A program made the translations under genes and the position numbers. The notes below the pieces were generated by a model. It ran no database searches. It was not told the DNA's origin and was given only the letters and a program-made list of their open reading frames with translations. From positions 1-64,000 of the forward strand of contig JACPWY010000010.1 in assembly GCA_016196825.1 (NCBI GenBank): a DNA stretch of 64,000 nt, given 5' to 3'. The stretch's first letter is position 1. Each line of letters starts with the position of its first letter. Origin of the DNA: Deltaproteobacteria bacterium. GTDB taxonomy: Bacteria > Bdellovibrionota > FAC87 > UBA2466. Positions 1 through 64,000 of this stretch are shown here, piece after piece.

Positions 1-116
1 CTGACGAAAGCCTCTCATTGCGTTTTGCCGTCTTACCGTGTTTGCTGTCTTCATGTGGCTCCTCTCCTATTCAATGCTCCGTGGACTTTGCCACGGGGGA
101 GCCACTCCTTCAAAGT

Positions 117-494
117 TCAGCTAGTTTTGATATATCCTCGGCCGCCCACCACAAAGATGCTGTCGGGATGCCCTTCAACCTTCACCACGGGGCGAGATAC
201 CGCTTTATCATCGAGTGCATTGACTGAAAAAATAACTCGCTTCGGCAACAGACCATGAGTCACAGCTGGCACTACGCAATGCGCTGCCGTTAAGATCAGA
301 TCGTCGGAGAGGATTATGCCGGATGCTTGACCATGGTGCGTCTTCCCTTCGTATTCCCACTCGTAATCCAAAGCCACAGTTTGCTTTGCTATCTCGTGAT
401 CTGGTGGCACCTCTTTGCCGCCGATAATCCAAGGCTTAACGGAATGTGAAAACGCTAACGCAGAAAAAAACAAAGAAAAAAATACAAAACGCAC
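117..494 (-). pseudogene. Truncated trypsin-like (S1) serine protease, N-terminal part
   Basis: The reading frame has a hydrophobic export signal, the mature N-terminus motif IIGG and the catalytic-histidine motif TAAHC. It stops about 50 residues after the histidine, so the catalytic Asp and the GDSGGP serine region are absent. S1 domains normally need about 220 residues; about 125 are present. I chose a GTG start at 494 because a GGGGAGGGGA ribosome site precedes it and the signal peptide begins there; the ORF track starts further upstream at 635. The remaining bases to the window edge show no clear continuation in another frame. It is probably a gene remnant, although a frameshift with the rest beyond the window cannot be excluded. 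Confidence 0.6.
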
Positions 495-676
495 GTCCCC
501 TCCCCAATTCAAAAGTTTCCTACCACTACCAAAATCCTTTTCAAGAAAATTGAGTAAAACCCGGAACATTTTTCGGAGTGCAACTCTCAACAGGGCTAAC
601 CGCAGTCTCCAAGCTTGGATTCGAAAATATCGCACTCAGCGCCAGACAGCTGAAATTGATGTTCGCTCGCTATCCC

Positions 677-1084
677 TCACCTAAGCGCCGTCAAAAAGTC
701 ATTTACCGTTTGAATAAGGATCCCGCCGGATTTCTTCGGTTGGTTCATGAATCGTCCGAAGTCCTTGAGATCTCCGGTGAGAAGATGAGAACACCCGGCC
801 TGCCGAGCCGAAAGAAAAATGGGGGTGTCTTTGGGAGGCAATTCGATCGGGCATTCTCCCTCTACGACTGTCGCAACGAGACCCATCCGCCCAACAATCT
901 TTTTGAGTTCTCCGACCCCCTTTGGAAACTTTATCGGCAGATTACGCTCAGCCTCCTCCATCGCCAGAACACAGGTCACTAACTTCCATCTTTCTGGGAC
1001 TTTCAGTCGTAGGAGAAACGCGGCCTTACCCGATGGGTTGTGAGCCGCCGTAAAGATCACGTTCGCGTCGAGGAATATCTTCAC
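677..1084 (-). CDS. PIN-domain ribonuclease toxin (VapC-like)
   Basis: This 135-residue protein begins with MKIFLDANVIF, the first acidic motif of PIN nucleases, followed by a conserved Glu in an EEAERN context and a later LLTGDLKDF acidic motif. PIN toxins usually cleave RNA using Mg2+ held by these acidic residues. The start codon overlaps the antitoxin stop by 4 bp, so the two are translationally coupled in the usual antitoxin-first order. The family assignment is firm from motifs and context; the RNA target is unknown. It sits beside a decayed protease gene in an accessory stretch. Confidence 0.82.
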   Translation of the reverse strand: MKIFLDANVIFTAAHNPSGKAAFLLRLKVPERWKLVTCVLAMEEAERNLPIKFPKGVGELKKIVGRMGLVATVVEGECPIELPPKDTPIFLSARQAGCSHLLTGDLKDFGRFMNQPKKSGGILIQTVNDFLTALR

Positions 1085-1350
1085 GACCGCTTCGATAGCT
1101 TCTGCTGAAGTTTAGCCCGGATCGACTCTTCCAAATTATCTTGAGCATCCCAATCGGCGATTTCCGCGTCTGAGTATATTTCGATTTCCAAGACCGCTGC
1201 CGGTCGAAGCACAATCTCCCCTCCCCGTTCTTCGAGAGTAATGATCCCCCCAGCCTTCACCCCCAGCCTCTTTCGCAAGACTGACGGCAATGTGATCTGC
1301 CCCCGCGGCGACACTACAACACTCGATTTGGAGGGAGGGGACACAGTCAC
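1081..1350 (-). CDS. AbrB/MazE-type antitoxin and repressor
   Basis: The 89-residue protein has a swapped-hairpin AbrB/SpoVT domain near residues 10-50, with the signature SPRGQITLPSVLRKRLGVKAG. The acidic C-terminal half would bind and neutralise the PIN toxin encoded immediately downstream. The start is GTG with a weak GAAAG site upstream. Members of this family usually autoregulate their operon by binding dyad DNA, and a dyad lies just upstream at 1370-1398. The C-terminal length and overlap with the toxin gene are typical of VapB-like antitoxins with an AbrB fold. Confidence 0.85.
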   Translation of the reverse strand: MTVSPPSKSSVVVSPRGQITLPSVLRKRLGVKAGGIITLEERGGEIVLRPAAVLEIEIYSDAEIADWDAQDNLEESIRAKLQQKLSKRS

Positions 1351-1369
1351 CTACTTTCTGAATTTCAGT

Positions 1370-1398
1370 ATATCGGAAAATCATTATTTCCGCAATAT
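1370..1398 (-). promoter_or_regulatory. Candidate operator/promoter region of the toxin-antitoxin operon
   Basis: An inverted repeat CGGAAA...TTTCCG with a 7-nt spacer, flanked on both sides by AT-rich ATAT, sits about 20-48 bp upstream of the antitoxin start. AbrB-family antitoxins commonly bind such dyads to repress their own operon. Seen: the dyad. Inferred: its role. Confidence 0.45.
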
Positions 1399-1521
1399 AG
1401 CCTCGGTCGCTCTTCTCTCCCAATGGAAATCAGGTTCGGCACCGCAAGATCGACTCGTAGTGCGATGTCACTCTATTGATCTCCTATTATTGTGGAAGCC
1501 TCTGTTAGGAGGGAATCCGGA

Positions 1522-1938
1522 ATGAAGGTATCAATGCTGCTTCTCTTTACCCTATGTGTGTTCATGAACGCCTCTCCCATGCCTATCTCGAAAACAGAAA
1601 ACGGCTTTCTGATAAAAACTGTCCTGTCCTACACCTCCAGTAGCGGCGTCATTGAGTCCGAGCGAGAATTCATTCTGCCCAAAAATAATACTTCTTGGAA
1701 TACGCTGGTAGACCCTAAAAATGGAGTTGCGTTAATTGGTCGGCTGGTGAAGTCCGATAAAAAGTCTATTCACATTGAATATATGATTTTAGACACAAAG
1801 AAAGCGAACGCAATTATTTCCACTCCCTCTATTGCCGCCCTTCTTGGTGAATCCGCCGAAATTGGCACTCAGACTGACACGGAACAAATCTCGATAAAAT
1901 TTCTAGCGAGTCGGACCGAGTACAAATCGGACAAATAG
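1522..1938 (+). CDS. Small exported protein of unknown function
   Basis: The ATG at 1522 has an AGGAGGG ribosome site 8 nt upstream, and the product starts with a signal peptide (MKVSMLLLFTLCVFMNA), so I prefer it to the longer ORF start at 1492. The mature protein is about 120 residues and predicted beta-rich. Its C-terminal segment STPSIAALLGESAEI loosely resembles the 'SP.I..L.G..A.I' strand-loop of secretin-core domains, but the match is too short to assign a function. It is encoded on the opposite strand from its neighbours and is probably monocistronic, followed by an inverted-repeat element. Confidence 0.7.
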   Translation: MKVSMLLLFTLCVFMNASPMPISKTENGFLIKTVLSYTSSSGVIESEREFILPKNNTSWNTLVDPKNGVALIGRLVKSDKKSIHIEYMILDTKKANAIISTPSIAALLGESAEIGTQTDTEQISIKFLASRTEYKSDK

Positions 1939-1990
1939 AGATTAGAAAGTCTGTCTTAAGACAGATTATTCATCGATCAATCGGACCGGG

Positions 1991-2147
1991 CTTAGAGCCT
2001 ATCCCAGAATCCAATCGTAGGGAGGGGCGAGCCAAAATAACTCGGATCGAGAACGCACAAGTGAGCCCCCGGAGGCGAGCGCGGAGGACGAAGAGCCGAG
2101 TTATTTTGGCCGTTCCGAGTAGAATGGATTCTGGGATAGGCTCTTAG
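1991..2147. repeat. Complex inverted-repeat element, copy 1 (conserved core, private stems)
   Basis: Outer arms of about 23 bp (AGAGCCTATCCCAGAATCCA and its complement near 2125-2147) enclose a second pair of perfect 15-bp arms (GCCAAAATAACTCGG at 2031 and its complement at 2096). The central 50 bp contain GCACAAGTGAGCCCCCGGAG and GCGGAGGACGAAG. The same central sequence and the same TTAGAGC...GCTCTTA outer ends recur at 16750-16930, where the arms have a different sequence but still pair. The right arm begins at the metK stop codon, so the element may also serve as the 3' structure of the metK transcript. Confidence 0.85.
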
Positions 2148-3313
2148 CGCGCCAAGTTCTTCAGCTCTTCTACCTTGTCGAGCTTTTCCCAGGTGAAGCC
2201 CTTCGTCGAATTGCGGCCGAAGTGGCCGTACGCCGCCGTCTCTTCGTAGATGGGACGACACAGATCCAGCGCCTTGATGATGTCGGCCGGTTTGCAACCG
2301 AACAACTCCTTCACCGCGCCGGTGATCTTCTCTTCCGCCACGTTTGATGTATCAAAGTGAGTCACCATCAGGGACACCGGCTCCGCCACGCCGATGGCGT
2401 AGGCAAGCTGCACGAGGCAGCGTTTGGCCAGTCCGGCCGCGACGACGTTCTTTGCAATGTAGCGCGCCATATAGGAGGCCGAACGATCCACTTTTGAGGG
2501 ATCCTTGCCCGAGAAGGCGCCGCCGCCGTGCGCGCCGTGGCCACCGTAGGTATCAACGATGATTTTGCGACCGGTGAGGCCGCAATCGCCCATCGGTCCG
2601 CCAATAACGAATCGGCCCGTCGGGTTCACATAGATCTTAGTCTTGTTGTCGACCAGCTTCGTCGGGATCACCTTCGCGATCACCTCTTCATGGATGGCCG
2701 TCTTGAGATCCTCATACTTCACTTCCGGGGAGTGCTGGGTCGAAACGACAATGGCCTCAACACGTTTGGGAGATCCGTTCTCATACTGAACCGTCACCTG
2801 AGACTTCCCGTCTGGACGGAGAAAACCCAGTACACCGTCTTTGCGAACCTCGGCCAGACGCCGGGTGAGACGATGGGAGAAGGCCAGCGTAGCGGGCATA
2901 TACTCCGGGGTCTCATCACAGGCATACCCAAACATGCAGCCCTGATCGCCCGCGCCCATCTCCTTGAACATTCCTTCGCCTTCGGTCACGCCTTGCGAGA
3001 TATCGGCCGACTGTTTGCCAATCGCTGTGAGAACCGCACAGGTCTTGAAATCAAAACCCAATTCGTCATCGATATACCCAATGCGCTTGATTACATTGCG
3101 CGCAATGGTCGTGGGATCAAAAACAGCGTTAGTTGTGATCTCGCCACTCACAAAACACAGGCCCGTCGTAACAAGCGTTTCACACGCCACGCGGCCTCTC
3201 GGATCCTGCGCGAGCACCGCGTCGAGTACGGCATCAGAAATCTGATCGCACATCTTGTCGGGATGACCCTCTGTGACCGATTCAGACGTAAAAAGGCAGT
3301 TTTTTAGGTTCAT
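2144..3313 (-). CDS. metK: S-adenosylmethionine synthetase
   Basis: MetK makes S-adenosylmethionine from ATP and methionine in the cytoplasm. The 389-residue protein is full length and starts with the standard N-terminus [20 protein letters not shown]. The ATP-binding motif GAGDQG and the P-loop-like [16 protein letters not shown] are intact. A CGGGAGAAAATC ribosome site precedes the ATG. The leader is short (tens of bases), with no room for a SAM riboswitch. A TTGACA lies at 3361-3366 on this strand, but no convincing -10 follows at the usual distance. The inverted-repeat element begins at the stop codon. Confidence 0.97.
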
Positions 3314-3410
3314 GATTTTCTCCCGATAAACCCCAGTAGAGTGCTAGCGGGGGGCAGAGTTGTCAAACCACAAGAGTCATGGAGAGCGGCTATTCTCTAG
3401 GAGATTCACG

Positions 3411-4781
3411 CTACTTACGGCGGGCGTTGGGCGGAGACATCTCATCGCCGAATTCATCAGATCCTGCACTGCTCTTACGCTTCCTCAAGGCAATCAGGGC
3501 GATGGCGAGAAGAAGAATCGCAGCGCCTACCGCGATGAAAAGAATATTCTGCGAGATGAGATCGGCGATTTCAACACTGTGCCCCTTCCCTTTCGGCGAA
3601 GGCGGAGGCACATCAGGCGGCGGAACCTGTGGTGGTGGCTCAAGCGCCTCGGTCTTGGGCGGCTGCGCTTCTTGGGCCGCTTGCGGTGGAGCGTTGGTCG
3701 CCACCTGCTGTGGCGGCTGCTGATTGGCTGATTGGTCCGGCGGCAAAGCTTTCTTCTGCGCGAATTGACCAGGGCCGGAGAAGGGGCTCAGGTCCGCCGG
3801 ATAGAGATTGATCTTAGTCCCTTCGGCAATCGTGTCGGGGCTCTTGATGCCATTCAAAACCGCAATTTCTTTCCAGCTCATCGGCGAGCCGTAATGCTTA
3901 CCCGCAATCTTCGATAGCCAGTCTCCCTTACCGATGGTGTAGGCCTCACCCGGAACATTTCTCTCCTGGTAAAAACTCTGCATGCTCTTGTCAGCGGGGT
4001 CGGCTGGCGATGCGTAGTAGATCAACCTGCCTGGCTTCCACACGCCCGGATTCCACTTCTTGAGTATGCTCGCCTGCCCGGCACCGCCCATCAGAAGCGT
4101 CGCCAGGCTTTGGAGAGTGTCTGCCTTGCGCAAGAAATAAAAACGGTTGAGCGAGGCATCTCCCTTGTGGATAGCCATCTTGGGTATGCGGGGGACTCGC
4201 GAGACGAATCCCGCTGACCCACCAGCTGATCCAATCGGGGATATTCCTTCGTGAGTCACCGAAGCACCATCGGCCGGAGTCGAGCCTGAAGGTGGAGCGT
4301 CGGTGGCCGCCACCTTGCCCATATCGATGTCTGGCGCCGGATTCTTGGCCTCGCCCTTGGTGGCGGGATTCTCAATCTCGCTGAGCATCTCGTCGCCGGA
4401 ACCATTCGGTTTGGCAGCGGCCTGATCCTCATTCTTGATTGAATCTTTGTCTTCGATCGTGGCCGTGTCGGGAGATCCTGTGGGTGAGGCCTCGGGGCTC
4501 GCGCTGACCTCAGAGGAGGGAGAGGCCTCGGCCGTTTGCTCTTCGGGAGGCGTGTCGGCCACGGCGGCCGTCAGATCGTCCGCCGGTTTGTCATCCTCTT
4601 GGGCCTCCGCCGAATTCTCGCCTTCGCCATCTGTCGGCGCATCGACCGAGATCTCAGAGCCATTCCCTTCAGAATCAAGCGATGCCTCGTCGGTGGCTCC
4701 CTTGTGGGCACACGACACAAACACGAGCAGCGATAGCGTCAGTGCACTCGTGAGAAACGGCATGAAGACATTTCTAAACAT
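3411..4781 (-). CDS. LysM-domain envelope protein with N-terminal lipobox-like signal and C-terminal membrane helix
   Basis: This 456-residue protein begins with a hydrophobic signal ending in a lipobox-like VFVSC. A long acidic, Pro/Ser/Glu/Ala-rich linker (about residues 25-190) follows. Next come a degenerate LysM-like unit (FYFLRKADTLQSLATLL), a clear LysM (YTIGKGDWLSKIAGKHYGS to INLYPADL), a Pro/Gln-rich spacer and a membrane helix near residues 410-432 with a basic tail. LysM domains bind peptidoglycan glycan strands. The layout recalls FimV/TspA polar organisers, but no FimV C-terminal TPR is present. It is transcribed alone, divergent from RNase J. Confidence 0.85.
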   Translation of the reverse strand: MFRNVFMPFLTSALTLSLLVFVSCAHKGATDEASLDSEGNGSEISVDAPTDGEGENSAEAQEDDKPADDLTAAVADTPPEEQTAEASPSSEVSASPEASPTGSPDTATIEDKDSIKNEDQAAAKPNGSGDEMLSEIENPATKGEAKNPAPDIDMGKVAATDAPPSGSTPADGASVTHEGISPIGSAGGSAGFVSRVPRIPKMAIHKGDASLNRFYFLRKADTLQSLATLLMGGAGQASILKKWNPGVWKPGRLIYYASPADPADKSMQSFYQERNVPGEAYTIGKGDWLSKIAGKHYGSPMSWKEIAVLNGIKSPDTIAEGTKINLYPADLSPFSGPGQFAQKKALPPDQSANQQPPQQVATNAPPQAAQEAQPPKTEALEPPPQVPPPDVPPPSPKGKGHSVEIADLISQNILFIAVGAAILLLAIALIALRKRKSSAGSDEFGDEMSPPNARRK

Positions 4782-4924
4782 AGAGAAATAGAGCCCTGGT
4801 GGCCCTCGTAGTCACTCATCGGCCAAGATCCAGGAGGCCTTTACAAAGAAATGCGGTTTTTTCACGTTTGCCCGTCGAAAGGAGTGGTCTTTTGCGCTAG
4901 GTATCTGTATTTTTAGAGCTTCTC

Positions 4925-6583
4925 ATGGTGACGCATCGAGACACACTTCGTCTCGTACCGTTGGGCGGACTAGGCGAAATTGGAATGAACTGCCTGGTGC
5001 TCGAATGGCGCGATGAAATCATTTTGATCGATTGCGGAATTCAGTTCCCGGATGCCCGATACCCGGGAGCCGATCTCCTTGCCCCGGATTTTAGCTATCT
5101 CTCCGATCGCTGGAAAAAGGTGCGCGCAGTCGTGGTCACTCACGGCCACGACGATCACATCGGCGCAATTCCATTCCTGGCTCGAAATCGGGATATCGAT
5201 GTCTATTGCACGCCATTTCCGCGTGGTCTACTCGACAATAAACTTGATGAAATCAAGACCGAGTATGAGGTTCGTTTTCATAAGATCAAGCCGCGTAAGA
5301 AGTTCAAGATAGGCTCGTTTGAATTCGACCCAATCCCGGTCCAGCACTCCATCATCGAATCATTGGCTCTCTGCATCACAACTCCTGTAGGGCGTGTGAT
5401 TCACACCGGTGATTTCAAGCATGACCAAAATGAGATGGGGGACGAGGACGCCTTCGAAATCTTTGCGGGACTGGGTAAGGAGGGGGTGCGGCTCCTGCTT
5501 TCTGACAGCACCAACGCCGAGCGCACCGGCCACACGATATCCGAGGAGGATATCGAACAATCTTTCCAGACCCTTCTCACCAAGCAAAAGGGGCGAATCA
5601 TCATTGCCCTTTTCGCCTCAAATATCCGCCGCATCGAACGCCTTTTGAAAGTGATCCACAGCCAAGGAAAGCGCGTCGCGCTCGCGGGCCGCAGCATGAA
5701 CTCGTACACCAAGCTTGCCCACGCCCTTTCCGCACTGAATATCCCCGAGGATACTCTGGTTCCTCTCGCGAATATTCATGATATTCCAAAGAAAAACCTG
5801 GTTATCCTCTGCACCGGCAGCCAGGCGGAGCCTCAGTCGGCGCTTCTTCGGATGGCGACTGGAACCCACAAAGACGTTCAGGTCGACACGGGCGATCTCA
5901 TTATGTTGTCGAGTCGCTTCATCCCCGGGAATGAACGGGCCATCACCAACATGATCGATAACCTTTACCGAGCCGGCGCGGACGTTCTTTACGAAAGCAT
6001 CCATCAGATCCACGTTTCGGGCCACGGATTCCAGGACGAATTGATGATGATGCTCAATTCGGTAAAGCCGGAGTGCTTCATTCCCATTCACGGCGAGTAT
6101 CGCCACCTCGCCAAACACGCGCTACTCGCAGAACGCAGCGGTGTAAAACGCTCAAACATCCGCGTAATCGAGAACGGACAAATTGTCGAACTCAGTGCGA
6201 AGGTGATGGAACTCGGCGATCGCCTCAACATGCAGAAGACGGTGATCGTCGAAAATGAAGCGATGCACCGAAGTCCGGAGATCTTTTCCCAGCGGAACAG
6301 TTTGGCCAAAACCGGAATTGTCTTCTGCACATTCCTGATTGACCATCGAACGCACCGCCTTCTCATGGAACCTGTTGTCTCGGCCTACGGAGTTCTTTAC
6401 CGAGAGATCGAGACCGATCCCAATCTGATTTTGGACGAAGCGTCTCACGCGATGCGCAAACTCTATCGGAACGCCTCTAAGAGCGACGATTTCCTTGAGA
6501 CCGCGCGCATCGAGCTACGACGCTTCTTTAAGCAGCGTGCCAGCCACAAGCCCGTTGCGATCCCCCTGATGCTCGAAATCTGA
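4925..6583 (+). CDS. rnj: Ribonuclease J
   Basis: RNase J is a metallo-beta-lactamase/beta-CASP nuclease for mRNA decay and rRNA maturation, with 5' exonuclease and endonuclease activity. The 552-residue protein shows the zinc motif THGHDDHIGA near residue 74, the later HTGDFK and DSTNAER motifs, a beta-CASP region and a C-terminal domain. The length matches the family. No ribosome site is obvious before the ATG. The HD-GYP gene follows 63 bp downstream and may be cotranscribed. The presence of RNase J suggests 5'-dependent mRNA decay in this organism. Confidence 0.95.
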   Translation: MVTHRDTLRLVPLGGLGEIGMNCLVLEWRDEIILIDCGIQFPDARYPGADLLAPDFSYLSDRWKKVRAVVVTHGHDDHIGAIPFLARNRDIDVYCTPFPRGLLDNKLDEIKTEYEVRFHKIKPRKKFKIGSFEFDPIPVQHSIIESLALCITTPVGRVIHTGDFKHDQNEMGDEDAFEIFAGLGKEGVRLLLSDSTNAERTGHTISEEDIEQSFQTLLTKQKGRIIIALFASNIRRIERLLKVIHSQGKRVALAGRSMNSYTKLAHALSALNIPEDTLVPLANIHDIPKKNLVILCTGSQAEPQSALLRMATGTHKDVQVDTGDLIMLSSRFIPGNERAITNMIDNLYRAGADVLYESIHQIHVSGHGFQDELMMMLNSVKPECFIPIHGEYRHLAKHALLAERSGVKRSNIRVIENGQIVELSAKVMELGDRLNMQKTVIVENEAMHRSPEIFSQRNSLAKTGIVFCTFLIDHRTHRLLMEPVVSAYGVLYREIETDPNLILDEASHAMRKLYRNASKSDDFLETARIELRRFFKQRASHKPVAIPLMLEI

Positions 6584-6646
6584 CTCGCCTTCACTCGTCG
6601 AATTGCCGATACGATCCTTGGGAATAGTCCCTTTTCGGGAAGCGTT

Positions 6647-7633
6647 ATGCAATTCTTTGAGATCCGCGTCAACTCCGTGATCACCAATGCCCCGCTCGAT
6701 TTTGATCTGTTTCTGACCGTCGGTGGAAAACCGGTGCTCTTTCGAAAGACTGGTGACGTGCTCACACGTGAGCGGGTGAAGATCCTCTTTCAACACGGCG
6801 GCGAAAAATTCTTAGTGCCGCTCGATCAGCGCACGCTGTATCTGGGCAGCTTGAAAAAAGCGGCGCACAACCCCGAAAACTCAACTGAGGAAAAGGGGAA
6901 ATTCCTCAAAGAGACCGCCTTCGTTCACGTAAATGATCTCTTCACGAAAAAAGATATTTCGCCAGTCGTCACCGAGGCCGAGGGGCTGGTCGAGGAGATG
7001 GTGAATTTTTTGACAAGCGACATCAACGCGACAAGTTCTCTCATGCGTCTTTCGGTGCACGATTACTACACCTACAACCACTGTGTGGATGTTTCAGTCT
7101 ATTCGATCGTTCTCGCCCGGCGCATCTATGGCGATTCCAGTAAGGAGGTGTTGATGGCCGCGGGACTCGGTGGATTGCTGCACGACATCGGAAAGAGAAA
7201 GGTCGACTGGGGCATTATCAATAAGAAATCACCTCTCACCACCGATGAATGGAAAGAGGTGAAGCGTCACCCCGAATACGGCCGCGAATTCCTCGAGGAG
7301 ATTCCCGCGATCCCCGATCGCACCAAGCTCATGGTCTATGAGCACCATGAGAATTTCGATGGCACCGGTTACCCGCGTGGCCTGAGGGAAGATCAGATTT
7401 CCGGGTTGGCGCGAATCGTCGCGATTGCCGATGTGTTTGATGCCTTAACGACGGATCGCTCGTACCACAAGGCGGTGAATCCCAAAGAGGCGATGGATAT
7501 GATGTTCGGAATGCAACCGGGAAAATTCGACCCCGATATCTTCCAGTCGTTCAATAAAAAGATCAAAAAGCAGACCGGCATGGAATTCGCGCCTGACTTT
7601 GATCCCTGCCAGCCCGGCCGCGTATTTAAGTGA
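6647..7633 (+). CDS. HD-GYP domain protein (probable cyclic-di-GMP phosphodiesterase)
   Basis: The 328-residue protein has an N-terminal domain of about 100 residues without a recognised motif, followed by an HD-GYP domain with HDIGK, a conserved KRHPEYG, HHENFDGTGYPRGL and IVAIADVFDALT. The GYP signature is intact. HD-GYP proteins usually hydrolyse cyclic-di-GMP with a di- or tri-iron centre. There is no receiver domain or membrane segment, so it is probably a soluble enzyme with its own sensory N-terminus. A GGGAAG site lies before the start. A PilZ protein elsewhere in the window (27209-27760) suggests active c-di-GMP signalling. Confidence 0.9.
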   Translation: MQFFEIRVNSVITNAPLDFDLFLTVGGKPVLFRKTGDVLTRERVKILFQHGGEKFLVPLDQRTLYLGSLKKAAHNPENSTEEKGKFLKETAFVHVNDLFTKKDISPVVTEAEGLVEEMVNFLTSDINATSSLMRLSVHDYYTYNHCVDVSVYSIVLARRIYGDSSKEVLMAAGLGGLLHDIGKRKVDWGIINKKSPLTTDEWKEVKRHPEYGREFLEEIPAIPDRTKLMVYEHHENFDGTGYPRGLREDQISGLARIVAIADVFDALTTDRSYHKAVNPKEAMDMMFGMQPGKFDPDIFQSFNKKIKKQTGMEFAPDFDPCQPGRVFK

Positions 7634-7805
7634 TCTCCTGAAAAATCGGATCCTGTGAAGTAAGGTTTCCGCCCCTCCGGGTCCGAGACCCCATTTCATT
7701 GGGACCGGTTTTCCTGAGTTCGCCGTGATACGCGGCCAGTCGGCAGTAGGGAATTGGGAGAAATGGGGAAGAGGGCAATTGGGCGATATGAGGGGGGTTG
7801 TCCGG

Positions 7806-7811
7806 TATAAT
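7806..7811 (+). promoter_or_regulatory. -10 box immediately before the ampG-like start
   Basis: A perfect TATAAT ends 6 nt before the ATG at 7818 and no ribosome site lies between. If used, transcription would begin at or within a base or two of the start codon and the mRNA would be leaderless. The -35 is poor. Confidence 0.45.
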
Positions 7812-7817
7812 AGCGGG

Positions 7818-9065
7818 ATGGCAGAGAACAAGGTTTCGGGGTGGTCCGTGTTTACCAATCGGCGGATTGCGGTGACGTTGCTGTTGATGTTTTCGAGTTC
7901 GTTTCCGCTGCCGCTGACGGGAACCGGGACCACCTTCCAGGCCTGGCTCAAGGATTCCCATGTCGACATTCGCACCATCAGCCTGATGAGCCTCGTGGGA
8001 CTACCGTACAATTTTAAGTTCTTGTGGTCACCTCTTCTCGATCGATACCACCTGCCGTTTCTGAATCGGCGAACGGGGTGGATTGCCCTTTTTCAGGTAC
8101 TTCTCATCATCACGATCGGATCCATGGGATTTATCAACGCGAGTGAGGCGACGGGTATGGTTGTTTTCGTCGCGTTTATGATCGCCTTCTTCAGTGCGAG
8201 CCAAGACGTTGTGATCGATGCCTATCGGATCGATATTTTGCGGGCCGAAGAGCGAGGCGCGGGGGCTTCAATGGTGATGATTGGCGGACGACTCGCCTTT
8301 CTGACCGCGGGCGCGCTGGCGCTCGTGCTGGCCGATCACTTGCCGTGGCATCAGGTCTTTATGGTGATGGCGGCCTGTCTGCTCATCGGCCTTCTCACCT
8401 CGATCTTTTCGCCCAACCCCGAGGTCCCCGTCGAAGAGCCGAAAAGCCTGAAACAAGCGGTCGTCGAACCTTTTGTCTCCTTCTTTAAGACACCCGGCGC
8501 AGGTTACGTGATGGCCTTCTTGGTGACCTACAAACTCGCCGATCTGCTGGCGAGTGCGCTTCTCACGCCCTTTCTACTCGAGGTGGGGTTTGCCAAGACC
8601 GACATTGGTGCGGTGAACAAGGTGTTTGGGATGCTCTCCGCGATGGCGGGCGGGCTTGTCTGTGGCGCCGTGATTCCGAAGTTTGGCGTTTATAGAAGCC
8701 TCTGGGTCTTTGGACTTCTCCAGGCCGCTTCCAATTTCGTCTTCGTGGGGTTGGCGCTCCACGGCCACAGCTACCCCTGGATGGTCGCTGCCATTGGCGT
8801 GGAGAATTTCTGTGGCGGTATGGGAACGGCCGCTCTTGTCGCCTACATCATGAGTCTGTGTGACCGCCGCTTCTCGGCGACTCAGTTCGCACTGCTCTCA
8901 AGCCTCACTGCCACGGCTCGCACGGTCTTTGCCTCCGGCACCGGGTTTGCGGCAAATTACCTCGGCTGGCCCAAGTATTTTTTCTTCGCGGCCCTTTGCG
9001 CAGCCCCCGGACTTTGGCTCCTCTCCAAACTTCGCAATCTGGACGAGACTCCCTCCACGCCCTGA
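7818..9065 (+). CDS. ampG: AmpG-like muropeptide permease (MFS)
   Basis: The 415-residue protein has about 12 hydrophobic segments and the AmpG-type pattern: PLPLTGTGTTFQAWLKD in the first loop, SLVGLPYNFKFLWSPLLDRY, and SQDVVIDAYRIDIL. AmpG imports anhydromuropeptides from the periplasm for cell-wall recycling. I prefer the ATG at 7818, because the upstream codons in the ORF track run through a TATAAT box and are G-rich and atypical. The 3' end overlaps the convergent dipeptidase gene by about 109 bp. AmpG is also how cell-wall stress reaches beta-lactamase regulators, relevant to the BlaI system at 40.8-42.8 kb. Confidence 0.85.
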   Translation: MAENKVSGWSVFTNRRIAVTLLLMFSSSFPLPLTGTGTTFQAWLKDSHVDIRTISLMSLVGLPYNFKFLWSPLLDRYHLPFLNRRTGWIALFQVLLIITIGSMGFINASEATGMVVFVAFMIAFFSASQDVVIDAYRIDILRAEERGAGASMVMIGGRLAFLTAGALALVLADHLPWHQVFMVMAACLLIGLLTSIFSPNPEVPVEEPKSLKQAVVEPFVSFFKTPGAGYVMAFLVTYKLADLLASALLTPFLLEVGFAKTDIGAVNKVFGMLSAMAGGLVCGAVIPKFGVYRSLWVFGLLQAASNFVFVGLALHGHSYPWMVAAIGVENFCGGMGTAALVAYIMSLCDRRFSATQFALLSSLTATARTVFASGTGFAANYLGWPKYFFFAALCAAPGLWLLSKLRNLDETPSTP

Positions 9066-10180
9066 AACGCGCGCATCAGGTTTTCGCCCAAGACTTTTTT
9101 CACGTCGGTATCGCTGTAGCCTCGCGCAGCGAGTTCCTTCGTCACAATCGGATAGGCCGCAACGCTATTCACGTCATCAGGAACGAGATCAATGCCGTCG
9201 AAATCGGAGCCCAGTCCCACATAATCGATGCCAGCCACATCTCGGATGTGATCGATGTGGTTGACAATGTCCCTGACGGTCGCCGTGGGAACGCGGCCTC
9301 GCCCGGCCCAGAGATCCCAGTCGGCCCGTTCACACTCATCGCCGAGCTCCATCACCATGGGCGGTCCGATCCGAACTCCATGACCGATGAAGGCAGGGTA
9401 GAAATTCACCATGATCACGCCGCCATTTTTCGCTACAAGCCGAAGGACGTCGTCCGGCACATTACGCACATGATCCTTGATCGCCCGAGCCGAGGAATGA
9501 GACGCCATGATCGGGGCCTTCGTCACCGCCAGCGCGGCCCGCATCGCCTTGGCGGAAACATGCGAAATATCGATGAACATCCCTAATCGATTCATCTCCC
9601 GCACCACCTCTTCGCCGAATTTCGTGAGCCCCACGCTCATCTCCAAATCGGTCGCGGCCTCCACCCAAGAGAGATTCTTCCAATGGGTGAGCGTCATGTA
9701 TCGCGCTCCTTTCTCGTAGAGATCGCGCAGTTTCTCAAGTGAGTTTTCGATCGAGTGCCCACCCTCGATGCCGATCATCGAAGCAATCTTGCCAGCCTTT
9801 CGGATCCGGCGAATGTCATCCGTGCCATTGGCGAATTCGAGATGGTCGGGATACTTCTCCACAAATCGATGAATGAGATCCATCTGCTCGAGCGTCATCG
9901 AGTAGCTGTCACCGGTCTGCATGGTTTCAGACGGCACATACGCCGACCAAAATTGCGCTCCGAGATTCCCCTTTTTCGCACGCACAAGATCCGTATGGAA
10001 ATGCTTCGCCGTTTGATCTTCGAGGAGATTAATCTTGGTGAGCCCCATGTCCCCCGCTTCCCTCAAATGCCAGGCGAGATCATTGTGACCATCCACGACC
10101 AGCGAAGAAAAATGCAACCCCTCCGGATTGCTAGCCGCCGTAGCCACGAAAGCAAAAATTCCGAGCAATAGAGAAACCAT
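8957..10180 (-). CDS. Membrane (renal-type) dipeptidase, M19 family
   Basis: This zinc dipeptidase family cleaves L-L and L-D dipeptides. The 407-residue protein starts with a signal peptide (MVSLLLGIFAFVATAAS). Metal and active-site motifs are intact: DGHNDL, IGIEGGHSIE, DISHVS, MASHSSARA and GLGSDFDG. The ATG at 10180 follows a GGGGGAG site; the ORF track uses a TTG that lies within that site. It probably acts in the periplasm or is secreted. The last codons overlap the convergent ampG-like gene by about 109 bp, and a basic tail after the domain may be dispensable. Confidence 0.93.
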   Translation of the reverse strand: MVSLLLGIFAFVATAASNPEGLHFSSLVVDGHNDLAWHLREAGDMGLTKINLLEDQTAKHFHTDLVRAKKGNLGAQFWSAYVPSETMQTGDSYSMTLEQMDLIHRFVEKYPDHLEFANGTDDIRRIRKAGKIASMIGIEGGHSIENSLEKLRDLYEKGARYMTLTHWKNLSWVEAATDLEMSVGLTKFGEEVVREMNRLGMFIDISHVSAKAMRAALAVTKAPIMASHSSARAIKDHVRNVPDDVLRLVAKNGGVIMVNFYPAFIGHGVRIGPPMVMELGDECERADWDLWAGRGRVPTATVRDIVNHIDHIRDVAGIDYVGLGSDFDGIDLVPDDVNSVAAYPIVTKELAARGYSDTDVKKVLGENLMRAFQGVEGVSSRLRSLERSQSPGAAQRAAKKKYLGQPR

Positions 10181-10404
10181 GATCTCCCCCAAGTTGTTAG
10201 TTCACAAACGGCCGCGAAGCACTGGTCTGAAGAATACTGTAGATCGGTAACCTTCAAAGAGCGAATCCTCGAGAAGGAAGTACGCGTCACTGGGCTGCAC
10301 CGAAAGAAACAAACCCATCCACATCCCCCACCCCCAAAGCGGAATATCATACCCCCTCACACTTGCCGTCACACTCAATCTTTGGCAGGTTAGGGAGTCC
10401 AAAT

Positions 10405-10478
10405 TGGGAGATCGTCTAATGGTAGGACAGTAGGCTCTGACCCTACGAATCTAGGTTCGAATCCTAGTCTCCCAACCA
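10405..10478 (+). tRNA. tRNA-Gln (anticodon CTG)
   Basis: A complete cloverleaf is visible: acceptor stem TGGGAGA/TCTCCCA, D-arm GTC...GAC, anticodon stem GTAGG/CCTAC with loop CTCTGAC (anticodon CTG), T-arm CTAGG-TTCGAAT-CCTAG and an encoded CCA. It reads CAG codons. The anticodon-arm portion is duplicated exactly at 13221-13241, which suggests that this tRNA has been an integration or recombination site. Confidence 0.97.
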
Positions 10479-10480
10479 AG

Positions 10481-10510
10481 TCGGATGGATTCCGAGTTTC
10501 CTTTTTTTTC
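10481..10510 (+). terminator. Rho-independent terminator of tRNA-Gln
   Basis: A short hairpin TCGGA-TGGAT-TCCGA, two bases after the tRNA CCA end, is followed within six bases by a run of eight T. Confidence 0.7.
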
Positions 10511-10623
10511 GTCAGGCAATTTCACAACTTAATTGGTTCGATAGAACAAACACTTCTCGCCATTTCGGGGGGATTATTGCGGGAGAATATTCACTTCCCC
10601 GTAAGAGACGATGGATAGACGGT

Positions 10624-11073
10624 CTACTTGGGGCCAGCAGCAGATCGACGAAATTGAAGCATCGGTCCGGTTCCTGGTTTGGATGAATCCATGCTTAGAG
10701 TTTCGGAAAATATAACGGTATCACGAGATACAACTACCGCGATGCCATAGGACGTGGGTGAATGTTGATACTCGACTGTCCAGGCCGCTCCCATTTCCAT
10801 GTAGGGATCGAGAACTCGATAGAGCTCACTAACGCCAGAGTATCTTTCCCGAAATGCTTTGCAGTTCTCAAAATCATAAAACTCTTCGGAGCGCCGAATC
10901 GAAGATTTGGAAATGTAAAGCGTCGCGATGTGCGATCGGTCCAAATAGTTCACGCAGCCACTCGTCCAAATGCCCCGCAAATCGGGCACACCCGAATTCT
11001 CTTCAAAATGTGAACGCGCAGACCCGCAAGTCAAAAAAAGACCAACTAAGAATACAGATGCTAATGGCCGCAT
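10624..11073 (-). CDS. Exported protein of unknown function
   Basis: The 149-residue protein begins at an ATG with a GGGGGAA site five bases upstream. It has a signal peptide (MRPLASVFLVGLFLTCGSA) whose Cys does not fit a strict lipobox. The mature part has two Cys (SGCVNYLD and FENCKAF) that could form a disulfide, and the opening phrase LRGIWTSGC resembles the first strand of small lipocalin-like folds, but I recognise no family. It lies just downstream of tRNA-Gln on the opposite strand, at the start of the accessory zone. Confidence 0.65.
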   Translation of the reverse strand: MRPLASVFLVGLFLTCGSARSHFEENSGVPDLRGIWTSGCVNYLDRSHIATLYISKSSIRRSEEFYDFENCKAFRERYSGVSELYRVLDPYMEMGAAWTVEYQHSPTSYGIAVVVSRDTVIFSETLSMDSSKPGTGPMLQFRRSAAGPK

Positions 11074-11188
11074 AGGTTCCCCCGAAGAATTTTCCTGAAA
11101 TAAGGTTAAATTGAAATGGAAGGTAAGCCAACCCAAGATTCAGCGACGTAATCGGTAGAACATCACAAAGCGTCAGACTCAATTTTAG

Positions 11189-11217
11189 AAGTTCGATATG
11201 AGTCCAGGAAGGCCAAC
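11189..11217 (+). repeat. Dispersed 29-bp direct repeat, copy A
   Basis: The unit starts AAGTTCGATATGAGTCCAGG and continues for nine more shared bases. A near-identical copy is at 13255-13283 and a shorter one at 12210-12228, all in the same orientation and spaced about 1.02-1.05 kb apart. Together they bracket the methyltransferase and the toxin-antitoxin pair. Confidence 0.85.
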
Positions 11218-11327
11218 TTCTAATCCTTTATCCTTAATTCTTAATCGTTGACGACAAACCGGCGCTCGTCCGGCGTAGCGGAGCGGAGACGGATAGCCGG
11301 TCTGGTGGTCTGCGCTCTGCAAACTGC

Positions 11328-11333
11328 TATACT
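11328..11333 (+). promoter_or_regulatory. -10 box immediately before the methyltransferase start
   Basis: TATACT ends 7 nt before the ATG at 11341 with no ribosome site between, the same arrangement as at the ampG-like gene and others here. This implies a leaderless transcript if the box is used. Confidence 0.4.
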
Positions 11334-11340
11334 TGGTCCC

Positions 11341-12207
11341 ATGTCGGAGTACCTAAAGAAAACCCTCTCTGGCCAACCAACCACTCCCGAGGATTGGAGC
11401 GCTCACCTCCTCGCCGCCCACAGGGTAGCGCCCAGCATGTCACCGCAAGCGTTCTCCGAATGTCGTAACGAAGCCGGTTTAACATCCTACGAATGGCTCG
11501 CTGACACTCTTTCACATCTTCCCAGCCCCACCAAAATCGTGGACCTTGCTTGCGGAGACGGTTATCTCATTCCGCTTCTCCAAAAGAAAGTTGGCAATGT
11601 AGAGATCATTGGAATCGATATGTCACCGGCCGAACTGACCGTCGCGCGATGCAAGAACTTAGGCCCATCAGTAGCCTTTTTGGAAGCAATGGCGCACAAA
11701 ACGGGACTAGAGGACAACTCAATAGATGCTGTCGTTTGTCATATGGCATTCATGCTGATGACTCCGATTGAGCCGGTCGTGGCAGAAATTCAGCGCATCC
11801 TCAAACCAGGTGGCATTTTCTCGGCGGTCATTGGAAATCGCCCGGATACTCGCGGACCGTTGGTCACAGTCAGAGAAACGGTTGGCAAATTCATGCACAA
11901 GGAATTTCCGAAAATGGCCGCACCTGTCACCGGAGACCCGAGAGTCGAATCCGAAGACGGGCTCTCTGAAATTATTAGACCGCTGAAAATGCTGGGGGTC
12001 CGCGACGACCAATTTGGAGTGAACGTAGAGCCTGGTGGCTTTTGGAACTACATAAAAAATATGTACTTGGTAGGGTTACTTTCCGATGAGGTCCGCAGTC
12101 GCTTAGAGATAGCCATCTTAGCATCGCTAGGAAAACCAACGGGCATGTTGAGACTAGACTCTCCCATGCGTCGTTTCACAGCTGAAAAAATGCCTTGGCC
12201 TCGCTAG
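11341..12207 (+). CDS. Class I SAM-dependent methyltransferase
   Basis: The 288-residue protein has a Rossmann methyltransferase core with motif I VDLACGDGYLIP near residue 66, an acidic end of strand 2 (IIGIDMSPAEL), motif IV IDAVVCHMAF and the post-motif RILKPGGIFSAV. The substrate is not evident; the family covers small molecules, lipids and proteins. It belongs to the broad UbiE/type-11 class. The ORF track start at 11248 runs through GC-rich non-coding sequence, and ATG 11341 gives the natural length. The gene is flanked on both sides by copies of the 29-bp repeat, so it looks like one unit of a cassette-like island. Confidence 0.85.
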   Translation: MSEYLKKTLSGQPTTPEDWSAHLLAAHRVAPSMSPQAFSECRNEAGLTSYEWLADTLSHLPSPTKIVDLACGDGYLIPLLQKKVGNVEIIGIDMSPAELTVARCKNLGPSVAFLEAMAHKTGLEDNSIDAVVCHMAFMLMTPIEPVVAEIQRILKPGGIFSAVIGNRPDTRGPLVTVRETVGKFMHKEFPKMAAPVTGDPRVESEDGLSEIIRPLKMLGVRDDQFGVNVEPGGFWNYIKNMYLVGLLSDEVRSRLEIAILASLGKPTGMLRLDSPMRRFTAEKMPWPR

Positions 12208-12209
12208 TA

Positions 12210-12228
12210 AAGTTCGATATGAGTCCAG
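12210..12228 (+). repeat. Dispersed direct repeat, copy B (shorter)
   Basis: The first 19 bases of the 29-bp repeat (AAGTTCGATATGAGTCCAG) occur just after the methyltransferase stop codon, in the same orientation as copies A and C. The last nine bases are not conserved here. Confidence 0.8.
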
Positions 12229-12583
12229 AATCGATGAAGGTTGCCCTTATTGGATGCTCAGGATGGATTGCACACTATTTGACGCCAGCATTGGACAAGC
12301 GTGTTCCTGCTCAAAGTACTTTCGAATCTGCCTGCCACGTTCAGGGACTTACTCCGCACGATTTTTTTAGCGTTCAATACTTTCCAAATGAGACCACAGC
12401 TGTCGGGTTTGGTCACTTACTGGGGAACCACCAAAAACACATTCCCTCCGGAGCATTGGTAGGTTCGTGCGACCGAAACTGGGGTGTTTGGATACTAAAC
12501 ATTGTCAGCTGCGGCTCCGTAGACGACGACCGATAAGATCATTGTGACGAGTGCCTGAAGCGACTGGGAAATTGATGCCGAAA
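12229..12583. other. Intergenic stretch without a supported gene
   Basis: About 355 bases lie between repeat copy B and the toxin gene. A 113-codon ORF (12195-12536, +) crosses it, but it runs through the repeat, has no ribosome site at its start and no recognisable domain. It may be the relic of another gene; nothing else is visible. Confidence 0.5.
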
Positions 12584-12925
12584 TCAATTTGCTGGCCAAA
12601 CTACCAGCTGACCTGCCATCGGAACAATTGGAGACTTCTGCATCAGGTCGGAAAAGGTTTTCGAATATTCTTTTCCAGGGGCCTGTGGAAGCTTTATCAA
12701 GACAATCGCCATCTGAGGGTGGGCCTTCAAAGCCTTTTTTGCCGATTCTTCAAAAAGCACGTCACGAGTAAGAATACAGATAAAACCGGCGTCACTGGCC
12801 GCCCTGAGAAGTTCCCCATTTCGCAGTTCATCCCAGCCGCGAGCACGGACAGTTTCAAATTGAATTGAGTTGGATTTGAGCACAGGCTCAATATGTCTTG
12901 GAATATTTTTGTCGAGCAACCACAT
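12584..12925 (-). CDS. DUF5615 PIN-like toxin
   Basis: The 113-residue protein begins MWLLDKNIPRHI, the conserved Asp motif of DUF5615 PIN-like nucleases, followed by VRARGWDELRNGELLRAA and ILTRDVLF, the second acidic motif. These proteins are usually encoded directly after a DUF433 antitoxin, as here, where the start codon shares one base with the antitoxin stop (TGATG). It probably acts as a ribonuclease toxin. The pair sits between two copies of the 29-bp repeat. Confidence 0.82.
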   Translation of the reverse strand: MWLLDKNIPRHIEPVLKSNSIQFETVRARGWDELRNGELLRAASDAGFICILTRDVLFEESAKKALKAHPQMAIVLIKLPQAPGKEYSKTFSDLMQKSPIVPMAGQLVVWPAN

Positions 12926-13170
12926 CAGGCGGCTTCAAGAGGAACGTCGGCCTGGCGAGCGGCAAATTTCAACACCTCGGGAATGCAGTCCTTGGGGAAC
13001 CCGGGGTAATCATCAACCAAATCATCTGCTGTCATTCCAATGGCCAACGACTCCAGAACGAGCGCCACAGAGATACGCATCCCCTTAATCGCAGGCTTTC
13101 CCCCAAGTAAATCGGGATCATGGACTATCCACTTGTACCCGGGGAGTAACTTGATCGACTCGTGCCTCAT
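12925..13170 (-). CDS. DUF433 antitoxin
   Basis: The 81-residue protein shows the DUF433 pattern: WIVHDPDLLGGKPAIKGMRISVALVLESLAIGMTADDLVDDYPG, a compact winged helix-turn-helix. DUF433 proteins are cognate antitoxins and likely autorepressors for DUF5615 toxins. Translational coupling to the toxin is seen directly. The upstream 50 bp lead into a partial copy of tRNA-Gln. Confidence 0.87.
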   Translation of the reverse strand: MRHESIKLLPGYKWIVHDPDLLGGKPAIKGMRISVALVLESLAIGMTADDLVDDYPGFPKDCIPEVLKFAARQADVPLEAA

Positions 13171-13220
13171 ATGGAATCACCTTATCAGAATTGGGAACAT
13201 TTTGGGAACACGCCCTCTGC

Positions 13221-13241
13221 GTAGGCTCTGACCCTACGAAT
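13221..13241 (+). repeat. Partial tRNA-Gln copy (anticodon arm), possible attachment-site scar
   Basis: Twenty-one consecutive bases are identical to positions 10430-10450 of tRNA-Gln (anticodon stem-loop GTAGGCTCTGACCCTAC plus GAAT), then similarity decays through TTAGG and GGTTC. The flanks do not form a tRNA, so this is a fragment. With the intact tRNA 2.8 kb upstream it brackets the methyltransferase and toxin-antitoxin genes, as expected of an integrated or recombined island. Confidence 0.85.
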
Positions 13242-13254
13242 TTAGGAGGTTCAA

Positions 13255-13283
13255 AAGTTCGATATGCGTTCAGGAAGGCCAAC
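13255..13283 (+). repeat. Dispersed 29-bp direct repeat, copy C
   Basis: This copy matches copy A at 27 of 29 positions (differences near the centre). It begins 14 bases after the tRNA-Gln fragment and marks the downstream limit of the cassette-like region. Confidence 0.85.
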
Positions 13284-13333
13284 CAATCGACCAACTCCCG
13301 TTGCTTACAAAACCCCCGGAAATTCCTTAAGGC

Positions 13334-14074
13334 TTAACACTCAAACTTAAGATTAACGCTAACCGGCGTAGCCGGTTGATGGTCTTCCGAACCGAGTCCA
13401 GCCACAGTAAACCGCTTTTCTTTGCCATTTAAAGCCAACGGTATAATGCGTGATGCGCTTCCAATCCCAGATTTGAAATCGAACGAAATCATCCCCGTCC
13501 CAGCTCCCACTGATCCTTCTTCAAATGAGTCCGAACCGCTCTCAATGGCCTTTTGTATATCACCCGATTTCACGTGAAACCCACCGATGTCGTTCAAAGA
13601 ACTATCATCACACTCGAGAACTACGGGCATCCATGCATCCATTTCGGGGTGGAGCTTACGGTTCCACTCGATCACCCCCAACTGAGCGGCCGCAACGCTC
13701 AACGTGTTTGTAAGAACAATGGGACTTTCCAACACGCCCGACTCGTCCACCCATAACTTGCCCATCGCTTCGCCATTCCCATTAAGAACTGAGGATGCAG
13801 CGATCACTTTCTTACTCCACGGATCGGCACTCCCGGGCATAACCACGGTCACACCAGTGCGAATGGGCCCCTTCCCAACCTGAAGTTTTCCCGCCCCCGC
13901 ATTGAGCGTAACGTGACCAATCGTAACCCCCTTAACGTCCGTAATCTGGTTTCGTTTTCCCGAGGAGTAGTTGCCGAGCTTGAGGCCTAGATCCCTGGTT
14001 TGGAACGCAGCAAAGGCGGCGGAGCAAACCAACGGGATAAGAAAATACCCGATTTTGAGAATGGTCCGTCTCAT
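13334..14074 (-). pseudogene. P1-family (DmpA-like, S58) peptidase, truncated before the catalytic subunit
   Basis: After a signal peptide the 246-residue product follows the DmpA alpha-chain pattern: NQITDVKGVTIGHVTL, VRTGVTVV-like RTGVTVVMPG, VLNGNGEAMGKLWVDESG, SPIVLTNTLSV and GSVGAGTGMISFDFKSGIGSASR. Complete members have about 350-380 residues and self-cleave before a catalytic Ser that lies after this region. Here the frame ends about 40 residues beyond GIGSASR, so the beta chain and nucleophile are missing. No continuation is seen in other frames. The break lies about 50 bp from repeat copy C, so the island boundary probably removed the 3' part. Confidence 0.75.
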
Positions 14075-14225
14075 CGCTCCCCATGCTAACCGACCGAGTT
14101 CTCAGAACGCAAAGTCCCTCAACGGAAGGCGATTGACCTTCGATACGCCGCGCAATTCGGTTCCACGGCGAGTTGCTTGTCATTGCGATCCTTGATCGTT
14201 AGGCTTTTTCGAAAGGTGGGTGAAT

Positions 14226-15299
14226 ATGGCGACTTTGATAATCTTCGCGGCGTTTTTTTCTTCCTTCGTTTGGGCTGAACAGGCGGACTTTCATCATTAT
14301 AGCTGGGCACGAATTCCGCTCACGGCCGAGCAGTGCCAAACCAAGAGCGGGGAGATCGCACACGCCGTCGCCGAGACTTCGGTGTTTAAGGAACTTGGAG
14401 CAAAGTTGTGGCACTCCGAGGGAATTGTGGAAACCCAAGGCTGCAGAATCACAATCACCTTCCTCTCGACGAAGGAGCCGCCGCCCCTCGTGGCGACAGA
14501 CCTCACCAGAAGCGCGCTAATCGCGGACATTGATCTCGACTACGATTTCTGGGGTTACAAGAATGCCCAGGAGTGCAATGCAGATCTCCCCCACCAGGTC
14601 GATCTTTTCCGCTCCCAGACGGGCCTCGAACCTTTGATTAGTTACTGTTACGAATACAAGTATTCCTCAAACCAAAAGACCGCCTATCAACCGAGAGTTC
14701 AGGCGCTCGGAAATGCAAAACGCCAGATGCGGACCTTTCCCGTGCCCGACGTTTCAGAGACAGGGCATACGAAGGTGTTAAACGATCTGATTCAGTATCT
14801 CGAAGCCAACTCTGGCAAGGTCTCCCGCGTGAACATCAAATCGGGTCACGAGTTTTTTTTGGACGAGGAGGTTATCCATTACTATGGATCTCCGGTTTCG
14901 GCTAGGCGTCTGCAATGGTTCACGGTCTACAGACCGCTAGCGAGAAAGGCACTTAAATTCCTGACCCAAGAGGAGTGCCAAGGATTCACCCCCGAGCTCG
15001 CGGCGTTTCTGAAGGGGGCCAAAGGGACACCTGTCACCTCAGATTGCAGCGTGGATCAAGACGGTTCGCGTTTGAACGTGGCCTACGAGAGCATCGCAAA
15101 CATCACCACGTTTCGGGACCAATGGAAATTTCAGCCTGACGTGAGATACACGGCCCTTTCCCAATGTCTGACCGATCGAGCAAAGACGGTCGCGTTCTTC
15201 AAGAACAACATTAACCAGTACTTCAACGTGGCGTTCTGCACGCTCGAGTGGGATCCGGGAACCAACAAGCAGTTCTATATGATGTACGTGGGATACTAG
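14226..15299 (+). CDS. Large exported protein of unknown function
   Basis: A signal peptide (MATLIIFAAFFSSFVWAEQ) starts this protein of about 357 residues. A GTG six bases upstream is an alternative start; both are served by GAAAGGTGGG. The mature protein is rich in aromatic residues with several spaced Cys (EQCQ, QGCRI, QECN, SYCYE, EECQGF, SDCSV, SQCL, AFCTLEW), consistent with disulfides. Two halves show loosely similar phrasing (LTAEQCQ... / LTQEECQ...), suggesting an ancient internal duplication. No domain is recognised. It lies among other orphan secreted proteins. Confidence 0.8.
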   Translation: MATLIIFAAFFSSFVWAEQADFHHYSWARIPLTAEQCQTKSGEIAHAVAETSVFKELGAKLWHSEGIVETQGCRITITFLSTKEPPPLVATDLTRSALIADIDLDYDFWGYKNAQECNADLPHQVDLFRSQTGLEPLISYCYEYKYSSNQKTAYQPRVQALGNAKRQMRTFPVPDVSETGHTKVLNDLIQYLEANSGKVSRVNIKSGHEFFLDEEVIHYYGSPVSARRLQWFTVYRPLARKALKFLTQEECQGFTPELAAFLKGAKGTPVTSDCSVDQDGSRLNVAYESIANITTFRDQWKFQPDVRYTALSQCLTDRAKTVAFFKNNINQYFNVAFCTLEWDPGTNKQFYMMYVGY

Positions 15300-15319
15300 G
15301 AGAGCCTCAAAAAGATGTG

Positions 15320-16363
15320 CTAGTCGATCTCCGGCTTAAATTCCTTGCGACAAAGCGTTCTGAGCGAAACAGCAACTGGTGAATTCTCACCTGCCTCAAG
15401 GCTTTGATCATAGGCCTTTGCATTCTCGCGATTGAGAAGCACAGCCCCTACAGAGGCGGGCAAGTAATCAATCTGTTGCCGGGAAATGCGGTCTTTGCAG
15501 TCGTACCAGATCCCTCCAGCCGTCCCGTAACAAAGCGTGAATCCGAAACGCGCGTTGGAAGCCTCTCGAGCGTGGTAATTCTCAATGGAGAAGAATTCCT
15601 CCCGCTTCGAGTGGCCCTTGCAGGGATAGGAAAAATGGCAGGACATCTTGTACTGACCAGCCTTTCGAACCGAATTGGTCCAAAGGGCCACCGTCTCATT
15701 GGTCCTTAAGAGAGAAGACTGCTTAAGACGTCCAGCCGCCTTCTGATCCTCGGCAAGGGCATCCTCCACCGGCGTCCAATCCGCCCCCATATCGAAGCAA
15801 GACGCGGCTCGATCGGTCAAATGACTGGCCTGGGAGAGCCGATAGACTTGGCCTTCGATAAAGGCGGTCGGAAAAAACGCATATTCCACGATGTTCTTTT
15901 TGGAAGAATGCACCTCAGAAAAAATATCGCTCGACGCTTCCTTGTCCAAGAATCGGAGGATGGCGCGATCCGCTGCCAGGTATTTGGCTTGAACCAGTTT
16001 CAACTGCTCCTGAACCGCCTGCGCATTTTTCAACTCTTGATGACTGACCCCCTCGCCGTTCATGACCTGATCCAACTGACCAATTTTCAGAGTCACCCGC
16101 TCAAGTCCACCCGGCGCAGCCTGATTTCGATCGGTGATTCCATAGAAGGAATTGATCCGAACAACATATTCCGCCGCAGGAACGGAATAGGGGCGAGGAG
16201 TCCCCGAACACCCTCTGGCCAACTGGGATTTGGGGCTGCACTTTTCATAAACGACCTCGCTCCCTGAGCGATAAACAAGGGCATTCGTGCCATCAGCGGA
16301 GTGAATGATGAGGTCACCAAAGACGGCGACAGGCATGAGAAGAACAATAAGTGTCTTAAGCAT
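15320..16363 (-). CDS. Exported protein of unknown function
   Basis: The 347-residue product begins with a signal peptide (MLKTLIVLLMPVAVFG) followed by DLIIHSADGTNALVY. It has a helical middle region (EGVSHQELKNAQAVQEQLKLVQAKYLAADRAI) and a Cys-containing C-terminal half (SCFDMG, SCHFSYPCKG, LCYGTAGGIWYDCKD, LCRKE). The phrase ARFGFTLCYGTAGGIWYDCKD suggests a disulfide-bonded beta domain. I recognise no family. It converges on the 14226 gene with a 20-bp gap, so the two share a 3' boundary. Confidence 0.78.
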   Translation of the reverse strand: MLKTLIVLLMPVAVFGDLIIHSADGTNALVYRSGSEVVYEKCSPKSQLARGCSGTPRPYSVPAAEYVVRINSFYGITDRNQAAPGGLERVTLKIGQLDQVMNGEGVSHQELKNAQAVQEQLKLVQAKYLAADRAILRFLDKEASSDIFSEVHSSKKNIVEYAFFPTAFIEGQVYRLSQASHLTDRAASCFDMGADWTPVEDALAEDQKAAGRLKQSSLLRTNETVALWTNSVRKAGQYKMSCHFSYPCKGHSKREEFFSIENYHAREASNARFGFTLCYGTAGGIWYDCKDRISRQQIDYLPASVGAVLLNRENAKAYDQSLEAGENSPVAVSLRTLCRKEFKPEID

Positions 16364-16559
16364 AGAACTCCGTTAACTAACAGACTTCCCCAAAAGATCA
16401 CTCAGAATTATCTTTTGCTGGTGGCCTTATTGAGAATGAACATTGGCTCCGTCAGGAGCTCAATTCGAGCAACGTGAACGGAGTTAGATAACAGCTCAAA
16501 ATTGCAGTTGTATCTTCATCGGCGGCGAAATAGTGAGTGGCGTGGTATTTTTGACTGCG

Positions 16560-16823
16560 ATGCGTGTCCTTCTCGCAACCATAGGAAGCCTGGGTGATCT
16601 CCATCCGGTTATGGGCCTTGCTCTCGAGCTCCAAGGGCGGGGACACACGGTCGTGCTCGCCACAAGCCCAATGCATACAGACTACGTCACCGCAGCCATC
16701 CAAAAACAACAGGGCGCCCGCGAGGCCGCAGACGCCCTGGAAAAGAGATTTAGAGCGCGTTGCAAAATTAACCCCGTGAGCGAGGGAGAGAAGAAATGGC
16801 CAGGACCGAGGACGCACAAGTGA
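16560..16823 (+). pseudogene. Remnant of a UDP-glycosyltransferase-type (GT1/GT28) gene
   Basis: The first 43 residues are a textbook glycosyltransferase N-terminus: MRVLLATIGSLGDLHPVMGLALELQGRGHTVV followed by LATSPMH. The frame then jumps to AAIQKQQGAREAADALEKRF, which resembles the extreme C-terminus of such enzymes. The intervening 350 or so residues are gone, and the reading frame ends inside the inverted-repeat element. I read this as an internally deleted gene with an element next to its end; it should have no enzyme activity. Confidence 0.7.
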
Positions 16824-16930
16824 GCCCCCGGAGGCATGCCCTCTGGGCATGTCGAGGAGGCGAACGCGGAGGACGAAGGGGCTGGCCTTTTCTTCCGACC
16901 GAGTAGGGATTAATTTTGCAACGCGCTCTT
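16750..16930. repeat. Complex inverted-repeat element, copy 2 (conserved core, private stems)
   Basis: Outer arms of about 25 bp (TAGAGCGCGTTGCAAAATTA at 16751 and its complement near 16906-16930, two mismatches) and a second arm pair (AAGAAATGGCC / GGCCTTTTCTT) enclose the same core as copy 1: GCACAAGTGAGCCCCCGGAG ... GCGGAGGACGAAG, plus CCGAGTAG after the inner arm. This copy has an extra hairpin in the core (ATGCCC-TCT-GGGCAT) and a second GGAGGC. Stem sequences are unrelated to copy 1 yet remain complementary within the copy. Confidence 0.85.
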
Positions 16931-16954
16931 ACTAATGAGGTCATAAATAAGTAG
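16929..16954. repeat. 22-bp palindromic repeat, copy 1
   Basis: TTACTAATGA then GG then TCATAAATAA, followed by GTAG. This is nearly self-complementary and is repeated at 40627-40652 and 58187-58208. It directly abuts the GCTCTTA end of the inverted-repeat element. Confidence 0.8.
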
Positions 16955-16957
16955 CGA

Positions 16958-17599
16958 CTACTCGCGATCTTTCACGGATGCGCTGAGGCTGATCGATCGG
17001 CCATCTTTGCCGTCGACCAATCTCACCGTCGCCTTTCCCACAGCCACGGGATCATCGGAGTCCTCTGTTAGCTCGGCGAGCGTGCCCGTCACCAAGACTT
17101 CATGAGCAGAGGGGTGCGAAATCACCGTCTCGACGAGCCCGCCAACGTCGGCGTTCTCCACCACAATTTCGGCTAGGCGAGTGATCTTCTCGTCATCGAG
17201 CTTGGAAAAACCGGATGACTCGACGCCGTTCTTCTCGGCCTCCCGAGCGATCTTCACGTCCCAGTTCCTACCCCGTGAAAAAAACCACGACAGACGCCCC
17301 TCTTCAAACCCGACCCGCACACGCACTTCGCCCATTTTCTTCATGTGATAGTAATCGGCGTCTGCGTCCTTAACCGAATCCACCGTCACCAGTGGGAGAC
17401 GCGGAAACTCGAAGCTGATGGTCTTGGCCGTAAGAAAAACCAATCCCTCGCCCTCTGAATGAAAATCCGGCCCGAGCACGTCGTAAGCCGAATTTGTGAC
17501 GGGCACGTAAAACGGCCCCTTGGTGATCACGATCGTTTTGTTGATGTTTTTGCCAAACGCCAGAGAACCGGCAACCAAAGCAAATAGAACGTATTTCAT
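16958..17599 (-). CDS. Exported protein of unknown function
   Basis: The ATG at 17599 has a GGAGG site and opens a signal peptide (MKYVLFALVAGSLAFG), so the upstream ORF start is discarded. The 213-residue product is acidic and alternates short hydrophobic strands with charged loops, consistent with a periplasmic beta-rich protein. Phrases such as VLVTGTLAELTEDSDDPVAVGKATVRLVDGK suggest an immunoglobulin-like or pilin-accessory fold, but no motif is diagnostic. It is followed by another orphan exported gene in the same direction. Confidence 0.75.
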   Translation of the reverse strand: MKYVLFALVAGSLAFGKNINKTIVITKGPFYVPVTNSAYDVLGPDFHSEGEGLVFLTAKTISFEFPRLPLVTVDSVKDADADYYHMKKMGEVRVRVGFEEGRLSWFFSRGRNWDVKIAREAEKNGVESSGFSKLDDEKITRLAEIVVENADVGGLVETVISHPSAHEVLVTGTLAELTEDSDDPVAVGKATVRLVDGKDGRSISLSASVKDRE

Positions 17600-17695
17600 A
17601 AACCCAACCTCCACAAATTGATTATGCTGAGCGTCATTAAAAGGCAAGCGCTAGACACGTGCTTGGGTAGATGAGGCCCATGAAGTCGATGTGGA

Positions 17696-18169
17696 TTATC
17701 GGACCGGGGTATCGTCGATTTCTAATTGGACACGGGCGTGGTGTTCGCCCATTTCGCTGGGGACTTCGTGAAATTGGAATTTGATGGGAGAGGTCTTGAA
17801 CTGATCAATCACGCGGCCACAGGCTGAACCACGAAGCTGGAAACTGATCTGTTGGACCTCGCCTTCGCGGGCCGAAATATGGCCGCCAAATTTGGAGATC
17901 GCGCATTGATTCGAAATTCGGGGGAGCACGAGGTCCCGAGACTTGCTGAGTTCGAGCGAGTAGCCCGTCTCATCGGTCGATCGGTTGCGCCACTCAAGAG
18001 CAAAGTGGCAGACCCCGATCTGCTTGGACTCAAACCAATGGCATCCAAAAACCTTCTGCCCCTGTTGGTTGAGTGCATACTTCATCTGCAGCTCAACCAT
18101 AGCATCCCGGCCCAAAGCAGCCCACACGGCTGACGAAACCAGAATTGCAATTGTGATTACGGAACCCAT
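17696..18169 (-). CDS. Exported protein of unknown function
   Basis: About 157 residues with a signal peptide (MGSVITIAILVSSAVWA). The start at 18169 follows GGTGAG. Four Cys (FGCHWFE, GVCHFALEW, NQCAISKF, GSACGRV) and predicted beta strands suggest a small disulfide-stabilised periplasmic domain. No family is recognised. It lies between the SDR gene and another orphan exported gene on the same strand, with no tight overlap. Confidence 0.72.
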   Translation of the reverse strand: MGSVITIAILVSSAVWAALGRDAMVELQMKYALNQQGQKVFGCHWFESKQIGVCHFALEWRNRSTDETGYSLELSKSRDLVLPRISNQCAISKFGGHISAREGEVQQISFQLRGSACGRVIDQFKTSPIKFQFHEVPSEMGEHHARVQLEIDDTPVR

Positions 18170-18235
18170 GTTCTCACCCATCAATCGGCCAATAATGTTA
18201 CTTCTGCGGGCAGCGATCTGGCAAATGACAGGGTG

Positions 18236-18967
18236 TCACCAGTCCAGACGCTTGCCCATGTGGAAGAATCCACCCGTCGGGCCAGAAGCATTGAGCGTGG
18301 CCAGCTGCACCAGGGTCTTGGCCCCCTGCTCAACCGAGAGCGGAGCACCGCAGCCTCCCATATCGGTCTGCACCCAGCCGGGATGGGCCGCGTTTACCTT
18401 GATCAGGGTCTTCGCCAAGTCTGCCGCCAGACTGAGCGTATACATATTCACGGCAGCCTTCGAGACACGATAGGCCCCGCTGCCCGAGGCCCAAGCATCG
18501 GGCCACTGCTTGGTGTTGGCCAAGGAGGCGAGCGACCCCAAAATACTGCTGACATTAACGATCCGCGCCGCCTTCGCTTTATGAAGAAGCGGAAGAAAGG
18601 TCGTCGTAACCGCAACGGTCCCAAGAACATTGGTCTCCAAAGTCTCCCTCCAAGCCTCAAGGTCGGCTTGCGCCGTCGGCGTGCTTTGATCGAGAAGAAC
18701 CCCGGCGTTATTGATCAAAATATCGAGCGAGGCGATCGAGCCTGATATTTCATTGTAGGCCGCAAGAATAGAGCCCGATGAGTTGACATTTAGGGCCACC
18801 GCCGTCGACAAACTCCCTTCGTCCTTAAGGCGTTCGGAGGCCGCGACTGCCTTCACCAGATCGCGCGCTCCGACGATTACGTGAAATCCGAGCTGGCCCA
18901 GCTGACGAGCGGTCTCTAAGCCAATGCCCCTATTGGCACCCGTAATGAGAGCGATCCCTTTTTCCAT
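18236..18967 (-). CDS. Short-chain dehydrogenase/reductase
   Basis: A classical SDR of about 243 residues: cofactor motif TGANRGIG near the N-terminus, LDILINNAGVLLDQ, catalytic Ser in VNVSSILGS and the YRVSK tetrad. GARD after strand 2 suggests NADP(H) preference. The layout resembles carbonyl reductase-like SDRs. The ATG at 18967 lies 2 bp after the stop of the upstream membrane-protein gene, so the pair is probably cotranscribed; the ORF track TTG overlaps that stop. The substrate is unknown. Confidence 0.9.
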   Translation of the reverse strand: MEKGIALITGANRGIGLETARQLGQLGFHVIVGARDLVKAVAASERLKDEGSLSTAVALNVNSSGSILAAYNEISGSIASLDILINNAGVLLDQSTPTAQADLEAWRETLETNVLGTVAVTTTFLPLLHKAKAARIVNVSSILGSLASLANTKQWPDAWASGSGAYRVSKAAVNMYTLSLAADLAKTLIKVNAAHPGWVQTDMGGCGAPLSVEQGAKTLVQLATLNASGPTGGFFHMGKRLDW

Positions 18968-18969
18968 GG

Positions 18970-19620
18970 TCAAAAGAGAAATGCGGCGGTCACTTGGGGC
19001 AGAAAGATCATCCGGCCGCCGTAGATTCCAGCCTTTGGTTCAAAGTGAAACCACGCATTCGAGGCAAGCGCCACCGCGAATCCGGGGCGGAAGAGAACTG
19101 AGAAATTGAGATTGGTTCGGGTCTGGACCTGCTCTCCCGTTCCAGTCGACGAAACAACGACATTTGGGCCCACCGAAATTCCAAAGTAAGGATAGAACTC
19201 GTTCGAGTTCATCACCTCAAAGAGGAAATAGGCCGTGGGCAGAATCTGAATAGCCGTCTCGCTCTCCTCATCGGTGGGGCGCCAAATATTCACCGCGGTG
19301 TCGAGACCCACGAAGACGGGATAATCCACGTTGATCTGCGAGGCCCCACTCAAATTGAACGCCCAGCCGGTCTTGTCATCTTTGAACGCCAGACCAGGGC
19401 CCAAAGCCAAAATGAAGGGAAAATCCTTCGCGAAGATCGCGGAGGTCGAACTTTCCTGGCGAGCCGTTTCGCCTTCCCGTGCAGGGGCCGCATCCAAGAT
19501 ACGCGCGATCAAAGCGATCAAGAAGATAACGGCGACCTTGATCCAAGCGCGCGAGGCCACGCGTCCGGCATTATCGGCTGCTTGGGAGGAGGCAGCGTTC
19601 AACATTCGGTGGAGCGGCAT
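18970..19620 (-). CDS. Probable outer-membrane beta-barrel protein of unknown function
   Basis: The ATG at 19620 follows a GAGG site. A hydrophobic signal segment (WIKVAVIFLIALIARILDA) is preceded by a long N-region. The rest has alternating aromatic strands (GWAFNLSGASQINVDYPVFVGLD, TAYFLFEVMNSNEFYPYFGISVG, NFSVLFRPGFAVALAS) and ends in ...VTAAFLF, a C-terminal Phe typical of outer-membrane proteins. It most resembles small OmpW/OprF-like barrels in style, not in a specific motif. It is coupled to the downstream SDR gene. Confidence 0.75.
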   Translation of the reverse strand: MPLHRMLNAASSQAADNAGRVASRAWIKVAVIFLIALIARILDAAPAREGETARQESSTSAIFAKDFPFILALGPGLAFKDDKTGWAFNLSGASQINVDYPVFVGLDTAVNIWRPTDEESETAIQILPTAYFLFEVMNSNEFYPYFGISVGPNVVVSSTGTGEQVQTRTNLNFSVLFRPGFAVALASNAWFHFEPKAGIYGGRMIFLPQVTAAFLF

Positions 19621-19726
19621 GAAAACCTCACGCAAAAAGTCGGTCGGTTGTACTCCTCGGTCCCCTCTAGTGTCAAAAAGTGCTTTCTTTGCTAGTCTTG
19701 CAGAGAGTCAAAAAAGGAGCCCTTAC

Positions 19727-21001
19727 TTGGAATTGAAGTCGGTCAGAGGAATGGACGATCTCTTCGGTGAGGAGCTCCTCAGGTGGCGCCGCGTTGAAGA
19801 GATCGTTAGGAACGTATTCTCGCACTTCGGTTTCGCCGAAATTCGTACCCCGGCCCTTGAAAAGATTGAGGTTTTTTCTCGAACCGTCGGGGATGCAACC
19901 GACATCGTGGAAAAACAGATGTACACGCTCACCGATATCTCTAAGGAACAGCTGGTGCTGCGACCAGAAGGGACAGCGTCCTTCATGCGCGCAGTGATAG
20001 AGCATCAGCTCCATCAGCTCGCGGGGCCTCAGCGTTTTTTCTATTATCTCCCCATGTTTCGCCATGAGCGCCCGCAAAAGGGGCGGCTCCGGCAATTCCA
20101 TCAATTCGGCGCAGAGCTCATCCAGGATCCCAGTCCCGAAGCAGACGCCGAGATGATCTCGTTGGTCGACACTCTATTTCGCAAAGTAGGACTGCGCGAA
20201 TTCCGCGTACGGCTCAATTCGGTGGGCTGTGGAACCTGCCGCCCCGCCTACCGCGAGCTGCTCGTCAAGTATTTGAAGGGACACATCGATCAGCTTTGTG
20301 AACAGTGCAAGTTGCGACTCGAGCGCGCGCCACTGCGAGTCTTCGATTGCAAGAACGAGAGCTGTAAGAATATCACGGCCGCTGCTCCACTCATCGCCGA
20401 CAATCTATGCGCCGCCTGTTCGGGCCACCACAGACGCGTGCAGGGGTCATTGCACGCACTGCGCGTGCCGTATGAAAACGACCCGACGATCGTTCGGGGT
20501 CTCGACTACTACACGCGATCGGCCTTTGAGTTCACATCGTCTGCGCTGGGCTCGCAGGACGCTCTCGGGGGCGGAGGCCGTTACGATGGTCTGTCGGCGC
20601 AGTTTGGTAAGGCTAATTTTCCCGGAGTTGGTTTTGCCGCTGGAATGGAACGCGTAATGATTGCGCTCGCCGCCGCGGGATCCTCTGCCATGCACGAATC
20701 CAAGCCCTCGGCATTCTTAGCTCCGCTCGGGGAAAAGGCGTTCGAGCTCCTTTACAAGATGTCGTTTGAACTCAAGAGGGCGGGAGTCTTTGCCGATCTC
20801 AGCTACGATCGGGAGAAGGGGTTGAAGAATCTCTTGAAAGCGGCCGACAAGCGTGGCGCCGCCTGGGCTGTTGTCGTCGGAGATGATGAGCTAGCCAAAG
20901 GTAAGGCGCTCATCAAGGAGATGAAGACGGGAACCCAAGAAGAGATTCCAATCAGCGAAATTCCAACCTATTTACAGACTAGGATCAATCGTGCGCCTTA
21001 A
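19727..21001 (+). CDS. hisS: Histidyl-tRNA synthetase
   Basis: Class II synthetase charging tRNA-His. I place the start at TTG 19727 because AAGGAG lies 7 nt upstream and the residues that follow (LELKSVRGMDDLFGEE) match the HisRS N-terminus; the ORF track start at 19331 would add 132 spurious residues. Length 424. Motif 2 (FRHERPQKGRLRQFHQFGAE), the histidine motif GLDYYTRSAFEF and motif 3 GFAAGMERV are intact. The 3' end overlaps aspS by 11 bp, giving the common hisS-aspS pair. Confidence 0.96.
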   Translation: MELKSVRGMDDLFGEELLRWRRVEEIVRNVFSHFGFAEIRTPALEKIEVFSRTVGDATDIVEKQMYTLTDISKEQLVLRPEGTASFMRAVIEHQLHQLAGPQRFFYYLPMFRHERPQKGRLRQFHQFGAELIQDPSPEADAEMISLVDTLFRKVGLREFRVRLNSVGCGTCRPAYRELLVKYLKGHIDQLCEQCKLRLERAPLRVFDCKNESCKNITAAAPLIADNLCAACSGHHRRVQGSLHALRVPYENDPTIVRGLDYYTRSAFEFTSSALGSQDALGGGGRYDGLSAQFGKANFPGVGFAAGMERVMIALAAAGSSAMHESKPSAFLAPLGEKAFELLYKMSFELKRAGVFADLSYDREKGLKNLLKAADKRGAAWAVVVGDDELAKGKALIKEMKTGTQEEIPISEIPTYLQTRINRAP

Positions 21002-22784
21002 GCGAACCCATCTTTGCGGAACAGTGAACAAAAGCTATATCGGGCAGGAGGTCGTCTTTTCGGGCTGGGTTGATCGCTGGCGGGATCACGGAGGCGTTGT
21101 CTTCATCGATCTTCGCGATCGCACTGGCATCGTGCAGGTTGTGTTTGACCCGAGCGCGACCAATATCCCGACCGCGTCCACGCTGCGCCAGGAATTCGTG
21201 ATTTCAGCCAGGGGAAGTGTCCGTTCGCGCCCCGATGGAATGACAAACTCATCGCTTCCGACAGGCGAGATCGAGGTCCTGGTGTGTGAGCTCGAGCTCC
21301 TCAGTAAGGCCCACACACTACCCTATTCTCTCCATGACGATTCCCCGTCTCAGGGAGAGACCGACGAAAGCCTGCGGCTGGCTCATCGCTACTTGGAACT
21401 CCGACGCCCGAACCTTCAGAAAAATCTGCGGATTCGGCATGAGTTTCTTCGGGCTGCCCGCGAGTTCTACTTTGAAAATGGTTTTTGGGAGATTGAGACC
21501 CCGATCCTCTACAAGAGCACACCCGAAGGGGCGCGGGACTACCTAGTCCCCAGCCGTGTGCACCCGGGGCACTTTTATGCTTTGCCTCAATCACCGCAGA
21601 CTCTGAAACAGCTCTGCATGATTGGCGGCCTCGATCGGTATGTTCAGATCGCCCGCTGCTTTCGGGATGAGGATTTAAGAGCCGATCGGCAGCCCGAATT
21701 TACTCAAGTAGACGTGGAGATGTCGTTCGTCGACCAGAACGACGTGATGAAACTCCACGAAGGACTGATGAAACGGGTCCTCCGGGCGGTCCACAACGTC
21801 GATGTCACCACCCCGTTCCGCCGGATGCGCTACGACGAGGCGATGCGCGATTACGGATCCGACAAACCCGACACCCGCATCTCTCTCAAGCTTATCGAAC
21901 TGTCCCCGGAGGCTCAGCGCTGTTCCTTTCAGGTCTACAAGGAGCTCGTCGAAAAAGGCGGAATCCTGAAAGCGCTCTGTTTTGAGGAAAAGGAACCGAT
22001 CTCTCGAAGTGAGCTAGATGGGCTTATTAAGAAGGTGGCGCCTTTTGGTGCCAAGGGTATTTCCTGGGTCCGAATCAAGAAGCCGGGCGATTGGCAGTCG
22101 CCGCAGGCTAAGTTTTTCGATGACAAACTCAAATCGGAGATCGAGGCCAAGCTTCCGTACCAATCGGGGGCCATGGTCTTCTTGGTGTGTGGTCCGGACA
22201 GCGTTGTAAACAACGCTCTGTCAGCGTTGCGGCTCGAGTACGGCGCGAAGCTGGGCTACAAGAATAGCGAACGTTTTGAGTTTTTATGGGTGACCGATTT
22301 TCCATTGCTTGAGTTCAATGAAGAAGATGGTCGTTTCTACGCCGCCCACCACCCGTTCACGCGGCCACACCCCGAGGATCTCGATATCTTCATGAAGTCG
22401 GGCGGCAAGCCTGAGCTTAAAGAAGTGAGGGCGTGCGCCTATGACCTCGTGCTCAACGGCTTTGAGATTGGGGGCGGGAGCCTCAGAATCTATGACTCCG
22501 AGGTCCAGTCGCGCATGTTTGAGGTGCTGGGTATTTCGAAGGAGGAGGCGGAACAACGGTTTGGCTTTTTCATTCGCGCGCTTCAGTACGGCACGCCCCC
22601 TCACGGAGGGATCGCTCTTGGGGTGGACCGCATTGCCATGATTCTCGTGGGTTCGGAGGCGATTCGCGATGTGATCGCGTTCCCCAAGACGCAGAAGGCG
22701 ACCGACCTCATGGCCGAAGCGCCATCTCCCGTGAATGATAAGCAGCTTGAGGAGCTTTCGATCCGTCTGACACCCAAAAAATGA
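20991..22784 (+). CDS. aspS: Aspartyl-tRNA synthetase, probably non-discriminating
   Basis: Class IIb bacterial-type AspRS of 597 residues with the OB-fold N-terminus, motif 2 (CFRDEDLRADRQPEFTQVD), the GAD insertion and motif 3 (GIALGVDRIAMIL). The anticodon-binding loop reads RDHGGVVF with His33, and Gly83 lies in RPDGMTN. This His/Gly pair is associated with AspRS that also charges tRNA-Asn; discriminating enzymes such as that of E. coli have Leu at the first site. With gatCAB in the window, an indirect Asn-tRNA route is likely. The start is GTG, overlapping hisS; the stop overlaps glpA (ATGA). Confidence 0.95.
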   Translation: MRLKRTHLCGTVNKSYIGQEVVFSGWVDRWRDHGGVVFIDLRDRTGIVQVVFDPSATNIPTASTLRQEFVISARGSVRSRPDGMTNSSLPTGEIEVLVCELELLSKAHTLPYSLHDDSPSQGETDESLRLAHRYLELRRPNLQKNLRIRHEFLRAAREFYFENGFWEIETPILYKSTPEGARDYLVPSRVHPGHFYALPQSPQTLKQLCMIGGLDRYVQIARCFRDEDLRADRQPEFTQVDVEMSFVDQNDVMKLHEGLMKRVLRAVHNVDVTTPFRRMRYDEAMRDYGSDKPDTRISLKLIELSPEAQRCSFQVYKELVEKGGILKALCFEEKEPISRSELDGLIKKVAPFGAKGISWVRIKKPGDWQSPQAKFFDDKLKSEIEAKLPYQSGAMVFLVCGPDSVVNNALSALRLEYGAKLGYKNSERFEFLWVTDFPLLEFNEEDGRFYAAHHPFTRPHPEDLDIFMKSGGKPELKEVRACAYDLVLNGFEIGGGSLRIYDSEVQSRMFEVLGISKEEAEQRFGFFIRALQYGTPPHGGIALGVDRIAMILVGSEAIRDVIAFPKTQKATDLMAEAPSPVNDKQLEELSIRLTPKK

Positions 22785-24418
22785 GCTCTCTCCAAGACAC
22801 CGTTTTTGACGTAGCCATTATTGGCGGAGGAATCAATGGCGCCGGTGTGGCCCGAGACTGTGCTATGCGCCGCCTGTCGGTAGCGTTCTTCGAGAAAAAT
22901 GATCTCTGTGCTGGAAGCACCGGAGCCTGCACTGGGATGATTCATGGTGGCCCTCGTTACCTTGAAACCGAGCGAGAAACGACGAGAAAATCGTGTGAAG
23001 ATAGCGCTGTTATTCAAAAGATTGCTCCCAACCTTCTTTTCCGAATCCCGATCCTGATTCCCGTTTTGAAATCCGATCCCAAGATCTACCTCGAGATGGT
23101 GGAGGCCTTTTGCAAGGCCTACGACAGCTTCTCGGCGATTAAGGGTGGCAAGCCGCACGTTCGGCTTTCCGCGGAAGGGGTGAGGCAGCTCGATCCCGGT
23201 TTTATCCCGGAAATCCGTGGGGCGGTGACGATGGACGAGTGGGGCACCGACCCATTCCGCCTCGTCGTCTTAAATGCTAAGAGCGCCGTCATGGCGGGAG
23301 CTCAATTTTTCCCCCGCACTCGGGTGGATAAGATTCTCGTTCAGAACGGAATCGCCAATGGTCTTGTCGTCGTACCAGAGTACGGCGAGCGCCAGACCGT
23401 TCGGGCCCGGACCATCGTGAATCTCGCCGGACCGTGGGCTCCCTTCATCGATCCCAAGGTGATGCCTTCGATCAAGATGCGTCCATCAAAGGGTGTTCAC
23501 CTGGTGCTCGATCGACGGGTGGTAAATATTTCGATGGTGTGTAAAGCGGTGGATGGCCGGGAGAGCGTCTTCATCCTCCCCCACGAGCACACGACTCTCA
23601 TCGGAACGACCGATGACGATTTTTACGGCCACCCCGACAATGTGACCATCACCCAAGATGATGTGGGTTACTTGATGCAGGCCGTGACACGGTATTTTCC
23701 CTCGCTGCCTGAGTGTCGCATCATGCGCGCCTTCGTTGGCATCAGGCCGACAATCTATGGATGGGGCATGGATGAAAGTTCCTTGAGCCGAGAACACCTC
23801 ATCTTCGACCATACGCAGGATGGCGCCGAAGGACTCTTCACGATGATTGGCGGGAAACTCGCCTCGTACCGGCTGATGGCGGAGGAACTCACCGACATCC
23901 TCTGCCAAAAGCTGAAGAAGCGGGCCGAGTGCCACACCCACTTGGAACTTCTTCCGGGTTGTACGGAAGAGATGCCCTGGCTCGACGAGGCGAGGAGGAC
24001 CGGCCTTGATCCGCTCACCGTCCGCCGCGTGATGTACCGGCACGGCCTCAAGGCGGTTGAGATTTTTGATCTTGCGCTGAAAGACAAAGAGATGGCCCAA
24101 ACCCTGTGCGAATGTGATCAGGTGCTCGCGGCTGAAGTCGCCTACTGTGTCCGTGAGGAGTGGGCGTCTCGCCCGGCCGACATTCGCCGTCGGACGCGAC
24201 TCGGAATGGGCCCTTGCCAGTCGTGCCGCTGTGCCGACCGGACCGCCCTTTTCATGGGGAACCTTTTAAAATGGAACGCTGATGAAATTGAGGGGCATTC
24301 TCAGGGATTCCTCGGGCGTCGATTCGCCGGAAATCAACCGGTGTTGTTCGGGGAACAGGCGAAGCAGGAAGAATATGCTCGTTATCTTCACCTCATGAAC
24401 GCCGAGGAGCGGGAGTGA
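22781..24418 (+). CDS. glpA: Anaerobic-type glycerol-3-phosphate dehydrogenase, subunit A
   Basis: FAD-dependent oxidation of sn-glycerol-3-phosphate to dihydroxyacetone phosphate. The 545-residue protein has the FAD motif VAIIGGGINGAGVARDCAMR, the substrate-side IHGGPRYLE and RPSKGVHLVLD. Its C-terminal domain of about 120 residues has paired cysteines (LCECDQV and GMGPCQSCRC) typical of the BFD-like iron-sulfur domain of GlpA. That domain and the following glpB distinguish it from aerobic GlpD. The start shares ATGA with the aspS stop and the end overlaps glpB by 4 bp, so it is embedded in a synthetase operon. Confidence 0.92.
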   Translation: MSSLQDTVFDVAIIGGGINGAGVARDCAMRRLSVAFFEKNDLCAGSTGACTGMIHGGPRYLETERETTRKSCEDSAVIQKIAPNLLFRIPILIPVLKSDPKIYLEMVEAFCKAYDSFSAIKGGKPHVRLSAEGVRQLDPGFIPEIRGAVTMDEWGTDPFRLVVLNAKSAVMAGAQFFPRTRVDKILVQNGIANGLVVVPEYGERQTVRARTIVNLAGPWAPFIDPKVMPSIKMRPSKGVHLVLDRRVVNISMVCKAVDGRESVFILPHEHTTLIGTTDDDFYGHPDNVTITQDDVGYLMQAVTRYFPSLPECRIMRAFVGIRPTIYGWGMDESSLSREHLIFDHTQDGAEGLFTMIGGKLASYRLMAEELTDILCQKLKKRAECHTHLELLPGCTEEMPWLDEARRTGLDPLTVRRVMYRHGLKAVEIFDLALKDKEMAQTLCECDQVLAAEVAYCVREEWASRPADIRRRTRLGMGPCQSCRCADRTALFMGNLLKWNADEIEGHSQGFLGRRFAGNQPVLFGEQAKQEEYARYLHLMNAEERE

Positions 24419-25659
24419 AGTGCGACTTCCTCATTTTGGGATCGGGGCTTGCGGGCTATGCTGCTGCGATCACCGCCCAATCCTCTGGGAAACGGCCTGT
24501 CATCTTGAGCCGTGGCCCCGGAGGAACGAGTCTTGCCTCGGGAGCCTGGAGTTTCGGCCATCTGAAAGAGGGGGAGTCCTTTGATGACTTTTGGCGCTCC
24601 GCTCGGCGCCAAGAGCTTTTCGCAAGAGTGCTTGCTCCAGAGATCGAAAAGGCTCAAACGGTTCGCGAGGCCACCCAGAGAGTGGCCGCTGCTCTGGGTC
24701 CCCAGTTCATGACCTTTTCCTGGGATCGGCCGATGAATCTTCCGACGACATCGGGGCGCTGGCGGCTCGCGTACGGTGCACAGACGATACAGGCTCGGGC
24801 CGATCAGGCCCTTCTCAAAGGGCGACGCGTAGGACTTGTGGGCTCGAAGAGCTGGCGTTTTCCTTTTGAGGATCTCGCTCGCCAACTCTCGGCCAAGGGT
24901 GGGCTCGAGGTTCTCCCGTTTGAAATCGACTGGCCGAAGGAGGGAACCGATTGGCCCCTTCCGCGATTGTTTATGACACTTGAGCACGGCACCGGAGCGG
25001 GTGAGAAGTTTTTGGCGGCGATCACCCAAAAAGTTGAAAAGACGCTCGTCGATTTTCTTCTTTTGCCGCCGCTAGTGCCCGAAAGTCTCCGGGCCAAGCT
25101 AGAAACGTCGCTCAAGCTTCCCTTTGGGGAATGCCTCGCCACAACGGAACCCTGCGCGGGCTTTCGACTGACAAACGCCCTTTCTCAATCGCTGAAAGAA
25201 CGCGATATCCTCCATCTGATCTCCCACTCGATTCAGCCAAAGGTTGAAGGAAAGAGAATCACGGCGGTGTCGACGGGAACCGGGGACACCGCCATCACAC
25301 TCCTCCCGGACAACGTGGTTTTGGCGACTGGCAAGATTTTTGGAGGTGGAATCGAGCTTGGTTTTCAGTCGCTCCAAGAAACACTCTTTCATCTGCCCGT
25401 ATTCGGCGGCTCCAACGATAGTCCACTGCACGCACGGGCCGAGTTGGATTGGACACCCAATAAATTCTCTTCCGCGCAACCCTGGGCCAAAATCGGAGTT
25501 TGGGTAAACGAAGAGTGGTCGCCCCGCGACGAAACGGGCACCGTGGTGTTGAGTAATCTTCGCGCCTGCGGGTCGATCATTGGTGGCGTGGACTGGGCCC
25601 ACGCTGGTATCGGATTGGGGTATTCCGCCCTTTCAGGAGCTCAGAGTGTCGCTCCATAA
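24415..25659 (+). CDS. glpB: Anaerobic glycerol-3-phosphate dehydrogenase, subunit B
   Basis: The 414-residue flavoprotein begins KCDFLILGSGLAGYAAAITAQSSGKRPVILSRG, a dinucleotide fold, with SLASGAW and late FGGSNDSPLHARAELDW and GSIIGGVDWAHAGIGLGYSALSGAQ motifs as in GlpB. GlpB partners GlpA and passes electrons from FADH2 towards the membrane subunit. The GTG start overlaps glpA, and the end overlaps the small ferredoxin gene by 14 bp, implying fixed stoichiometry. Confidence 0.88.
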   Translation: MKCDFLILGSGLAGYAAAITAQSSGKRPVILSRGPGGTSLASGAWSFGHLKEGESFDDFWRSARRQELFARVLAPEIEKAQTVREATQRVAAALGPQFMTFSWDRPMNLPTTSGRWRLAYGAQTIQARADQALLKGRRVGLVGSKSWRFPFEDLARQLSAKGGLEVLPFEIDWPKEGTDWPLPRLFMTLEHGTGAGEKFLAAITQKVEKTLVDFLLLPPLVPESLRAKLETSLKLPFGECLATTEPCAGFRLTNALSQSLKERDILHLISHSIQPKVEGKRITAVSTGTGDTAITLLPDNVVLATGKIFGGGIELGFQSLQETLFHLPVFGGSNDSPLHARAELDWTPNKFSSAQPWAKIGVWVNEEWSPRDETGTVVLSNLRACGSIIGGVDWAHAGIGLGYSALSGAQSVAP

Positions 25660-26089
25660 GTTAACGGCAAAACTTCACCTGGCGCTCACCTTTTTCGGCC
25701 ATCTTTTTCTGAGGATGCTATTTTTCTGGCGCCGGCGACCCAATTCGCAAAAATTTCTAAACCATTTTCGGGCTGACGGCATCTTTCCAGTGAGCGCGAA
25801 CGAACGAAACCTTATGCCAAGTCTCGAGAAATGTCAGGCCTGCTCGCTGTGCACCTTTTCCTGCACCGCCGTGCTCAAAGGAACGGCGCCAGCGGCCTTT
25901 GAGCCGAAGTACCTGATGCTCGGACCCGGGCGCTCGCCCCATGAAAGTGAATTCTTCCTGGAGGAATGGGTTCCGTGTGCTCAATGTGACGAGTGCACGG
26001 TGCTCTGCCCGAACAATGTCCCCATTCACGCCATGGGACAGGTAATTGTTGAGCGAAGAAAAAACTTCGCCTTCCGGAAACTGACCTAG
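25646..26089 (+). CDS. Small membrane-anchored 2[4Fe-4S] ferredoxin, in GlpC position
   Basis: The GTG at 25646 follows AGGAG, inside the end of glpB; the ORF track starts earlier. The 147-residue product has one hydrophobic segment (LHLALTFFGHLFLRMLFFW) and two ferredoxin motifs, CQACSLCTFSC and CAQCDECTVLCPNN. Canonical GlpC has about 400 residues, with two CCG (Cys-rich) domains after the ferredoxin part; those are absent, and the gene ends naturally with a stop before an unrelated gene. It probably relays electrons from GlpAB to quinone or another carrier at the inner membrane. The missing CCG domains mean the quinone-reducing step may differ. Confidence 0.85.
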   Translation: MSLHKLTAKLHLALTFFGHLFLRMLFFWRRRPNSQKFLNHFRADGIFPVSANERNLMPSLEKCQACSLCTFSCTAVLKGTAPAAFEPKYLMLGPGRSPHESEFFLEEWVPCAQCDECTVLCPNNVPIHAMGQVIVERRKNFAFRKLT

Positions 26090-26106
26090 AGCTCTTAGCC
26101 TGTTGA

Positions 26107-26559
26107 TTAATGAGCCGTGGCGCCGGGGGCATCGCCTGGCATCGGGAGCACGCAGACCGCTTCGGCCTGGGCCCGATTCGGCTGATAGGTCGCGCCGATT
26201 TCCGATGAGAAAATCTCGATGTACTCTTTGTCCTGAAGCTCGTTCGCCGACACAACGCCCGCATGGATCTCGCGGCCATCCTGCAGCACCACCGTATTGG
26301 AGAGGGTCCTGGGATCGTCGTAGTTCGCGCTCGAAATGGCGATGTTCACAATATCGCCCGGGGCGTTGACCTTAACCGGTTCCACATAGACATCGTAGGT
26401 TCCGCTCGCATTGGGAACCGTATAAATATCGAAGCTTCCGAGTGAACCATCACAATAGTTCAACCCGTAATTGGAGCCGACAAAACGTTTATTGGTGCAG
26501 CCTATGAGGCCAAGCACCAGAATGAGTCCAACTGCTGCAGCTTTACCGAACATTCGCAT
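26107..26559 (-). CDS. Lipoprotein of unknown function
   Basis: About 150 residues. The signal peptide ends in the lipobox LGLIGC. ATG 26559 is favoured because GGGAG lies 7 nt upstream; an ATG two codons earlier is too close to that site. The mature domain is beta-rich (YDVYVEPVKVNAPGDIVNIAISS..., VVLQDGREIHAGVVSANELQDKEYIEIFSSEIG) with two further Cys. I recognise no family. It faces the end of the glp operon tail to tail, separated by 17 bp. Confidence 0.75.
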   Translation of the reverse strand: MRMFGKAAAVGLILVLGLIGCTNKRFVGSNYGLNYCDGSLGSFDIYTVPNASGTYDVYVEPVKVNAPGDIVNIAISSANYDDPRTLSNTVVLQDGREIHAGVVSANELQDKEYIEIFSSEIGATYQPNRAQAEAVCVLPMPGDAPGATAH

Positions 26560-26692
26560 ACACATTCTCCCAAGGCTTTACTGTGCAATTGGAGCGCCAA
26601 TCTGCCGTTCAGGCGCCAGGTATGCGTGGCGGCAGGCGTTTCAGCCAGAATACGGGAGAATCGCTGCTGTCAAATCCGCAGCCACTTTGGCC

Positions 26693-26718
26693 GTATACAC
26701 CGGGCGGGGCCTGTATAC
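26693..26718. promoter_or_regulatory. Inverted repeat with GTATACA arms, possible operator
   Basis: GTATACA and TGTATAC are separated by 12 G/C-rich bases and lie between two minus-strand genes, about 130 bp upstream of the lipoprotein start. The centre-to-centre spacing of 19 bp suits a dimeric regulator. No regulator can be assigned. Confidence 0.3.
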
Positions 26719-26756
26719 ATCGTTAAACAGCTGATTCTATGGGGGAAATGTACTAG

Positions 26757-27107
26757 TCAGGCTGAGGCGAGGAAACCTCTCAGCTGTCTAAAGCCTGGTC
26801 GCGCCCAAATTTCGTCCAGTAACTCGAACCGCTCGCTGGGAGGGCCACCAACTCCGATGGACATGAGATCATGAAATTCAGGTACTTTGCGTCCACGCTC
26901 AGCCATCTCCACCAGCGAGCGGGAAGCATCCCGAGTTTCGAGAACGATGGCGGCAGCATAGTGTTTGGAATCCCGCGCAATATGCTCGGCGATTCCTTCC
27001 AAATCTTCCTTTTCCTGAACGTAAATGTGATGCTGAATATCTTCCAATGATGAATTGTCCGGTACCTGCTTGAGAATGTCTTTGACCACCTGTTTTGCGT
27101 TTTTCAC
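26757..27107 (-). CDS. Antitoxin-like N-terminus joined to a ParE/RelE-like segment
   Basis: Residues 1-33 (VVKDILKQVPDNSSLEDIQHHIYVQEK) read like the short antitoxins usually found before ParE/RelE toxins. Residues 34-82 (DLEGIAEHIARDSKHYAAAIVLETRDASRSLVEMAERGRKVPEF) match the core of a ParE toxin. The ParE N-terminal strand and its C-terminal RLIYR-like strand are absent; the tail is unrelated. The simplest reading is a toxin-antitoxin operon fused by deletion and now inactive as a toxin, though a functional fused protein is possible. No partner gene is adjacent. Confidence 0.6.
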   Translation of the reverse strand: MKNAKQVVKDILKQVPDNSSLEDIQHHIYVQEKEDLEGIAEHIARDSKHYAAAIVLETRDASRSLVEMAERGRKVPEFHDLMSIGVGGPPSERFELLDEIWARPGFRQLRGFLASA

Positions 27108-27208
27108 TTTCTCTCCAATAAACGTTTTATCCCATATTTTCTAAGTTGTTTTCCACAAAAACATCGGGTCGAGTCCTTTAGTCATAAAAGAATAGGCGGC
27201 CCTTAGAA

Positions 27209-27760
27209 TTACGCCGACATGAGGTTTGGGATGTTGCCTGAGACGCCGCCGGTGGGATCGCCGGGGATGGTTTCGAAGATGGTGTAGACGCGATTCACTT
27301 TGTACCGGAGCTCTAGGAGATCGTACTTTTGAAGAGCGGGTATGGCCTTCACACACTTTTCCACCGCGACGGGATCGGGGGGGAAGGAGTCGAAAAGTGT
27401 TTTCAGCTCCGTGTAGGCGCGTTGCTCGTTGAGAATGTGGGTATTCAGGATCGCGCGCTGGGCTTCGGTGAGCTCGAGAAACATGACGCCCATTCCACAT
27501 TCCACTTCGCAGCGCTGGCGATCATAAACGATATGAGCGACCTTTCCCTTGAGACAGATACTTCCTGTGATGTGCGGCAGAAAAAACGAGAGGTGTACCA
27601 CCGTGTCGAGAGGAAACGGCTCGAGGCTCATTACAAAGAAGCCACCGCGACTCACATTAGCGGCGTAGGCAGTCCGGCTTGAATCCCCATTCGTGAGAAT
27701 GAGCTTTTCGCTATAGGGAAGTCTCGGTTCTTTCCGGCGCTCTTTGAAATGTTCGGTCAC
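27209..27760 (-). CDS. PilZ domain protein (c-di-GMP receptor)
   Basis: The 183-residue protein has the PilZ signature early: ERRKEPRLPY (RxxxR) and NVSRGGFF (the [D/N]xSxxG site), then a beta-barrel to about residue 110 and a helical tail of about 70 residues. PilZ domains bind cyclic-di-GMP and alter partner proteins. The start is GTG with GAGG upstream. It lies 10 bp after the coiled-coil membrane gene and is probably cotranscribed with it, so the two may work together at the membrane. Confidence 0.9.
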   Translation of the reverse strand: MTEHFKERRKEPRLPYSEKLILTNGDSSRTAYAANVSRGGFFVMSLEPFPLDTVVHLSFFLPHITGSICLKGKVAHIVYDRQRCEVECGMGVMFLELTEAQRAILNTHILNEQRAYTELKTLFDSFPPDPVAVEKCVKAIPALQKYDLLELRYKVNRVYTIFETIPGDPTGGVSGNIPNLMSA

Positions 27761-27770
27761 GGTCCGTACC

Positions 27771-28256
27771 TCACGGTAAGTTCTTAAGAAGAGCGTCCTG
27801 ATCCACTGTGTTCACAGCGGGCGCACGAGCGTCCTTCACGACGACGGGATCCTCGTCCTCTCCATCCTCTTCCGAATCCGCCTCTATTCTTCCCGTCATC
27901 TTTTTCGAACGGAGAAGAGCCTCATCACGAATCTTGTTGAGCCTCTCCTCAATCTCTTTGCTGAGACCCTGCACCTTTTCCATCTTCTCGCCAACATTGG
28001 CCTCAACCGCCTTGGCCTTCTCAACCACTTTCGTTTCGGCCTCTCTTGCCTTCGTGAAACCCTCGACCACCGCCCTCTCCGCCTCCATGACGTCGGCAAA
28101 GAGGCGCGCCTTTTTCACCTGGTCCGTCGTCCAGAGGCAGGCGTTCTTCACCTGCATCATGAAGCGATGGCCAATCGTTTGGCCCGCCACGGTGATGTTC
28201 CCCAAAAGCAGAACGAAGCCCATGAAGGCCAATTGAGAGAAGATCTTAAAGCCCAT
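27771..28256 (-). CDS. Membrane-anchored coiled-coil protein of unknown function
   Basis: An N-terminal hydrophobic segment (FSQLAFMGFVLLLGNITVAG) is followed by about 90 residues of heptad-like Ala/Glu/Lys/Val helix (residues 45-125) and an acidic tail (ADSEEDGEDEDP). It is 161 residues. No enzymatic motif is visible. The start lies downstream of a palindromic element carrying a TATAAT on this strand. Being coupled to a PilZ gene, it could be a PilZ partner; that is inference from position only. Confidence 0.75.
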   Translation of the reverse strand: MGFKIFSQLAFMGFVLLLGNITVAGQTIGHRFMMQVKNACLWTTDQVKKARLFADVMEAERAVVEGFTKAREAETKVVEKAKAVEANVGEKMEKVQGLSKEIEERLNKIRDEALLRSKKMTGRIEADSEEDGEDEDPVVVKDARAPAVNTVDQDALLKNLP

Positions 28257-28292
28257 GAAAAATGATGCGTTATACTAAGTGGTAAGCCGGGA

Positions 28293-28306
28293 TATAATTA
28301 ATTATA
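28293..28306. promoter_or_regulatory. Palindromic bidirectional -10 (TATAATTAATTATA)
   Basis: This perfect 14-bp palindrome contains TATAAT on both strands and lies between the divergent coiled-coil gene (28256, minus) and HTH gene (28371, plus). The -35 elements are weak on both sides. It could serve as a shared symmetric promoter core. Confidence 0.5.
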
Positions 28307-28349
28307 CCTTCAGAAGATTTGTTCACCGACAATTTGTTTCGCTGATCCC

Positions 28350-28367
28350 TTTGACTAAGGAGTCAAA
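28350..28367 (+). promoter_or_regulatory. Hairpin presenting the ribosome-binding site in its loop
   Basis: TTTGACT-AAGG-AGTCAAA forms a perfect 7-bp stem. The Shine-Dalgarno AAGGAG straddles the tetraloop and the first stem bases, 8 nt before the ATG at 28371. It could act as an RNA switch, or as a DNA operator for the encoded HTH protein. Confidence 0.5.
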
Positions 28368-28370
28368 ATA

Positions 28371-28892
28371 ATGACGCTCGAAAATATCCCCTCGCCCGAT
28401 GGGGCTGACGGTGTGTGGTTGCCGCTGGTTGAGTACTCGCTGAAGAGCGGCGTTTCCCTCAGCACGATTCGGAGGAAGATCAAGACCAATGCCATTCCGT
28501 TTCGATTGGAGCGAGGAAAATATCTCATTCTTTTTTCGGGCGACGGGCAACCGCTATTGGCTACTCCCATGACAAGACCGATCGTCCCACCCACCGCGGT
28601 CTACGCCGTACCTCAACCGCGGCCCGCGCCCCAGATCGCCACACAACCCCAGCCCGCATTCAGGCCGATAGGCTCATCCGTGCGCGAGCGCGAAGTGGAC
28701 AACGAAACGGCCCAGATTCCGCTCATCGATCGCACCGTCCGAATGGTCTCAGAGGCTTTTGAGAGCGCGCTCAAGCAAAAGGACGAGCACATTCGCCTCC
28801 TCGAGATCCGAAACAATGATCTCGAAGAACGGGTGAACGAACTCCAGCTTCTCGTGAAGGTGCTCGAGGAGAAGTATTCAATCGAGTACTAA
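28371..28892 (+). CDS. Helix-turn-helix / coiled-coil protein of unknown function
   Basis: The 173-residue protein opens with an excisionase/MerR-like helix-turn-helix (PLVEYSLKSGVSLSTIRRKIKTNAIPFRLERGKYLI, about residues 18-53). A Pro/Gln/Ala-rich linker follows, then a leucine-heptad coiled coil at the end (ALKQKDEHIRLLEIRNNDLEERVNELQLLVKVLEEK). This suggests a small DNA-binding dimer with a long spacer, for regulation or chromosome organisation. It is divergent from a membrane coiled-coil gene and converges closely on the DivIVA gene (4 bp). No family name can be given confidently. Confidence 0.75.
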   Translation: MTLENIPSPDGADGVWLPLVEYSLKSGVSLSTIRRKIKTNAIPFRLERGKYLILFSGDGQPLLATPMTRPIVPPTAVYAVPQPRPAPQIATQPQPAFRPIGSSVREREVDNETAQIPLIDRTVRMVSEAFESALKQKDEHIRLLEIRNNDLEERVNELQLLVKVLEEKYSIEY

Positions 28893-28896
28893 TCCC

Positions 28897-29439
28897 TCAA
28901 TTATCTTTCGTTGGTTGGCGAGTGCCATCGAGATAGTTCGCCAATCGATCTTCGAGCGGTCCACCTAACTTTTCAGCATCCTCCAAGAGCGAGAAATGCT
29001 CCTCGAGCTTTTTTCTCAGCTCACTCGAGAGGGTCTGCCGGCGTTTTTCGGTGTCCTGAAGCCTCACAATAATATCGGCCAGCCACTCCTGCGTCTTGCC
29101 CTGAATTGAGCTCGCCTGCTCACGCGCCTCTTGGAGCAACTTCTTCCCGTGATCGGTGGCCGCGCCCCGAATCTTTTCGGCCTCTTCAAGCGCCGCGGCC
29201 CGAATGTGTTCAAGCTCCCTCTCGCGAGTCTGCCAGACATCAATCTCCTTGCGCAGGTCGTCAACGGTAGAGGAGAGGCGCTTCTCGCCAGCCTGAACGT
29301 GTTCCCATTGCTTGGCCACCTGATCCAGAAAGAGAATCACCTCATGGGGGGAATAGCCCATGATCGATTTCTTGAATTCCTTGTTCTTGATTTCAACGGG
29401 AGAGATCTTTTCCGCGGCCAGCTTTTTGATTTCGCTCAT
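28897..29439 (-). CDS. DivIVA-domain coiled-coil protein
   Basis: The N-terminal 60 residues (SPVEIKNKEFKKSIMGYSPHEVILFLDQVAKQWE) match the DivIVA lipid-binding crossed-loop domain. The rest is a long Glu/Lys/Arg-rich coiled coil to about residue 170. DivIVA proteins sit at curved membranes (poles, septa) and recruit division or growth proteins. The ATG at 29439 (MSEIKKLAAEK) is preferred to the longer ORF, which would overlap the upstream kinase gene. It follows the histidine kinase by 13 bp, so the two are likely one operon. Confidence 0.85.
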   Translation of the reverse strand: MSEIKKLAAEKISPVEIKNKEFKKSIMGYSPHEVILFLDQVAKQWEHVQAGEKRLSSTVDDLRKEIDVWQTRERELEHIRAAALEEAEKIRGAATDHGKKLLQEAREQASSIQGKTQEWLADIIVRLQDTEKRRQTLSSELRKKLEEHFSLLEDAEKLGGPLEDRLANYLDGTRQPTKDN

Positions 29440-29452
29440 ATGAAAAATTCTA

Positions 29453-30907
29453 CTAGATCTGGTCGAAAAGGGGCAACTGCACGACGCCATCAAAAAGAGA
29501 GGCGTCAAACGGCGGCTTCTCGGGATCGAGGGTCAGTAGAAATCGACGCATCCCCGAGTGGCTCGCTTTGAGGATTCGCGCAGCGTCAGTGGAGGAGATC
29601 TTTTCCACCTTCGGAGAAAAGAGGATGGCCTCAGGCTTATGGAAATGGGTGAGGGTGATGGCCTCGACTCCATCCCTGGCGAAGAGCACCTCGGAGAATT
29701 GCTGAGAGAAGGAGTGCCGATAGAGCTCCCGGTTTTCCGGTGCGGGGTCCACAATGAGAACCCTCCCTTTGTGCGTTGCACCCGGAGGGGCGCTCACCAC
29801 GTGGGGAAAGAGCGCAAAAAAACTCGACCCTTCGCCTTCGCGGCTGCTCACCCAGATATTGCCATCGTGGAGCTGCGCAATCTGCTTGGCGACCGTGAGG
29901 CCAAGCCCCCGTCCATCGCCTCGACCGGCCCCGCGAATTTGAGAAAAGCGGTTAAAGATTCCGGCGATCTCTTTCTCGGGAATGCCTTTTCCTTCATCGC
30001 GAAGAGTAACTAGGACCATTGGGTAGGGAGGATCGTTTTTACGGCGCCCCTGAAATGGCTCGACTCTCAAAAAGATCTTCTTGCCCGCCTGCGTGAACTT
30101 CACGGCGTTGGTAAAAATATTCTGGAGCATTTGGCGCACGCGATCGGGATCGATGAGCGCCGCCCAGGTAGGGACCTGGTTGTCATATTCGAGACAGATA
30201 TTTTTCTGTTCGGCCTGGAGTTTGTAGTCCTTATAGAAGTCCTCGAAGAAAGTTCCCAAAGCGACGAGCTGATAGTCCGGCTGCAGCCCCTGCTCGTAGC
30301 TCATCACGTCGAGTAAATCGTCGACAAGAGTGAGGGCGTGGCTCGCCTGTCGCTCGGCTCGCACCATGAGCTCGCGCTGCAGTTCACTAAGCGCCCCTTT
30401 GTCACCCAATGCCATTTTCAAACTAGCGCGAATGAGCCCAATGGGTGAACGAAGGTCGTGAGCACAGACGCCGAGAAACTCTTCGCGCTGTTTGAGAATC
30501 GTTTCGGCTTTGGCGTTTTCGAGAGCGCGAGAGGCTGTGAATCGACGCTCTTCGGCCTGGTGCAATCTCATTCGCAGGCGATCTAACGCCCCCTCTTCAA
30601 CCGGTACAATCACATCATCGATAGCTGGTTCGGTCCACGGCGAGCCTTTCTTTCTCACCCACAGGATTGCGCTGGTGGAAAGGGCTGTATCTGGTGTGGC
30701 CCGAATCGCTCGGGCCAGATCCGCCGTCCAGTCGGAGTCACCGGATTGAATCAAAATGGCGGAAGCTCCGGCTAGAGGAGAAAGGTCGGAAATCGAATTC
30801 AGCGCCACAGTGGTGACGGTCCAATCCTTGAGGCTGTCGAGAAGAGCACGCACAGCCTTCTGTGGGATGCGGGTCACGACGCAGAGGGTTTTTTGGCCGA
30901 CAGACAT
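29453..30907 (-). CDS. Soluble histidine kinase flanked by two degenerate receiver-like domains
   Basis: The 484-residue protein has a central kinase: H-box FLGVCAHDLRSPIG, N-box QNIFTNAVKF, G1 LRDEGKGIPE, F-box and G2 GDGRGLGLTVAK. No membrane segment is seen. Residues 1-115 look receiver-like (VTTVALNSISDLSPLAGASAILIQSGDS), and residues from about 375 again (RVLIVDPAPENRELYRHSF ... PEAILFSPKVE). In the C-terminal one the phosphoacceptor Asp is replaced by Ser. The receivers are therefore probably non-phosphorylatable regulatory or docking domains. It is coupled to divIVA, suggesting a role in cell-cycle or polarity signalling. Confidence 0.88.
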   Translation of the reverse strand: MSVGQKTLCVVTRIPQKAVRALLDSLKDWTVTTVALNSISDLSPLAGASAILIQSGDSDWTADLARAIRATPDTALSTSAILWVRKKGSPWTEPAIDDVIVPVEEGALDRLRMRLHQAEERRFTASRALENAKAETILKQREEFLGVCAHDLRSPIGLIRASLKMALGDKGALSELQRELMVRAERQASHALTLVDDLLDVMSYEQGLQPDYQLVALGTFFEDFYKDYKLQAEQKNICLEYDNQVPTWAALIDPDRVRQMLQNIFTNAVKFTQAGKKIFLRVEPFQGRRKNDPPYPMVLVTLRDEGKGIPEKEIAGIFNRFSQIRGAGRGDGRGLGLTVAKQIAQLHDGNIWVSSREGEGSSFFALFPHVVSAPPGATHKGRVLIVDPAPENRELYRHSFSQQFSEVLFARDGVEAITLTHFHKPEAILFSPKVEKISSTDAARILKASHSGMRRFLLTLDPEKPPFDASLFDGVVQLPLFDQI

Positions 30908-30938
30908 TCACTGTCTTATCGGCAAAATGGAGGCGGTC

Positions 30939-31205
30939 CTAGAACCGACGGTGGTGTCGGCGGTGGTGGTGACGGTGGTGTCTGTTGTGATGGCGCCGGT
31001 GATGCCGACGATGGGAAGTAATGATGCGCTCGGCCGGTTCAACAGGCACAAAAACTGTCCCTTCCGTGATGGCCGCTGAGGCCACAAGCTGCATGTCTTG
31101 GGGCGCAGCATATCCAGCCGGCGTATGGAGCGCGATCGTTTCCGTGTTGTGAGAACAGGCTACGCAGAGAAGAATGGACACCAAGAATGATACGCTGCAT
31201 TGCAT
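30939..31205 (-). CDS. Small lipoprotein with a His/Arg-rich tail
   Basis: The ATG at 31205 has AGGGGG 8-9 nt upstream. The 88-residue product has a signal peptide ending in LLCVAC (lipobox), a short neutral stretch, and a C-terminal run of about 24 residues made almost only of His and Arg (HRRHHRRHHNRHHRHHHRRH). Such tails can bind Ni, Zn or Cu, or polyanions such as LPS. The tail arises from a degenerate trinucleotide-like tract, so its length may vary between strains. Its function is unknown. Confidence 0.65.
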   Translation of the reverse strand: MQCSVSFLVSILLCVACSHNTETIALHTPAGYAAPQDMQLVASAAITEGTVFVPVEPAERIITSHRRHHRRHHNRHHRHHHRRHHRRF

Positions 31206-31347
31206 TGAAATACCCCCTACGGAGAAAGCAGCCCCGCCAGGGTTCACCAATGCAACCCCTATTCCAGGGCGAGACTGTGGTTGGCGTCACCCGAGATCAA
31301 CAACTTAGAACAGATTGCTGGCCCAATTTTGGCACGCTGCGACGCTT

Positions 31348-32631
31348 TTAGCCGGCCTTCTGAAAGGCCTCGTCGAGTTTCTTGAGATATCGGTGGGTCC
31401 GAACGTCGAGCTGAGCGTCCGGACGAATCTGCTCCTTCACCTCGCCGTAGAAGGATTTCCCCTTCTCCTTGCCCAATAGCTCAATGAGAAGCGTGGCCGA
31501 ACGGATACGGTTATCACCATAGGAGGCCTTGTAGGCGGCCCGCGCCGCTTCGGAGGCCTCGTCCCTTTTTCCCATTCCCTTCAAAAGATTCGAGGCCTGG
31601 AAATGGAACGTGAACTCGTCCGGAAATCTGCCACGGTATTCATTCGCCAAGGCAAGGGCGCCGGCCTTGTCACCCGCGCTGGCCAGACAACTGATGCGTT
31701 CGAGGGTGTAACCCCGCGCCGCCGATCCCTTGGGCAATTGCTTTGCTAGAGCTTCAAGCATCTTGGCCGCCACTAACCAAGCCGCTTTGGCGCCAATCTC
31801 GTCACCCATCTTCTCCATAAGATCAGCTCGAATCTCGGCAAGGTCTGTCGGAACAAGTCCGACCATCTCCAGTCGAGGGTGCTTAAGGACAGCGGCATAC
31901 TCGGCGAGGACCGGAGTGAGCACGGTCTTGGCGGCGTCCGCGGGTGGCGTCGCCAGCTCTACCCATTCGGCTGCCCACACAAAAACAAACGGGGATTTCG
32001 GCATCGTCTTGAGGAGTTCTCGATAGCCCGCTGCGCGCTTTCCTTCGTCCTTCAGCTTTCTCACCCGGTAAGTCCGCAAGGCATGGTAGCGAAAATCACC
32101 TGGCTTGAGATGCTTCTCTAGCCGTTGGAAGGCCTTCTCCGCACAACCGTCATCACCCTTTTCGCCACAGGTGAAGGCACAATGCCAGATCGACTCAGTG
32201 GTGCGCCCGCGGCAGGCCTGGTCGAGGTCCAGATCGCGATTGTCATAGACCCAATTCATTGTGCGGACGAAATCACGCGCCTGGCGCAATCCAACGATGC
32301 GATAAATCTCGTTCCCCTGAGGAGTTGCAAAAACGACCGTAGGATACCCGCCCACGTGATAACGATCCTTTAACGTCCACGAGGCAGGCTTGTCAGCGTC
32401 CACCTTCAGAAGAACAAAATGCTTGGCTGAGCGAAGAAACGGCGCTGACTCAAAGACCGATTCTTCCAGCTCGTTGCAGGGAGGACACCAGATGCCGAAA
32501 AAGCTGATGAGGAGCGGTCGCTTTTCCTGTTTGGCCCGAGCTAGCGAAGCCTCGACATCGGTTGAGAAGCTCGCCGCCCCCCACGCAAACGAAGACGCGA
32601 CGAACATAAACATCACGAAACTATTTCGCAC
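31348..32631 (-). CDS. Exported thioredoxin-fold protein with C-terminal helical repeats
   Basis: I choose the GTG at 32631: AAGGAG lies 6 nt upstream and the signal peptide (VRNSFVMFMFVASSFAWG) starts there. It overlaps the plsY end by 11 bp. Residues 25-130 form a thioredoxin domain with FFGIWCPPCNELEESVF and the cis-Pro loop VGGYPTVVF, resembling DsbD-gamma/thiol:disulfide interchange proteins. The remaining 300 residues are TPR-like helices with a Cys cluster (ACRGRT, HCAFTCGEKGDDGC). It is likely a periplasmic reductase or a repeat-scaffolded folding factor. Confidence 0.85.
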   Translation of the reverse strand: MRNSFVMFMFVASSFAWGAASFSTDVEASLARAKQEKRPLLISFFGIWCPPCNELEESVFESAPFLRSAKHFVLLKVDADKPASWTLKDRYHVGGYPTVVFATPQGNEIYRIVGLRQARDFVRTMNWVYDNRDLDLDQACRGRTTESIWHCAFTCGEKGDDGCAEKAFQRLEKHLKPGDFRYHALRTYRVRKLKDEGKRAAGYRELLKTMPKSPFVFVWAAEWVELATPPADAAKTVLTPVLAEYAAVLKHPRLEMVGLVPTDLAEIRADLMEKMGDEIGAKAAWLVAAKMLEALAKQLPKGSAARGYTLERISCLASAGDKAGALALANEYRGRFPDEFTFHFQASNLLKGMGKRDEASEAARAAYKASYGDNRIRSATLLIELLGKEKGKSFYGEVKEQIRPDAQLDVRTHRYLKKLDEAFQKAG

Positions 32632-33226
32632 TGGGGGCTCCTTTGTTTGAACTCGAGAGGAGCCTCGCGATATTGCTCGTGTGTCGGCCAATCACGATGA
32701 TGGCAATCAGACCCACAAAGATTGCGATGGGCCGTGGGGGAGCCGCAATGTAGGTATAGATGATAATTGTCACGACACCGGCTAAAGACCCAAGAGCGCT
32801 GATTCGCGTGATTGCCAGTACGAGAGCATAAACACCAGCTGCAATCGCCGCCCCAATGGGTAAAACGGCGGCCACACAACCCAAACTTGTCGCGACCCCT
32901 TTGCCACCCTTGAATTTCAGAAAGGGGCTGTAGCAATGACCCAAAACCAAACTCACGCCCAGACAGACAGTGATCGCGACATCATCGGAGAAAAGAAGAA
33001 GCGCAAAGTGGACCGGGAGAAAGCCTTTGAGAAGATCGACTCCAAAAACGAGTATTCCCGCGCGCCACCCGAAGGCCCGGGTGACGTTGGTCGCCCCAAT
33101 GTTGCCGCTGCCGATCTCGCGAACATCGATGCCAAACTTGCGCCGCGAAACAATCACGCCGGTGGGAATGCCTCCGATCAGAAAACCAATTACGACTGCG
33201 ACGGGATAGTAGAGGTCTGGCGCCAT
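32621..33226 (-). CDS. plsY: Acyl-phosphate glycerol-3-phosphate acyltransferase
   Basis: PlsY transfers acyl from acyl-phosphate to glycerol-3-phosphate, the first step of phospholipid synthesis, at the inner membrane. The 201-residue protein has multiple membrane segments and the conserved motifs GSGNIGATNVTRAFG and LGHCYSPFLKFKGGKGVATSLG. It begins one base after the gmd stop and overlaps the thioredoxin gene at its end, so it belongs to the gat-gmd operon. Confidence 0.95.
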   Translation of the reverse strand: MAPDLYYPVAVVIGFLIGGIPTGVIVSRRKFGIDVREIGSGNIGATNVTRAFGWRAGILVFGVDLLKGFLPVHFALLLFSDDVAITVCLGVSLVLGHCYSPFLKFKGGKGVATSLGCVAAVLPIGAAIAAGVYALVLAITRISALGSLAGVVTIIIYTYIAAPPRPIAIFVGLIAIIVIGRHTSNIARLLSSSNKGAPSAK

Positions 33227-33227
33227 C

Positions 33228-34199
<972 letters not shown>

Positions 34200-35642
34200 C
34201 TACTGGGAATCGAGGAGTTTCTTGACCAACTCGTTGAGAACCCCGGGGTTGGCTTGCCCCTTGGTCTCCTTCATAACCTGCCCCACGAAGAACCCCAGTA
34301 GTTTGGTTTTGCCGTTTTTGTATTCAACCACCTGACTGGTGTTCGCCTCAATCACTTTCTGAATCACCTTTTCTAGCTGCTTCGCGTCACTAATCTGGCG
34401 GAGACCCTTTTCATTGAGGATCGTCTCGGGAGCCTTTGCGGTGGCAAACATCGCTTCAAATACGGTCTTGGCGATCTTGCCGCTAATTTCATTCGAGTCG
34501 ATTCGACGGATCAGATCGGCGAGGTGTTCCGTCGAGACAGGACTCTGATCAATTTCCACCGAGGCCGCATTGAGCCGACCCAGAAGCTCATTCATCACCC
34601 AATTGGCTGAGGCTTTGGCGTTTTGAGAAAGATTCGTCACGGTTTCAAAGTATTGGGCCAACTCCTGGGCCGCCGTGAGGACCGAAGCATCATACGGCGA
34701 GAGCCCATAACTTTCTTGAAATCGCTCCGACTTCTGCTGGGGTAATTCCGGGAGCTGCTTTCGAATCTCATTCTGCCAATCGGTCGTGATTTCTAAAGGA
34801 GCGAGATCAGGCTCGGGGAAATAGCGGTAGTCGGCAGCCCCCTCTTTCAAGCGCATGAGTTCGGTAGTCCCCTTAGCGGCATTCCAACCACGTGTCTGCT
34901 GCTGAATCACCTCTCCCAATTCGATCATTTCCACCTGGCGATCGATTTCATAGTCGATCGCCTTTTCGACGTACCGGAATGAGTTGATGTTCTTCAGCTC
35001 AACCTTGGTACCAAATTCCTGAGCCCCTTTGAGCCTCACTGAAATATTGGCATCACAGCGGAAATTACCCTCTTCCAAATTGCCGTCGCACACTTGGGTG
35101 TACCGGAGAATATTTCTGAGAGCCCGCAAATACTGCCCGGCCTCGAAGGCCGTCCGCATGTCGGGCTCGCTCACCATTTCAATGAGGGGCACACAGGCTC
35201 GGTTGAGATCCACGCGCGTTCCATGGCCGTGGTGCGTGGACTTACCCACGTCCTCCTCAAAATGGATGCGAGTGAGTTTCACTCCTCGCTGAGTTCCGTC
35301 TTTCAACTGTATCGGCACTTCGCCACCCGTGCAAAACGGCTGTTCGTACTGGCTGATCTGATACCCCTTCGGCAGATCTGGATAAAAATAGTTCTTCCGG
35401 GCAAAGATGCTGACCGGGTGGATGGTACTATTGAGCGCAAGCCCCACCCGAACACCCAGCTCAATCGCGTGCCGATTCACGACGGGAAGCGCTCCAGGCT
35501 GTCCGGTGCAGACGGGACAGATTTTAGTGTTGGGCTCCGCTCCAAACACGTTGGGACAGCTACAAAACATTTTAGAGCTCGTGAGGAGCTGAGCGTGCAC
35601 CTCGAGACCGATGACCGCTTCGTATTTGTCGCGCGCGCTCAT
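34200..35642 (-). CDS. gatB: Aspartyl/glutamyl-tRNA amidotransferase subunit B
   Basis: GatB is the kinase/tRNA-binding subunit of GatCAB, which converts Glu-tRNA-Gln and Asp-tRNA-Asn to the amide forms. The 480-residue protein starts YEAVIGLEVHAQLLTSSKMFCSC and has SIFARKNYFYPDLPKGYQISQYEQP and NRACVPLIEMVSEPD motifs, plus the YqeY-like tail. The ATG at 35642 overlaps the gatA stop (ATGA); the ORF track start is upstream and spurious. Confidence 0.96.
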   Translation of the reverse strand: MSARDKYEAVIGLEVHAQLLTSSKMFCSCPNVFGAEPNTKICPVCTGQPGALPVVNRHAIELGVRVGLALNSTIHPVSIFARKNYFYPDLPKGYQISQYEQPFCTGGEVPIQLKDGTQRGVKLTRIHFEEDVGKSTHHGHGTRVDLNRACVPLIEMVSEPDMRTAFEAGQYLRALRNILRYTQVCDGNLEEGNFRCDANISVRLKGAQEFGTKVELKNINSFRYVEKAIDYEIDRQVEMIELGEVIQQQTRGWNAAKGTTELMRLKEGAADYRYFPEPDLAPLEITTDWQNEIRKQLPELPQQKSERFQESYGLSPYDASVLTAAQELAQYFETVTNLSQNAKASANWVMNELLGRLNAASVEIDQSPVSTEHLADLIRRIDSNEISGKIAKTVFEAMFATAKAPETILNEKGLRQISDAKQLEKVIQKVIEANTSQVVEYKNGKTKLLGFFVGQVMKETKGQANPGVLNELVKKLLDSQ

Positions 35643-37084
35643 TTCGCACCCGCCCGCGGAAAGTGTCCGCGCAATTTTTCGAATTGATGCGCGATCGAAA
35701 AGAGTGAGGCCTCGTCGTAAGAGCGGCCAATCAGCTGAAGTCCGATGGGCAGCTTTTTGTCGTCGAGACCGCACGGGATCGAGATCCCGGGAAGCCCCGC
35801 GAGATTTACGGGCAGTGTGAAAACATCGGAAAGATACATTGTGATGGGATCATCGACCTTCTCACCGATGCGAAAGGCGGTGCAAGGTGAAGTGGGCACG
35901 GCGATGGTGTCGCACTTCTGGAACCCATCTTCGAAATCTTTCTTCAGAAGCGCACGCACCTGATTGGCGCGAGTGTAGAACGCATCGAAGTAACCGGCGC
36001 TCAAGGCATAGGTTCCGAGCATGATGCGAAGCTTGACCTCTTTGCCAAACCCTTCCCCGCGACTCCGGGAATAGAGAGACTCAACAGAGTCGACCCCCTT
36101 TGCTCGGTGTCCGTAGTGGACGCCGTCGTAGCGCGCGAGATTGCTGCTCGCCTCCGACGGCGCAAGGATGTAGTAGGTCGAAAGTCCGTAGCGAGCGTGG
36201 GGAATCGCCACATCGACAATCTTCGCTCCGGCCGCTTTCATGGTCGCTAAGGCCGCCTCGAATGATTTCAAAACCTCGGGATCCACTCCCTCAAGCCAAT
36301 CCCTCGCCACCCCGATGGTGGTCGCGTTGAGGGTCTTCGAGTTGAGCCGGCCGGTGTAGCTGCCCACCGTCGATTGGGAGGTGGTTGCATCACGGGGATC
36401 AAACCCAGCCATGACCTCGAGAAGACGGGCGTTGTCCCAGACGCAGTTTCCAAAGGGACCCACCTGATCGAGCGAGCTCGCGTAGGCCACGACACCGAAA
36501 CGACTGACGCGGCCATAGCTGGGCTTCATGCCGACTATTCCGCAGAGACTCGCTGGCTGACGAATGGAGCCCCCCGTGTCGGTGCCCAAAGCCCCGAGGC
36601 ACAGATTAGCGGCCACGGCCGCCGCCGAACCGCCACTCGATCCGCCCGGCACGCGCGTCTCATCCCACGGATTCTTCACAACTCCATAGGCACTGGATTC
36701 ATTCGAAGAGCCCATCGCAAATTCATCACAATTGGTTTTCCCGATGACGATTGCACCGGCCGCCTCGAGCCGTTCTACGGTGGTCGCCGTATAGGGCGAA
36801 CGATACCCTTCCAGGATTTTAGAGCCGGCGGTCGCGGACCAGCCCTTCACCAAGATGTTGTCCTTGATCGCGATGGGAATGCCGTAAAGGGGAAGGTTTT
36901 CCATCTGCCCCGCGCATCCATCGAGTTCCTTCGCTCGAGCGATGACTTTTTCCTTCAGCACCTCCAGGTAGGCGTTGAACTTCGGGTTCGTGCTTTCAAT
37001 GCGGTCCAAGAAATCGCCAGCGACTGTCGACGGCTGGGTGGCTTTTTTCTTGTAGCCTTCCAGGAGCTCCTGAATCGTATTCAT
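35639..37084 (-). CDS. gatA: Aspartyl/glutamyl-tRNA amidotransferase subunit A
   Basis: The glutaminase subunit that supplies ammonia to GatB. The 481-residue amidase-signature protein has the catalytic Lys in GIPIAIKDNILVKG and the Ser-rich core RVPGGSSGGSAAAVAA with GTDTGGSIRQPAS. It starts inside the gatC stop (4-bp overlap) and ends overlapping gatB, so the three subunits are translated as a coupled set. Confidence 0.97.
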   Translation of the reverse strand: MNTIQELLEGYKKKATQPSTVAGDFLDRIESTNPKFNAYLEVLKEKVIARAKELDGCAGQMENLPLYGIPIAIKDNILVKGWSATAGSKILEGYRSPYTATTVERLEAAGAIVIGKTNCDEFAMGSSNESSAYGVVKNPWDETRVPGGSSGGSAAAVAANLCLGALGTDTGGSIRQPASLCGIVGMKPSYGRVSRFGVVAYASSLDQVGPFGNCVWDNARLLEVMAGFDPRDATTSQSTVGSYTGRLNSKTLNATTIGVARDWLEGVDPEVLKSFEAALATMKAAGAKIVDVAIPHARYGLSTYYILAPSEASSNLARYDGVHYGHRAKGVDSVESLYSRSRGEGFGKEVKLRIMLGTYALSAGYFDAFYTRANQVRALLKKDFEDGFQKCDTIAVPTSPCTAFRIGEKVDDPITMYLSDVFTLPVNLAGLPGISIPCGLDDKKLPIGLQLIGRSYDEASLFSIAHQFEKLRGHFPRAGAK

Positions 37085-37374
37085 GTCTCCTTCTCCAAAA
37101 CGGTCGGCAGAAGAAACTGATTCTCTTCGGCGAGCGGCGCATTGGCGACAATCGCCTCACGATCCGGCCACTGCCTCGCCTCATCCTCGCGAAACCGAGG
37201 CGCATCGAGCGGCACATGGCGAACAAATGCCCCCTTGGGAAGGGAAAGGGAATCGAGGTCCTTCATGTATTCAATCACGCGGCCGAGCCGTTTTTGGTAT
37301 TCGGCGACCTCGGCATCGGTGAGCGACAGACGCGCGAGCTGAGCTATCTTAAGAACCTCTTGCCGAGTGAGCAT
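37081..37374 (-). CDS. gatC: Aspartyl/glutamyl-tRNA amidotransferase subunit C
   Basis: This small subunit stabilises GatA-GatB. From ATG 37374 it has 97 residues and begins LTRQEVLKIAQLARLSLTDAEV, the standard GatC N-terminus, ending with REDEARQWPDREAIVANAPLAEENQFLLPTVLEKE. I prefer this start to the upstream ATG at 37386, because the latter lies inside a good -10 box (TATGGT). It is the first gene of the operon gatC-gatA-gatB-gmd-plsY-thioredoxin. Confidence 0.93.
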   Translation of the reverse strand: MLTRQEVLKIAQLARLSLTDAEVAEYQKRLGRVIEYMKDLDSLSLPKGAFVRHVPLDAPRFREDEARQWPDREAIVANAPLAEENQFLLPTVLEKET

Positions 37375-37381
37375 GGGGGGT

Positions 37382-37410
37382 ACCATACCTGGGGGCGGAG
37401 TCCGCGGCAA
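37382..37410 (-). promoter_or_regulatory. Promoter of the gatCAB operon, apparently leaderless
   Basis: TTGCCG, a 17-bp spacer and TATGGT on the minus strand end 7 nt before the gatC ATG. No ribosome site exists between them. Transcription would begin at about the start codon. Confidence 0.5.
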
Positions 37411-37456
37411 TAACCGGCCACGAGTGCACCGGACGGCCGAGGCGCCTAGCCGGCCC

Positions 37457-38329
37457 TCACCAGTAGTCGAGCGCTTGGCGATCGACCCAAGGGACGGCGG
37501 CGTTGCGGATCATGGGGATCTTGTTGGGGGCCACCCGATCTTCCACCCAGAATCGAGCGGAGGGAAGCCCATGGAGAACCGCCTGGTTCACTAGGAAATT
37601 GATGCAGTGGCTGCACTGGCCATCGAGAACCATCCCCTCTTCATTGCCGGAGACAAAATTGGGGATAGAGGCGATGGGGTGAAGTTTGCCTGAGTGCTCG
37701 CCTATCCAGAAGATCTCCGTGGGGAGACGCTTCTGTGTCAGCTCCGAGAAATACCGAAACCGCTCGATGTGCCAGTCGAGATAAAGCTCATCGTATTCAA
37801 CGGTCACACCCGGTTTCGTTAGAAACTCCTTACGGTTGGCCAGCTCCTTCACGAAAGACTTCGAATCAAGCGCGGTCTCGAGCCCCCTCCGGTCCACCGC
37901 CTGAGCAGAAAGGATGTTCTCCCTCATCGAAAAGGACTCATACCCCAGCTTTTCATAGTAGGAGGGCCTCAGATCGGAAAACAGGATCGAAAGGGCACTC
38001 GGGTTTTTCGACAGGACCGTGCTCAAAAGTTTTCGCGCGTGGTCATGTCCCCTTTGATCGGGGGGAGTGTAGACCGAGGCGATGTGATAGCCGGTCACAA
38101 TCTCTTTTCCACTGCGAAACTTGACTTCGAAGGTGTCGAGCGAGGTGAGAAGATTGCCATCATTGTTGCGGGCGAGCCAGGTGATGATTTTTGCCTTCCC
38201 AAAGGGATGGGCGTAAAGACGGATGTTTCGTTCAGCGTATTGGGCGGTCGAAAGTGGGCCGCCCCAAAGCTCAGAGCGGGGCCGGGCCAGTGCCAAACGA
38301 TCTAGATCTTCCGCAATCTCGATGATCAT
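37457..38329 (-). CDS. GNAT-family N-acetyltransferase-like protein
   Basis: The 290-residue protein has a GNAT-type acetyl-CoA region in its first half (IASVYTPPDQRGHDHARKLLSTVLSK, the 'motif A' Q/RxxGxA pattern written GHDHA, then LFSDLRPSYYEKLGYESF). A second domain of about 140 residues follows, resembling the C-terminal half of yeast LYC1-like acetyltransferases. The substrate is unknown. The start overlaps the uvrD stop by 4 bp, so it is expressed behind the helicase. Confidence 0.75.
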   Translation of the reverse strand: MIIEIAEDLDRLALARPRSELWGGPLSTAQYAERNIRLYAHPFGKAKIITWLARNNDGNLLTSLDTFEVKFRSGKEIVTGYHIASVYTPPDQRGHDHARKLLSTVLSKNPSALSILFSDLRPSYYEKLGYESFSMRENILSAQAVDRRGLETALDSKSFVKELANRKEFLTKPGVTVEYDELYLDWHIERFRYFSELTQKRLPTEIFWIGEHSGKLHPIASIPNFVSGNEEGMVLDGQCSHCINFLVNQAVLHGLPSARFWVEDRVAPNKIPMIRNAAVPWVDRQALDYW

Positions 38330-40620
38330 ACTTCTCTCAGCTGCGTGAATTTCCGCGAGATCTTTTTCGTCCCTCGGCCCCGAAACTCCACGACGATCTT
38401 ATCGTCGCCCAGGACCTGACGAACTATTCCCAATCCGAAGATCGGGTGCTCCACTTTACTGCCCGCTCGCAGGTCCTCGTCGTCGGACGGGCCCTGTTCG
38501 AACCCCGGATCAAAGTCGCCCACCTGACTATATTCCTCACCATGGGCCGATCGCGGGGGTAGACCCGGGCGGTCGAGATAGTGGCGACGACGGGTGAAGT
38601 AGTCGGCCTTCTTGGTCTCAAGATATTCCTTGGGAATCTCCTCGAGGAACCGGCTCTCAACTCGGAAGTGGCTCGTCCCAAAAACGGTGCGATTCTTGGC
38701 AAAATAAAGAAACAGGCGTTTGCGCGCGCGGGTCATGCCGACGTAAAGCAACCGGCGCTCCTCTTCAATATCCGACGGTTCGGCGGCGTCCCAACTGCGA
38801 ATATTCGGGAAGAGTTCTTCTTCCAGGCCCACAATGTGAACCCGGTCGAATTCCAGGCCCTTGGCCATGTGGATCGTCATGAGTTTGAGTGCTGGCGCCG
38901 TAGGATCATAGCGATCAAGATCGGAGACCAGCGCGATCTCTTCCAGATACGTCTCAAGGGTGATCTTCTTGTTGGGATCATCTCCTCCCGATCGCAATTC
39001 GTATTCGACGATGCCCTGTCGCAATTCAGCTAAGTTTTCGAGGCGACTCTGGGCCTCCACCGAATCTTCCTTCTGCAGAGAAGACCGGTAGTTGGTCTCC
39101 TCGAGCACCATATTCAGAAGATCACTCGGGAGAAGACTGGGCTTGGCGGCTCGGAGGCCAGCCATCAGGTTGTAGAATTCCAGAAGGGATTTGCGGCTTC
39201 TACCGAGATCCACCGTTATCGTCGGCTCGGGGCCCAACGATTTTTCGAGAAGGCTGAAAAGACTCACGCCGTAAACTCGGGCCTGGTCCATGAGGCGCTC
39301 AAGAGTCACGTTGCCTATGCCCCGCGGCGGAACATTCACAATCCGGCGAAAACTCACGTCGTCACTGGGGTTTGCGATGAGCTTAAGGTAGGCCAACGAA
39401 TCTTTCACTTCCAGCCGATCGTAGAATTTGAGGCCACCGTAGATCTGGTATTGGATGCCCTTGGTGCGCAAAACGTCTTCGATCACGCGTGATTGGGCAT
39501 TGGTCCGATAGAAAACCGCAATCTGATTCAATGACTCCCCTGCCGTCACGCCATTCAGAATGTCAGAGATGACCTTGAAGGCCTCGTCGTGCTCATCATA
39601 GGCCTCCGAGAGAAGAATCTTGTCCCCCTCGGTGTTGTTGGTAAAAAGGGTCTTATCGCGCCTCTCTGTATTATTGGCAATCACGCGGCTTGCCGCCTCG
39701 ATGATATTTCGAGTCGAGCGGTAGTTCTCCTCGAGCTTGAAGATCTTGGCGGCGGGGTAATCCTTTTCGAAATTCAAAATATTGGAAATGTCTGCGCCAC
39801 GCCAGCGATAGATCGATTGATCTTCGTCACCGACAACACAGATATTGCCGGCTGAAGAGACCAGTTTTTTCACGAGAAGATACTGACACCGGTTGGTGTC
39901 TTGGTACTCATCGACAAGGACGTGACCGAGGCGATCCTGAAAGGCCTTAAGCACATTGGGGTGCTCGGTGAAAAGCTTCACGGTCTGGAGAATCAGATCA
40001 CCAAAATCCATGGCCGCGGATTGCTTGAGAGCTTCCGTATAGCGGCTGAAGACTCTGAGAAACGCGTCTTCAAACGGGCCTCCGTAGGTCGATTTGTAAT
40101 TACTCGCATCGTAACCCTCGTTTTTGATTTTATTGATGCGCCCTTGAATCGATTTAGGCGAAAACGTCGTCTCGGAGACGTTGAGCTCGCGCATGCAGGC
40201 CTTCACGAGCGAAAGCTGATCGGAGTCATCGTAGATAGTGAAGTGGTTGGGGAATCCAAGAAAATGCCCGTGCGAACGGAGAATCCGAACGCAGGCCGAG
40301 TGGAATGTGCTCACCCACAGGTCCCTCTCTTCGAGGTGAATTCCCATTTCTTCGTTCAGAAGGGTGTGGACTCGGTGACGCATCTCGGCGGCCGCCTTAT
40401 TGGTGAACGTCACCGCGAAAATTTGTGTGGGATCAGCTTGGCGTGTCTGGATCAAATGGGCGATGCGCGAAGTGAGCACTCGCGTTTTCCCTGATCCGGC
40501 GCCAGCCAAGATCAAGATGGGGCCTGCCCCCCATTCAACGGCGGCTCGCTGAGGCCCATTCAGTTTCTGTAGATAATCCACAAGTGAACCAATATCGAAC
40601 AGCGTCTGACGCTGAGTCAA
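38326..40620 (-). CDS. uvrD: UvrD/PcrA-type ATP-dependent DNA helicase
   Basis: Superfamily 1A 3'-5' helicase of 764 residues. Visible motifs: Q motif LNGPQRAAVEW, Walker A LAGAGSGKTRVL, FAVTFTNKAAAEMR, Walker B VDEYQDTN, motif III GDEDQSIYRWRGA, motif V TIHMAKGLEFDRVHIVGLEE and motif VI EERRLLYVGMTRA. The C-terminus (VEHPIFGLGIVRQVLGDDKIVVEF) is the Tudor-like RNA-polymerase-binding domain of PcrA/UvrD. The role is repair and removal of stalled polymerase or RecA. uvrB is also in the window, at 61.5 kb. Confidence 0.94.
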   Translation of the reverse strand: MTQRQTLFDIGSLVDYLQKLNGPQRAAVEWGAGPILILAGAGSGKTRVLTSRIAHLIQTRQADPTQIFAVTFTNKAAAEMRHRVHTLLNEEMGIHLEERDLWVSTFHSACVRILRSHGHFLGFPNHFTIYDDSDQLSLVKACMRELNVSETTFSPKSIQGRINKIKNEGYDASNYKSTYGGPFEDAFLRVFSRYTEALKQSAAMDFGDLILQTVKLFTEHPNVLKAFQDRLGHVLVDEYQDTNRCQYLLVKKLVSSAGNICVVGDEDQSIYRWRGADISNILNFEKDYPAAKIFKLEENYRSTRNIIEAASRVIANNTERRDKTLFTNNTEGDKILLSEAYDEHDEAFKVISDILNGVTAGESLNQIAVFYRTNAQSRVIEDVLRTKGIQYQIYGGLKFYDRLEVKDSLAYLKLIANPSDDVSFRRIVNVPPRGIGNVTLERLMDQARVYGVSLFSLLEKSLGPEPTITVDLGRSRKSLLEFYNLMAGLRAAKPSLLPSDLLNMVLEETNYRSSLQKEDSVEAQSRLENLAELRQGIVEYELRSGGDDPNKKITLETYLEEIALVSDLDRYDPTAPALKLMTIHMAKGLEFDRVHIVGLEEELFPNIRSWDAAEPSDIEEERRLLYVGMTRARKRLFLYFAKNRTVFGTSHFRVESRFLEEIPKEYLETKKADYFTRRRHYLDRPGLPPRSAHGEEYSQVGDFDPGFEQGPSDDEDLRAGSKVEHPIFGLGIVRQVLGDDKIVVEFRGRGTKKISRKFTQLREV

Positions 40621-40626
40621 ATGGGG

Positions 40627-40652
40627 TTACTAATGAGGTCATAAGTAAGTAG
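40627..40652. repeat. 22-bp palindromic repeat, copy 2
   Basis: TTACTAATGA-GG-TCATAAGTAA then GTAG, starting 6 bp upstream of the UvrD start codon on that gene's 5' side. It shares one near-palindromic sequence with copies at 16929 and 58187, so it may influence uvrD expression. Confidence 0.8.
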
Positions 40653-40654
40653 AC

Positions 40655-40760
40655 ACTGCGATGGGCGCTAAGAACGCACCCGACTTCGTCAGCCGAAAAC
40701 AGAGGTCCTCCACGGCCCCATTGGGCCGCCTCCGGGCATGTCGAACATCTTACACACAGC
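40655..40760 (-). repeat. Degenerate relative of the complex inverted-repeat element
   Basis: On the minus strand CCCGGAGGC, a private hairpin (GGCCCAATGGGGCC) and GTGGAGGAC keep the order seen in the core of copies 1 and 2 (CCCGGAGGC, optional hairpin, GCGGAGGAC). Plus-strand AAGAACGCAC also recurs. The outer and inner arms are not recognisable. It lies directly next to palindrome copy 2, as element copy 2 lies next to palindrome copy 1. Confidence 0.45.
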
Positions 40761-40815
40761 TATCCATGCTGGACGCACAAGAAAGAAGGGCGCCGAAGCA
40801 CCCTTCTTTCGGTGG

Positions 40816-42375
40816 CTATTCTAGAATTTGTGGGTTGCGCAGAATGAGGGCTGCGGCCTCCATCCGGGCTAGATAATGGGAGTCGCCCGTGAAGCCCTTC
40901 TGGAGGAGCACCCAGGCGTTGCGGGATCCGGTCTCGTCGATTCCGCGCTGCACTTTTCGCTCGCCCATGTTGTAGGCCATGGTGGCGAGTTCCCAGTCTC
41001 GGAATCGCAGATTGAGCGTCGCGAGGAATCGGCAAGCGCCATCCGTTGCCTTTTCGACGTTGAGTCTCTCATCCACCTCATCGTCCACCCTGAGCCCAAA
41101 GTTCCGGGCCGTTCCTGGAGTGAATTGCCAAAGCCCCGCCGAGTGAAGAGGGTGCGGACTCTGCCGTGGGTTTTGGTAACCTGACTCGATGATCGGCAGC
41201 GCTAGGAACTCGATGGGAAGGCCGTACTCCTTGAGCTTCGATTCCACAAAGGGGCGATAGTTCGCCATACGCGCGAGCGATCCCTTGATGTACTCCCGTC
41301 CATCGGGCGTGCCCACGAAGGTGTTGAGCTGCTCCACCACCTCTGCATTGATCGTCACCGGGAACTCGCCTCCTCCGCGGCGCATGTCATCCAGGAGACT
41401 CTGCGCAATCGCGCGCGTCACCCTGCGATCGTGGATGAGGCTTCGCGAGGCCCACGCCACCGTCGTCATCAACGCAACGGCCATTATCGCGCCCAGTAAG
41501 CCAACTGACTTTGGGTACCTTCTTTTTTTCACCATCATTTGGATTCTCCGTTTGAGTAAGGAGCCCGCTGCACCCGCCGCCATGCCGGTGGTACCGACCA
41601 GCACAGGGCGAGATTGGCGAGCAGTCTCGGCGACCCTCAAGAGGCAGCCACCGTATGCCCTCGCTGAAATCCACTCCCTTTCGAGAAGGGTTTCATCGCA
41701 AGCAAACTCTTGAATTTCAGCCATCACCTTCACGAGAAGATGGGAGAAGGGATTCAAAATGGTGAGACCCCGGAAAACTTCCAGAGCGTGAACCCAAATC
41801 GTGTCCCGTTGACGGTGGTGCTGAAGCTCATGGCTCACCGACAGACGATAGTCACCCACTCGTTCAATGAGAGAATGGGGCAACAAAACGTAAGCTCGAG
41901 AGAAAGCGCGAAAGGAGAGAGGAACGGTCAGTCGATCAGAGACTCGAATCTCGACTCGACCGATTCGCTTCAAAGGGTACGACTGGCGCCTGAGGTGACC
42001 GAGTTTGAACCACGCGGGAGTCAGTCGGATGAAAGTTACTGTGAGTCCGAAAGCCAAGACCAAGGCCCCCAACCAATCGAGTGCGCCCAATGGGAGCGCG
42101 AAGTCGCGCGATTCTCCTACCGTCAGCGCCCCCTCTTCAGCCGTGGGATTTCGCGCGGCTGATTGGCTCGGGGCATACCAGATCTGGGCGGAAGGAGTTG
42201 CCAAAGATGCCTTCGGGAAGAAAGGAAGCGCGAGAGGCAATAGAATGACGAGAGCCACAACGATGCGCGAGAGACCGAGCAGTTGCCGAAAAGCGACCCA
42301 TCTCTTTGTGACGAGCACTTTCATCAAAACGGCGCCAATGATTATGAGCAGATTGAATTCCCAAAACACGCTCAT
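40816..42375 (-). CDS. BlaR1-type M56 metalloprotease fused to a lytic transglycosylase (SLT) domain
   Basis: The 519-residue membrane protein has helices near residues 6-22, 34-54, 97-118 and 294-310. Between the third and fourth lies an M56 protease domain with SHELQHHRQRD (HExxH, residues 182-186) and the third-ligand region IQEFACDE (about 220-228). After the last helix, residues 330-519 form a periplasmic SLT lysozyme-like domain with catalytic Glu in LPIIESGYQ (E397), AGLWQFTPGTARNFGL and MAYNMGERKV. In BlaR1/MecR1 this position holds a penicillin-binding sensor; here it is a glycan-cleaving fold. It is coupled to a BlaI-type repressor by ATGA overlap. Inference: it senses peptidoglycan and inactivates the repressor by proteolysis. 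Confidence 0.93.
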   Translation of the reverse strand: MSVFWEFNLLIIIGAVLMKVLVTKRWVAFRQLLGLSRIVVALVILLPLALPFFPKASLATPSAQIWYAPSQSAARNPTAEEGALTVGESRDFALPLGALDWLGALVLAFGLTVTFIRLTPAWFKLGHLRRQSYPLKRIGRVEIRVSDRLTVPLSFRAFSRAYVLLPHSLIERVGDYRLSVSHELQHHRQRDTIWVHALEVFRGLTILNPFSHLLVKVMAEIQEFACDETLLEREWISARAYGGCLLRVAETARQSRPVLVGTTGMAAGAAGSLLKRRIQMMVKKRRYPKSVGLLGAIMAVALMTTVAWASRSLIHDRRVTRAIAQSLLDDMRRGGGEFPVTINAEVVEQLNTFVGTPDGREYIKGSLARMANYRPFVESKLKEYGLPIEFLALPIIESGYQNPRQSPHPLHSAGLWQFTPGTARNFGLRVDDEVDERLNVEKATDGACRFLATLNLRFRDWELATMAYNMGERKVQRGIDETGSRNAWVLLQKGFTGDSHYLARMEAAALILRNPQILE

Positions 42376-42755
42376 TCTCCACGCTCCCCCAAAAGTTTGC
42401 GCATCGCTTCGAGATCTTCTTCTGACAGATTCCCCGCCTCAACAAGGCGCGCCACCAGATGGGTGGGCTCACCATCAAAAACATTGTCCACCAAAAGTCG
42501 GAGAGTCTTCGATTCGTAGTCGCTCTTTTTCACCACGGAGGCATAGACGTGGCCACGGCCCTCTTTATGACTCTTGAGGACGCCCTTTTGTTCGAGAATC
42601 CTCAGGATGGTCGAGACCGATGTGTAGGCCAATTTCCGAGAAGGCGGGAGCGCCTCGAGCACATCGTTCACCGTCCCCGAGCCTCGGCGCCAGAGGATCC
42701 CCATCATCTCGAGCTCCACTCCCGTGAGCAGTCTTTCTGGCTTCTTCTTCACCAC
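42372..42755 (-). CDS. BlaI/MecI-family transcriptional repressor
   Basis: The 127-residue winged-helix protein shows the family pattern: LTGVELEMMGILWRRGSGTVNDVLEALPPSRKLAYTSVSTILRILEQKGVLKSHKEGRGHVY, followed by a helical dimerisation tail. BlaI-type repressors bind ACTA...TAGT-like dyads and are cleaved after the partner M56 protease is activated. The GTG start follows GGAGG. It is translated just before the M56-transglycosylase protein, and its promoter carries two matching dyads. Confidence 0.94.
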   Translation of the reverse strand: MVKKKPERLLTGVELEMMGILWRRGSGTVNDVLEALPPSRKLAYTSVSTILRILEQKGVLKSHKEGRGHVYASVVKKSDYESKTLRLLVDNVFDGEPTHLVARLVEAGNLSEEDLEAMRKLLGERGE

Positions 42756-42769
42756 TAACCTCCTTACGG

Positions 42770-42798
42770 ATTATAGTAACTAAGACCTTAGTAGATAA
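42770..42798 (-). promoter_or_regulatory. Promoter of the blaI-like operon
   Basis: On the minus strand a perfect TATAAT (42775-42770) is preceded by TTATCT at 17-bp spacing. The proximal operator dyad fills the spacer, so repressor binding would block polymerase. The leader to the GTG start is short but contains AAGGAGG. Confidence 0.6.
42779..42792. promoter_or_regulatory. Candidate BlaI-type operator O1
   Basis: ACTAAG-AC-CTTAGT is a perfect 6+6 dyad inside the promoter spacer of the blaI-like operon. Its ACTA/TAGT ends match the style of known BlaI/MecI operators. Confidence 0.65.
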
Positions 42799-42799
42799 C

Positions 42800-42815
42800 A
42801 ACTAAATATTTAGTT
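42800..42815. promoter_or_regulatory. Candidate BlaI-type operator O2
   Basis: AACTAAATATTTAGTT is a perfect 16-bp palindrome whose centre is 22 bp (about two helical turns) from O1. It is also the operator nearer to the divergent HEAT-cyclophilin gene, so that gene may share the control. Confidence 0.65.
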
Positions 42816-42883
42816 ACACCTTACACTGGTTTTGATGACGCGGGCGGCTGTCGGTAAGGACCTAAAACTAGGACAATAATTTG

Positions 42884-44872
42884 GTGCGGGCTGGTCTCAT
42901 CTTGTTGATCCTTTTGTCATTAGCAGCGGAGGCTCGCCCGAAGAAGGCATCGGCGCCGAGCGAGTGGACAGTGAGCCCATACAAGATTCTGTCGGTGGAG
43001 CAGTCGCGGCTCTCCAATGGAAAGCTCGAAAGGTGGCTTTTTCAGGGGCCCGTAGAGCAGCAGAAGAGGGTGCTTCTCGCGATGGCGCGTATCGGAGACC
43101 CCTCCTTCATCGAGCCCATAAATAAGCTCCTCAATAAGAGTCGCCATTCCGAGCTGCGAAAAAGTGCGGCCTTTGCGCTGGGGTCGATCGAAGGGGAGAC
43201 CGCGTACCTTTTCGTCAGCCAGAATATTCCGATGCACAAGGATCCGGACCTCTCGCGTGAACTTCTCATGGCGGCGGGCCGCAAGGGGAATGTCCGCGCA
43301 ATCCACCAACTCAGTTTTTACCTCAAACCGACTTTTCCGACTCCGATCCAAGACGGCGCTTGCTCGGGACTGGGCCAGGCATTCGCGATGCTTGAGGAGC
43401 GCGTGCAGGATGAGGGCACACTGAAGCTCCTCGCGGAGCTCTTGGGCAATCCGGATGTGGCGCTCTCAGCCGCCTTTGCGTTGTCGCGCTGGCAGGGCGA
43501 TCCCAATCTCATTCCAGTGCAGGCGCTGTCGGGGGCCCTCCCCCAGATGGTCGATTCCGCTCCCCGCGCCTTGCTCTCGCGCGCGCTGGGGAGGGTGCGA
43601 ACACCCGCTGCACGAGAGGCTCTCATCCAGGCTTTCAAGAAGGCCAAAGAGAAAAATGAGAAGATTGAAGCTCTGAAGGGACTCGGCAATCAAGAGGTGA
43701 GTGAACCGGTGCTCGCCGTAATCGCAAGCGGTCTCACCGATTCCTTTCGACACATCCAGATCACGGCCATTCAGAGCGCCGGCAAACTGCGGACCGGGGC
43801 CGCGCCTCTCACGGGGCAAATCGATTCTCTTTTCATGGGCTCGGGGTCGGAGTGGGTGCGGTCCGAGGCGCTCATCGCGCTCGTGGCAATCGCTCCCGAC
43901 CTCGCCCGTCAGCGCATTCAGGAGCAGATCAAGAAAAGCACGGGCCTTGTGCTCGGCTCGATGGTCTACTCATTTGCCCTACTGGGCACCCCGCCCGATC
44001 TGGCTCTCATCGGAGACTTCCTCTCTTCACCACACACCGATCTGGCTCGCCGAGCGCTCGAAGGCCTCTTGCAACTGAGGCCCGAGCAATTTACACCGGG
44101 AATGAAGGAACTGATCCGCAAGACCATCCTCCGCAAAGATGCCGGACTCGTTGCGACCGCTTCCGACATTATCAGCAGGAATAAATGGTCCTCTCACCTC
44201 GATGCGCTGAAAACCACCTATGGCACGTTCAGCATGGATGACGCCGCCGAGATCCGCTCAGCAATTATTCGAACGGTCGGCGAACTGGGGGATGAAACAC
44301 AGGTTCCCTTTTTAGAGGGAGCGCTCAGAGACCGGTACCGAGTGGTGTCGGAGGCGGCCTCACGCGCACTCAAGAGAATCAATGGAAAGGATTACCCGTT
44401 TCCTCTGAGCGGTGCCGGGGGGGCGCCGGTCCCTTCCGCGGATCAGCTCACGAGCGCGGTGAAGAAGACTGCCGTCATTCAAACCAGCCGTGGTGATTTT
44501 ACGATTCGCTTCAATGAAGACACCCCGGTGACGGCTTATTACTTTCTGAAGGAAGCTCCGAACCAAAAGGGGCGCACGTTCCATCGAGTGGTCCCCAATT
44601 TCGTGGCGCAGGGAGGCGATCCTCGGGGCGATGGATTCGGTGGACCCGGCTACAGTGTGCGAGACGAAATCTCGTTGCGGCCCCACGAGCGCGGGAGCGT
44701 GGGGATTGCGACCGCGGGAAAAGACACCGGCGGTTGCCAGTTCTTCGTCGACACCGCCCCCAACCCTCACCTCCTAGGCCGCTATACCAATTTCGCGCGA
44801 GTCACGAGCGGAATCGAGGTTCTCGACCGCATGGAACCCAACGACACAATCCTAAAAATCCGGGTGTATTAA
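42884..44872 (+). CDS. Exported HEAT-repeat protein with C-terminal cyclophilin domain
   Basis: The start is GTG 42884 (a TTG just before it is the ORF-track start). A signal peptide (VRAGLILLILLSLAAEARP) leads into about 480 residues of HEAT/PBS-lyase-like helical repeats (for example KSAAFALGSIEGETAYLFVSQ, EALIALVAIAPDLARQRI, EAASRALKRINGKDYPFP). A cyclophilin-type peptidyl-prolyl isomerase follows (IQTSRGDFTIRFNEDTPV, TFHRVVPNFVAQGGDPRGDGFGGPG, QFFVDTAPNPHLLGRYTNFARV). It is probably a periplasmic folding factor whose repeats bind clients. It is divergent from the blaI-like operon across the two operators. Confidence 0.9.
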   Translation: MRAGLILLILLSLAAEARPKKASAPSEWTVSPYKILSVEQSRLSNGKLERWLFQGPVEQQKRVLLAMARIGDPSFIEPINKLLNKSRHSELRKSAAFALGSIEGETAYLFVSQNIPMHKDPDLSRELLMAAGRKGNVRAIHQLSFYLKPTFPTPIQDGACSGLGQAFAMLEERVQDEGTLKLLAELLGNPDVALSAAFALSRWQGDPNLIPVQALSGALPQMVDSAPRALLSRALGRVRTPAAREALIQAFKKAKEKNEKIEALKGLGNQEVSEPVLAVIASGLTDSFRHIQITAIQSAGKLRTGAAPLTGQIDSLFMGSGSEWVRSEALIALVAIAPDLARQRIQEQIKKSTGLVLGSMVYSFALLGTPPDLALIGDFLSSPHTDLARRALEGLLQLRPEQFTPGMKELIRKTILRKDAGLVATASDIISRNKWSSHLDALKTTYGTFSMDDAAEIRSAIIRTVGELGDETQVPFLEGALRDRYRVVSEAASRALKRINGKDYPFPLSGAGGAPVPSADQLTSAVKKTAVIQTSRGDFTIRFNEDTPVTAYYFLKEAPNQKGRTFHRVVPNFVAQGGDPRGDGFGGPGYSVRDEISLRPHERGSVGIATAGKDTGGCQFFVDTAPNPHLLGRYTNFARVTSGIEVLDRMEPNDTILKIRVY

Positions 44873-44945
44873 TCCCTCAGCTCGCTTTACTCACTGGGCG
44901 GGTGCTTTTGGCCGATTGAGCAAACCCAACCGACCTGAGGGATTA
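44870..44945. repeat. 11-bp inverted repeat with TAATCCCTCAG arms
   Basis: TAATCCCTCAG, containing the stop codon of the preceding gene, and its exact complement at 44935-44945 are separated by 54 bp. The same motif follows the stop of topoisomerase VI A (46069-46079), and TAATCCCTCA follows the stop of the HTH gene at 28890. It may be a transcript-end structure; no T-run is present. Confidence 0.5.
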
Positions 44946-45058
44946 GGCGTAGCGCACCGCTTCACAAACAATAGTTAAGGACGCAAATCCGCGCCTATAA
45001 AGGGTCTTGGGGCATCTGCCGTAAACTAGCTGTAGGGCAGAAAACCTCGGGGGACACA

Positions 45059-45934
45059 ATGAAAACTCTTCTTTTGCTGGGCCTTTCTATCTCAACCGTC
45101 TTACTGGCGGAGGCGTTCCCCGATGTCTCTAAGATGTCCGATCGCCAGGCCATCAAATACTTTGTGCAAAATGGAGGCGGACTGTCACGACCTCGCAACT
45201 GGCTTTACGATGAGACCGAGTGGATCGACTTAAAGCCCCGTCGCGATCTTCCGGCCTCATTTGATCTGAGAACGAAACACCCGACCGGGCACCTTCACCC
45301 CGTGAAGAAACAGCGGTGCGGAGACTGCTGGGCCCACAGTGTGGTGACGGTTTTGGAAAACCAGTGGGCGCTCGCCCACCCCGAGGATCCGATCCCCAGC
45401 TTCGCTCAACAAGAATTGATCTCAATCTGCGGCAACACAGGCGGCTCCTGTAACGGCGGCTTCTTCACCGCCTTTAACTACGCCCTCGGTCGCTCCGGGC
45501 CAGGCCTCCCCATGGACCGCGATCTCCCCTACCACGGCTACACCACCTATTGTGACAAGACCGTGAAAAAAGAGCCGCGCGGATATGCATGGGCCTATGT
45601 CGGTTCGCGCACCTCCACGAGTGGCGCCACGATCGATCAGATGAAGGAGGCCCTCCTTCAATACGGCACGCTCAGCGTGACCGTTCACGCCTTCAATACT
45701 TCCGGGCCTAACGTATACACGAGCTGTGCCGCAGGCTGGACCAATCACATGGTCAATATCGAGGGCTGGGTGGATGACCCTCGTTACAACGGCGGCGGCT
45801 ACTGGATCATGCGTAATTCCTGGGGCCTCACCTTTGGCGATCAGGGCTACGCCAAGGTCGCGTACAAAGACGCGATAGGGAACAAATGTTCTTCTCTCGG
45901 ACTCGAGACAGCGGTGCTCACGCGGCTTGAATAG
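45059..45934 (+). CDS. Papain-like (C1) cysteine protease, exported
   Basis: The 291-residue protein has a signal peptide (MKTLLLLGLSISTVLLAEA) and a short pro-region. The C1 fold follows: catalytic Cys in KKQRCGDCWAHSVV, ISICGNTGGSCNGGFF, catalytic His in TNHMVNIEGWVDD and Asn in YWIMRNSWG. All three residues are present. The pro-region is shorter than in plant and animal cathepsins. It likely degrades extracellular or prey protein, or processes envelope proteins. The gene stands alone with its own GGGGGA site. Confidence 0.92.
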   Translation: MKTLLLLGLSISTVLLAEAFPDVSKMSDRQAIKYFVQNGGGLSRPRNWLYDETEWIDLKPRRDLPASFDLRTKHPTGHLHPVKKQRCGDCWAHSVVTVLENQWALAHPEDPIPSFAQQELISICGNTGGSCNGGFFTAFNYALGRSGPGLPMDRDLPYHGYTTYCDKTVKKEPRGYAWAYVGSRTSTSGATIDQMKEALLQYGTLSVTVHAFNTSGPNVYTSCAAGWTNHMVNIEGWVDDPRYNGGGYWIMRNSWGLTFGDQGYAKVAYKDAIGNKCSSLGLETAVLTRLE

Positions 45935-46076
45935 AGAATGGCCAGTTGAAGTATCACTTGAGTTCGAAGTGCTCTGCAATGAGGACGCGATCGTCGCTGC
46001 CCGTCGAGGGAGGTCCGTGGAGGAGCGCATCGAATGAAACTCCCTTGTCCTGCCAGTATCGCTAGCACCTGAGGGA
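45935..46076. other. Intergenic region with a possible C-terminal coding relic
   Basis: On the minus strand one frame reads YWQDKGVSFDALLHGPPS and on to ...IAEHFELK with a stop, without any start codon after an upstream in-frame stop. It looks like a protein C-terminus and may be a gene relic. It is too short to identify. Confidence 0.25.
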
Positions 46077-47216
46077 TTATATATAGTTCTTCTTCTTGAT
46101 CTTCTCGACGATGATCTTTTCGGGCATTTGCGGATCGCGCGAGTTGACCGTGAAGTAGGACTGCTGTTCGCAGCGGCGTTTGTTTTTGAGCAACCAGTGG
46201 AGGATCTCGGCCAACCCCTTGTTGCGTCTGTCCTTGAAGAAGGGATCGTTCTTAAGAGCATCCACCGCCTTTTTTAGGGCTCGCGCCTCCCCGGGATCGC
46301 TCTCCTTCACCGGATAGTCGAATAGGTCATATTTCTTGATATCCTCGGGCAGCACTCCCAAGAACTTCACATCTGGCGCCGAAAAATCGGAGTTCCGGAT
46401 GAGACTCGCCGCGGAACCCGCCTTGAGCGTACGGAAAATGTTTTGCATGGTATACGCGTCCAGATCGCCGAAGAAATAGATGGGAACTTTGAGCTGATCT
46501 TGGATGAGCTTGGCCCACCCTCGAACCGCATTGCTCGGCACGCCCTGTGCGCCCATGAGGATCGCGCGGTGACGCTTGCAAAATCCGTTGGCCACAAAGG
46601 TATTCGCCGTGCCTTCTGATTCGACAATCAGGCAGAAGTCGATTCGACTTTTCGCTTTGAGCTGAAGGCTCTGGGGACGATTCTTGGGTTGAAACGGTGT
46701 CGTTCCGAGTGAACCCAGGTCCACGACCGCCCTTCCGCCATCCGGCAAAGTCTCGGTGACAACGAGCTGGTTCGAGTAGGTCTGTCCGCCGCGATCATTG
46801 GCGTAGCAGTTCAGCTCTTCGCGATAACACTCGAGCATCTCACAGATGAAATCGATGACCGAGTCGCTTTCCGACTGATCCTGGAAATCGAGCGGCTTGA
46901 GCTCCGGGCTATGTTTCACCTCTCCCTTTGCCATGTAATAAAGCTCGCGCTTTGTGTTGACCGCGCCGGTTTCTACATTTCTGAGAAGAATCTCCAGCAA
47001 AAAGATCGCTCGCGACATCTTCTGAACGCTCGAGACGTTCAGCTCGGTGCGGACCATCTTTTTTCCAGGCGTCAAGAAACCCACTTTCGGGTTGTAAAAC
47101 GAATTGTCGAGGGAACACTTCACCGCTTCGAGCACCGGACGCTTGGCCGCCTCAAGATCAGAGAGGAGTCGACTGCACAGGTCCTTTGAGATCTTAGGTA
47201 ACGATTCTTCTTTCAT
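46077..47216 (-). CDS. top6A: DNA topoisomerase VI subunit A (Spo11-like)
   Basis: Topo VI is a type IIB enzyme that makes ATP-dependent double-strand passage; subunit A cuts DNA. The 379-residue protein has the winged-helix active site NTKRELYYMAKG with the expected catalytic Tyr (Y94). The Toprim metal residues appear in CLIVESEGTANTFV (Glu) and FFGDLDAYTMQNIF (the DxD). It ends soon after the Toprim domain, as in archaeal enzymes. Its start overlaps the subunit B stop by 4 bp. Topo VI is usual in archaea and plants and uncommon in bacteria. Confidence 0.93.
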   Translation of the reverse strand: MKEESLPKISKDLCSRLLSDLEAAKRPVLEAVKCSLDNSFYNPKVGFLTPGKKMVRTELNVSSVQKMSRAIFLLEILLRNVETGAVNTKRELYYMAKGEVKHSPELKPLDFQDQSESDSVIDFICEMLECYREELNCYANDRGGQTYSNQLVVTETLPDGGRAVVDLGSLGTTPFQPKNRPQSLQLKAKSRIDFCLIVESEGTANTFVANGFCKRHRAILMGAQGVPSNAVRGWAKLIQDQLKVPIYFFGDLDAYTMQNIFRTLKAGSAASLIRNSDFSAPDVKFLGVLPEDIKKYDLFDYPVKESDPGEARALKKAVDALKNDPFFKDRRNKGLAEILHWLLKNKRRCEQQSYFTVNSRDPQMPEKIIVEKIKKKNYI

Positions 47217-49114
47217 GCCAATTCCTCTTCCTTAGTCTTCTCTTTCCCTTTAGCCACTTTCTTGGCCTTAACCAGGGTTTTTTCTTTGGCGGCCGCTTTT
47301 TCTTTAGGTGCCGCCTTCTCCTTCTCGGCACCCTTTTCTTTCTTCGACGCTTTGGCGCCCTTCTTCGGAGCCGGAGCCTCCGCTGTGTTGGCGTCCACTG
47401 TCAGCTCGGCTTCGGATGCCTCTGCCTCAGACCCAGCCGGCGTCTGATCTTCGGCAGACTCCTTTTTGATAATCTGAATCTTTCCTCTGGCCTCGTGATC
47501 CTTCACCTCTTTGACCGCCTCGGTCAGCTGCTTCTTTGCAGCATTCACATCTCGGCCCAGTAACTTGATGATTCCTTCAGTAGCCTTCTTCTTCCGGGTC
47601 GCGGGTGCGCTGGTGATGCGACACAAACAATCAACTAGAATGGGGCAAAACTGTTCGATGTGCTGCAGTTTCTCTTCGAGATCGGCCTCTCGGTGCTCCT
47701 TGCGAATGTGGCGAGAAAGGCGCTGACCTGCCTGCATCAAGGCCCGACGGATCTCCTCCACGAGCTCATCACTCGCGTCGACAGTCTCTTTCGAAGCGTT
47801 CTTAAACTTGATGAATGGGCTTACAAGCGAGATCGCGATCACATAAGGGCCCATCGGAACGCTGTCGCGTGGCTGGGCCAGCCCGTACGCGCGCCAGTTC
47901 ACCGTCTCAACCGCCTTTGTCATCGCACAGGCCGATTTATCGAACTGAAGCGGCACTCGGTTAGCGAACCGAAGAACACTCGAAGGAGGTGCCTCGCCAT
48001 CTTGGGATGGCGCATTCCCGTCCTTTAATCGCGCGACCGCGACCTCAACAGCGACCGGCTTGTAATCACAAATGGTCGGCTTCCGAGTAACCACAGCAAA
48101 AAAATCCACCTCACCCAAACGGCGGACGCTCTTGGAAAAGGCTTCCTCCCCGATAGTCATCACGGAACGAGTGCTGGGAGACATCAGCTCTGTTTTCTGA
48201 ATCGCGGCAAAAATGTCCTTGAAGTTAGCTTCATTGAGCTTGTCTACGCTCGTGTCGGTCAACTTCTTATTCATCCCGTTTTTGACGAACTCGCCGATCG
48301 CATTGTCCGTGATGCGTGAAAAGCCCTTCTTAAGCCAGGTTGCAGCGGTAGACCGCCCAAAAAGGTGAGAATGGGCGATGAACTCTCCCAGTTTCATGGT
48401 GTGTGGGTGTGGTTCGGTGGCCTCGGGCACATCCGGGGCCCTGTCCGTCACACGTTTGATCGTCTGCCATGGCTGATCAAGCACCTTGAATTTGAGATTC
48501 ACATGCGGGTTCACGAGCGCTGTGCCGGTCATGTAAGTGAGAAGGCCACCCTCACCATTGAGTTGAATTCGGCCGTCGATGACAAATTCCACGGAAACAC
48601 CGTGCGGGCGATCCCACGATAGGGTCTTCTTATCCTTGAGGACCCCCTTATTGTTTTTGATGTCGACCTCGACGAGAGCCGAAACCGCCTGCCGCATTTT
48701 GGGCGTCCTGGTGATCACGGTCACACCCTTGGCACTCGTGAGCTGCGCCCACGTCGTGGCAGCCGAAATGCCAATACCCTGCTGACCGCGCGAACAACGA
48801 CCGCGGCCAAACTTCGAAGAGGCCAGGTACTCACCAAACACCTTCGACAAATCATCGACCTCAATTCCGGGCCCGTTGTCCTCCACCCGGATCTTTACGA
48901 GATCGGTATTCTTCAAGGTGCCCGCGCCAATTTTTTCGACCGAGATGGAAAGCTCAGGAAGAATCTCCGCGTCCTCACACGCATCGAGCGAGTTGTCGAC
49001 AGCCTCTTTAAGTGTGGTGAGAACCGCTTTGGTGGGCGAAGAGAATCCAACCTGTTGCAGGTTCTTGGAGAAATACTCGGCTGTGCTACTTGTGGTGATC
49101 TTCTGCTTGGCCAC
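47213..49114 (-). CDS. top6B: DNA topoisomerase VI subunit B
   Basis: The ATPase subunit: GHKL fold with AVLTTLKEAVDNSLDACED, VEDNGPGIEVDDLSKVFGEYLASSKF and SRGQQGIGISAATTWAQLT, then helix-two-turn-helix and transducer domains. I set the start at GTG 49114 (VAKQKITTSSTAEYFSKNL, 633 residues), because a good promoter (TTGATT-N16-TATACT) lies between it and the ORF-track TTG at 49156. The last 130 or so residues are not part of the archaeal fold: an acidic stretch and then a Lys/Glu/Ala tail (KKGAKASKKEKGAEKEK...). The tail may bind DNA. Confidence 0.93.
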   Translation of the reverse strand: MAKQKITTSSTAEYFSKNLQQVGFSSPTKAVLTTLKEAVDNSLDACEDAEILPELSISVEKIGAGTLKNTDLVKIRVEDNGPGIEVDDLSKVFGEYLASSKFGRGRCSRGQQGIGISAATTWAQLTSAKGVTVITRTPKMRQAVSALVEVDIKNNKGVLKDKKTLSWDRPHGVSVEFVIDGRIQLNGEGGLLTYMTGTALVNPHVNLKFKVLDQPWQTIKRVTDRAPDVPEATEPHPHTMKLGEFIAHSHLFGRSTAATWLKKGFSRITDNAIGEFVKNGMNKKLTDTSVDKLNEANFKDIFAAIQKTELMSPSTRSVMTIGEEAFSKSVRRLGEVDFFAVVTRKPTICDYKPVAVEVAVARLKDGNAPSQDGEAPPSSVLRFANRVPLQFDKSACAMTKAVETVNWRAYGLAQPRDSVPMGPYVIAISLVSPFIKFKNASKETVDASDELVEEIRRALMQAGQRLSRHIRKEHREADLEEKLQHIEQFCPILVDCLCRITSAPATRKKKATEGIIKLLGRDVNAAKKQLTEAVKEVKDHEARGKIQIIKKESAEDQTPAGSEAEASEAELTVDANTAEAPAPKKGAKASKKEKGAEKEKAAPKEKAAAKEKTLVKAKKVAKGKEKTKEEELA

Positions 49115-49135
49115 ACAACCCCCGTCGGTCTCGTA

Positions 49136-49163
49136 AGTATACGGGTTGCCTGCCAAAAATCAA
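49136..49163 (-). promoter_or_regulatory. Promoter of the topoisomerase VI operon
   Basis: TTGATT, a 16-bp spacer and TATACT on the minus strand, with the -10 21 nt upstream of the GTG start, separate the topo VI operon from gltA transcription. Confidence 0.55.
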
Positions 49164-49187
49164 AGTCACTCCAAGAGGCGGAAAAGG

Positions 49188-49239
49188 GGAAAAGGTACCA
49201 AGTTACTTTTCGGCCGAAAAGTAACTTGGTACCTTTTCC
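49188..49239. repeat. Perfect 52-bp palindrome
   Basis: Two 26-bp arms, GGAAAAGGTACCAAGTTACT then TTTCGG and the exact complement, meet with no loop. It lies between the gltA stop and the topo VI promoter. In RNA it would form a long hairpin ending in ...CCTTTTCC and could terminate gltA transcription; in DNA it could extrude as a cruciform. Confidence 0.9.
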
Positions 49240-49244
49240 TTCCT

Positions 49245-50531
49245 CTACCGTTGGCCGACGGGGACGTAGCGGCGTTGCTTGGGGCCAGTGTAGATCTGGC
49301 GCGGACGCCCGATCTTCGCGTTCGGAGATTCCAACATCTCCTTCCATTGCGCAACCCAACCCGGAGCGCGCCCAATAGCAAACATCACGGTGAACATGTT
49401 CATTGGTATGTTGAGCGCGCGGTAGATGATGCCGCTGTAGAAGTCGACGTTCGGATAGAGCTTCCGGCTGATGAAGTACTCGTCAGCCAAGGCCGCCTCT
49501 TCGAGCTGCTTTGCAATGTCCAGGAGCGGATCCGATACGCCCAGCTTCGCAAGAACTGCATCACAGGAGCGTTTGATGATCTTGGCGCGTGGATCAAAGT
49601 TTTTATAGACGCGGTGGCCAAATCCAAAGAGCTTCACGCCCTCTTCTTTGGATTTCACCCGCTCCACAAACTTTCTCACATTGCCGCCGTTGCCCTTGAT
49701 GGTCTGGAGCATCTCCACCACCTCTTGGTTCGCACCACCATGAAGCGGGCCCCAGAGCGCCGAGATGCCAGCCGAAACCGACGCGTAAAGATTGGCTCGG
49801 CTGCTGCCCACCAGGCGCACCGTTGAAGTGCTGCAGTTCTGTTCGTGATCGGCGTGCAGTATCAGAAGAAGGTCCAAAGCCCGAGAGATCTCAGGGTCTG
49901 CCTGATACTCCTCAGCTGGCACCGCAAACATCATCTTCATGAAATTCGAGCAGTAATCGAGGCTATTCGTCGGATACACAAATGGCTGACCGATCGATTT
50001 CTTGTAAGCAAACGCCGCAATCGTTGGGATTTTGGCTAACAAACGAAAGATCGAGAGCTCGAGATGTTCCGGGGAATCCACGCTCGAAGTGTCTTGATAG
50101 AAGGTCGAAAGCGTTGCGACCGCCGAGGAGAGGATCGCCATTGGGTGGGCGTCTCGAGGGAAGCCATCGTAGAAGCGCTTCATGTCTTCATGAATGATCG
50201 TGTGGCGAGTGAGGTTGTTCGTAAACCGAACGAGCTCTTTCAAAGTCGGCAGCCGGCCGTAAATCAAAAGAAAACTGGTCTCGACAAAATTGGAGTGCTC
50301 AGCGAGGTCCTCAATCGGAATCCCGCGGTAGCGCAAGATACCTTTCTCTCCATCGAGAAACGTCACGGCACTTTGGCAGGCGCCCGTATTCATATACCCG
50401 TTGTCGAGCGTGATGAGCCCGGTCTTCGCTCGAAGCTGACCGATGTCGATCCCCAACTCGCCTTCTGACCCTTCGACCACCGGAAGCTCAAACTCTTTGT
50501 CGCCATATTTCAGAATCGCCACTTTGGCCAT
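49245..50531 (-). CDS. gltA: Citrate synthase
   Basis: Condenses acetyl-CoA and oxaloacetate to enter the TCA cycle. The 428-residue protein is the type II (Gram-negative hexameric) form, with an N-terminal beta domain (AKVAILKYGDKEFELPVVEGSEG). Active-site residues are in HADHEQNCSTSTVRLVGSS, ALWGPLHGGANQEV and GFGHRVYKNFDPRA. AAAGGAAG precedes the ATG. The stop lies 5 bp from the 52-bp palindrome. Confidence 0.97.
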   Translation of the reverse strand: MAKVAILKYGDKEFELPVVEGSEGELGIDIGQLRAKTGLITLDNGYMNTGACQSAVTFLDGEKGILRYRGIPIEDLAEHSNFVETSFLLIYGRLPTLKELVRFTNNLTRHTIIHEDMKRFYDGFPRDAHPMAILSSAVATLSTFYQDTSSVDSPEHLELSIFRLLAKIPTIAAFAYKKSIGQPFVYPTNSLDYCSNFMKMMFAVPAEEYQADPEISRALDLLLILHADHEQNCSTSTVRLVGSSRANLYASVSAGISALWGPLHGGANQEVVEMLQTIKGNGGNVRKFVERVKSKEEGVKLFGFGHRVYKNFDPRAKIIKRSCDAVLAKLGVSDPLLDIAKQLEEAALADEYFISRKLYPNVDFYSGIIYRALNIPMNMFTVMFAIGRAPGWVAQWKEMLESPNAKIGRPRQIYTGPKQRRYVPVGQR

Positions 50532-50618
50532 AGGTTCTTCCTTTAGAGACGTAATCGGTAAAAGGCCGAAAACAGTGAAGAAGTTCTAACATCGATCCCT
50601 CGCCCTTGAAACAGCGTG

Positions 50619-51425
50619 TTACCGACGGGCGAGACGATTGGCTCGACGCGTTGCCTGAACGATCGCCTTGATGAGGGTGACTCGCAATTTCCCCTCCTCG
50701 AGTTCCATCAGCCCATCGATGGTGCAGCCGGCCGGAGTAGTCACCTCGTCTTTCAGCGCCGCTGGGTGTCGTCCTGTCTCCAGAAGCATTTTGGCTGACC
50801 CGAGAACCGTGTGGGCCGCGAGCTGGATGGCGAGATCCCGGGGTAAACCCACCTTGATGCCCCCGTCAGTGAGAGATTCCAAAACGACGTACACATAGGC
50901 TGGGCCGCAACCCGAGAGTCCGGTCACGGCGTCCATCTGCTTTTCATCGACGCGAACGTGGGCCCCCACAGGACTAAAAAGCTGGACCGCGCGCAATGCG
51001 TCCTTCTCTTTGGCATGAGCTCCGAGACAAAACGCCGTGATCCCCGCCCGAACAAAGGCGGGCGTATTGGGCATCGCCCTCACGATCGCCACTGGCTGAT
51101 TGAGCAGAAGCTGGATCTGAACCGTCGAGAAACTCGCCATAATCGAAATGACAGTCTTCCCCTTGAGATCACAGGCCGCCATCTCGGCGAGCACATCGGC
51201 TCCGTTTTGCGGCTTCACCGCCAGCAGAATAAGGTCGCACCTCTTCACTAGGTCCGCATTGTCCCTAGCCCGATGAATACCCAGCTCTTTTGCTACACGC
51301 TGAGCAGTCTCAACGTGCCGAGTCATAAAGAGAATCTGAGAGGGCTTCAGGGTTTTCGAGTCGAGGAGACCCTGGACCAAACAGCGCCCCATTCTTCCCA
51401 GTCCGATGATACCGATGCTCTCCAC
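50619..51425 (-). CDS. proC: Pyrroline-5-carboxylate reductase
   Basis: ProC reduces pyrroline-5-carboxylate to proline with NAD(P)H. I place the start at GTG 51425 (VESIGIIGLGRMGRCLVQGLL, 268 residues, the normal family length); the ORF track start lies inside the upstream gene. Motifs: the Rossmann GLGRMG, AVKPQ, VRAMPNTPAFVRAGITAF and the C-terminal LSGCGPAYVYVVLESLTDGGIKVGL / TPAGCTIDGL. The gene begins 17 bp after the DUF2330 stop, so it may be read from that operon. Confidence 0.94.
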   Translation of the reverse strand: MESIGIIGLGRMGRCLVQGLLDSKTLKPSQILFMTRHVETAQRVAKELGIHRARDNADLVKRCDLILLAVKPQNGADVLAEMAACDLKGKTVISIMASFSTVQIQLLLNQPVAIVRAMPNTPAFVRAGITAFCLGAHAKEKDALRAVQLFSPVGAHVRVDEKQMDAVTGLSGCGPAYVYVVLESLTDGGIKVGLPRDLAIQLAAHTVLGSAKMLLETGRHPAALKDEVTTPAGCTIDGLMELEEGKLRVTLIKAIVQATRRANRLARR

Positions 51426-51441
51426 CAGTCTCTTATCGGCG

Positions 51442-52791
51442 CTATTTGAAGATCTTTTGAAACCACCTTTTCGGTTTTTCGGTCGGCGCGGGCTCGGGCG
51501 CACCGATTTCCCTCTGAATGTCGGCCATCTTCCAGCCCGTCAAGGTCGCCAGATTCTCGGCCTCTTTTTGCCGACGAGTGGCCAGATCCCGCTTGTAGGT
51601 CTCCGACGGACACTTAATTTCGCCGACCCATGGGTGACGAAGAATGAAACGGGCCTGGTAATTCTCCTGGTCCGCAGTCTCTTGAAACATCAAGTCTTCC
51701 GGAAAATGGTCGCTGTCGTACTTCACGTGCAGACGAGTGATATAGGCCTCGACTGGCCCCACAATCTGAGGCGGCATGATCATTCGGCCCCGACGGGCGG
51801 GCGCCCCTTGAACGGAAAGCTCATCCAACCAAAACACGCCGAGCTTCTTCAATTCATCCCGGGTCAGTGGATCGGAAGCACAGGGATCACACCAACCCAT
51901 ATTCCAGGCATATTCCTGGAACACCACCTTGCGGTTTTCCTTTTCGTGGGCCACCTCAAACATCGATTTATAAAAATCGGCAAAGCGCCCCTTTGTGTAG
52001 AGCGGGATATCCACCCCGGTCGGCAGCTTTACGGTTCGGTAGTTGGTCGTCTCCACACGCCCCTTTCGTGAGATCGCGTAGACGATCAGATCCTGTGCAC
52101 CATTGGCGTTGATCATGCCAAGCCGAATCGGCAGCATAAATTTTTTCGATTCGAAAGCAAATTGGAGCGGCCGCAGGAACTTGTAGCCGGTCTTCGCCTG
52201 CTCTTTGAGATTCACTTTGGCCACAAAAAACTTCATCGATTGCTTAAGATACGGGGCCAGGGCCTTCGACGCTCCCCTTGGGATCTTATAGCCAGACTCG
52301 ACAAGCCACTTCTCCAGACCATCCGATTCTTTGGCCGACAGGATGACAATGTCGTATTCGCCGACAGTGTACTCGGCCTCAACCTTGACACCATACCCCT
52401 TTTCCCCGGCTCCACCCTGAAGGTTTGCCGATTTCATTCCACGCATTGCGCCGTCAGCGTAAATATTGATGGGTGGACTACAGGGATCGGGATCAAAGTA
52501 TTCGACAAGCCGAGGTGCCGAAAAGGCATCCACTCGTTCCGTCAGACCACGCTCCGCCACATTGATCTGGTCCCGCGTCAGAATTTCCGGGACCGGCAGC
52601 ACGAGAGCAAACTGGTCAAGATCTCCGTGAAAGTCGTTGATGAGAGTCAACGCGGTTTTGTCATCGTGGTGAACAATGATCACCTGCGAAGCCTGGTTAT
52701 AGAGAGAAGCATCTGCCTTCGCGACAAAAAAACCACAGAACGCCCAGAGTGGCGTGGAGACCAATAACAAGATGAATAAGAGCTTCAGCAT
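51442..52791 (-). CDS. DUF2330 exported protein
   Basis: The ATG at 52791 opens a signal peptide (MLKLLFILLLVSTPLWAFCGFFVAKAD) and shares one base with the stop of the upstream RnfD-like gene. The mature 425 residues follow the DUF2330 pattern: SQVIIVHHDDKTALTLINDFHGDLDQFALVLPVPEIL near the start, a long beta-rich middle, GWCDPCASDPLTRDELKKLGVFW, and LHVKYDSDHFPEDLMFQ near the end. The molecular role of DUF2330 is not known to me. Coupling to an RnfD/NqrB-like protein suggests a membrane redox or flavin-related job. Confidence 0.88.
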   Translation of the reverse strand: MLKLLFILLLVSTPLWAFCGFFVAKADASLYNQASQVIIVHHDDKTALTLINDFHGDLDQFALVLPVPEILTRDQINVAERGLTERVDAFSAPRLVEYFDPDPCSPPINIYADGAMRGMKSANLQGGAGEKGYGVKVEAEYTVGEYDIVILSAKESDGLEKWLVESGYKIPRGASKALAPYLKQSMKFFVAKVNLKEQAKTGYKFLRPLQFAFESKKFMLPIRLGMINANGAQDLIVYAISRKGRVETTNYRTVKLPTGVDIPLYTKGRFADFYKSMFEVAHEKENRKVVFQEYAWNMGWCDPCASDPLTRDELKKLGVFWLDELSVQGAPARRGRMIMPPQIVGPVEAYITRLHVKYDSDHFPEDLMFQETADQENYQARFILRHPWVGEIKCPSETYKRDLATRRQKEAENLATLTGWKMADIQREIGAPEPAPTEKPKRWFQKIFK

Positions 52792-53612
52792 CAGCCTATC
52801 CTTCCACGGAGAATCCCTCTCGCCAAATAAACCGTCGAAGACCCCCATTCGTGTCGTCGGTGCGGCCAAATCCTATCAAGCACCGGTGTGAGGGGAGAAA
52901 GGAAAAGAAGCGCCCACAGAGGCGCTGCCGAAACCTGGTGGAAGAATCGAAGATGGTAGCTCAACGCCGCCACGCCTACCGCGAAGGCCGCACGCGCCCT
53001 GCGATCATCGGGCGTCGATCGCGGATCGGAGATCATGAAAAAGGCGAACACGATTAGCGTTCCGCTGGAAAGCTGATGCTGCAGCACCGCCCACGATTGC
53101 CCCAAATGCCAAACCCGTATGGCCAGAAAAAAAGCATAGGCCCCTAGAAAAACAAATGCCGTGTCCCACCGCGCGCTGCGCACCACAACAACAAGACCCA
53201 GCACCCCCACCCAACCCGCAATCAAAAGATCCGATCCCCACTGTCCCGGCGACACCCACATTTGCCCCATCAGAAGGATGGTCACCAAAATCCCAAAGTT
53301 CGTTGGATTGAAAAAATGTTTGCCCTTCCAGCGAATGGCGAATTTGCTCGCAATCGCCAACGCAGCGGCCAGGCAGAGCAGTGCCACACTCTGCGCACGC
53401 CCCAAGAGCAACACACTCAGCCCCGAAATCACCGCGCTGTAAAGAGATTCAATAGGCGCGCGCCGAAGCCCCACCGCGATTCCTTGGATTGCAAAAACAA
53501 CCCCCATCACCAACGCCACCGCTCCCCACGACACGCCGAAATCACGCGCCACAACCCCAAAGACGAGGAGCAAACTCAAAAACCCAATTTGGAAAACGCG
53601 AGGATCCGCCAT
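52791..53612 (-). CDS. RnfD/NqrB-like integral membrane protein
   Basis: The 273-residue protein has about eight hydrophobic segments and the conserved core of the NqrB/RnfD family: GKHFFNPTNFGILVTILLMGQMWVSPGQWGS and, near the end, SGTLIVFAFFMISDPRSTPDDRRAR. In Rnf and Nqr complexes this subunit carries flavin and helps couple electron flow to ion pumping. No other Rnf or Nqr genes are here, so it must act with the coupled DUF2330 protein or with subunits elsewhere. A TATAAT lies 8 nt before the ATG. Confidence 0.85.
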   Translation of the reverse strand: MADPRVFQIGFLSLLLVFGVVARDFGVSWGAVALVMGVVFAIQGIAVGLRRAPIESLYSAVISGLSVLLLGRAQSVALLCLAAALAIASKFAIRWKGKHFFNPTNFGILVTILLMGQMWVSPGQWGSDLLIAGWVGVLGLVVVVRSARWDTAFVFLGAYAFFLAIRVWHLGQSWAVLQHQLSSGTLIVFAFFMISDPRSTPDDRRARAAFAVGVAALSYHLRFFHQVSAAPLWALLFLSPLTPVLDRIWPHRRHEWGSSTVYLARGILRGRIG

Positions 53613-53620
53613 GCGCGGGT

Positions 53621-53626
53621 ATTATA
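53621..53626 (-). promoter_or_regulatory. -10 box immediately before the RnfD-like start
   Basis: A perfect TATAAT on the minus strand ends 8 nt before the ATG at 53612, leaving no room for a ribosome site. The -35 is weak. It is another possible leaderless start. Confidence 0.4.
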
Positions 53627-53768
53627 AGCATGGGGAGGAGGGTCCGTCGAAGCGCCCCTAAAAACTCGCGCCCAATCTACGGCGCCGTAGGTGCCCACCT
53701 CTCTCGCGCGAGAGATCGTCGAAAGACTTGACCCAACGAGACGCCTCACGGAATCTAGTGGCCTGCGC

Positions 53769-53845
53769 GGGCGGATAGCTCAGCTGGTTAGAGCGTCGGT
53801 TTTACACACCGAAGGTCCACGGTTCGATCCCGTGTCCGCCCACCA
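53769..53845 (+). tRNA. tRNA-Val (anticodon TAC)
   Basis: Complete cloverleaf: acceptor GGGCGGA/TCCGCCC, D-arm AGCTCAGCTGGTTAGAGCG, anticodon stem TCGGT/ACCGA with loop TTTACAC (anticodon TAC), T-arm CCACGG-TTCGATC-CCGTG and encoded CCA. A foreign-looking ATPase gene follows 71 bp downstream. Confidence 0.97.
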
Positions 53846-53915
53846 CTTTTAGGCAGGTACTGGAGACCTGTAGCCTGCAACAAAACAATCGAGTATCCTT
53901 TAGCTTTTTGTATCT

Positions 53916-54656
53916 TTGGAGGACGCGACGGATCTCAATCGGCAATTTATTCGTGAAGTCTCGCTTGTGCGAGAAAAAGAAGTCGATTGGAATTCATACC
54001 CTTTCAGCGTGCCTGTTATTCGCAACCTCAGTGCTCTTCAACTTCACCAGCACGTCACTTTCTTTGTCGGTGAGAACGGCTCAGGCAAATCGACCCTTCT
54101 TGAGGCAATAGCCTGTGTCTCTGGATTCAATGCCGAAGGAGGCACCAAGAATTTCAAGTTTTCCACCACCAACGAGAACGGTGAGCTAACCACAGCGCTA
54201 AAAATTACTCGGGGAGTCAGGCGCCCGACTGATGGGTTCTTTTATCGAGCAGACAGTTTTTTCAATGTTGTCAGCGAAATTGACCGACTTGGCGTTGGTC
54301 ATGCCTATGGCGAATGTTCTCTGCATGCGCGGTCTCACGGAGAAGGCTTCTTGGATCTCGTCATGAACAGGTTGAAAGGGAACGGCTTATATCTATTCGA
54401 CGAGCCGGAAGCTGCTCTTTCTCCAAAAAGGCAGCTAAGCTTGCTATCCATAATTCATTCCTTGGTACGAAAAGGTTCGCAACTAATCATTGCTACGCAT
54501 TCCCCAATCATAATGTCGTATCCCGACGCTCAGATCTACTCGTTCACCGACCGGAATATCGGCCCAATCAGCTATGAAGAAACCGAGCACTTTCAAGTTA
54601 CAGACTCGTTCTTAAAGAGAAGAGAGCGGACTCTTCGAGAGCTGATGGAGGAATGA
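53916..54656 (+). CDS. SMC/ABC-like AAA ATPase (COG3910 type)
   Basis: The 246-residue protein matches a family of small stand-alone ABC-fold ATPases: FFVGENGSGKSTLLEAIA (Walker A), PTDGFFYRADSFFNV, SLHARSHGEGFL (signature-like), GLYLFDEPEAALSPKRQLSLL (Walker B) and IIATHSPIIMSYPDAQIYSF (H-loop). No nuclease domain is attached. The start is uncertain: TTG 53916 lacks a ribosome site, and a GGAGG just after it has no usable start at the right distance. Its position right after a tRNA and its lower G+C suggest horizontal arrival. Partners, if any, are not adjacent. Confidence 0.82.
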   Translation: MEDATDLNRQFIREVSLVREKEVDWNSYPFSVPVIRNLSALQLHQHVTFFVGENGSGKSTLLEAIACVSGFNAEGGTKNFKFSTTNENGELTTALKITRGVRRPTDGFFYRADSFFNVVSEIDRLGVGHAYGECSLHARSHGEGFLDLVMNRLKGNGLYLFDEPEAALSPKRQLSLLSIIHSLVRKGSQLIIATHSPIIMSYPDAQIYSFTDRNIGPISYEETEHFQVTDSFLKRRERTLRELMEE

Positions 54657-54756
54657 GGGCCAGCGTTCTTTATCTACTAAAACGCACTCAATTCAACTCA
54701 TAGCGAGCCGATCTTCCTTTGCCCACCAGACAAACCACTCTTTGATCCAGTAACTT

Positions 54757-54960
54757 TTACATTTCTTTATGAACTGCGTGGGGTGAGATCTTAAACATTG
54801 CTTGCATTTCACGACTTGTAATTTTTCCTGAGCGACTAATAGCTTCTACGATGCTCATCTGGCGCTCTGTTAGCGAAACTTGAGTCTCAGATTCACTCTG
54901 CAGCTTGCCCCCACCAAGTTGTTCAATCTTTTCCCTGACCCTGCCAACGGTAAGGGCTTG
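54757..54960 (-). pseudogene. Helix-turn-helix protein fragment
   Basis: The last 70 residues of a minus-strand ORF read VSLTERQMSIVEAISRSGKITSREMQAMFKISPHAV, a credible winged-helix DNA-binding unit (DeoR/'LTERQ..IL' style), preceded by VREKIEQLGGGKLQSESE. It ends right after the recognition helix without the wing, and upstream codons overlap the 55005 gene on the other strand. I read it as a truncated regulator. Together with the ATPase gene it fills the 350 bp before the next gene; nothing else is seen there. Confidence 0.4.
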
Positions 54961-55004
54961 AGTAAGACCCGCTCCGTGTGGTACCCGTGGGCCTGGAGGT
55001 GATT

Positions 55005-55442
55005 GTGAAAGCTCTTTCTTTTGTGTCTTTGGTTGTTTTGTCTCAGTTGGCGTTAGGTGTTGATCTGAAGGATGCGACGAATTCGCAGCTTTTGGGCGAG
55101 GTTGAGCGCCGGATGGGAGGCCCCGCGACCTCAAGCGCGTTCGCCATCTACACCTGTGATTCCTCTGGCACCATCCAGATCGAGCTTTACAACGCCGAGG
55201 GCGCCACCGTGAAACAGGAGAAGTACCTTGGCAGCGAATCGCGCTGCAAAGTGCAGGCTGCTCCGTTAACCAAGTTTCGATCCAAGTTGAACACCTTCAT
55301 GCTGGCCGCTATCTGCGACTCATCGGGCAGTATTTTCAAATACCCGCTCAAGACTGATGGCACGTTCGGAAAAATCACGGAACAGTATCTAGGCAACGAG
55401 ACCCGCTGTCTCGAACAAGCCAAACTAATCAACGAGAACTGA
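55005..55442 (+). CDS. Small exported protein with two internal repeats
   Basis: The GTG at 55005 follows GGAGG and opens a signal peptide (VKALSFVSLVVLSQLALG). The mature protein contains two units of about 40 residues with the same pattern: CDSSGTIQIELY...KYLGSESRC and CDSSGSIFKYPL...QYLGNETRC. Each has two Cys at matching places, suggesting a repeated disulfide-bonded beta hairpin or small blade. The function is unknown. Confidence 0.78.
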   Translation: MKALSFVSLVVLSQLALGVDLKDATNSQLLGEVERRMGGPATSSAFAIYTCDSSGTIQIELYNAEGATVKQEKYLGSESRCKVQAAPLTKFRSKLNTFMLAAICDSSGSIFKYPLKTDGTFGKITEQYLGNETRCLEQAKLINEN

Positions 55443-55569
55443 CCACGGAAATCGCCGCCACCGCGCCCGGTGGCGGCGAGATGGAGCGTCTCTTTTTTCT
55501 CGGTCTATGACTCTTCCGTATTGAGCGACTGATTGAGACGTTCCCACCGTGGCATCATGAAGGGACATC

Positions 55570-56067
55570 ATGACAAGCAGTTTTTCCATTCGAGATGGTG
55601 TTGATGCCGACCTGGCCGGTATTGTGAATTTAAACGATTCCGAGATTCCTCACGTCACCGCTATCATGGTTGAGGCGCTCAAGGCCCTGACGGACCAGGC
55701 GTTCTATTTCCAGATAGCTGAGAGTCACGCCGGAGATATTATCGGATTTGTGCTAGCGCTCGCTGAAAGCGCCACCTATAGGAGCCTCAACTTCCATTGG
55801 TTCAAGGCCCGATACCCTCGATTCGTTTACATCGATCGAATCGTGGTCTCCCGGCCACGCCACCGAACAGGAGCAGGAAAGCTGTTGTACGCGGATCTCT
55901 TCGAGAAGGCCCAGAACCGCACACCCCTTCTGACCTGCGAAGTGAACATCCGCCCCCCAAATCCCGGGTCGGTGGAATTCCACCAGCGCCTCGGTTTTCA
56001 GCAGGTCGGCACCCAGGAGACCGAGGGAGGAAAAAAGACGGCCTCACTCCTGGTCAAACCTCTTTAA
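55570..56067 (+). CDS. GNAT-family N-acetyltransferase
   Basis: The 165-residue protein has the GNAT order: IRDGVDADLAGIVNLN, IIGFVLALAE, the acetyl-CoA loop VYIDRIVVSRPRHRTGAGKLLYADLFEKA (RxxGxG/A written RHRTGAG) and the late NPGSVEFHQRLGFQQVGTQ. It resembles the family of uncharacterised GNATs annotated as acetyltransferases acting on small amines. It is transcribed in the same direction as its neighbours but without overlap. Confidence 0.88.
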   Translation: MTSSFSIRDGVDADLAGIVNLNDSEIPHVTAIMVEALKALTDQAFYFQIAESHAGDIIGFVLALAESATYRSLNFHWFKARYPRFVYIDRIVVSRPRHRTGAGKLLYADLFEKAQNRTPLLTCEVNIRPPNPGSVEFHQRLGFQQVGTQETEGGKKTASLLVKPL

Positions 56068-56138
56068 AAACGAGCATATTCAGACGCTCATTCAACGTTA
56101 TGGTATCCTTTATTCCTACCAACAACTAAGGAGGAGAC

Positions 56139-57182
56139 ATGGGGAACCGGGGGACGATCCTATTCATCGCGTCACTTTTTTTAACGCTGTCCATCGAGGC
56201 GAGGGCTGGAATCACCGTCCACGCCGCCGAGGTGGGAGTGGCGAAGTTTCACCGCCATGATAACAGTGTCCACCCGTACTCGTCGGACAACATCTGGGCC
56301 GCGTTCATCGCGCCGGATGAATTCAAGTTCGAGTCGGTCCCCTTCACCCGCAAGAATTCCAACGGATCGTACACCATCATCTTTGCAACCCTCGAAGATT
56401 TGGCGCAGAGCATGATCAAGGTGGCACACGAAGCCCAAGACACGATCGACGTCTTCAACATCAACGGCCACGGTGCTCCGGGCGTAATGTGGTTCCCTAA
56501 AGATCAGAAAACGATGAACAGCTTCTCCTGCAGCGACTGGGTGGAAGCGGCCAAGGGTGGCGACGAGGCGAACTACAATCAGTACTACTCGGCCGTCTCC
56601 AAAGAGGACATCATGATGATCCGCTACTTTGCGGAGCAGATCAGCGCCACGATCCCCTGCACGGTAGGCCTCAAAGAGTGGCAGGCCGCCGCGCAGAAAT
56701 TCCCCGACCTCAAAAACATCTTCAGCGACAACGGCGTGGCGCATTTCGTTTCTTGCACGGTCGGACTCGGGAAACGAGGCGACAGCTTCTCAAAGGGCAT
56801 GGCCTCGGTCTTCTTCCATTCTTCCAAGGGGCGCGTCGAAACCTCGCTACCGCTCGGCCTCGGGGACTGGTCGATGCCGGAAGGAATGGGCTTTTGGGAC
56901 TACCTGACAGACGAGCAGCTGGAACACGACAACAAAATCTATGTCGAAAACAAGCGGGACCGCGACATCATGCAGAAGGGATCCGTGCGAGTCGGTTATC
57001 TCGCGGGTCTACGCGGTGAAGAGAGCGCGATTGTGGCCAACCGAGACTTCATGTTCCTCGATGGACACGAAACCCATGACATCTTGGTTCCCTGGGTGCC
57101 GGCGCGCACATCGAACAGCATCCGCCCAATGAGGGTCCGTATCCCTGGAACAAAGGTCCACGCCGCAGTCAGCTATCGATAA
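56139..57182 (+). CDS. Exported protein with caspase-like/DUF4347-style His-Cys motifs
   Basis: A strong AAGGAGGAGAC site precedes the ATG. The 347-residue product has a signal peptide (MGNRGTILFIASLFLTLSIEARA). Two motifs recall clan CD cysteine peptidases and the DUF4347 domain: DTIDVFNINGHGAPGVMWF (His at the end of a strand) and GVAHFVSCTVGLGKRGDSFSKGMA (Cys at the end of a later strand). Between and after them are helices typical of an alpha/beta fold. If the dyad is real it could be a secreted peptidase or adhesin-processing domain. This is a motif-level inference. Confidence 0.75.
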   Translation: MGNRGTILFIASLFLTLSIEARAGITVHAAEVGVAKFHRHDNSVHPYSSDNIWAAFIAPDEFKFESVPFTRKNSNGSYTIIFATLEDLAQSMIKVAHEAQDTIDVFNINGHGAPGVMWFPKDQKTMNSFSCSDWVEAAKGGDEANYNQYYSAVSKEDIMMIRYFAEQISATIPCTVGLKEWQAAAQKFPDLKNIFSDNGVAHFVSCTVGLGKRGDSFSKGMASVFFHSSKGRVETSLPLGLGDWSMPEGMGFWDYLTDEQLEHDNKIYVENKRDRDIMQKGSVRVGYLAGLRGEESAIVANRDFMFLDGHETHDILVPWVPARTSNSIRPMRVRIPGTKVHAAVSYR

Positions 57183-57318
57183 TGAGCTGACCGTCTGAGA
57201 CAGAGCGATATGAGAGGGGTTGGCCCTTGGCGGCTGGCCCCTCTTTCTTTTCTCTCCAGTCAGCGATTGTCTCGCCCGCTGTGCAGGCCTATACTCCCCT
57301 CGATAAACGGGAGGGCCA

Positions 57319-57771
57319 ATGTCGGAACACAGAGCAACCGTCACCTGGAAACGGACCACGCCGGATTTCGTCTATGAAACCTATGACCGCACTCATGAGG
57401 TTCGGTATGAGGGCGGCATCCAGCACAAGGCCTCTGCCGCGAAGGAATTTGCGGGAAAGCCCGAGTTTGCAAACCCGGAAGAGCTTTTCGCGGGCGCTTT
57501 GGCGAGCTGCCACATGCTGACCTTTCTCGCCGTTGCAGCGAAAAGTCGCCTCACCGTCGACTCTTACACCGACACCCCGGTCGCCCACCTCGATAAGAAT
57601 GCGACCGGCAAATTGGCGGTGACTAAGACTGTGCTCCGCCCGCGCGTCACTTTCTCGAAGGAAACACCGGTCACGCGTGAAAAACTCGTTGAGCTCCATG
57701 ACAAAGCCCACCGAAACTGTTTCATCGCCAATTCGGTGGCGTGTGAGGTCATCACCGAAATCGTAGACTGA
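57319..57771 (+). CDS. OsmC/Ohr-family peroxiredoxin
   Basis: The 150-residue protein has the OsmC layout with the two redox cysteines in ALASCHMLTFLAVA and HRNCFIANSV, and GGIQHKASAAKEFAGKPEFANPEELF before the first. These enzymes reduce organic hydroperoxides using dithiols. GGGAGGG precedes the start and TATACT lies 23 nt upstream of the ATG. The rhodanese gene follows 7 bp later, so the two form a small sulfur/redox operon. Confidence 0.92.
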   Translation: MSEHRATVTWKRTTPDFVYETYDRTHEVRYEGGIQHKASAAKEFAGKPEFANPEELFAGALASCHMLTFLAVAAKSRLTVDSYTDTPVAHLDKNATGKLAVTKTVLRPRVTFSKETPVTREKLVELHDKAHRNCFIANSVACEVITEIVD

Positions 57772-57778
57772 GGAGCCG

Positions 57779-58150
57779 ATGAAGCACAGCGAAGGGTTCT
57801 TAAAGGTGGTTGGCGAAGCCAAGAAGCAGGTCCGGGAGACTGACGTTATCACCGTCGCCCAGCGACTCGAGAGGGGTGACAAGTTTCATTTCATCGATGT
57901 CCGCGAGGATGACGAGTGGCGAGCGGGTCGCGCCCGCGGCGCCAAGCACATCGGCAAGGGAGTTATTGAGCGAGACATCGAGACTCAAGTTCCCAATAAA
58001 GGCGAAGAGATCATTCTCTACTGCGGAGGCGGTTTTCGGTCGGCGCTTGCCGCGGCCTCGCTACAAAAGATGGGTTATACCAGGGTCCTCTCCATGGACG
58101 GTGGGATCAGGGACTGGCGCGAAAAGGGGCTCCCCGAAGACAAATCCTAG
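57779..58150 (+). CDS. Single-domain rhodanese
   Basis: The 123-residue sulfurtransferase has FHFIDVREDDEWRAGRARGAKHIGKG and the active-site loop LYCGGGFRSALAA with the catalytic Cys, then MDGGIRDWREKGLP. It could move persulfide sulfur or reduce thiol products made by the OsmC-type enzyme encoded just upstream. It is cytoplasmic, with no signal peptide. Confidence 0.92.
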   Translation: MKHSEGFLKVVGEAKKQVRETDVITVAQRLERGDKFHFIDVREDDEWRAGRARGAKHIGKGVIERDIETQVPNKGEEIILYCGGGFRSALAAASLQKMGYTRVLSMDGGIRDWREKGLPEDKS

Positions 58151-58156
58151 TTCGCT

Positions 58157-58208
58157 CTCTCAACAACACAGCCGTTGAGAGGGCTCTTACTAATGAGGTC
58201 ATAAGTAA
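58157..58208. repeat. Hairpin followed by 22-bp palindromic repeat, copy 3
   Basis: CTCTCAAC-aacacagcc-GTTGAGAG forms an 8-bp hairpin after the rhodanese stop. GGCTCTTA and then TTACTAATGA-GG-TCATAAGTAA (58187-58208) follow. The GCTCTTA junction is shared with the complex repeat element at 16930. Without a T-run it is not a standard terminator. Confidence 0.7.
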
Positions 58209-58281
58209 CCCCCGCAATCTCCACAATTGGGCCAAATTTGAGTGACCTCGAACGCTTACCCTTTGGGTTGGGGGTCATTCT

Positions 58282-59157
58282 TTGCGCTCAGCTCTTTATC
58301 TCATTCCGATCGGGCTCCTCATCTCTTGCGGCCAAAGCAGCGTAAGGTTCTCTGAAGAGGCGAGCAGTACCGAGGCGGCCGAGACCAATGGATACCCGTC
58401 TGTCGTGCGGGTGATCGTCCCCGATGGGAGCGGCCTCTGCACGGGCACTTTTATCAGCCCGCGCGCCGTCCTCACGGCGAGCCACTGCACCACCCAAATA
58501 GGAACCTATCGCATCCTCGCCGACTGGGGTGCCACCTTCACCACTCGCGAGGTGGTGAAACTGGGCAACGGGAGCGTCAGCGATAAGTCCGATCTCGCGC
58601 TTCTCCTCTTTGACTCCAACAAGGCCGATCCGAAGGCCAATCAGGTCACCCCCATCTCATCCAATGTGGCGGTGGGAGACAAGGTGACCCTCGTCGGCTA
58701 CGGCTGCAACAACGTCAACACAATGGCCGGCATCGACATCAAGCGCTCTGGCCGAAATCAGGTTTACCAAAAGGGCGACTACATTCAGTTGGCCACGCCG
58801 CTCAAAGCCCACACCGCACAAAAAATCCTGGGCCCTGACAACCTAAGCGGGACCTGCTTCGGCGATTCCGGAGGACCTCTTCTTAAGGCGAATACTCAAG
58901 GCAACTGGGTTGTTGGCGTCACCCATGCTGGCAGCTGGAATACGCAGGTCCTCTTTTCGCTCTACACCGACATTAGCCGTTCAGAGAACTGGACCTTTCT
59001 TGAAAACACCGAAAACTCATACGGCCTTTACCTCACTCACCCATGTGCTGAGCCGGGAACCCAGCTCAGCCAGTGCCAGACAAGCCAGGCCCTCACAGGA
59101 ATCGTCGGATTTCTCCACATGATTTTCGCGAAAATGCTCTTCTGGCTTGGTCTCTAA
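58282..59157 (+). CDS. Trypsin-like (S1) serine protease lipoprotein
   Basis: The start is TTG (GGGGG at the right distance; no ATG is possible). The 291-residue protein begins with a lipobox (GLLISCG) and a short linker. The S1 domain keeps all catalytic motifs: LTASHC (His), SDLALLLF (Asp) and GTCFGDSGGPLL (Ser). About 40 residues follow, ending in a hydrophobic helix (TGIVGFLHMIFAKMLFWLGL) that is unusual for a lipoprotein and could re-enter the membrane or aid sorting. It converges on the glycosyltransferase gene with a 4-bp overlap. Confidence 0.9.
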   Translation: MRSALYLIPIGLLISCGQSSVRFSEEASSTEAAETNGYPSVVRVIVPDGSGLCTGTFISPRAVLTASHCTTQIGTYRILADWGATFTTREVVKLGNGSVSDKSDLALLLFDSNKADPKANQVTPISSNVAVGDKVTLVGYGCNNVNTMAGIDIKRSGRNQVYQKGDYIQLATPLKAHTAQKILGPDNLSGTCFGDSGGPLLKANTQGNWVVGVTHAGSWNTQVLFSLYTDISRSENWTFLENTENSYGLYLTHPCAEPGTQLSQCQTSQALTGIVGFLHMIFAKMLFWLGL

Positions 59158-60572
59158 TTTCGGCGGCAGAGGGTTTCGAGACCTGCGCCTTTCACCCACA
59201 CTTCGTAATGTTCGTCGGCTCGACAAAGCGTGTACCCGCGCATCGCAAGGGAATCACCTCTCCGGGTGGCCGCAATCACAATCTGCCCGTTTGCAGCCGC
59301 GACCCCAGAAAGAATGAGTGAGTCTCGGTCCCAATACCAATTGCTGAACTGACGATAGATCCAATCCCCCTCGGTAATCCCAACCGTTTCCAAGGGCGCA
59401 GGTGATCGTTTCACCAGCGCTCGCATGAGCGGTTGCAGACGAAAAAAGTCCTCGGGGCCTTTGCGGCGCATTGAGAACGGGGCAATGTTCCAAAACACGT
59501 GGCTCGCTAGGCCCAAGATGAAAGCCATCTTGAGCCAACTCAACTGCGGCCACCGCTCGCTCAAAGCACATAAGCCCACCGCGGCCATCAGATTGAGGTA
59601 TGGAAAGATTCCATAGTAATAATGAAGGTTCGCAAATCCGAGAGTGGCATTGGCCCCCACAAACATCGCGGCCCCTCCAAGCGCCACTCCGAAGACTCGT
59701 CGATAACGCGAGCCGCGCCCAATCTCAAGGACCGAAAGGATCGAAAGGGTTAAAGCTGGGGCCCCGAGAAGAACAAGCTTCCGCAGGAACGGCCAAGGGC
59801 CAACGCCCGCCCCAACGACCACTGCCCGCTCGACAAATGAGCTACTGTAATAGAGCGAACCAAAGTAGTAGTCGCCATAGTGGCGCTGAACCAAACAAAA
59901 CACCACCACTGGCGCCAACGATACAAACCCCAGAAGCCAAATACCCAAAGACCGAAAGATCGCGCCCCGCAGCTCCACAAGAGCGAGCAGCCCTATCGTC
60001 CCCAACGCCGGCAGGGCCGCAAAGCCCTTTGTCATGTAAGCTCCCGATAGAAAAAGACCGCTCCAGACACTGAATCGCCAATTGCGTCCCTCAACCCAGC
60101 GATAGAAAAAATAGAGGGCTCCGAAACCAAAGAAGGTCAGAGGAACCTCGAGGTAGAGCGTCGCGAAACGACCCACAAAATTGAGATCGATCAGACACAA
60201 GAAAGCAAAGACCCGTGCAAGCCCGAGGCCCGCCAGTTGAATGCCCAAACGGAAAAGAAAATAGAAGGTCCCTGATCCAAAAAGGAGTCCCAGAATTCGC
60301 GTGGCGGAGTCAGCGAAGCCTAATACTTTGAAGACACCACCCTGGAGCCAGAAAATCAGAAACGGTTGTTCGAAAAACTGGGGAAAGAGCGTGTCGCTGA
60401 ACTTGAGACTCCACCACGTTCCGGTTCGCGCGAAATTTCTCGCAACCACAGCGTAGACAGCGGGATCGAGCGAGATGCCCTGTTCAAAAAGTCGAGGCGA
60501 CGCCATCAAGAACGCAGCCATCACCCACAGCCAGGCTTCTTTACTCTCGAATCTTGTCGCAGAGCTTGTCAT
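59154..60572 (-). CDS. GT39/ArnT-like integral membrane glycosyltransferase
   Basis: The 472-residue protein has about eleven membrane segments and the PMT/ArnT layout: an acidic first loop (QGISLDPAVYAVVARNFARTGTWWSL), then FPQFFEQPFLIFWLQGGVFKVLGFADSATRILGLLFG, and a C-terminal soluble domain. Family members move sugars from polyprenyl-phosphate carriers to lipids or proteins at the periplasmic face. ATG 60572 has AGGAGA upstream and lies within the ilvC 3' end (32-bp overlap). Confidence 0.85.
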   Translation of the reverse strand: MTSSATRFESKEAWLWVMAAFLMASPRLFEQGISLDPAVYAVVARNFARTGTWWSLKFSDTLFPQFFEQPFLIFWLQGGVFKVLGFADSATRILGLLFGSGTFYFLFRLGIQLAGLGLARVFAFLCLIDLNFVGRFATLYLEVPLTFFGFGALYFFYRWVEGRNWRFSVWSGLFLSGAYMTKGFAALPALGTIGLLALVELRGAIFRSLGIWLLGFVSLAPVVVFCLVQRHYGDYYFGSLYYSSSFVERAVVVGAGVGPWPFLRKLVLLGAPALTLSILSVLEIGRGSRYRRVFGVALGGAAMFVGANATLGFANLHYYYGIFPYLNLMAAVGLCALSERWPQLSWLKMAFILGLASHVFWNIAPFSMRRKGPEDFFRLQPLMRALVKRSPAPLETVGITEGDWIYRQFSNWYWDRDSLILSGVAAANGQIVIAATRRGDSLAMRGYTLCRADEHYEVWVKGAGLETLCRRN

Positions 60573-61491
60573 AGGTCTCCTGGAGAGAGCTTGCCGCAAT
60601 TTTCTCGCTCGCCTCTTTCAAAGTTGGCATCCCCTTCCGCGCCTCCGCCATCCACCGCGCGGCAAATTCTCCGGAACGAATTGCCTCAAAGACCCGCTCC
60701 ATTTCGGCGCGCGCTTCCGCGTTGATTAGCTTCCGGCCGACCGTCTGCCCACCATAGTAAGCGGTGGGACTGATCCGCTGAGTCATCCCCTTCGGTCCGC
60801 ACTCAAGAAGAAGGTCAATGATGAGCTTCGCCTCATAAAAACACTCAAAGAAGGCCATTTCCGGTTGGTGGCCCCGCGCGATCAGAATATCGTACGCCGC
60901 CTCAATCAGCTGTGGAATGCCGCCACAAAGCACTGTCTGTTCGCCGAAGAGATCGCACTCGACCTCCTCTTGGAAGGTTGTCTCTTTGAGATACTTCTGC
61001 GCCACGCCGATCGCCTCAGCATACCAAAGGGCCACCTTTCGAACCGTCTCCGGATGTTCTGACGGCCCAACAGCAAAAACACCGGGCAAATATCGACGTG
61101 TTTCATAGTTCTTTCTCAGCCACACACCGGCTCCCTTGGGAGAGACCAGAAAAAAATGGCTCTTCTCCCACCGCTTCAGGCCGCAAAAATGAACGGCAAA
61201 GCCATGAGAAAAGCCCAGGAACAGGCCGTTCAACCGCTCACCCAGGTCGGAATAGACACCCGGTATCACGTGATCCGGCAAAAGAAACATCACTACCTCG
61301 GCGTGAAAAACCGCATCCGAAAAATCCGACACCGTGAATCCATCGCGTTTGGCCTGTTCGGCTCCAGCCCCTGGCCGCGCACCAACGAAGACTGAAACCC
61401 CACTGTCCCTGAGATTGAGCGCCTGGGCACGCCCCTGGTTCCCATACCCGAGAATGGCCACGGGCAGGCGGATGGAGGCGACGGCTTGCAT
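60541..61491 (-). CDS. ilvC: Ketol-acid reductoisomerase
   Basis: IlvC converts acetohydroxy acids in valine, leucine and isoleucine synthesis. The 316-residue class I form has the NADPH motif [44 protein letters not shown], a PKGAG loop (usually PKGPG), and the metal-site [17 protein letters not shown] and [13 protein letters not shown]. It is slightly shorter and more divergent than average. A -10 (TATACC) lies only 6 nt before the ATG. The gene is divergent from uvrB over a 52-bp gap. Confidence 0.92.
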
Positions 61492-61497
61492 GGGTTG

Positions 61498-61534
61498 GGT
61501 ATACTTGTTCGCTGTCGATTTTCAAGAGTATACT
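61498..61534. promoter_or_regulatory. Overlapping divergent promoters of ilvC and uvrB
   Basis: Minus strand (ilvC): TTGAAA (61525-61520), 16-bp spacer, TATACC (61503-61498), then 6 nt to ATG. Plus strand (uvrB): TTGTTC (61505-61510), 18-bp spacer, TATACT (61529-61534), then 9 nt to ATG. The two promoters interlock face to face, and both imply very short or absent 5' leaders. Confidence 0.6.
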
Positions 61535-61543
61535 CCGAGGGTT

Positions 61544-63547
61544 ATGCCTCTCTTCCAGCTGGAAAGCCCCTTCAAACCACGGGGTGATCAGCCTAAGGCG
61601 ATTACACAGATCTCCGAGACCATTTTGGCTGGAGGCAAGAACGTCGTCCTATTGGGCGTCACCGGCAGCGGTAAGACCTTCACGATGGCTCATGTCATTG
61701 CCAACCTGGAACGCCCAACCCTCGTGATGGCCCCCAACAAGACTCTTGCAGCCCAGCTTTATTCCGAATTTCGCGAGCTATTCCCCAAGAATGCCGTCGA
61801 ATATTTCGTCAGCTACTACGACTACTACCAACCCGAGGCCTATATTCCCTCGAGTGACACCTACATTGAGAAGGACTCGGCCATCAACGATCAAATCGAC
61901 CAACTGCGACACTCAGCTACCCGCAGCCTCCTCTCCCGTCGAGATGTGATCATCGTGGCGAGCGTCTCGTGCATCTACGGCCTCGGGTCTCCGGAGCAGT
62001 ACCGTGAGATGGTGATCGCGATTAAGAAGGGAGAGGAGTTTAGACGCGACAATCTACTTCTTCACCTTGTTGAGATTCAATACGAGCGAAACGACATCGA
62101 TTTTCACCGCGGTACATTCCGCGTGCGAGGCGATGTCGTCGAAATCTTTCCCGCCTTCGAAGAGAACCTCGCCTACCGGGTCCATTTCTGGGGCGACGAA
62201 GTGGAGAAGATCGAAAAGATGGACCCTCTCACCGGAAGGACCGTCGAAACTCTAGATCATCTCGATATCTACCCCGGAAGCCACTATGTCACGGAACGGG
62301 ACCAACTCACGAAGGCGATCAAATCAATCCAAGAGGAACTCCGCGAACGCCTGACCCAACTCAAAACCAGTAATGCGCTCGTTGAGGCACAACGCCTGGA
62401 GAGTCGCACTTACTACGACATCGAGATGCTCGAGGAAATGGGCTACTGCAACGGCATTGAAAATTACAGTCGCCACCTCACCGGGCGGGCCCCCGGGGCG
62501 CCGCCGCCCACTCTGATCGAGTATTTCCCGAGCGATTTTCTCCTTTTTATCGATGAGTCTCACGTAACCGTTCCCCAAATTGGCGGAATGTATCGCGGCG
62601 ATCGTGCGCGCAAGGAGACCCTCGTCACCCATGGTTTCCGCCTGCCCTCAGCCCTCGATAATCGGCCCCTGAATTTCTCAGAGTTCGAGAGCCTCGCCAA
62701 CGTCACGGTCTATGTGTCAGCGACTCCGGGCGATTTTGAGATGAAGAAATCCGCGGGAAGGGTGATTGAGCAGATTATTCGGCCCACAGGGCTCCTGGAT
62801 CCGACGCTTGTCATCAGGCCAGCGCGTGGCGCGGTCGACGACCTCTATCAGGAGATCCGAAAGCGGATCGAAAAGAAGCAGCGCGTACTGGTGACGACCC
62901 TGACAAAACGAATGGCCGAGGATCTGACCGAGTATTACCAAAAGATGGGGATCAAGGTTCAGTATCTCCATTCCGATATCGATGCGCTTGAACGCGTTGA
63001 GATCATTCGGCAGCTCCGCATGGGGGTCTTTGATGTTCTCGTAGGCATCAACCTGTTGAGAGAGGGTCTCGACATTCCGGAGTGCGGGCTTGTGGCGATC
63101 CTCGACGCCGATAAGGAGGGTTTTCTTCGCAGCGCACGCTCGCTCACCCAGACGATCGGCCGTGCCGCTCGTAATCTCGACGGAACAGTCATTCTTTACG
63201 CCGATAGGGAAACCGATTCGATTCGTTTTGCCGTGAGTGAAACCGAAAGACGACGAAAAATTCAGCTCGACTACAACACCGAAAACAACATCACCCCACA
63301 GAGTGTGCAGAAGAATATCCAGAGCGGCCTCTACGCCGCCGAAGCCAGCGACTACTACGAGATCAGGGTGGCCGAACCGGCGGCCGACTATGACTTCAAG
63401 GGTGGCAATATCAGCAAGGAAATTACTCGGGTCGAAAAGCTCATGCGCAAGGCCGCCTCCCAACTTCAATTTGAACGTGCTGCCGAATTGCGCGATCGCC
63501 TCAACGCGCTAAAGAGGCTGTTACTCGACCTTCCCGAGCAGCGGTAG
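61544..63547 (+). CDS. uvrB: Excinuclease ABC subunit B
   Basis: UvrB verifies DNA damage in nucleotide excision repair. From ATG 61544 ([20 protein letters not shown]) it has 667 residues, the normal length; the ORF-track start at 61334 lies inside ilvC. Motifs: Walker [13 protein letters not shown], the beta-hairpin [60 protein letters not shown], and the C-terminal UVR domain ([19 protein letters not shown]) for UvrC contact. It overlaps the convergent ComEC-like gene by 82 bp. Confidence 0.97.
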
Positions 63548-64000
63548 ACCCCACACGACCCGTGCCATGTTCGGCACTCCATCAACCCTTCCCGGTGGAT
63601 GCTCACTTCCACGAAACCATCGACATCGGTGCGCAGCAGAGGGATCCCAAGCGCTTGATAGCGTTTAACCACGCTGGGGTGAGGGTGATGATAACGATTC
63701 CGCCACCCGAGGCTCGCCACTGCGAGCTGAGGGCTAGTCGCCAGAAGGAAACTCTTCGCACTCGACGTTTTACTCCCGTGGTGGGCCACCTTAAGAAGAT
63801 CGATAGTGTGTCCTCCTCTTTTCAGCCATTCCGACTCCGCCGGCATCTCAACATCGGCCGTGAGCAGAACCCGGCACCCTCCATATTCCAGCTCCACAAT
63901 CACGGAGCGATCGTTGTCGCCACACCAACCGCATGCGTGCCCCATTGGAGAAAGCACCATACGCGCCGAACCCGCCTGAAATTCCGATCTTCCTGTGATC
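63466..64000 (-). CDS. ComEC/Rec2-like protein, C-terminal metallo-beta-lactamase part (runs off the window)
   Basis: The frame is open to the window edge, so only the 3' part is seen. It shows the C-terminal beta-lactamase-like region of Com[78 protein letters not shown]. In ComEC this periplasmic domain is thought to degrade or bind the incoming DNA strand. The last 40 residues overlap uvrB and look non-conserved. The upstream channel domain must lie beyond 64 kb. If it is absent, this would be a stand-alone MBL protein. Confidence 0.82.

Follow-up and report, generated by a model that had tools for sequence, protein, structure and literature searches.

A divergent topoisomerase VI of the Bdellovibrionota as a probable chromosome decatenase in place of topoisomerase IV

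The window analysed here, a stretch of 64,000 nucleotides from a bacterial chromosome, encodes a complete topoisomerase VI that probably serves its host as the chromosome decatenase, replacing topoisomerase IV. This enzyme represents a divergent subtype found in the Bdellovibrionota, and the lysine-rich tail of its B subunit would act as a DNA tether. We infer both the decatenase role and the function of the tail. As an ATP-dependent, two-gate A2B2 enzyme, it would carry one DNA duplex across a double-strand break made in a second one and would thereby do the usual work of topoisomerase IV, namely to separate linked chromosomes after replication and to remove positive supercoils. On sequence evidence, the clade to which it belongs keeps the residues for catalysis and ATP hydrolysis but has replaced contacts to DNA without which the archaeal enzyme fails, while a tail predicted to be disordered, first acidic and then rich in lysine, probably holds the enzyme on DNA.

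That Bdellovibrio possesses topoisomerase VI is already known (PMC11302465, PMC11318664). New here are the exchange between topoisomerases IV and VI on the scale of a phylum, the divergent subtype with altered DNA-sensing contacts, and the finding that Lys-rich tails are common to non-gyrase topoisomerases. The searched portions of the text of those two papers make no mention of the tails, of the change in the KGRR loop described below, or of a phylum-wide exchange between the two enzymes.

The topoisomerase VI gene pair and its host genome

Two intact genes on the minus strand, joined by a 4-bp ATGA overlap (47213-47216), encode the B and A subunits (Table 1). Subunit A matched the Pfam families TP6A_N (1e-14) and Top6A/Spo11 Toprim (8e-36), both above the cut-offs, and subunit B matched Topo-VIb_trans (1.2e-44) together with the GHKL ATPase family (HATPase). 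The NCBIfam E-values were 7.5e-151 for B and 7e-119 for A, with B scoring 503 bits against PRK04184, for which the cut-off is 274. When PDB sequences were searched, subunit A retrieved topoisomerase VI and Spo11 structures only, and subunit B retrieved topoisomerase VI-B only. The AlphaFold model of subunit A (mean pLDDT 91) found its best PDB match in the A subunit of Methanosarcina mazei topoisomerase VI (9o0g, TM 0.84/0.88). The model of subunit B, with a core pLDDT of mostly 80-97, matched M. mazei Top6B in 9o0g (E 2e-47) and in 2q2e (TM 0.69/0.75) as well as 1z59.

Table 1. Coordinates of the topoisomerase VI genes and of selected features within them (positions in the window)
Feature	Position	Strand	Basis or remark
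Topoisomerase VI subunit A, 379 aa, DNA-cleaving	46077..47216	-	Pfam PF04406 and PF21180, NCBIfam, AlphaFold, PDB match
Topoisomerase VI subunit B, 633 aa, ATPase	47213..49114	-	Pfam PF09239 and GHKL, NCBIfam, model; GTG start from homologues
Promoter-like site TTGATT-16-TATACT, upstream of the start codon GTG	49136..49163	-	consensus match only
Active-site tyrosine Tyr94 in subunit A (Y106 in M. mazei)	46935..46937	-	alignment
Toprim acidic tetrad of subunit A: E199, D251, D253, E350	46167..46622	-	alignments; tetrad named in PMC13040014
Subunit B residues 184-190 (QLNGEGG), site of the archaeal KGRR crossing loop, acidic here	48545..48565	-	alignment
Subunit B Gln464, site of M. mazei stalk Arg457	47723..47725	-	alignment
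Acidic linker in the tail of subunit B (about residues 552-583)	47366..47461	-	predicted disorder; negative net charge over the tail's first half
Lys/Ala-rich end of the B tail, residues 584-633	47216..47365	-	disordered, net positive, fast evolving

The original prediction, which described both subunits as complete, with active residues kept and with a 4-bp overlap, thus proved accurate on these points. It had also begun subunit B at TTG 49156. The homologous proteins start with the VAK motif that results from a start at GTG 49114, and several of their genes have a stop codon 1-3 codons upstream; GTG 49114 is therefore most likely the true start. As to a dedicated promoter, which had been asserted as well, one sigma-70-like site (49163-49136) matches the consensus at 9 of 12 positions where 0.2 such sites are expected. 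Its position fits the GTG start, making this consensus match a candidate promoter that is compatible with the assertion but unproven.

Both subunits carry the features that define topoisomerase VI, namely the winged-helix tyrosine and the Toprim acidic residues in Top6A, and the GHKL, H2TH and transducer elements in Top6B. The Toprim tetrad corresponds, in order, to E202, D254, D256 and E342 of M. mazei. In subunit B, E37 and N41 of the GHKL fold (M. mazei E44 and N48) and the ATP-contacting switch lysine K442 (M. mazei K435) are present, and H2TH R267 is conserved. The residues of the E350-R90 clasp are conserved too. Alignment revealed the loss of no catalytic residue, and these residues are constant throughout the divergent clade. 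The B-like subunits of Spo11/TOPOVIBL complexes are recognized by a GHKL or H2TH element that is degenerate or missing; here both are intact. Topoisomerase VIII, plasmid-borne and defined by fusion of A with B, also differs: the present genes are separate, adjacent and chromosomal, and they are paired in almost all relatives. Judged from its sequence, the gene pair would encode a working, ATP-dependent type IIB enzyme of A2B2 composition.

Topoisomerase VI being the archaeal type II enzyme, its genes might have entered the assembly as archaeal contamination, or the chromosome by recent transfer, and the original prediction had offered a phylogenetic grouping with contaminating archaeal contigs as its own refutation. 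The evidence makes this vanishingly improbable. The assembly totals 3.54 Mb and is 94% complete; its 317-kb contig that contains the window also bears dnaN-gyrB-gyrA. The GC3 of the A gene (0.69) and of the B core (0.66) is like that of the neighbouring genes (0.65-0.69). In the trees of both subunits the nearest relatives come from the family of the host and next from its order, excluding an archaeal contig, and citrate synthase lies upstream of the B gene in several relatives. Related genomes and named loci likewise place the window in the Bdellovibrionota. A phage origin was rejected too: phage records gave no match for topoisomerase VI, and just two contigs of a viral collection contained it. 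One of these, L151, falls inside the divergent clade and may be a bacterial contig misassigned as viral.

Topoisomerases IV and VI across the phylum

The genome contains a single PF00521 gene, encoding a GyrA whose GyrA box reads QKRGGKG, and a single PF00204 gene, encoding GyrB. The search with these two families found no parC or parE in the assembly, which, at 94% completeness, could conceivably lack an existing pair. The host thus differs from bacteria that have ParCE beside gyrase. The original prediction had asked which job gyrase and topoisomerase IV leave open for topoisomerase VI, and had recommended looking for gyrAB and parCE; since parC and parE are missing, the puzzle of three type II enzymes dissolves. 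As the sole type II enzyme besides gyrase, topoisomerase VI likely does the work of topoisomerase IV.

To place this genome in its phylum, we surveyed 144 Bdellovibrionota genomes, each at least 90% complete, and counted the resulting tables by hand. Topoisomerase VI-B was present in 96 of the 144, so that the earlier claim of rarity in bacteria does not apply to this phylum; for Bdellovibrio the enzyme was already published. It was found in none of the 42 genomes of f9, the family with topoisomerase IV. All but one of these showed at least two PF00521 matches, the exception (G112) having a ParC-type gene only; in the two checked closely, G021 and G095, the second pair was an adjacent ParE-ParC. 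Three PF00521 matches were counted in another genome of this family, G138, and may reflect fragmentation. Outside f9, topoisomerase VI occurred in 96 of 102 genomes. The six without it (three of family f4 and one each of f14, f1 and f8) had a single GyrA each. Genomes of f4 and f14, which are small (1.7-2.0 Mb), had neither topoisomerase IV nor topoisomerase VI, and nearly all other sampled genomes had exactly one extra type II enzyme, either topoisomerase IV or topoisomerase VI.

Only one of the 96 carriers of topoisomerase VI, G033, also showed a second gyrA/gyrB-like pair. This pair sits on an 8.6-kb contig in an assembly with 5% contamination and is likely, if unproven, a contaminant. Extra GyrA matches in G004 and G010 turned out to be fragments of one gene. 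Topoisomerases IV and VI are mutually exclusive in the phylum, a pattern behind which stand few independent evolutionary events.

Could gyrase alone decatenate the chromosome, leaving topoisomerase VI a side role at the positive supercoils of transcription or in compacted chromatin? Gyrase is the single type II enzyme of some bacteria, and within this phylum it can suffice, because f4 and f14 manage without either of the other two enzymes. However, those are the small genomes, nearly all others sampled keep one extra type II enzyme, and the strong conservation of the A and B genes across the phylum counts against a side role. We therefore consider this alternative unlikely and favour topoisomerase VI as the decatenase. 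Allen and Maxwell (2024) reported that B. bacteriovorus has topoisomerase VI and no topoisomerase IV, and suggested that the former can stand in for the latter; according to unpublished data mentioned in PMC11302465, M. mazei topoisomerase VI complements a parE-ts mutant of E. coli. The B. bacteriovorus enzyme comes from the same phylum and from a host likewise said to lack topoisomerase IV, and presumably belongs to the same clade as ours. A review lists Bd0005 as 'Top IV' (PMC11318664). In two complete genomes of family f6, the only gyrA-like gene comes immediately after gyrB, close to where the record begins, and carries the GyrA box; the protein so labelled is probably GyrA.

A divergent clade with altered DNA-sensing contacts

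Trees of either subunit gathered the sequences into a single clade (SH-aLRT support 100%), well apart from the topoisomerase VI of archaea and of other bacteria. Its stem measured 3.25 changes per column for B and 6.47 for A, lengths that are themselves unreliable, and owing to the long stem the trees do not resolve whether the clade joins archaeal or bacterial topoisomerase VI. As far as sequences tell, this is a strongly divergent subtype specific to the Bdellovibrionota and inherited mainly vertically. The B subunit from B. bacteriovorus has been described as anomalously placed (PMC11302465); a separate clade on a long stem would explain this. The phylum has a second type of topoisomerase VI, in families f10 and f5, which is about 35% identical and is shared with Planctomycetota, Myxococcota and Acidobacteriota.

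With archaeal topoisomerase VI (M. mazei, 2q2e and 9o0g; Saccharolobus shibatae, 2zbk) the present enzyme has in common the A/B pair, the catalytic tyrosine and Toprim tetrad, the GHKL, H2TH and transducer elements, a WKxY-type motif (here WRAY) and the switch lysine. Identity is nevertheless 18-32%, and here the KGRR loop is acidic, R457 is replaced by Gln, the latch residue R44 by Cys and K308 by Glu. The other bacterial enzymes, which are A/B pairs as well, keep a basic KGRR-type loop and R457. The original prediction, correct about the catalytic residues, had overlooked these changes in residues that sense DNA.

We compared 52 B sequences of the clade with 16 archaeal and 48 other bacterial ones, the archaeal sample being limited mainly to DPANN, two haloarchaea and three PDB species. 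In the clade, the position of the KGRR loop reads NG-E/D, with a net charge of -1 in 51 of 52 members; outside it, the mean net charge is +1.4 (archaeal) and +2.1 (other bacterial). In M. mazei this loop senses DNA crossings, and its substitution by AAA or EEE abolishes strand passage (PMC5922973). At the R457 position, the arginine present in all 64 other sequences is lost from all 52 clade members and replaced by Gln in 51; the M. mazei residue belongs to a cluster, and mutants of that cluster lose activity by a factor of 25 or more (PMC13040014). The nearby 461 position of the stalk has gained Arg or Lys in all 52, and the K401 position, at the interface of the stalk with the WKxY motif, is Arg or Lys in all 52. 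In the H2TH domain, the K308 position is mostly acidic in the clade, and 49 of 52 members have a basic residue at the 263 position. Subunit A has changed as well. At the latch R44 position, all 51 clade members compared have Cys or Thr, and 50 other sequences have Arg; a triple mutant of R44, V57 and W58 is inactive in M. mazei (PMC13040014). Outside the clade, nearly all sequences have Arg at Toprim positions 206, 229 and 233 (window numbering); clade members have Thr, Asn and, for the most part, Gly there.

With the crossing sensor lost, strand passage could be weak, or the main activity could be a different one. Carried further, the enzyme may have drifted from strand passage altogether to become mainly a DNA-bending or DNA-cleaving factor, similar to the Spo11 complex. 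Such drift would agree with the effect of an acidic KGRR loop in M. mazei and with the altered Toprim and latch arginines, and yet we judge it highly improbable: the ATPase site, the switch lysine, H2TH R267 and the E350-R90 clasp are conserved, basic residues have been gained at the 461 and 263 positions, and the genomes with topoisomerase VI hold no other enzyme like topoisomerase IV. Since the substitute residues are themselves conserved, the pattern resembles a remodelling of DNA recognition more than its decay.

The lysine-rich tail of subunit B

The B subunit ends in a tail of about 85-90 residues (approximately 549-633) that follows the C-terminal helical hairpin and is predicted to be disordered (pLDDT 32-39). 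It had been described beforehand as a histone-H1-like, non-archaeal extension, acidic and then Lys/Ala-rich, a description that holds except for the length, which had been put at about 130 residues. Archaeal topoisomerase VI has in its place an Ig-like C-terminal domain, which is absent here; that the tail itself might be such a domain was rejected because of its predicted disorder. In other bacterial topoisomerase VI, several members also have basic extensions, but the basic stretch is often at the N terminus of B (where start sites are uncertain) and not C-terminal as here.

Alternatively, the tail might be low-complexity sequence that evolves neutrally and does nothing. Its identity within the family is only about 39%, compared with 80% for the core, and its length ranges from 0 to about 140 residues, as might be expected of a functionless sequence. 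Against this, the GKIQI start, the acidic half and the Lys-rich half are kept within the family, and the charge rises toward the end in all 33 clade tails of at least 30 residues. A net charge of +5 or more over the last 30 residues was found in 29 of 51 clade B subunits; the remaining ends are short, neutral, weakly basic or acidic. Since part of the clade is near zero or acidic there, the tail is not indispensable for such a topoisomerase VI. Nor is it a strict replacement for the KGRR loop, as members without a tail also lack KGRR.

Similar ends occur on other topoisomerases. In the f9 topoisomerase IV, the last 30 residues carry a net charge of +5 or more in 10 of 12 ParC and 8 of 12 ParE subunits. 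TopA has a Lys-rich end in 12 of 20 genomes, which weakens the case for the tail as a feature specific to decatenases; TopA of the present genome has none. In contrast, no Lys-rich end was found among the 50 gyrase subunits examined (0 of 25 GyrA, 0 of 25 GyrB). This distribution over topoisomerase VI-B, ParC, ParE and TopA, and the constant polarity of charge, make a functionless extension improbable. Actinobacterial topoisomerase I, a type IA enzyme with another fold and reaction, likewise has a histone-H1-like, Lys-rich C-terminal extension; its high processivity has been demonstrated and is owed to lysine repeats (PMC7398561). In M. mazei, the C-terminal hairpin of B rests on the winged-helix domain of A, at the DNA gate (PMC13040014). 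By analogy, the tail probably acts as an electrostatic tether to DNA that raises processivity as the lysine repeats of TopA do.

A more far-reaching reading, which we put forward only tentatively and consider less probable than the decatenase role itself, is that the clade is a distinct type IIB subtype that senses crossings without KGRR, by way of relocated basic residues in the stalk and H2TH domain together with the tail; that it took over the decatenase role of topoisomerase IV in most of the phylum; and that Lys-rich tails arose in parallel, each time on the topoisomerase that fills this role.

Why some bacteria carry a topoisomerase of the archaeal and plant type is an open question (PMC11302465). 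The Bdellovibrionota offer a natural experiment, with genomes that combine gyrase with topoisomerase IV, gyrase with either of two types of topoisomerase VI, or that have gyrase alone. Bdellovibrio, moreover, is culturable and genetically manipulable. The charge of a loop essential to the M. mazei enzyme is inverted across a conserved clade, apparently without a substitute enzyme, and the clade thus tests a mechanistic rule: either the loop is dispensable for strand passage, or another element stands in for it.

Topoisomerase VI types and oddly placed contigs

The other bacterial type of topoisomerase VI, known from Planctomycetota, Myxococcota and Acidobacteriota, is also present within Bdellovibrionota, in families f5 and f10 (loci L026-L029 and L063), where its B subunit bears a basic N-terminal extension in several cases. 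Topoisomerase VI pairs were further found on two contigs of a viral collection, of 482 kb and 35 kb (L151 and L152). The L151 enzyme groups with the Bdellovibrionota clade, and the contig may be a bacterial one misassigned to that collection. The same clade includes the topoisomerase VI of L036, a contig titled Nitrospira sp., which reflects either gene transfer or mis-binning of the contig. In genome G033, an additional pair of gyrB-like and gyrA-like genes, encoding 678 and 946 amino acids, with a third ORF in between, is borne by an 8.6-kb contig and is likely contamination.

Coordinates of features in the window and on other contigs
Feature	Sequence	Coordinates
M56 peptidase (BlaR1-type) fused to SLT lytic transglycosylase domain	Window	40816-42755
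Cyclophilin-type prolyl isomerase fused to HEAT-repeat protein	Window	42881-44872
Palindrome of 52 bp, perfect, separating the citrate synthase and topo VI-B genes	Window	49188-49239
Topo VI pair, viral-collection contig	L151	4953-7809
Second gyrB-like/gyrA-like pair, G033	L157	1716-7570
ParC/ParE, family f9	L158	884-4488

Other features of the window

The palindrome is a REP-like or terminator-like repeat, one of about 14 copies dispersed over the source genome. Two domain fusions lie in the same window. The BlaR1-type fusion, adjoined by a penicillinase-repressor (BlaI-like) gene, looks unusual and is perhaps a cell-wall sensor; the other involves a cyclophilin.

Topoisomerase IV and gyrase in related families

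In family f9, ParC is short, at about 471-494 amino acids, and both ParC and ParE often terminate in Lys-rich repeats (L158, L160-L170). A review names Bd0005 of Bdellovibrio bacteriovorus Top IV (PMC11318664). Because the only gyrA-like gene in the complete genomes of family f6 (L155, L156) directly follows gyrB and has a GyrA box, gene order and sequence suggest that Bd0005 is probably GyrA.
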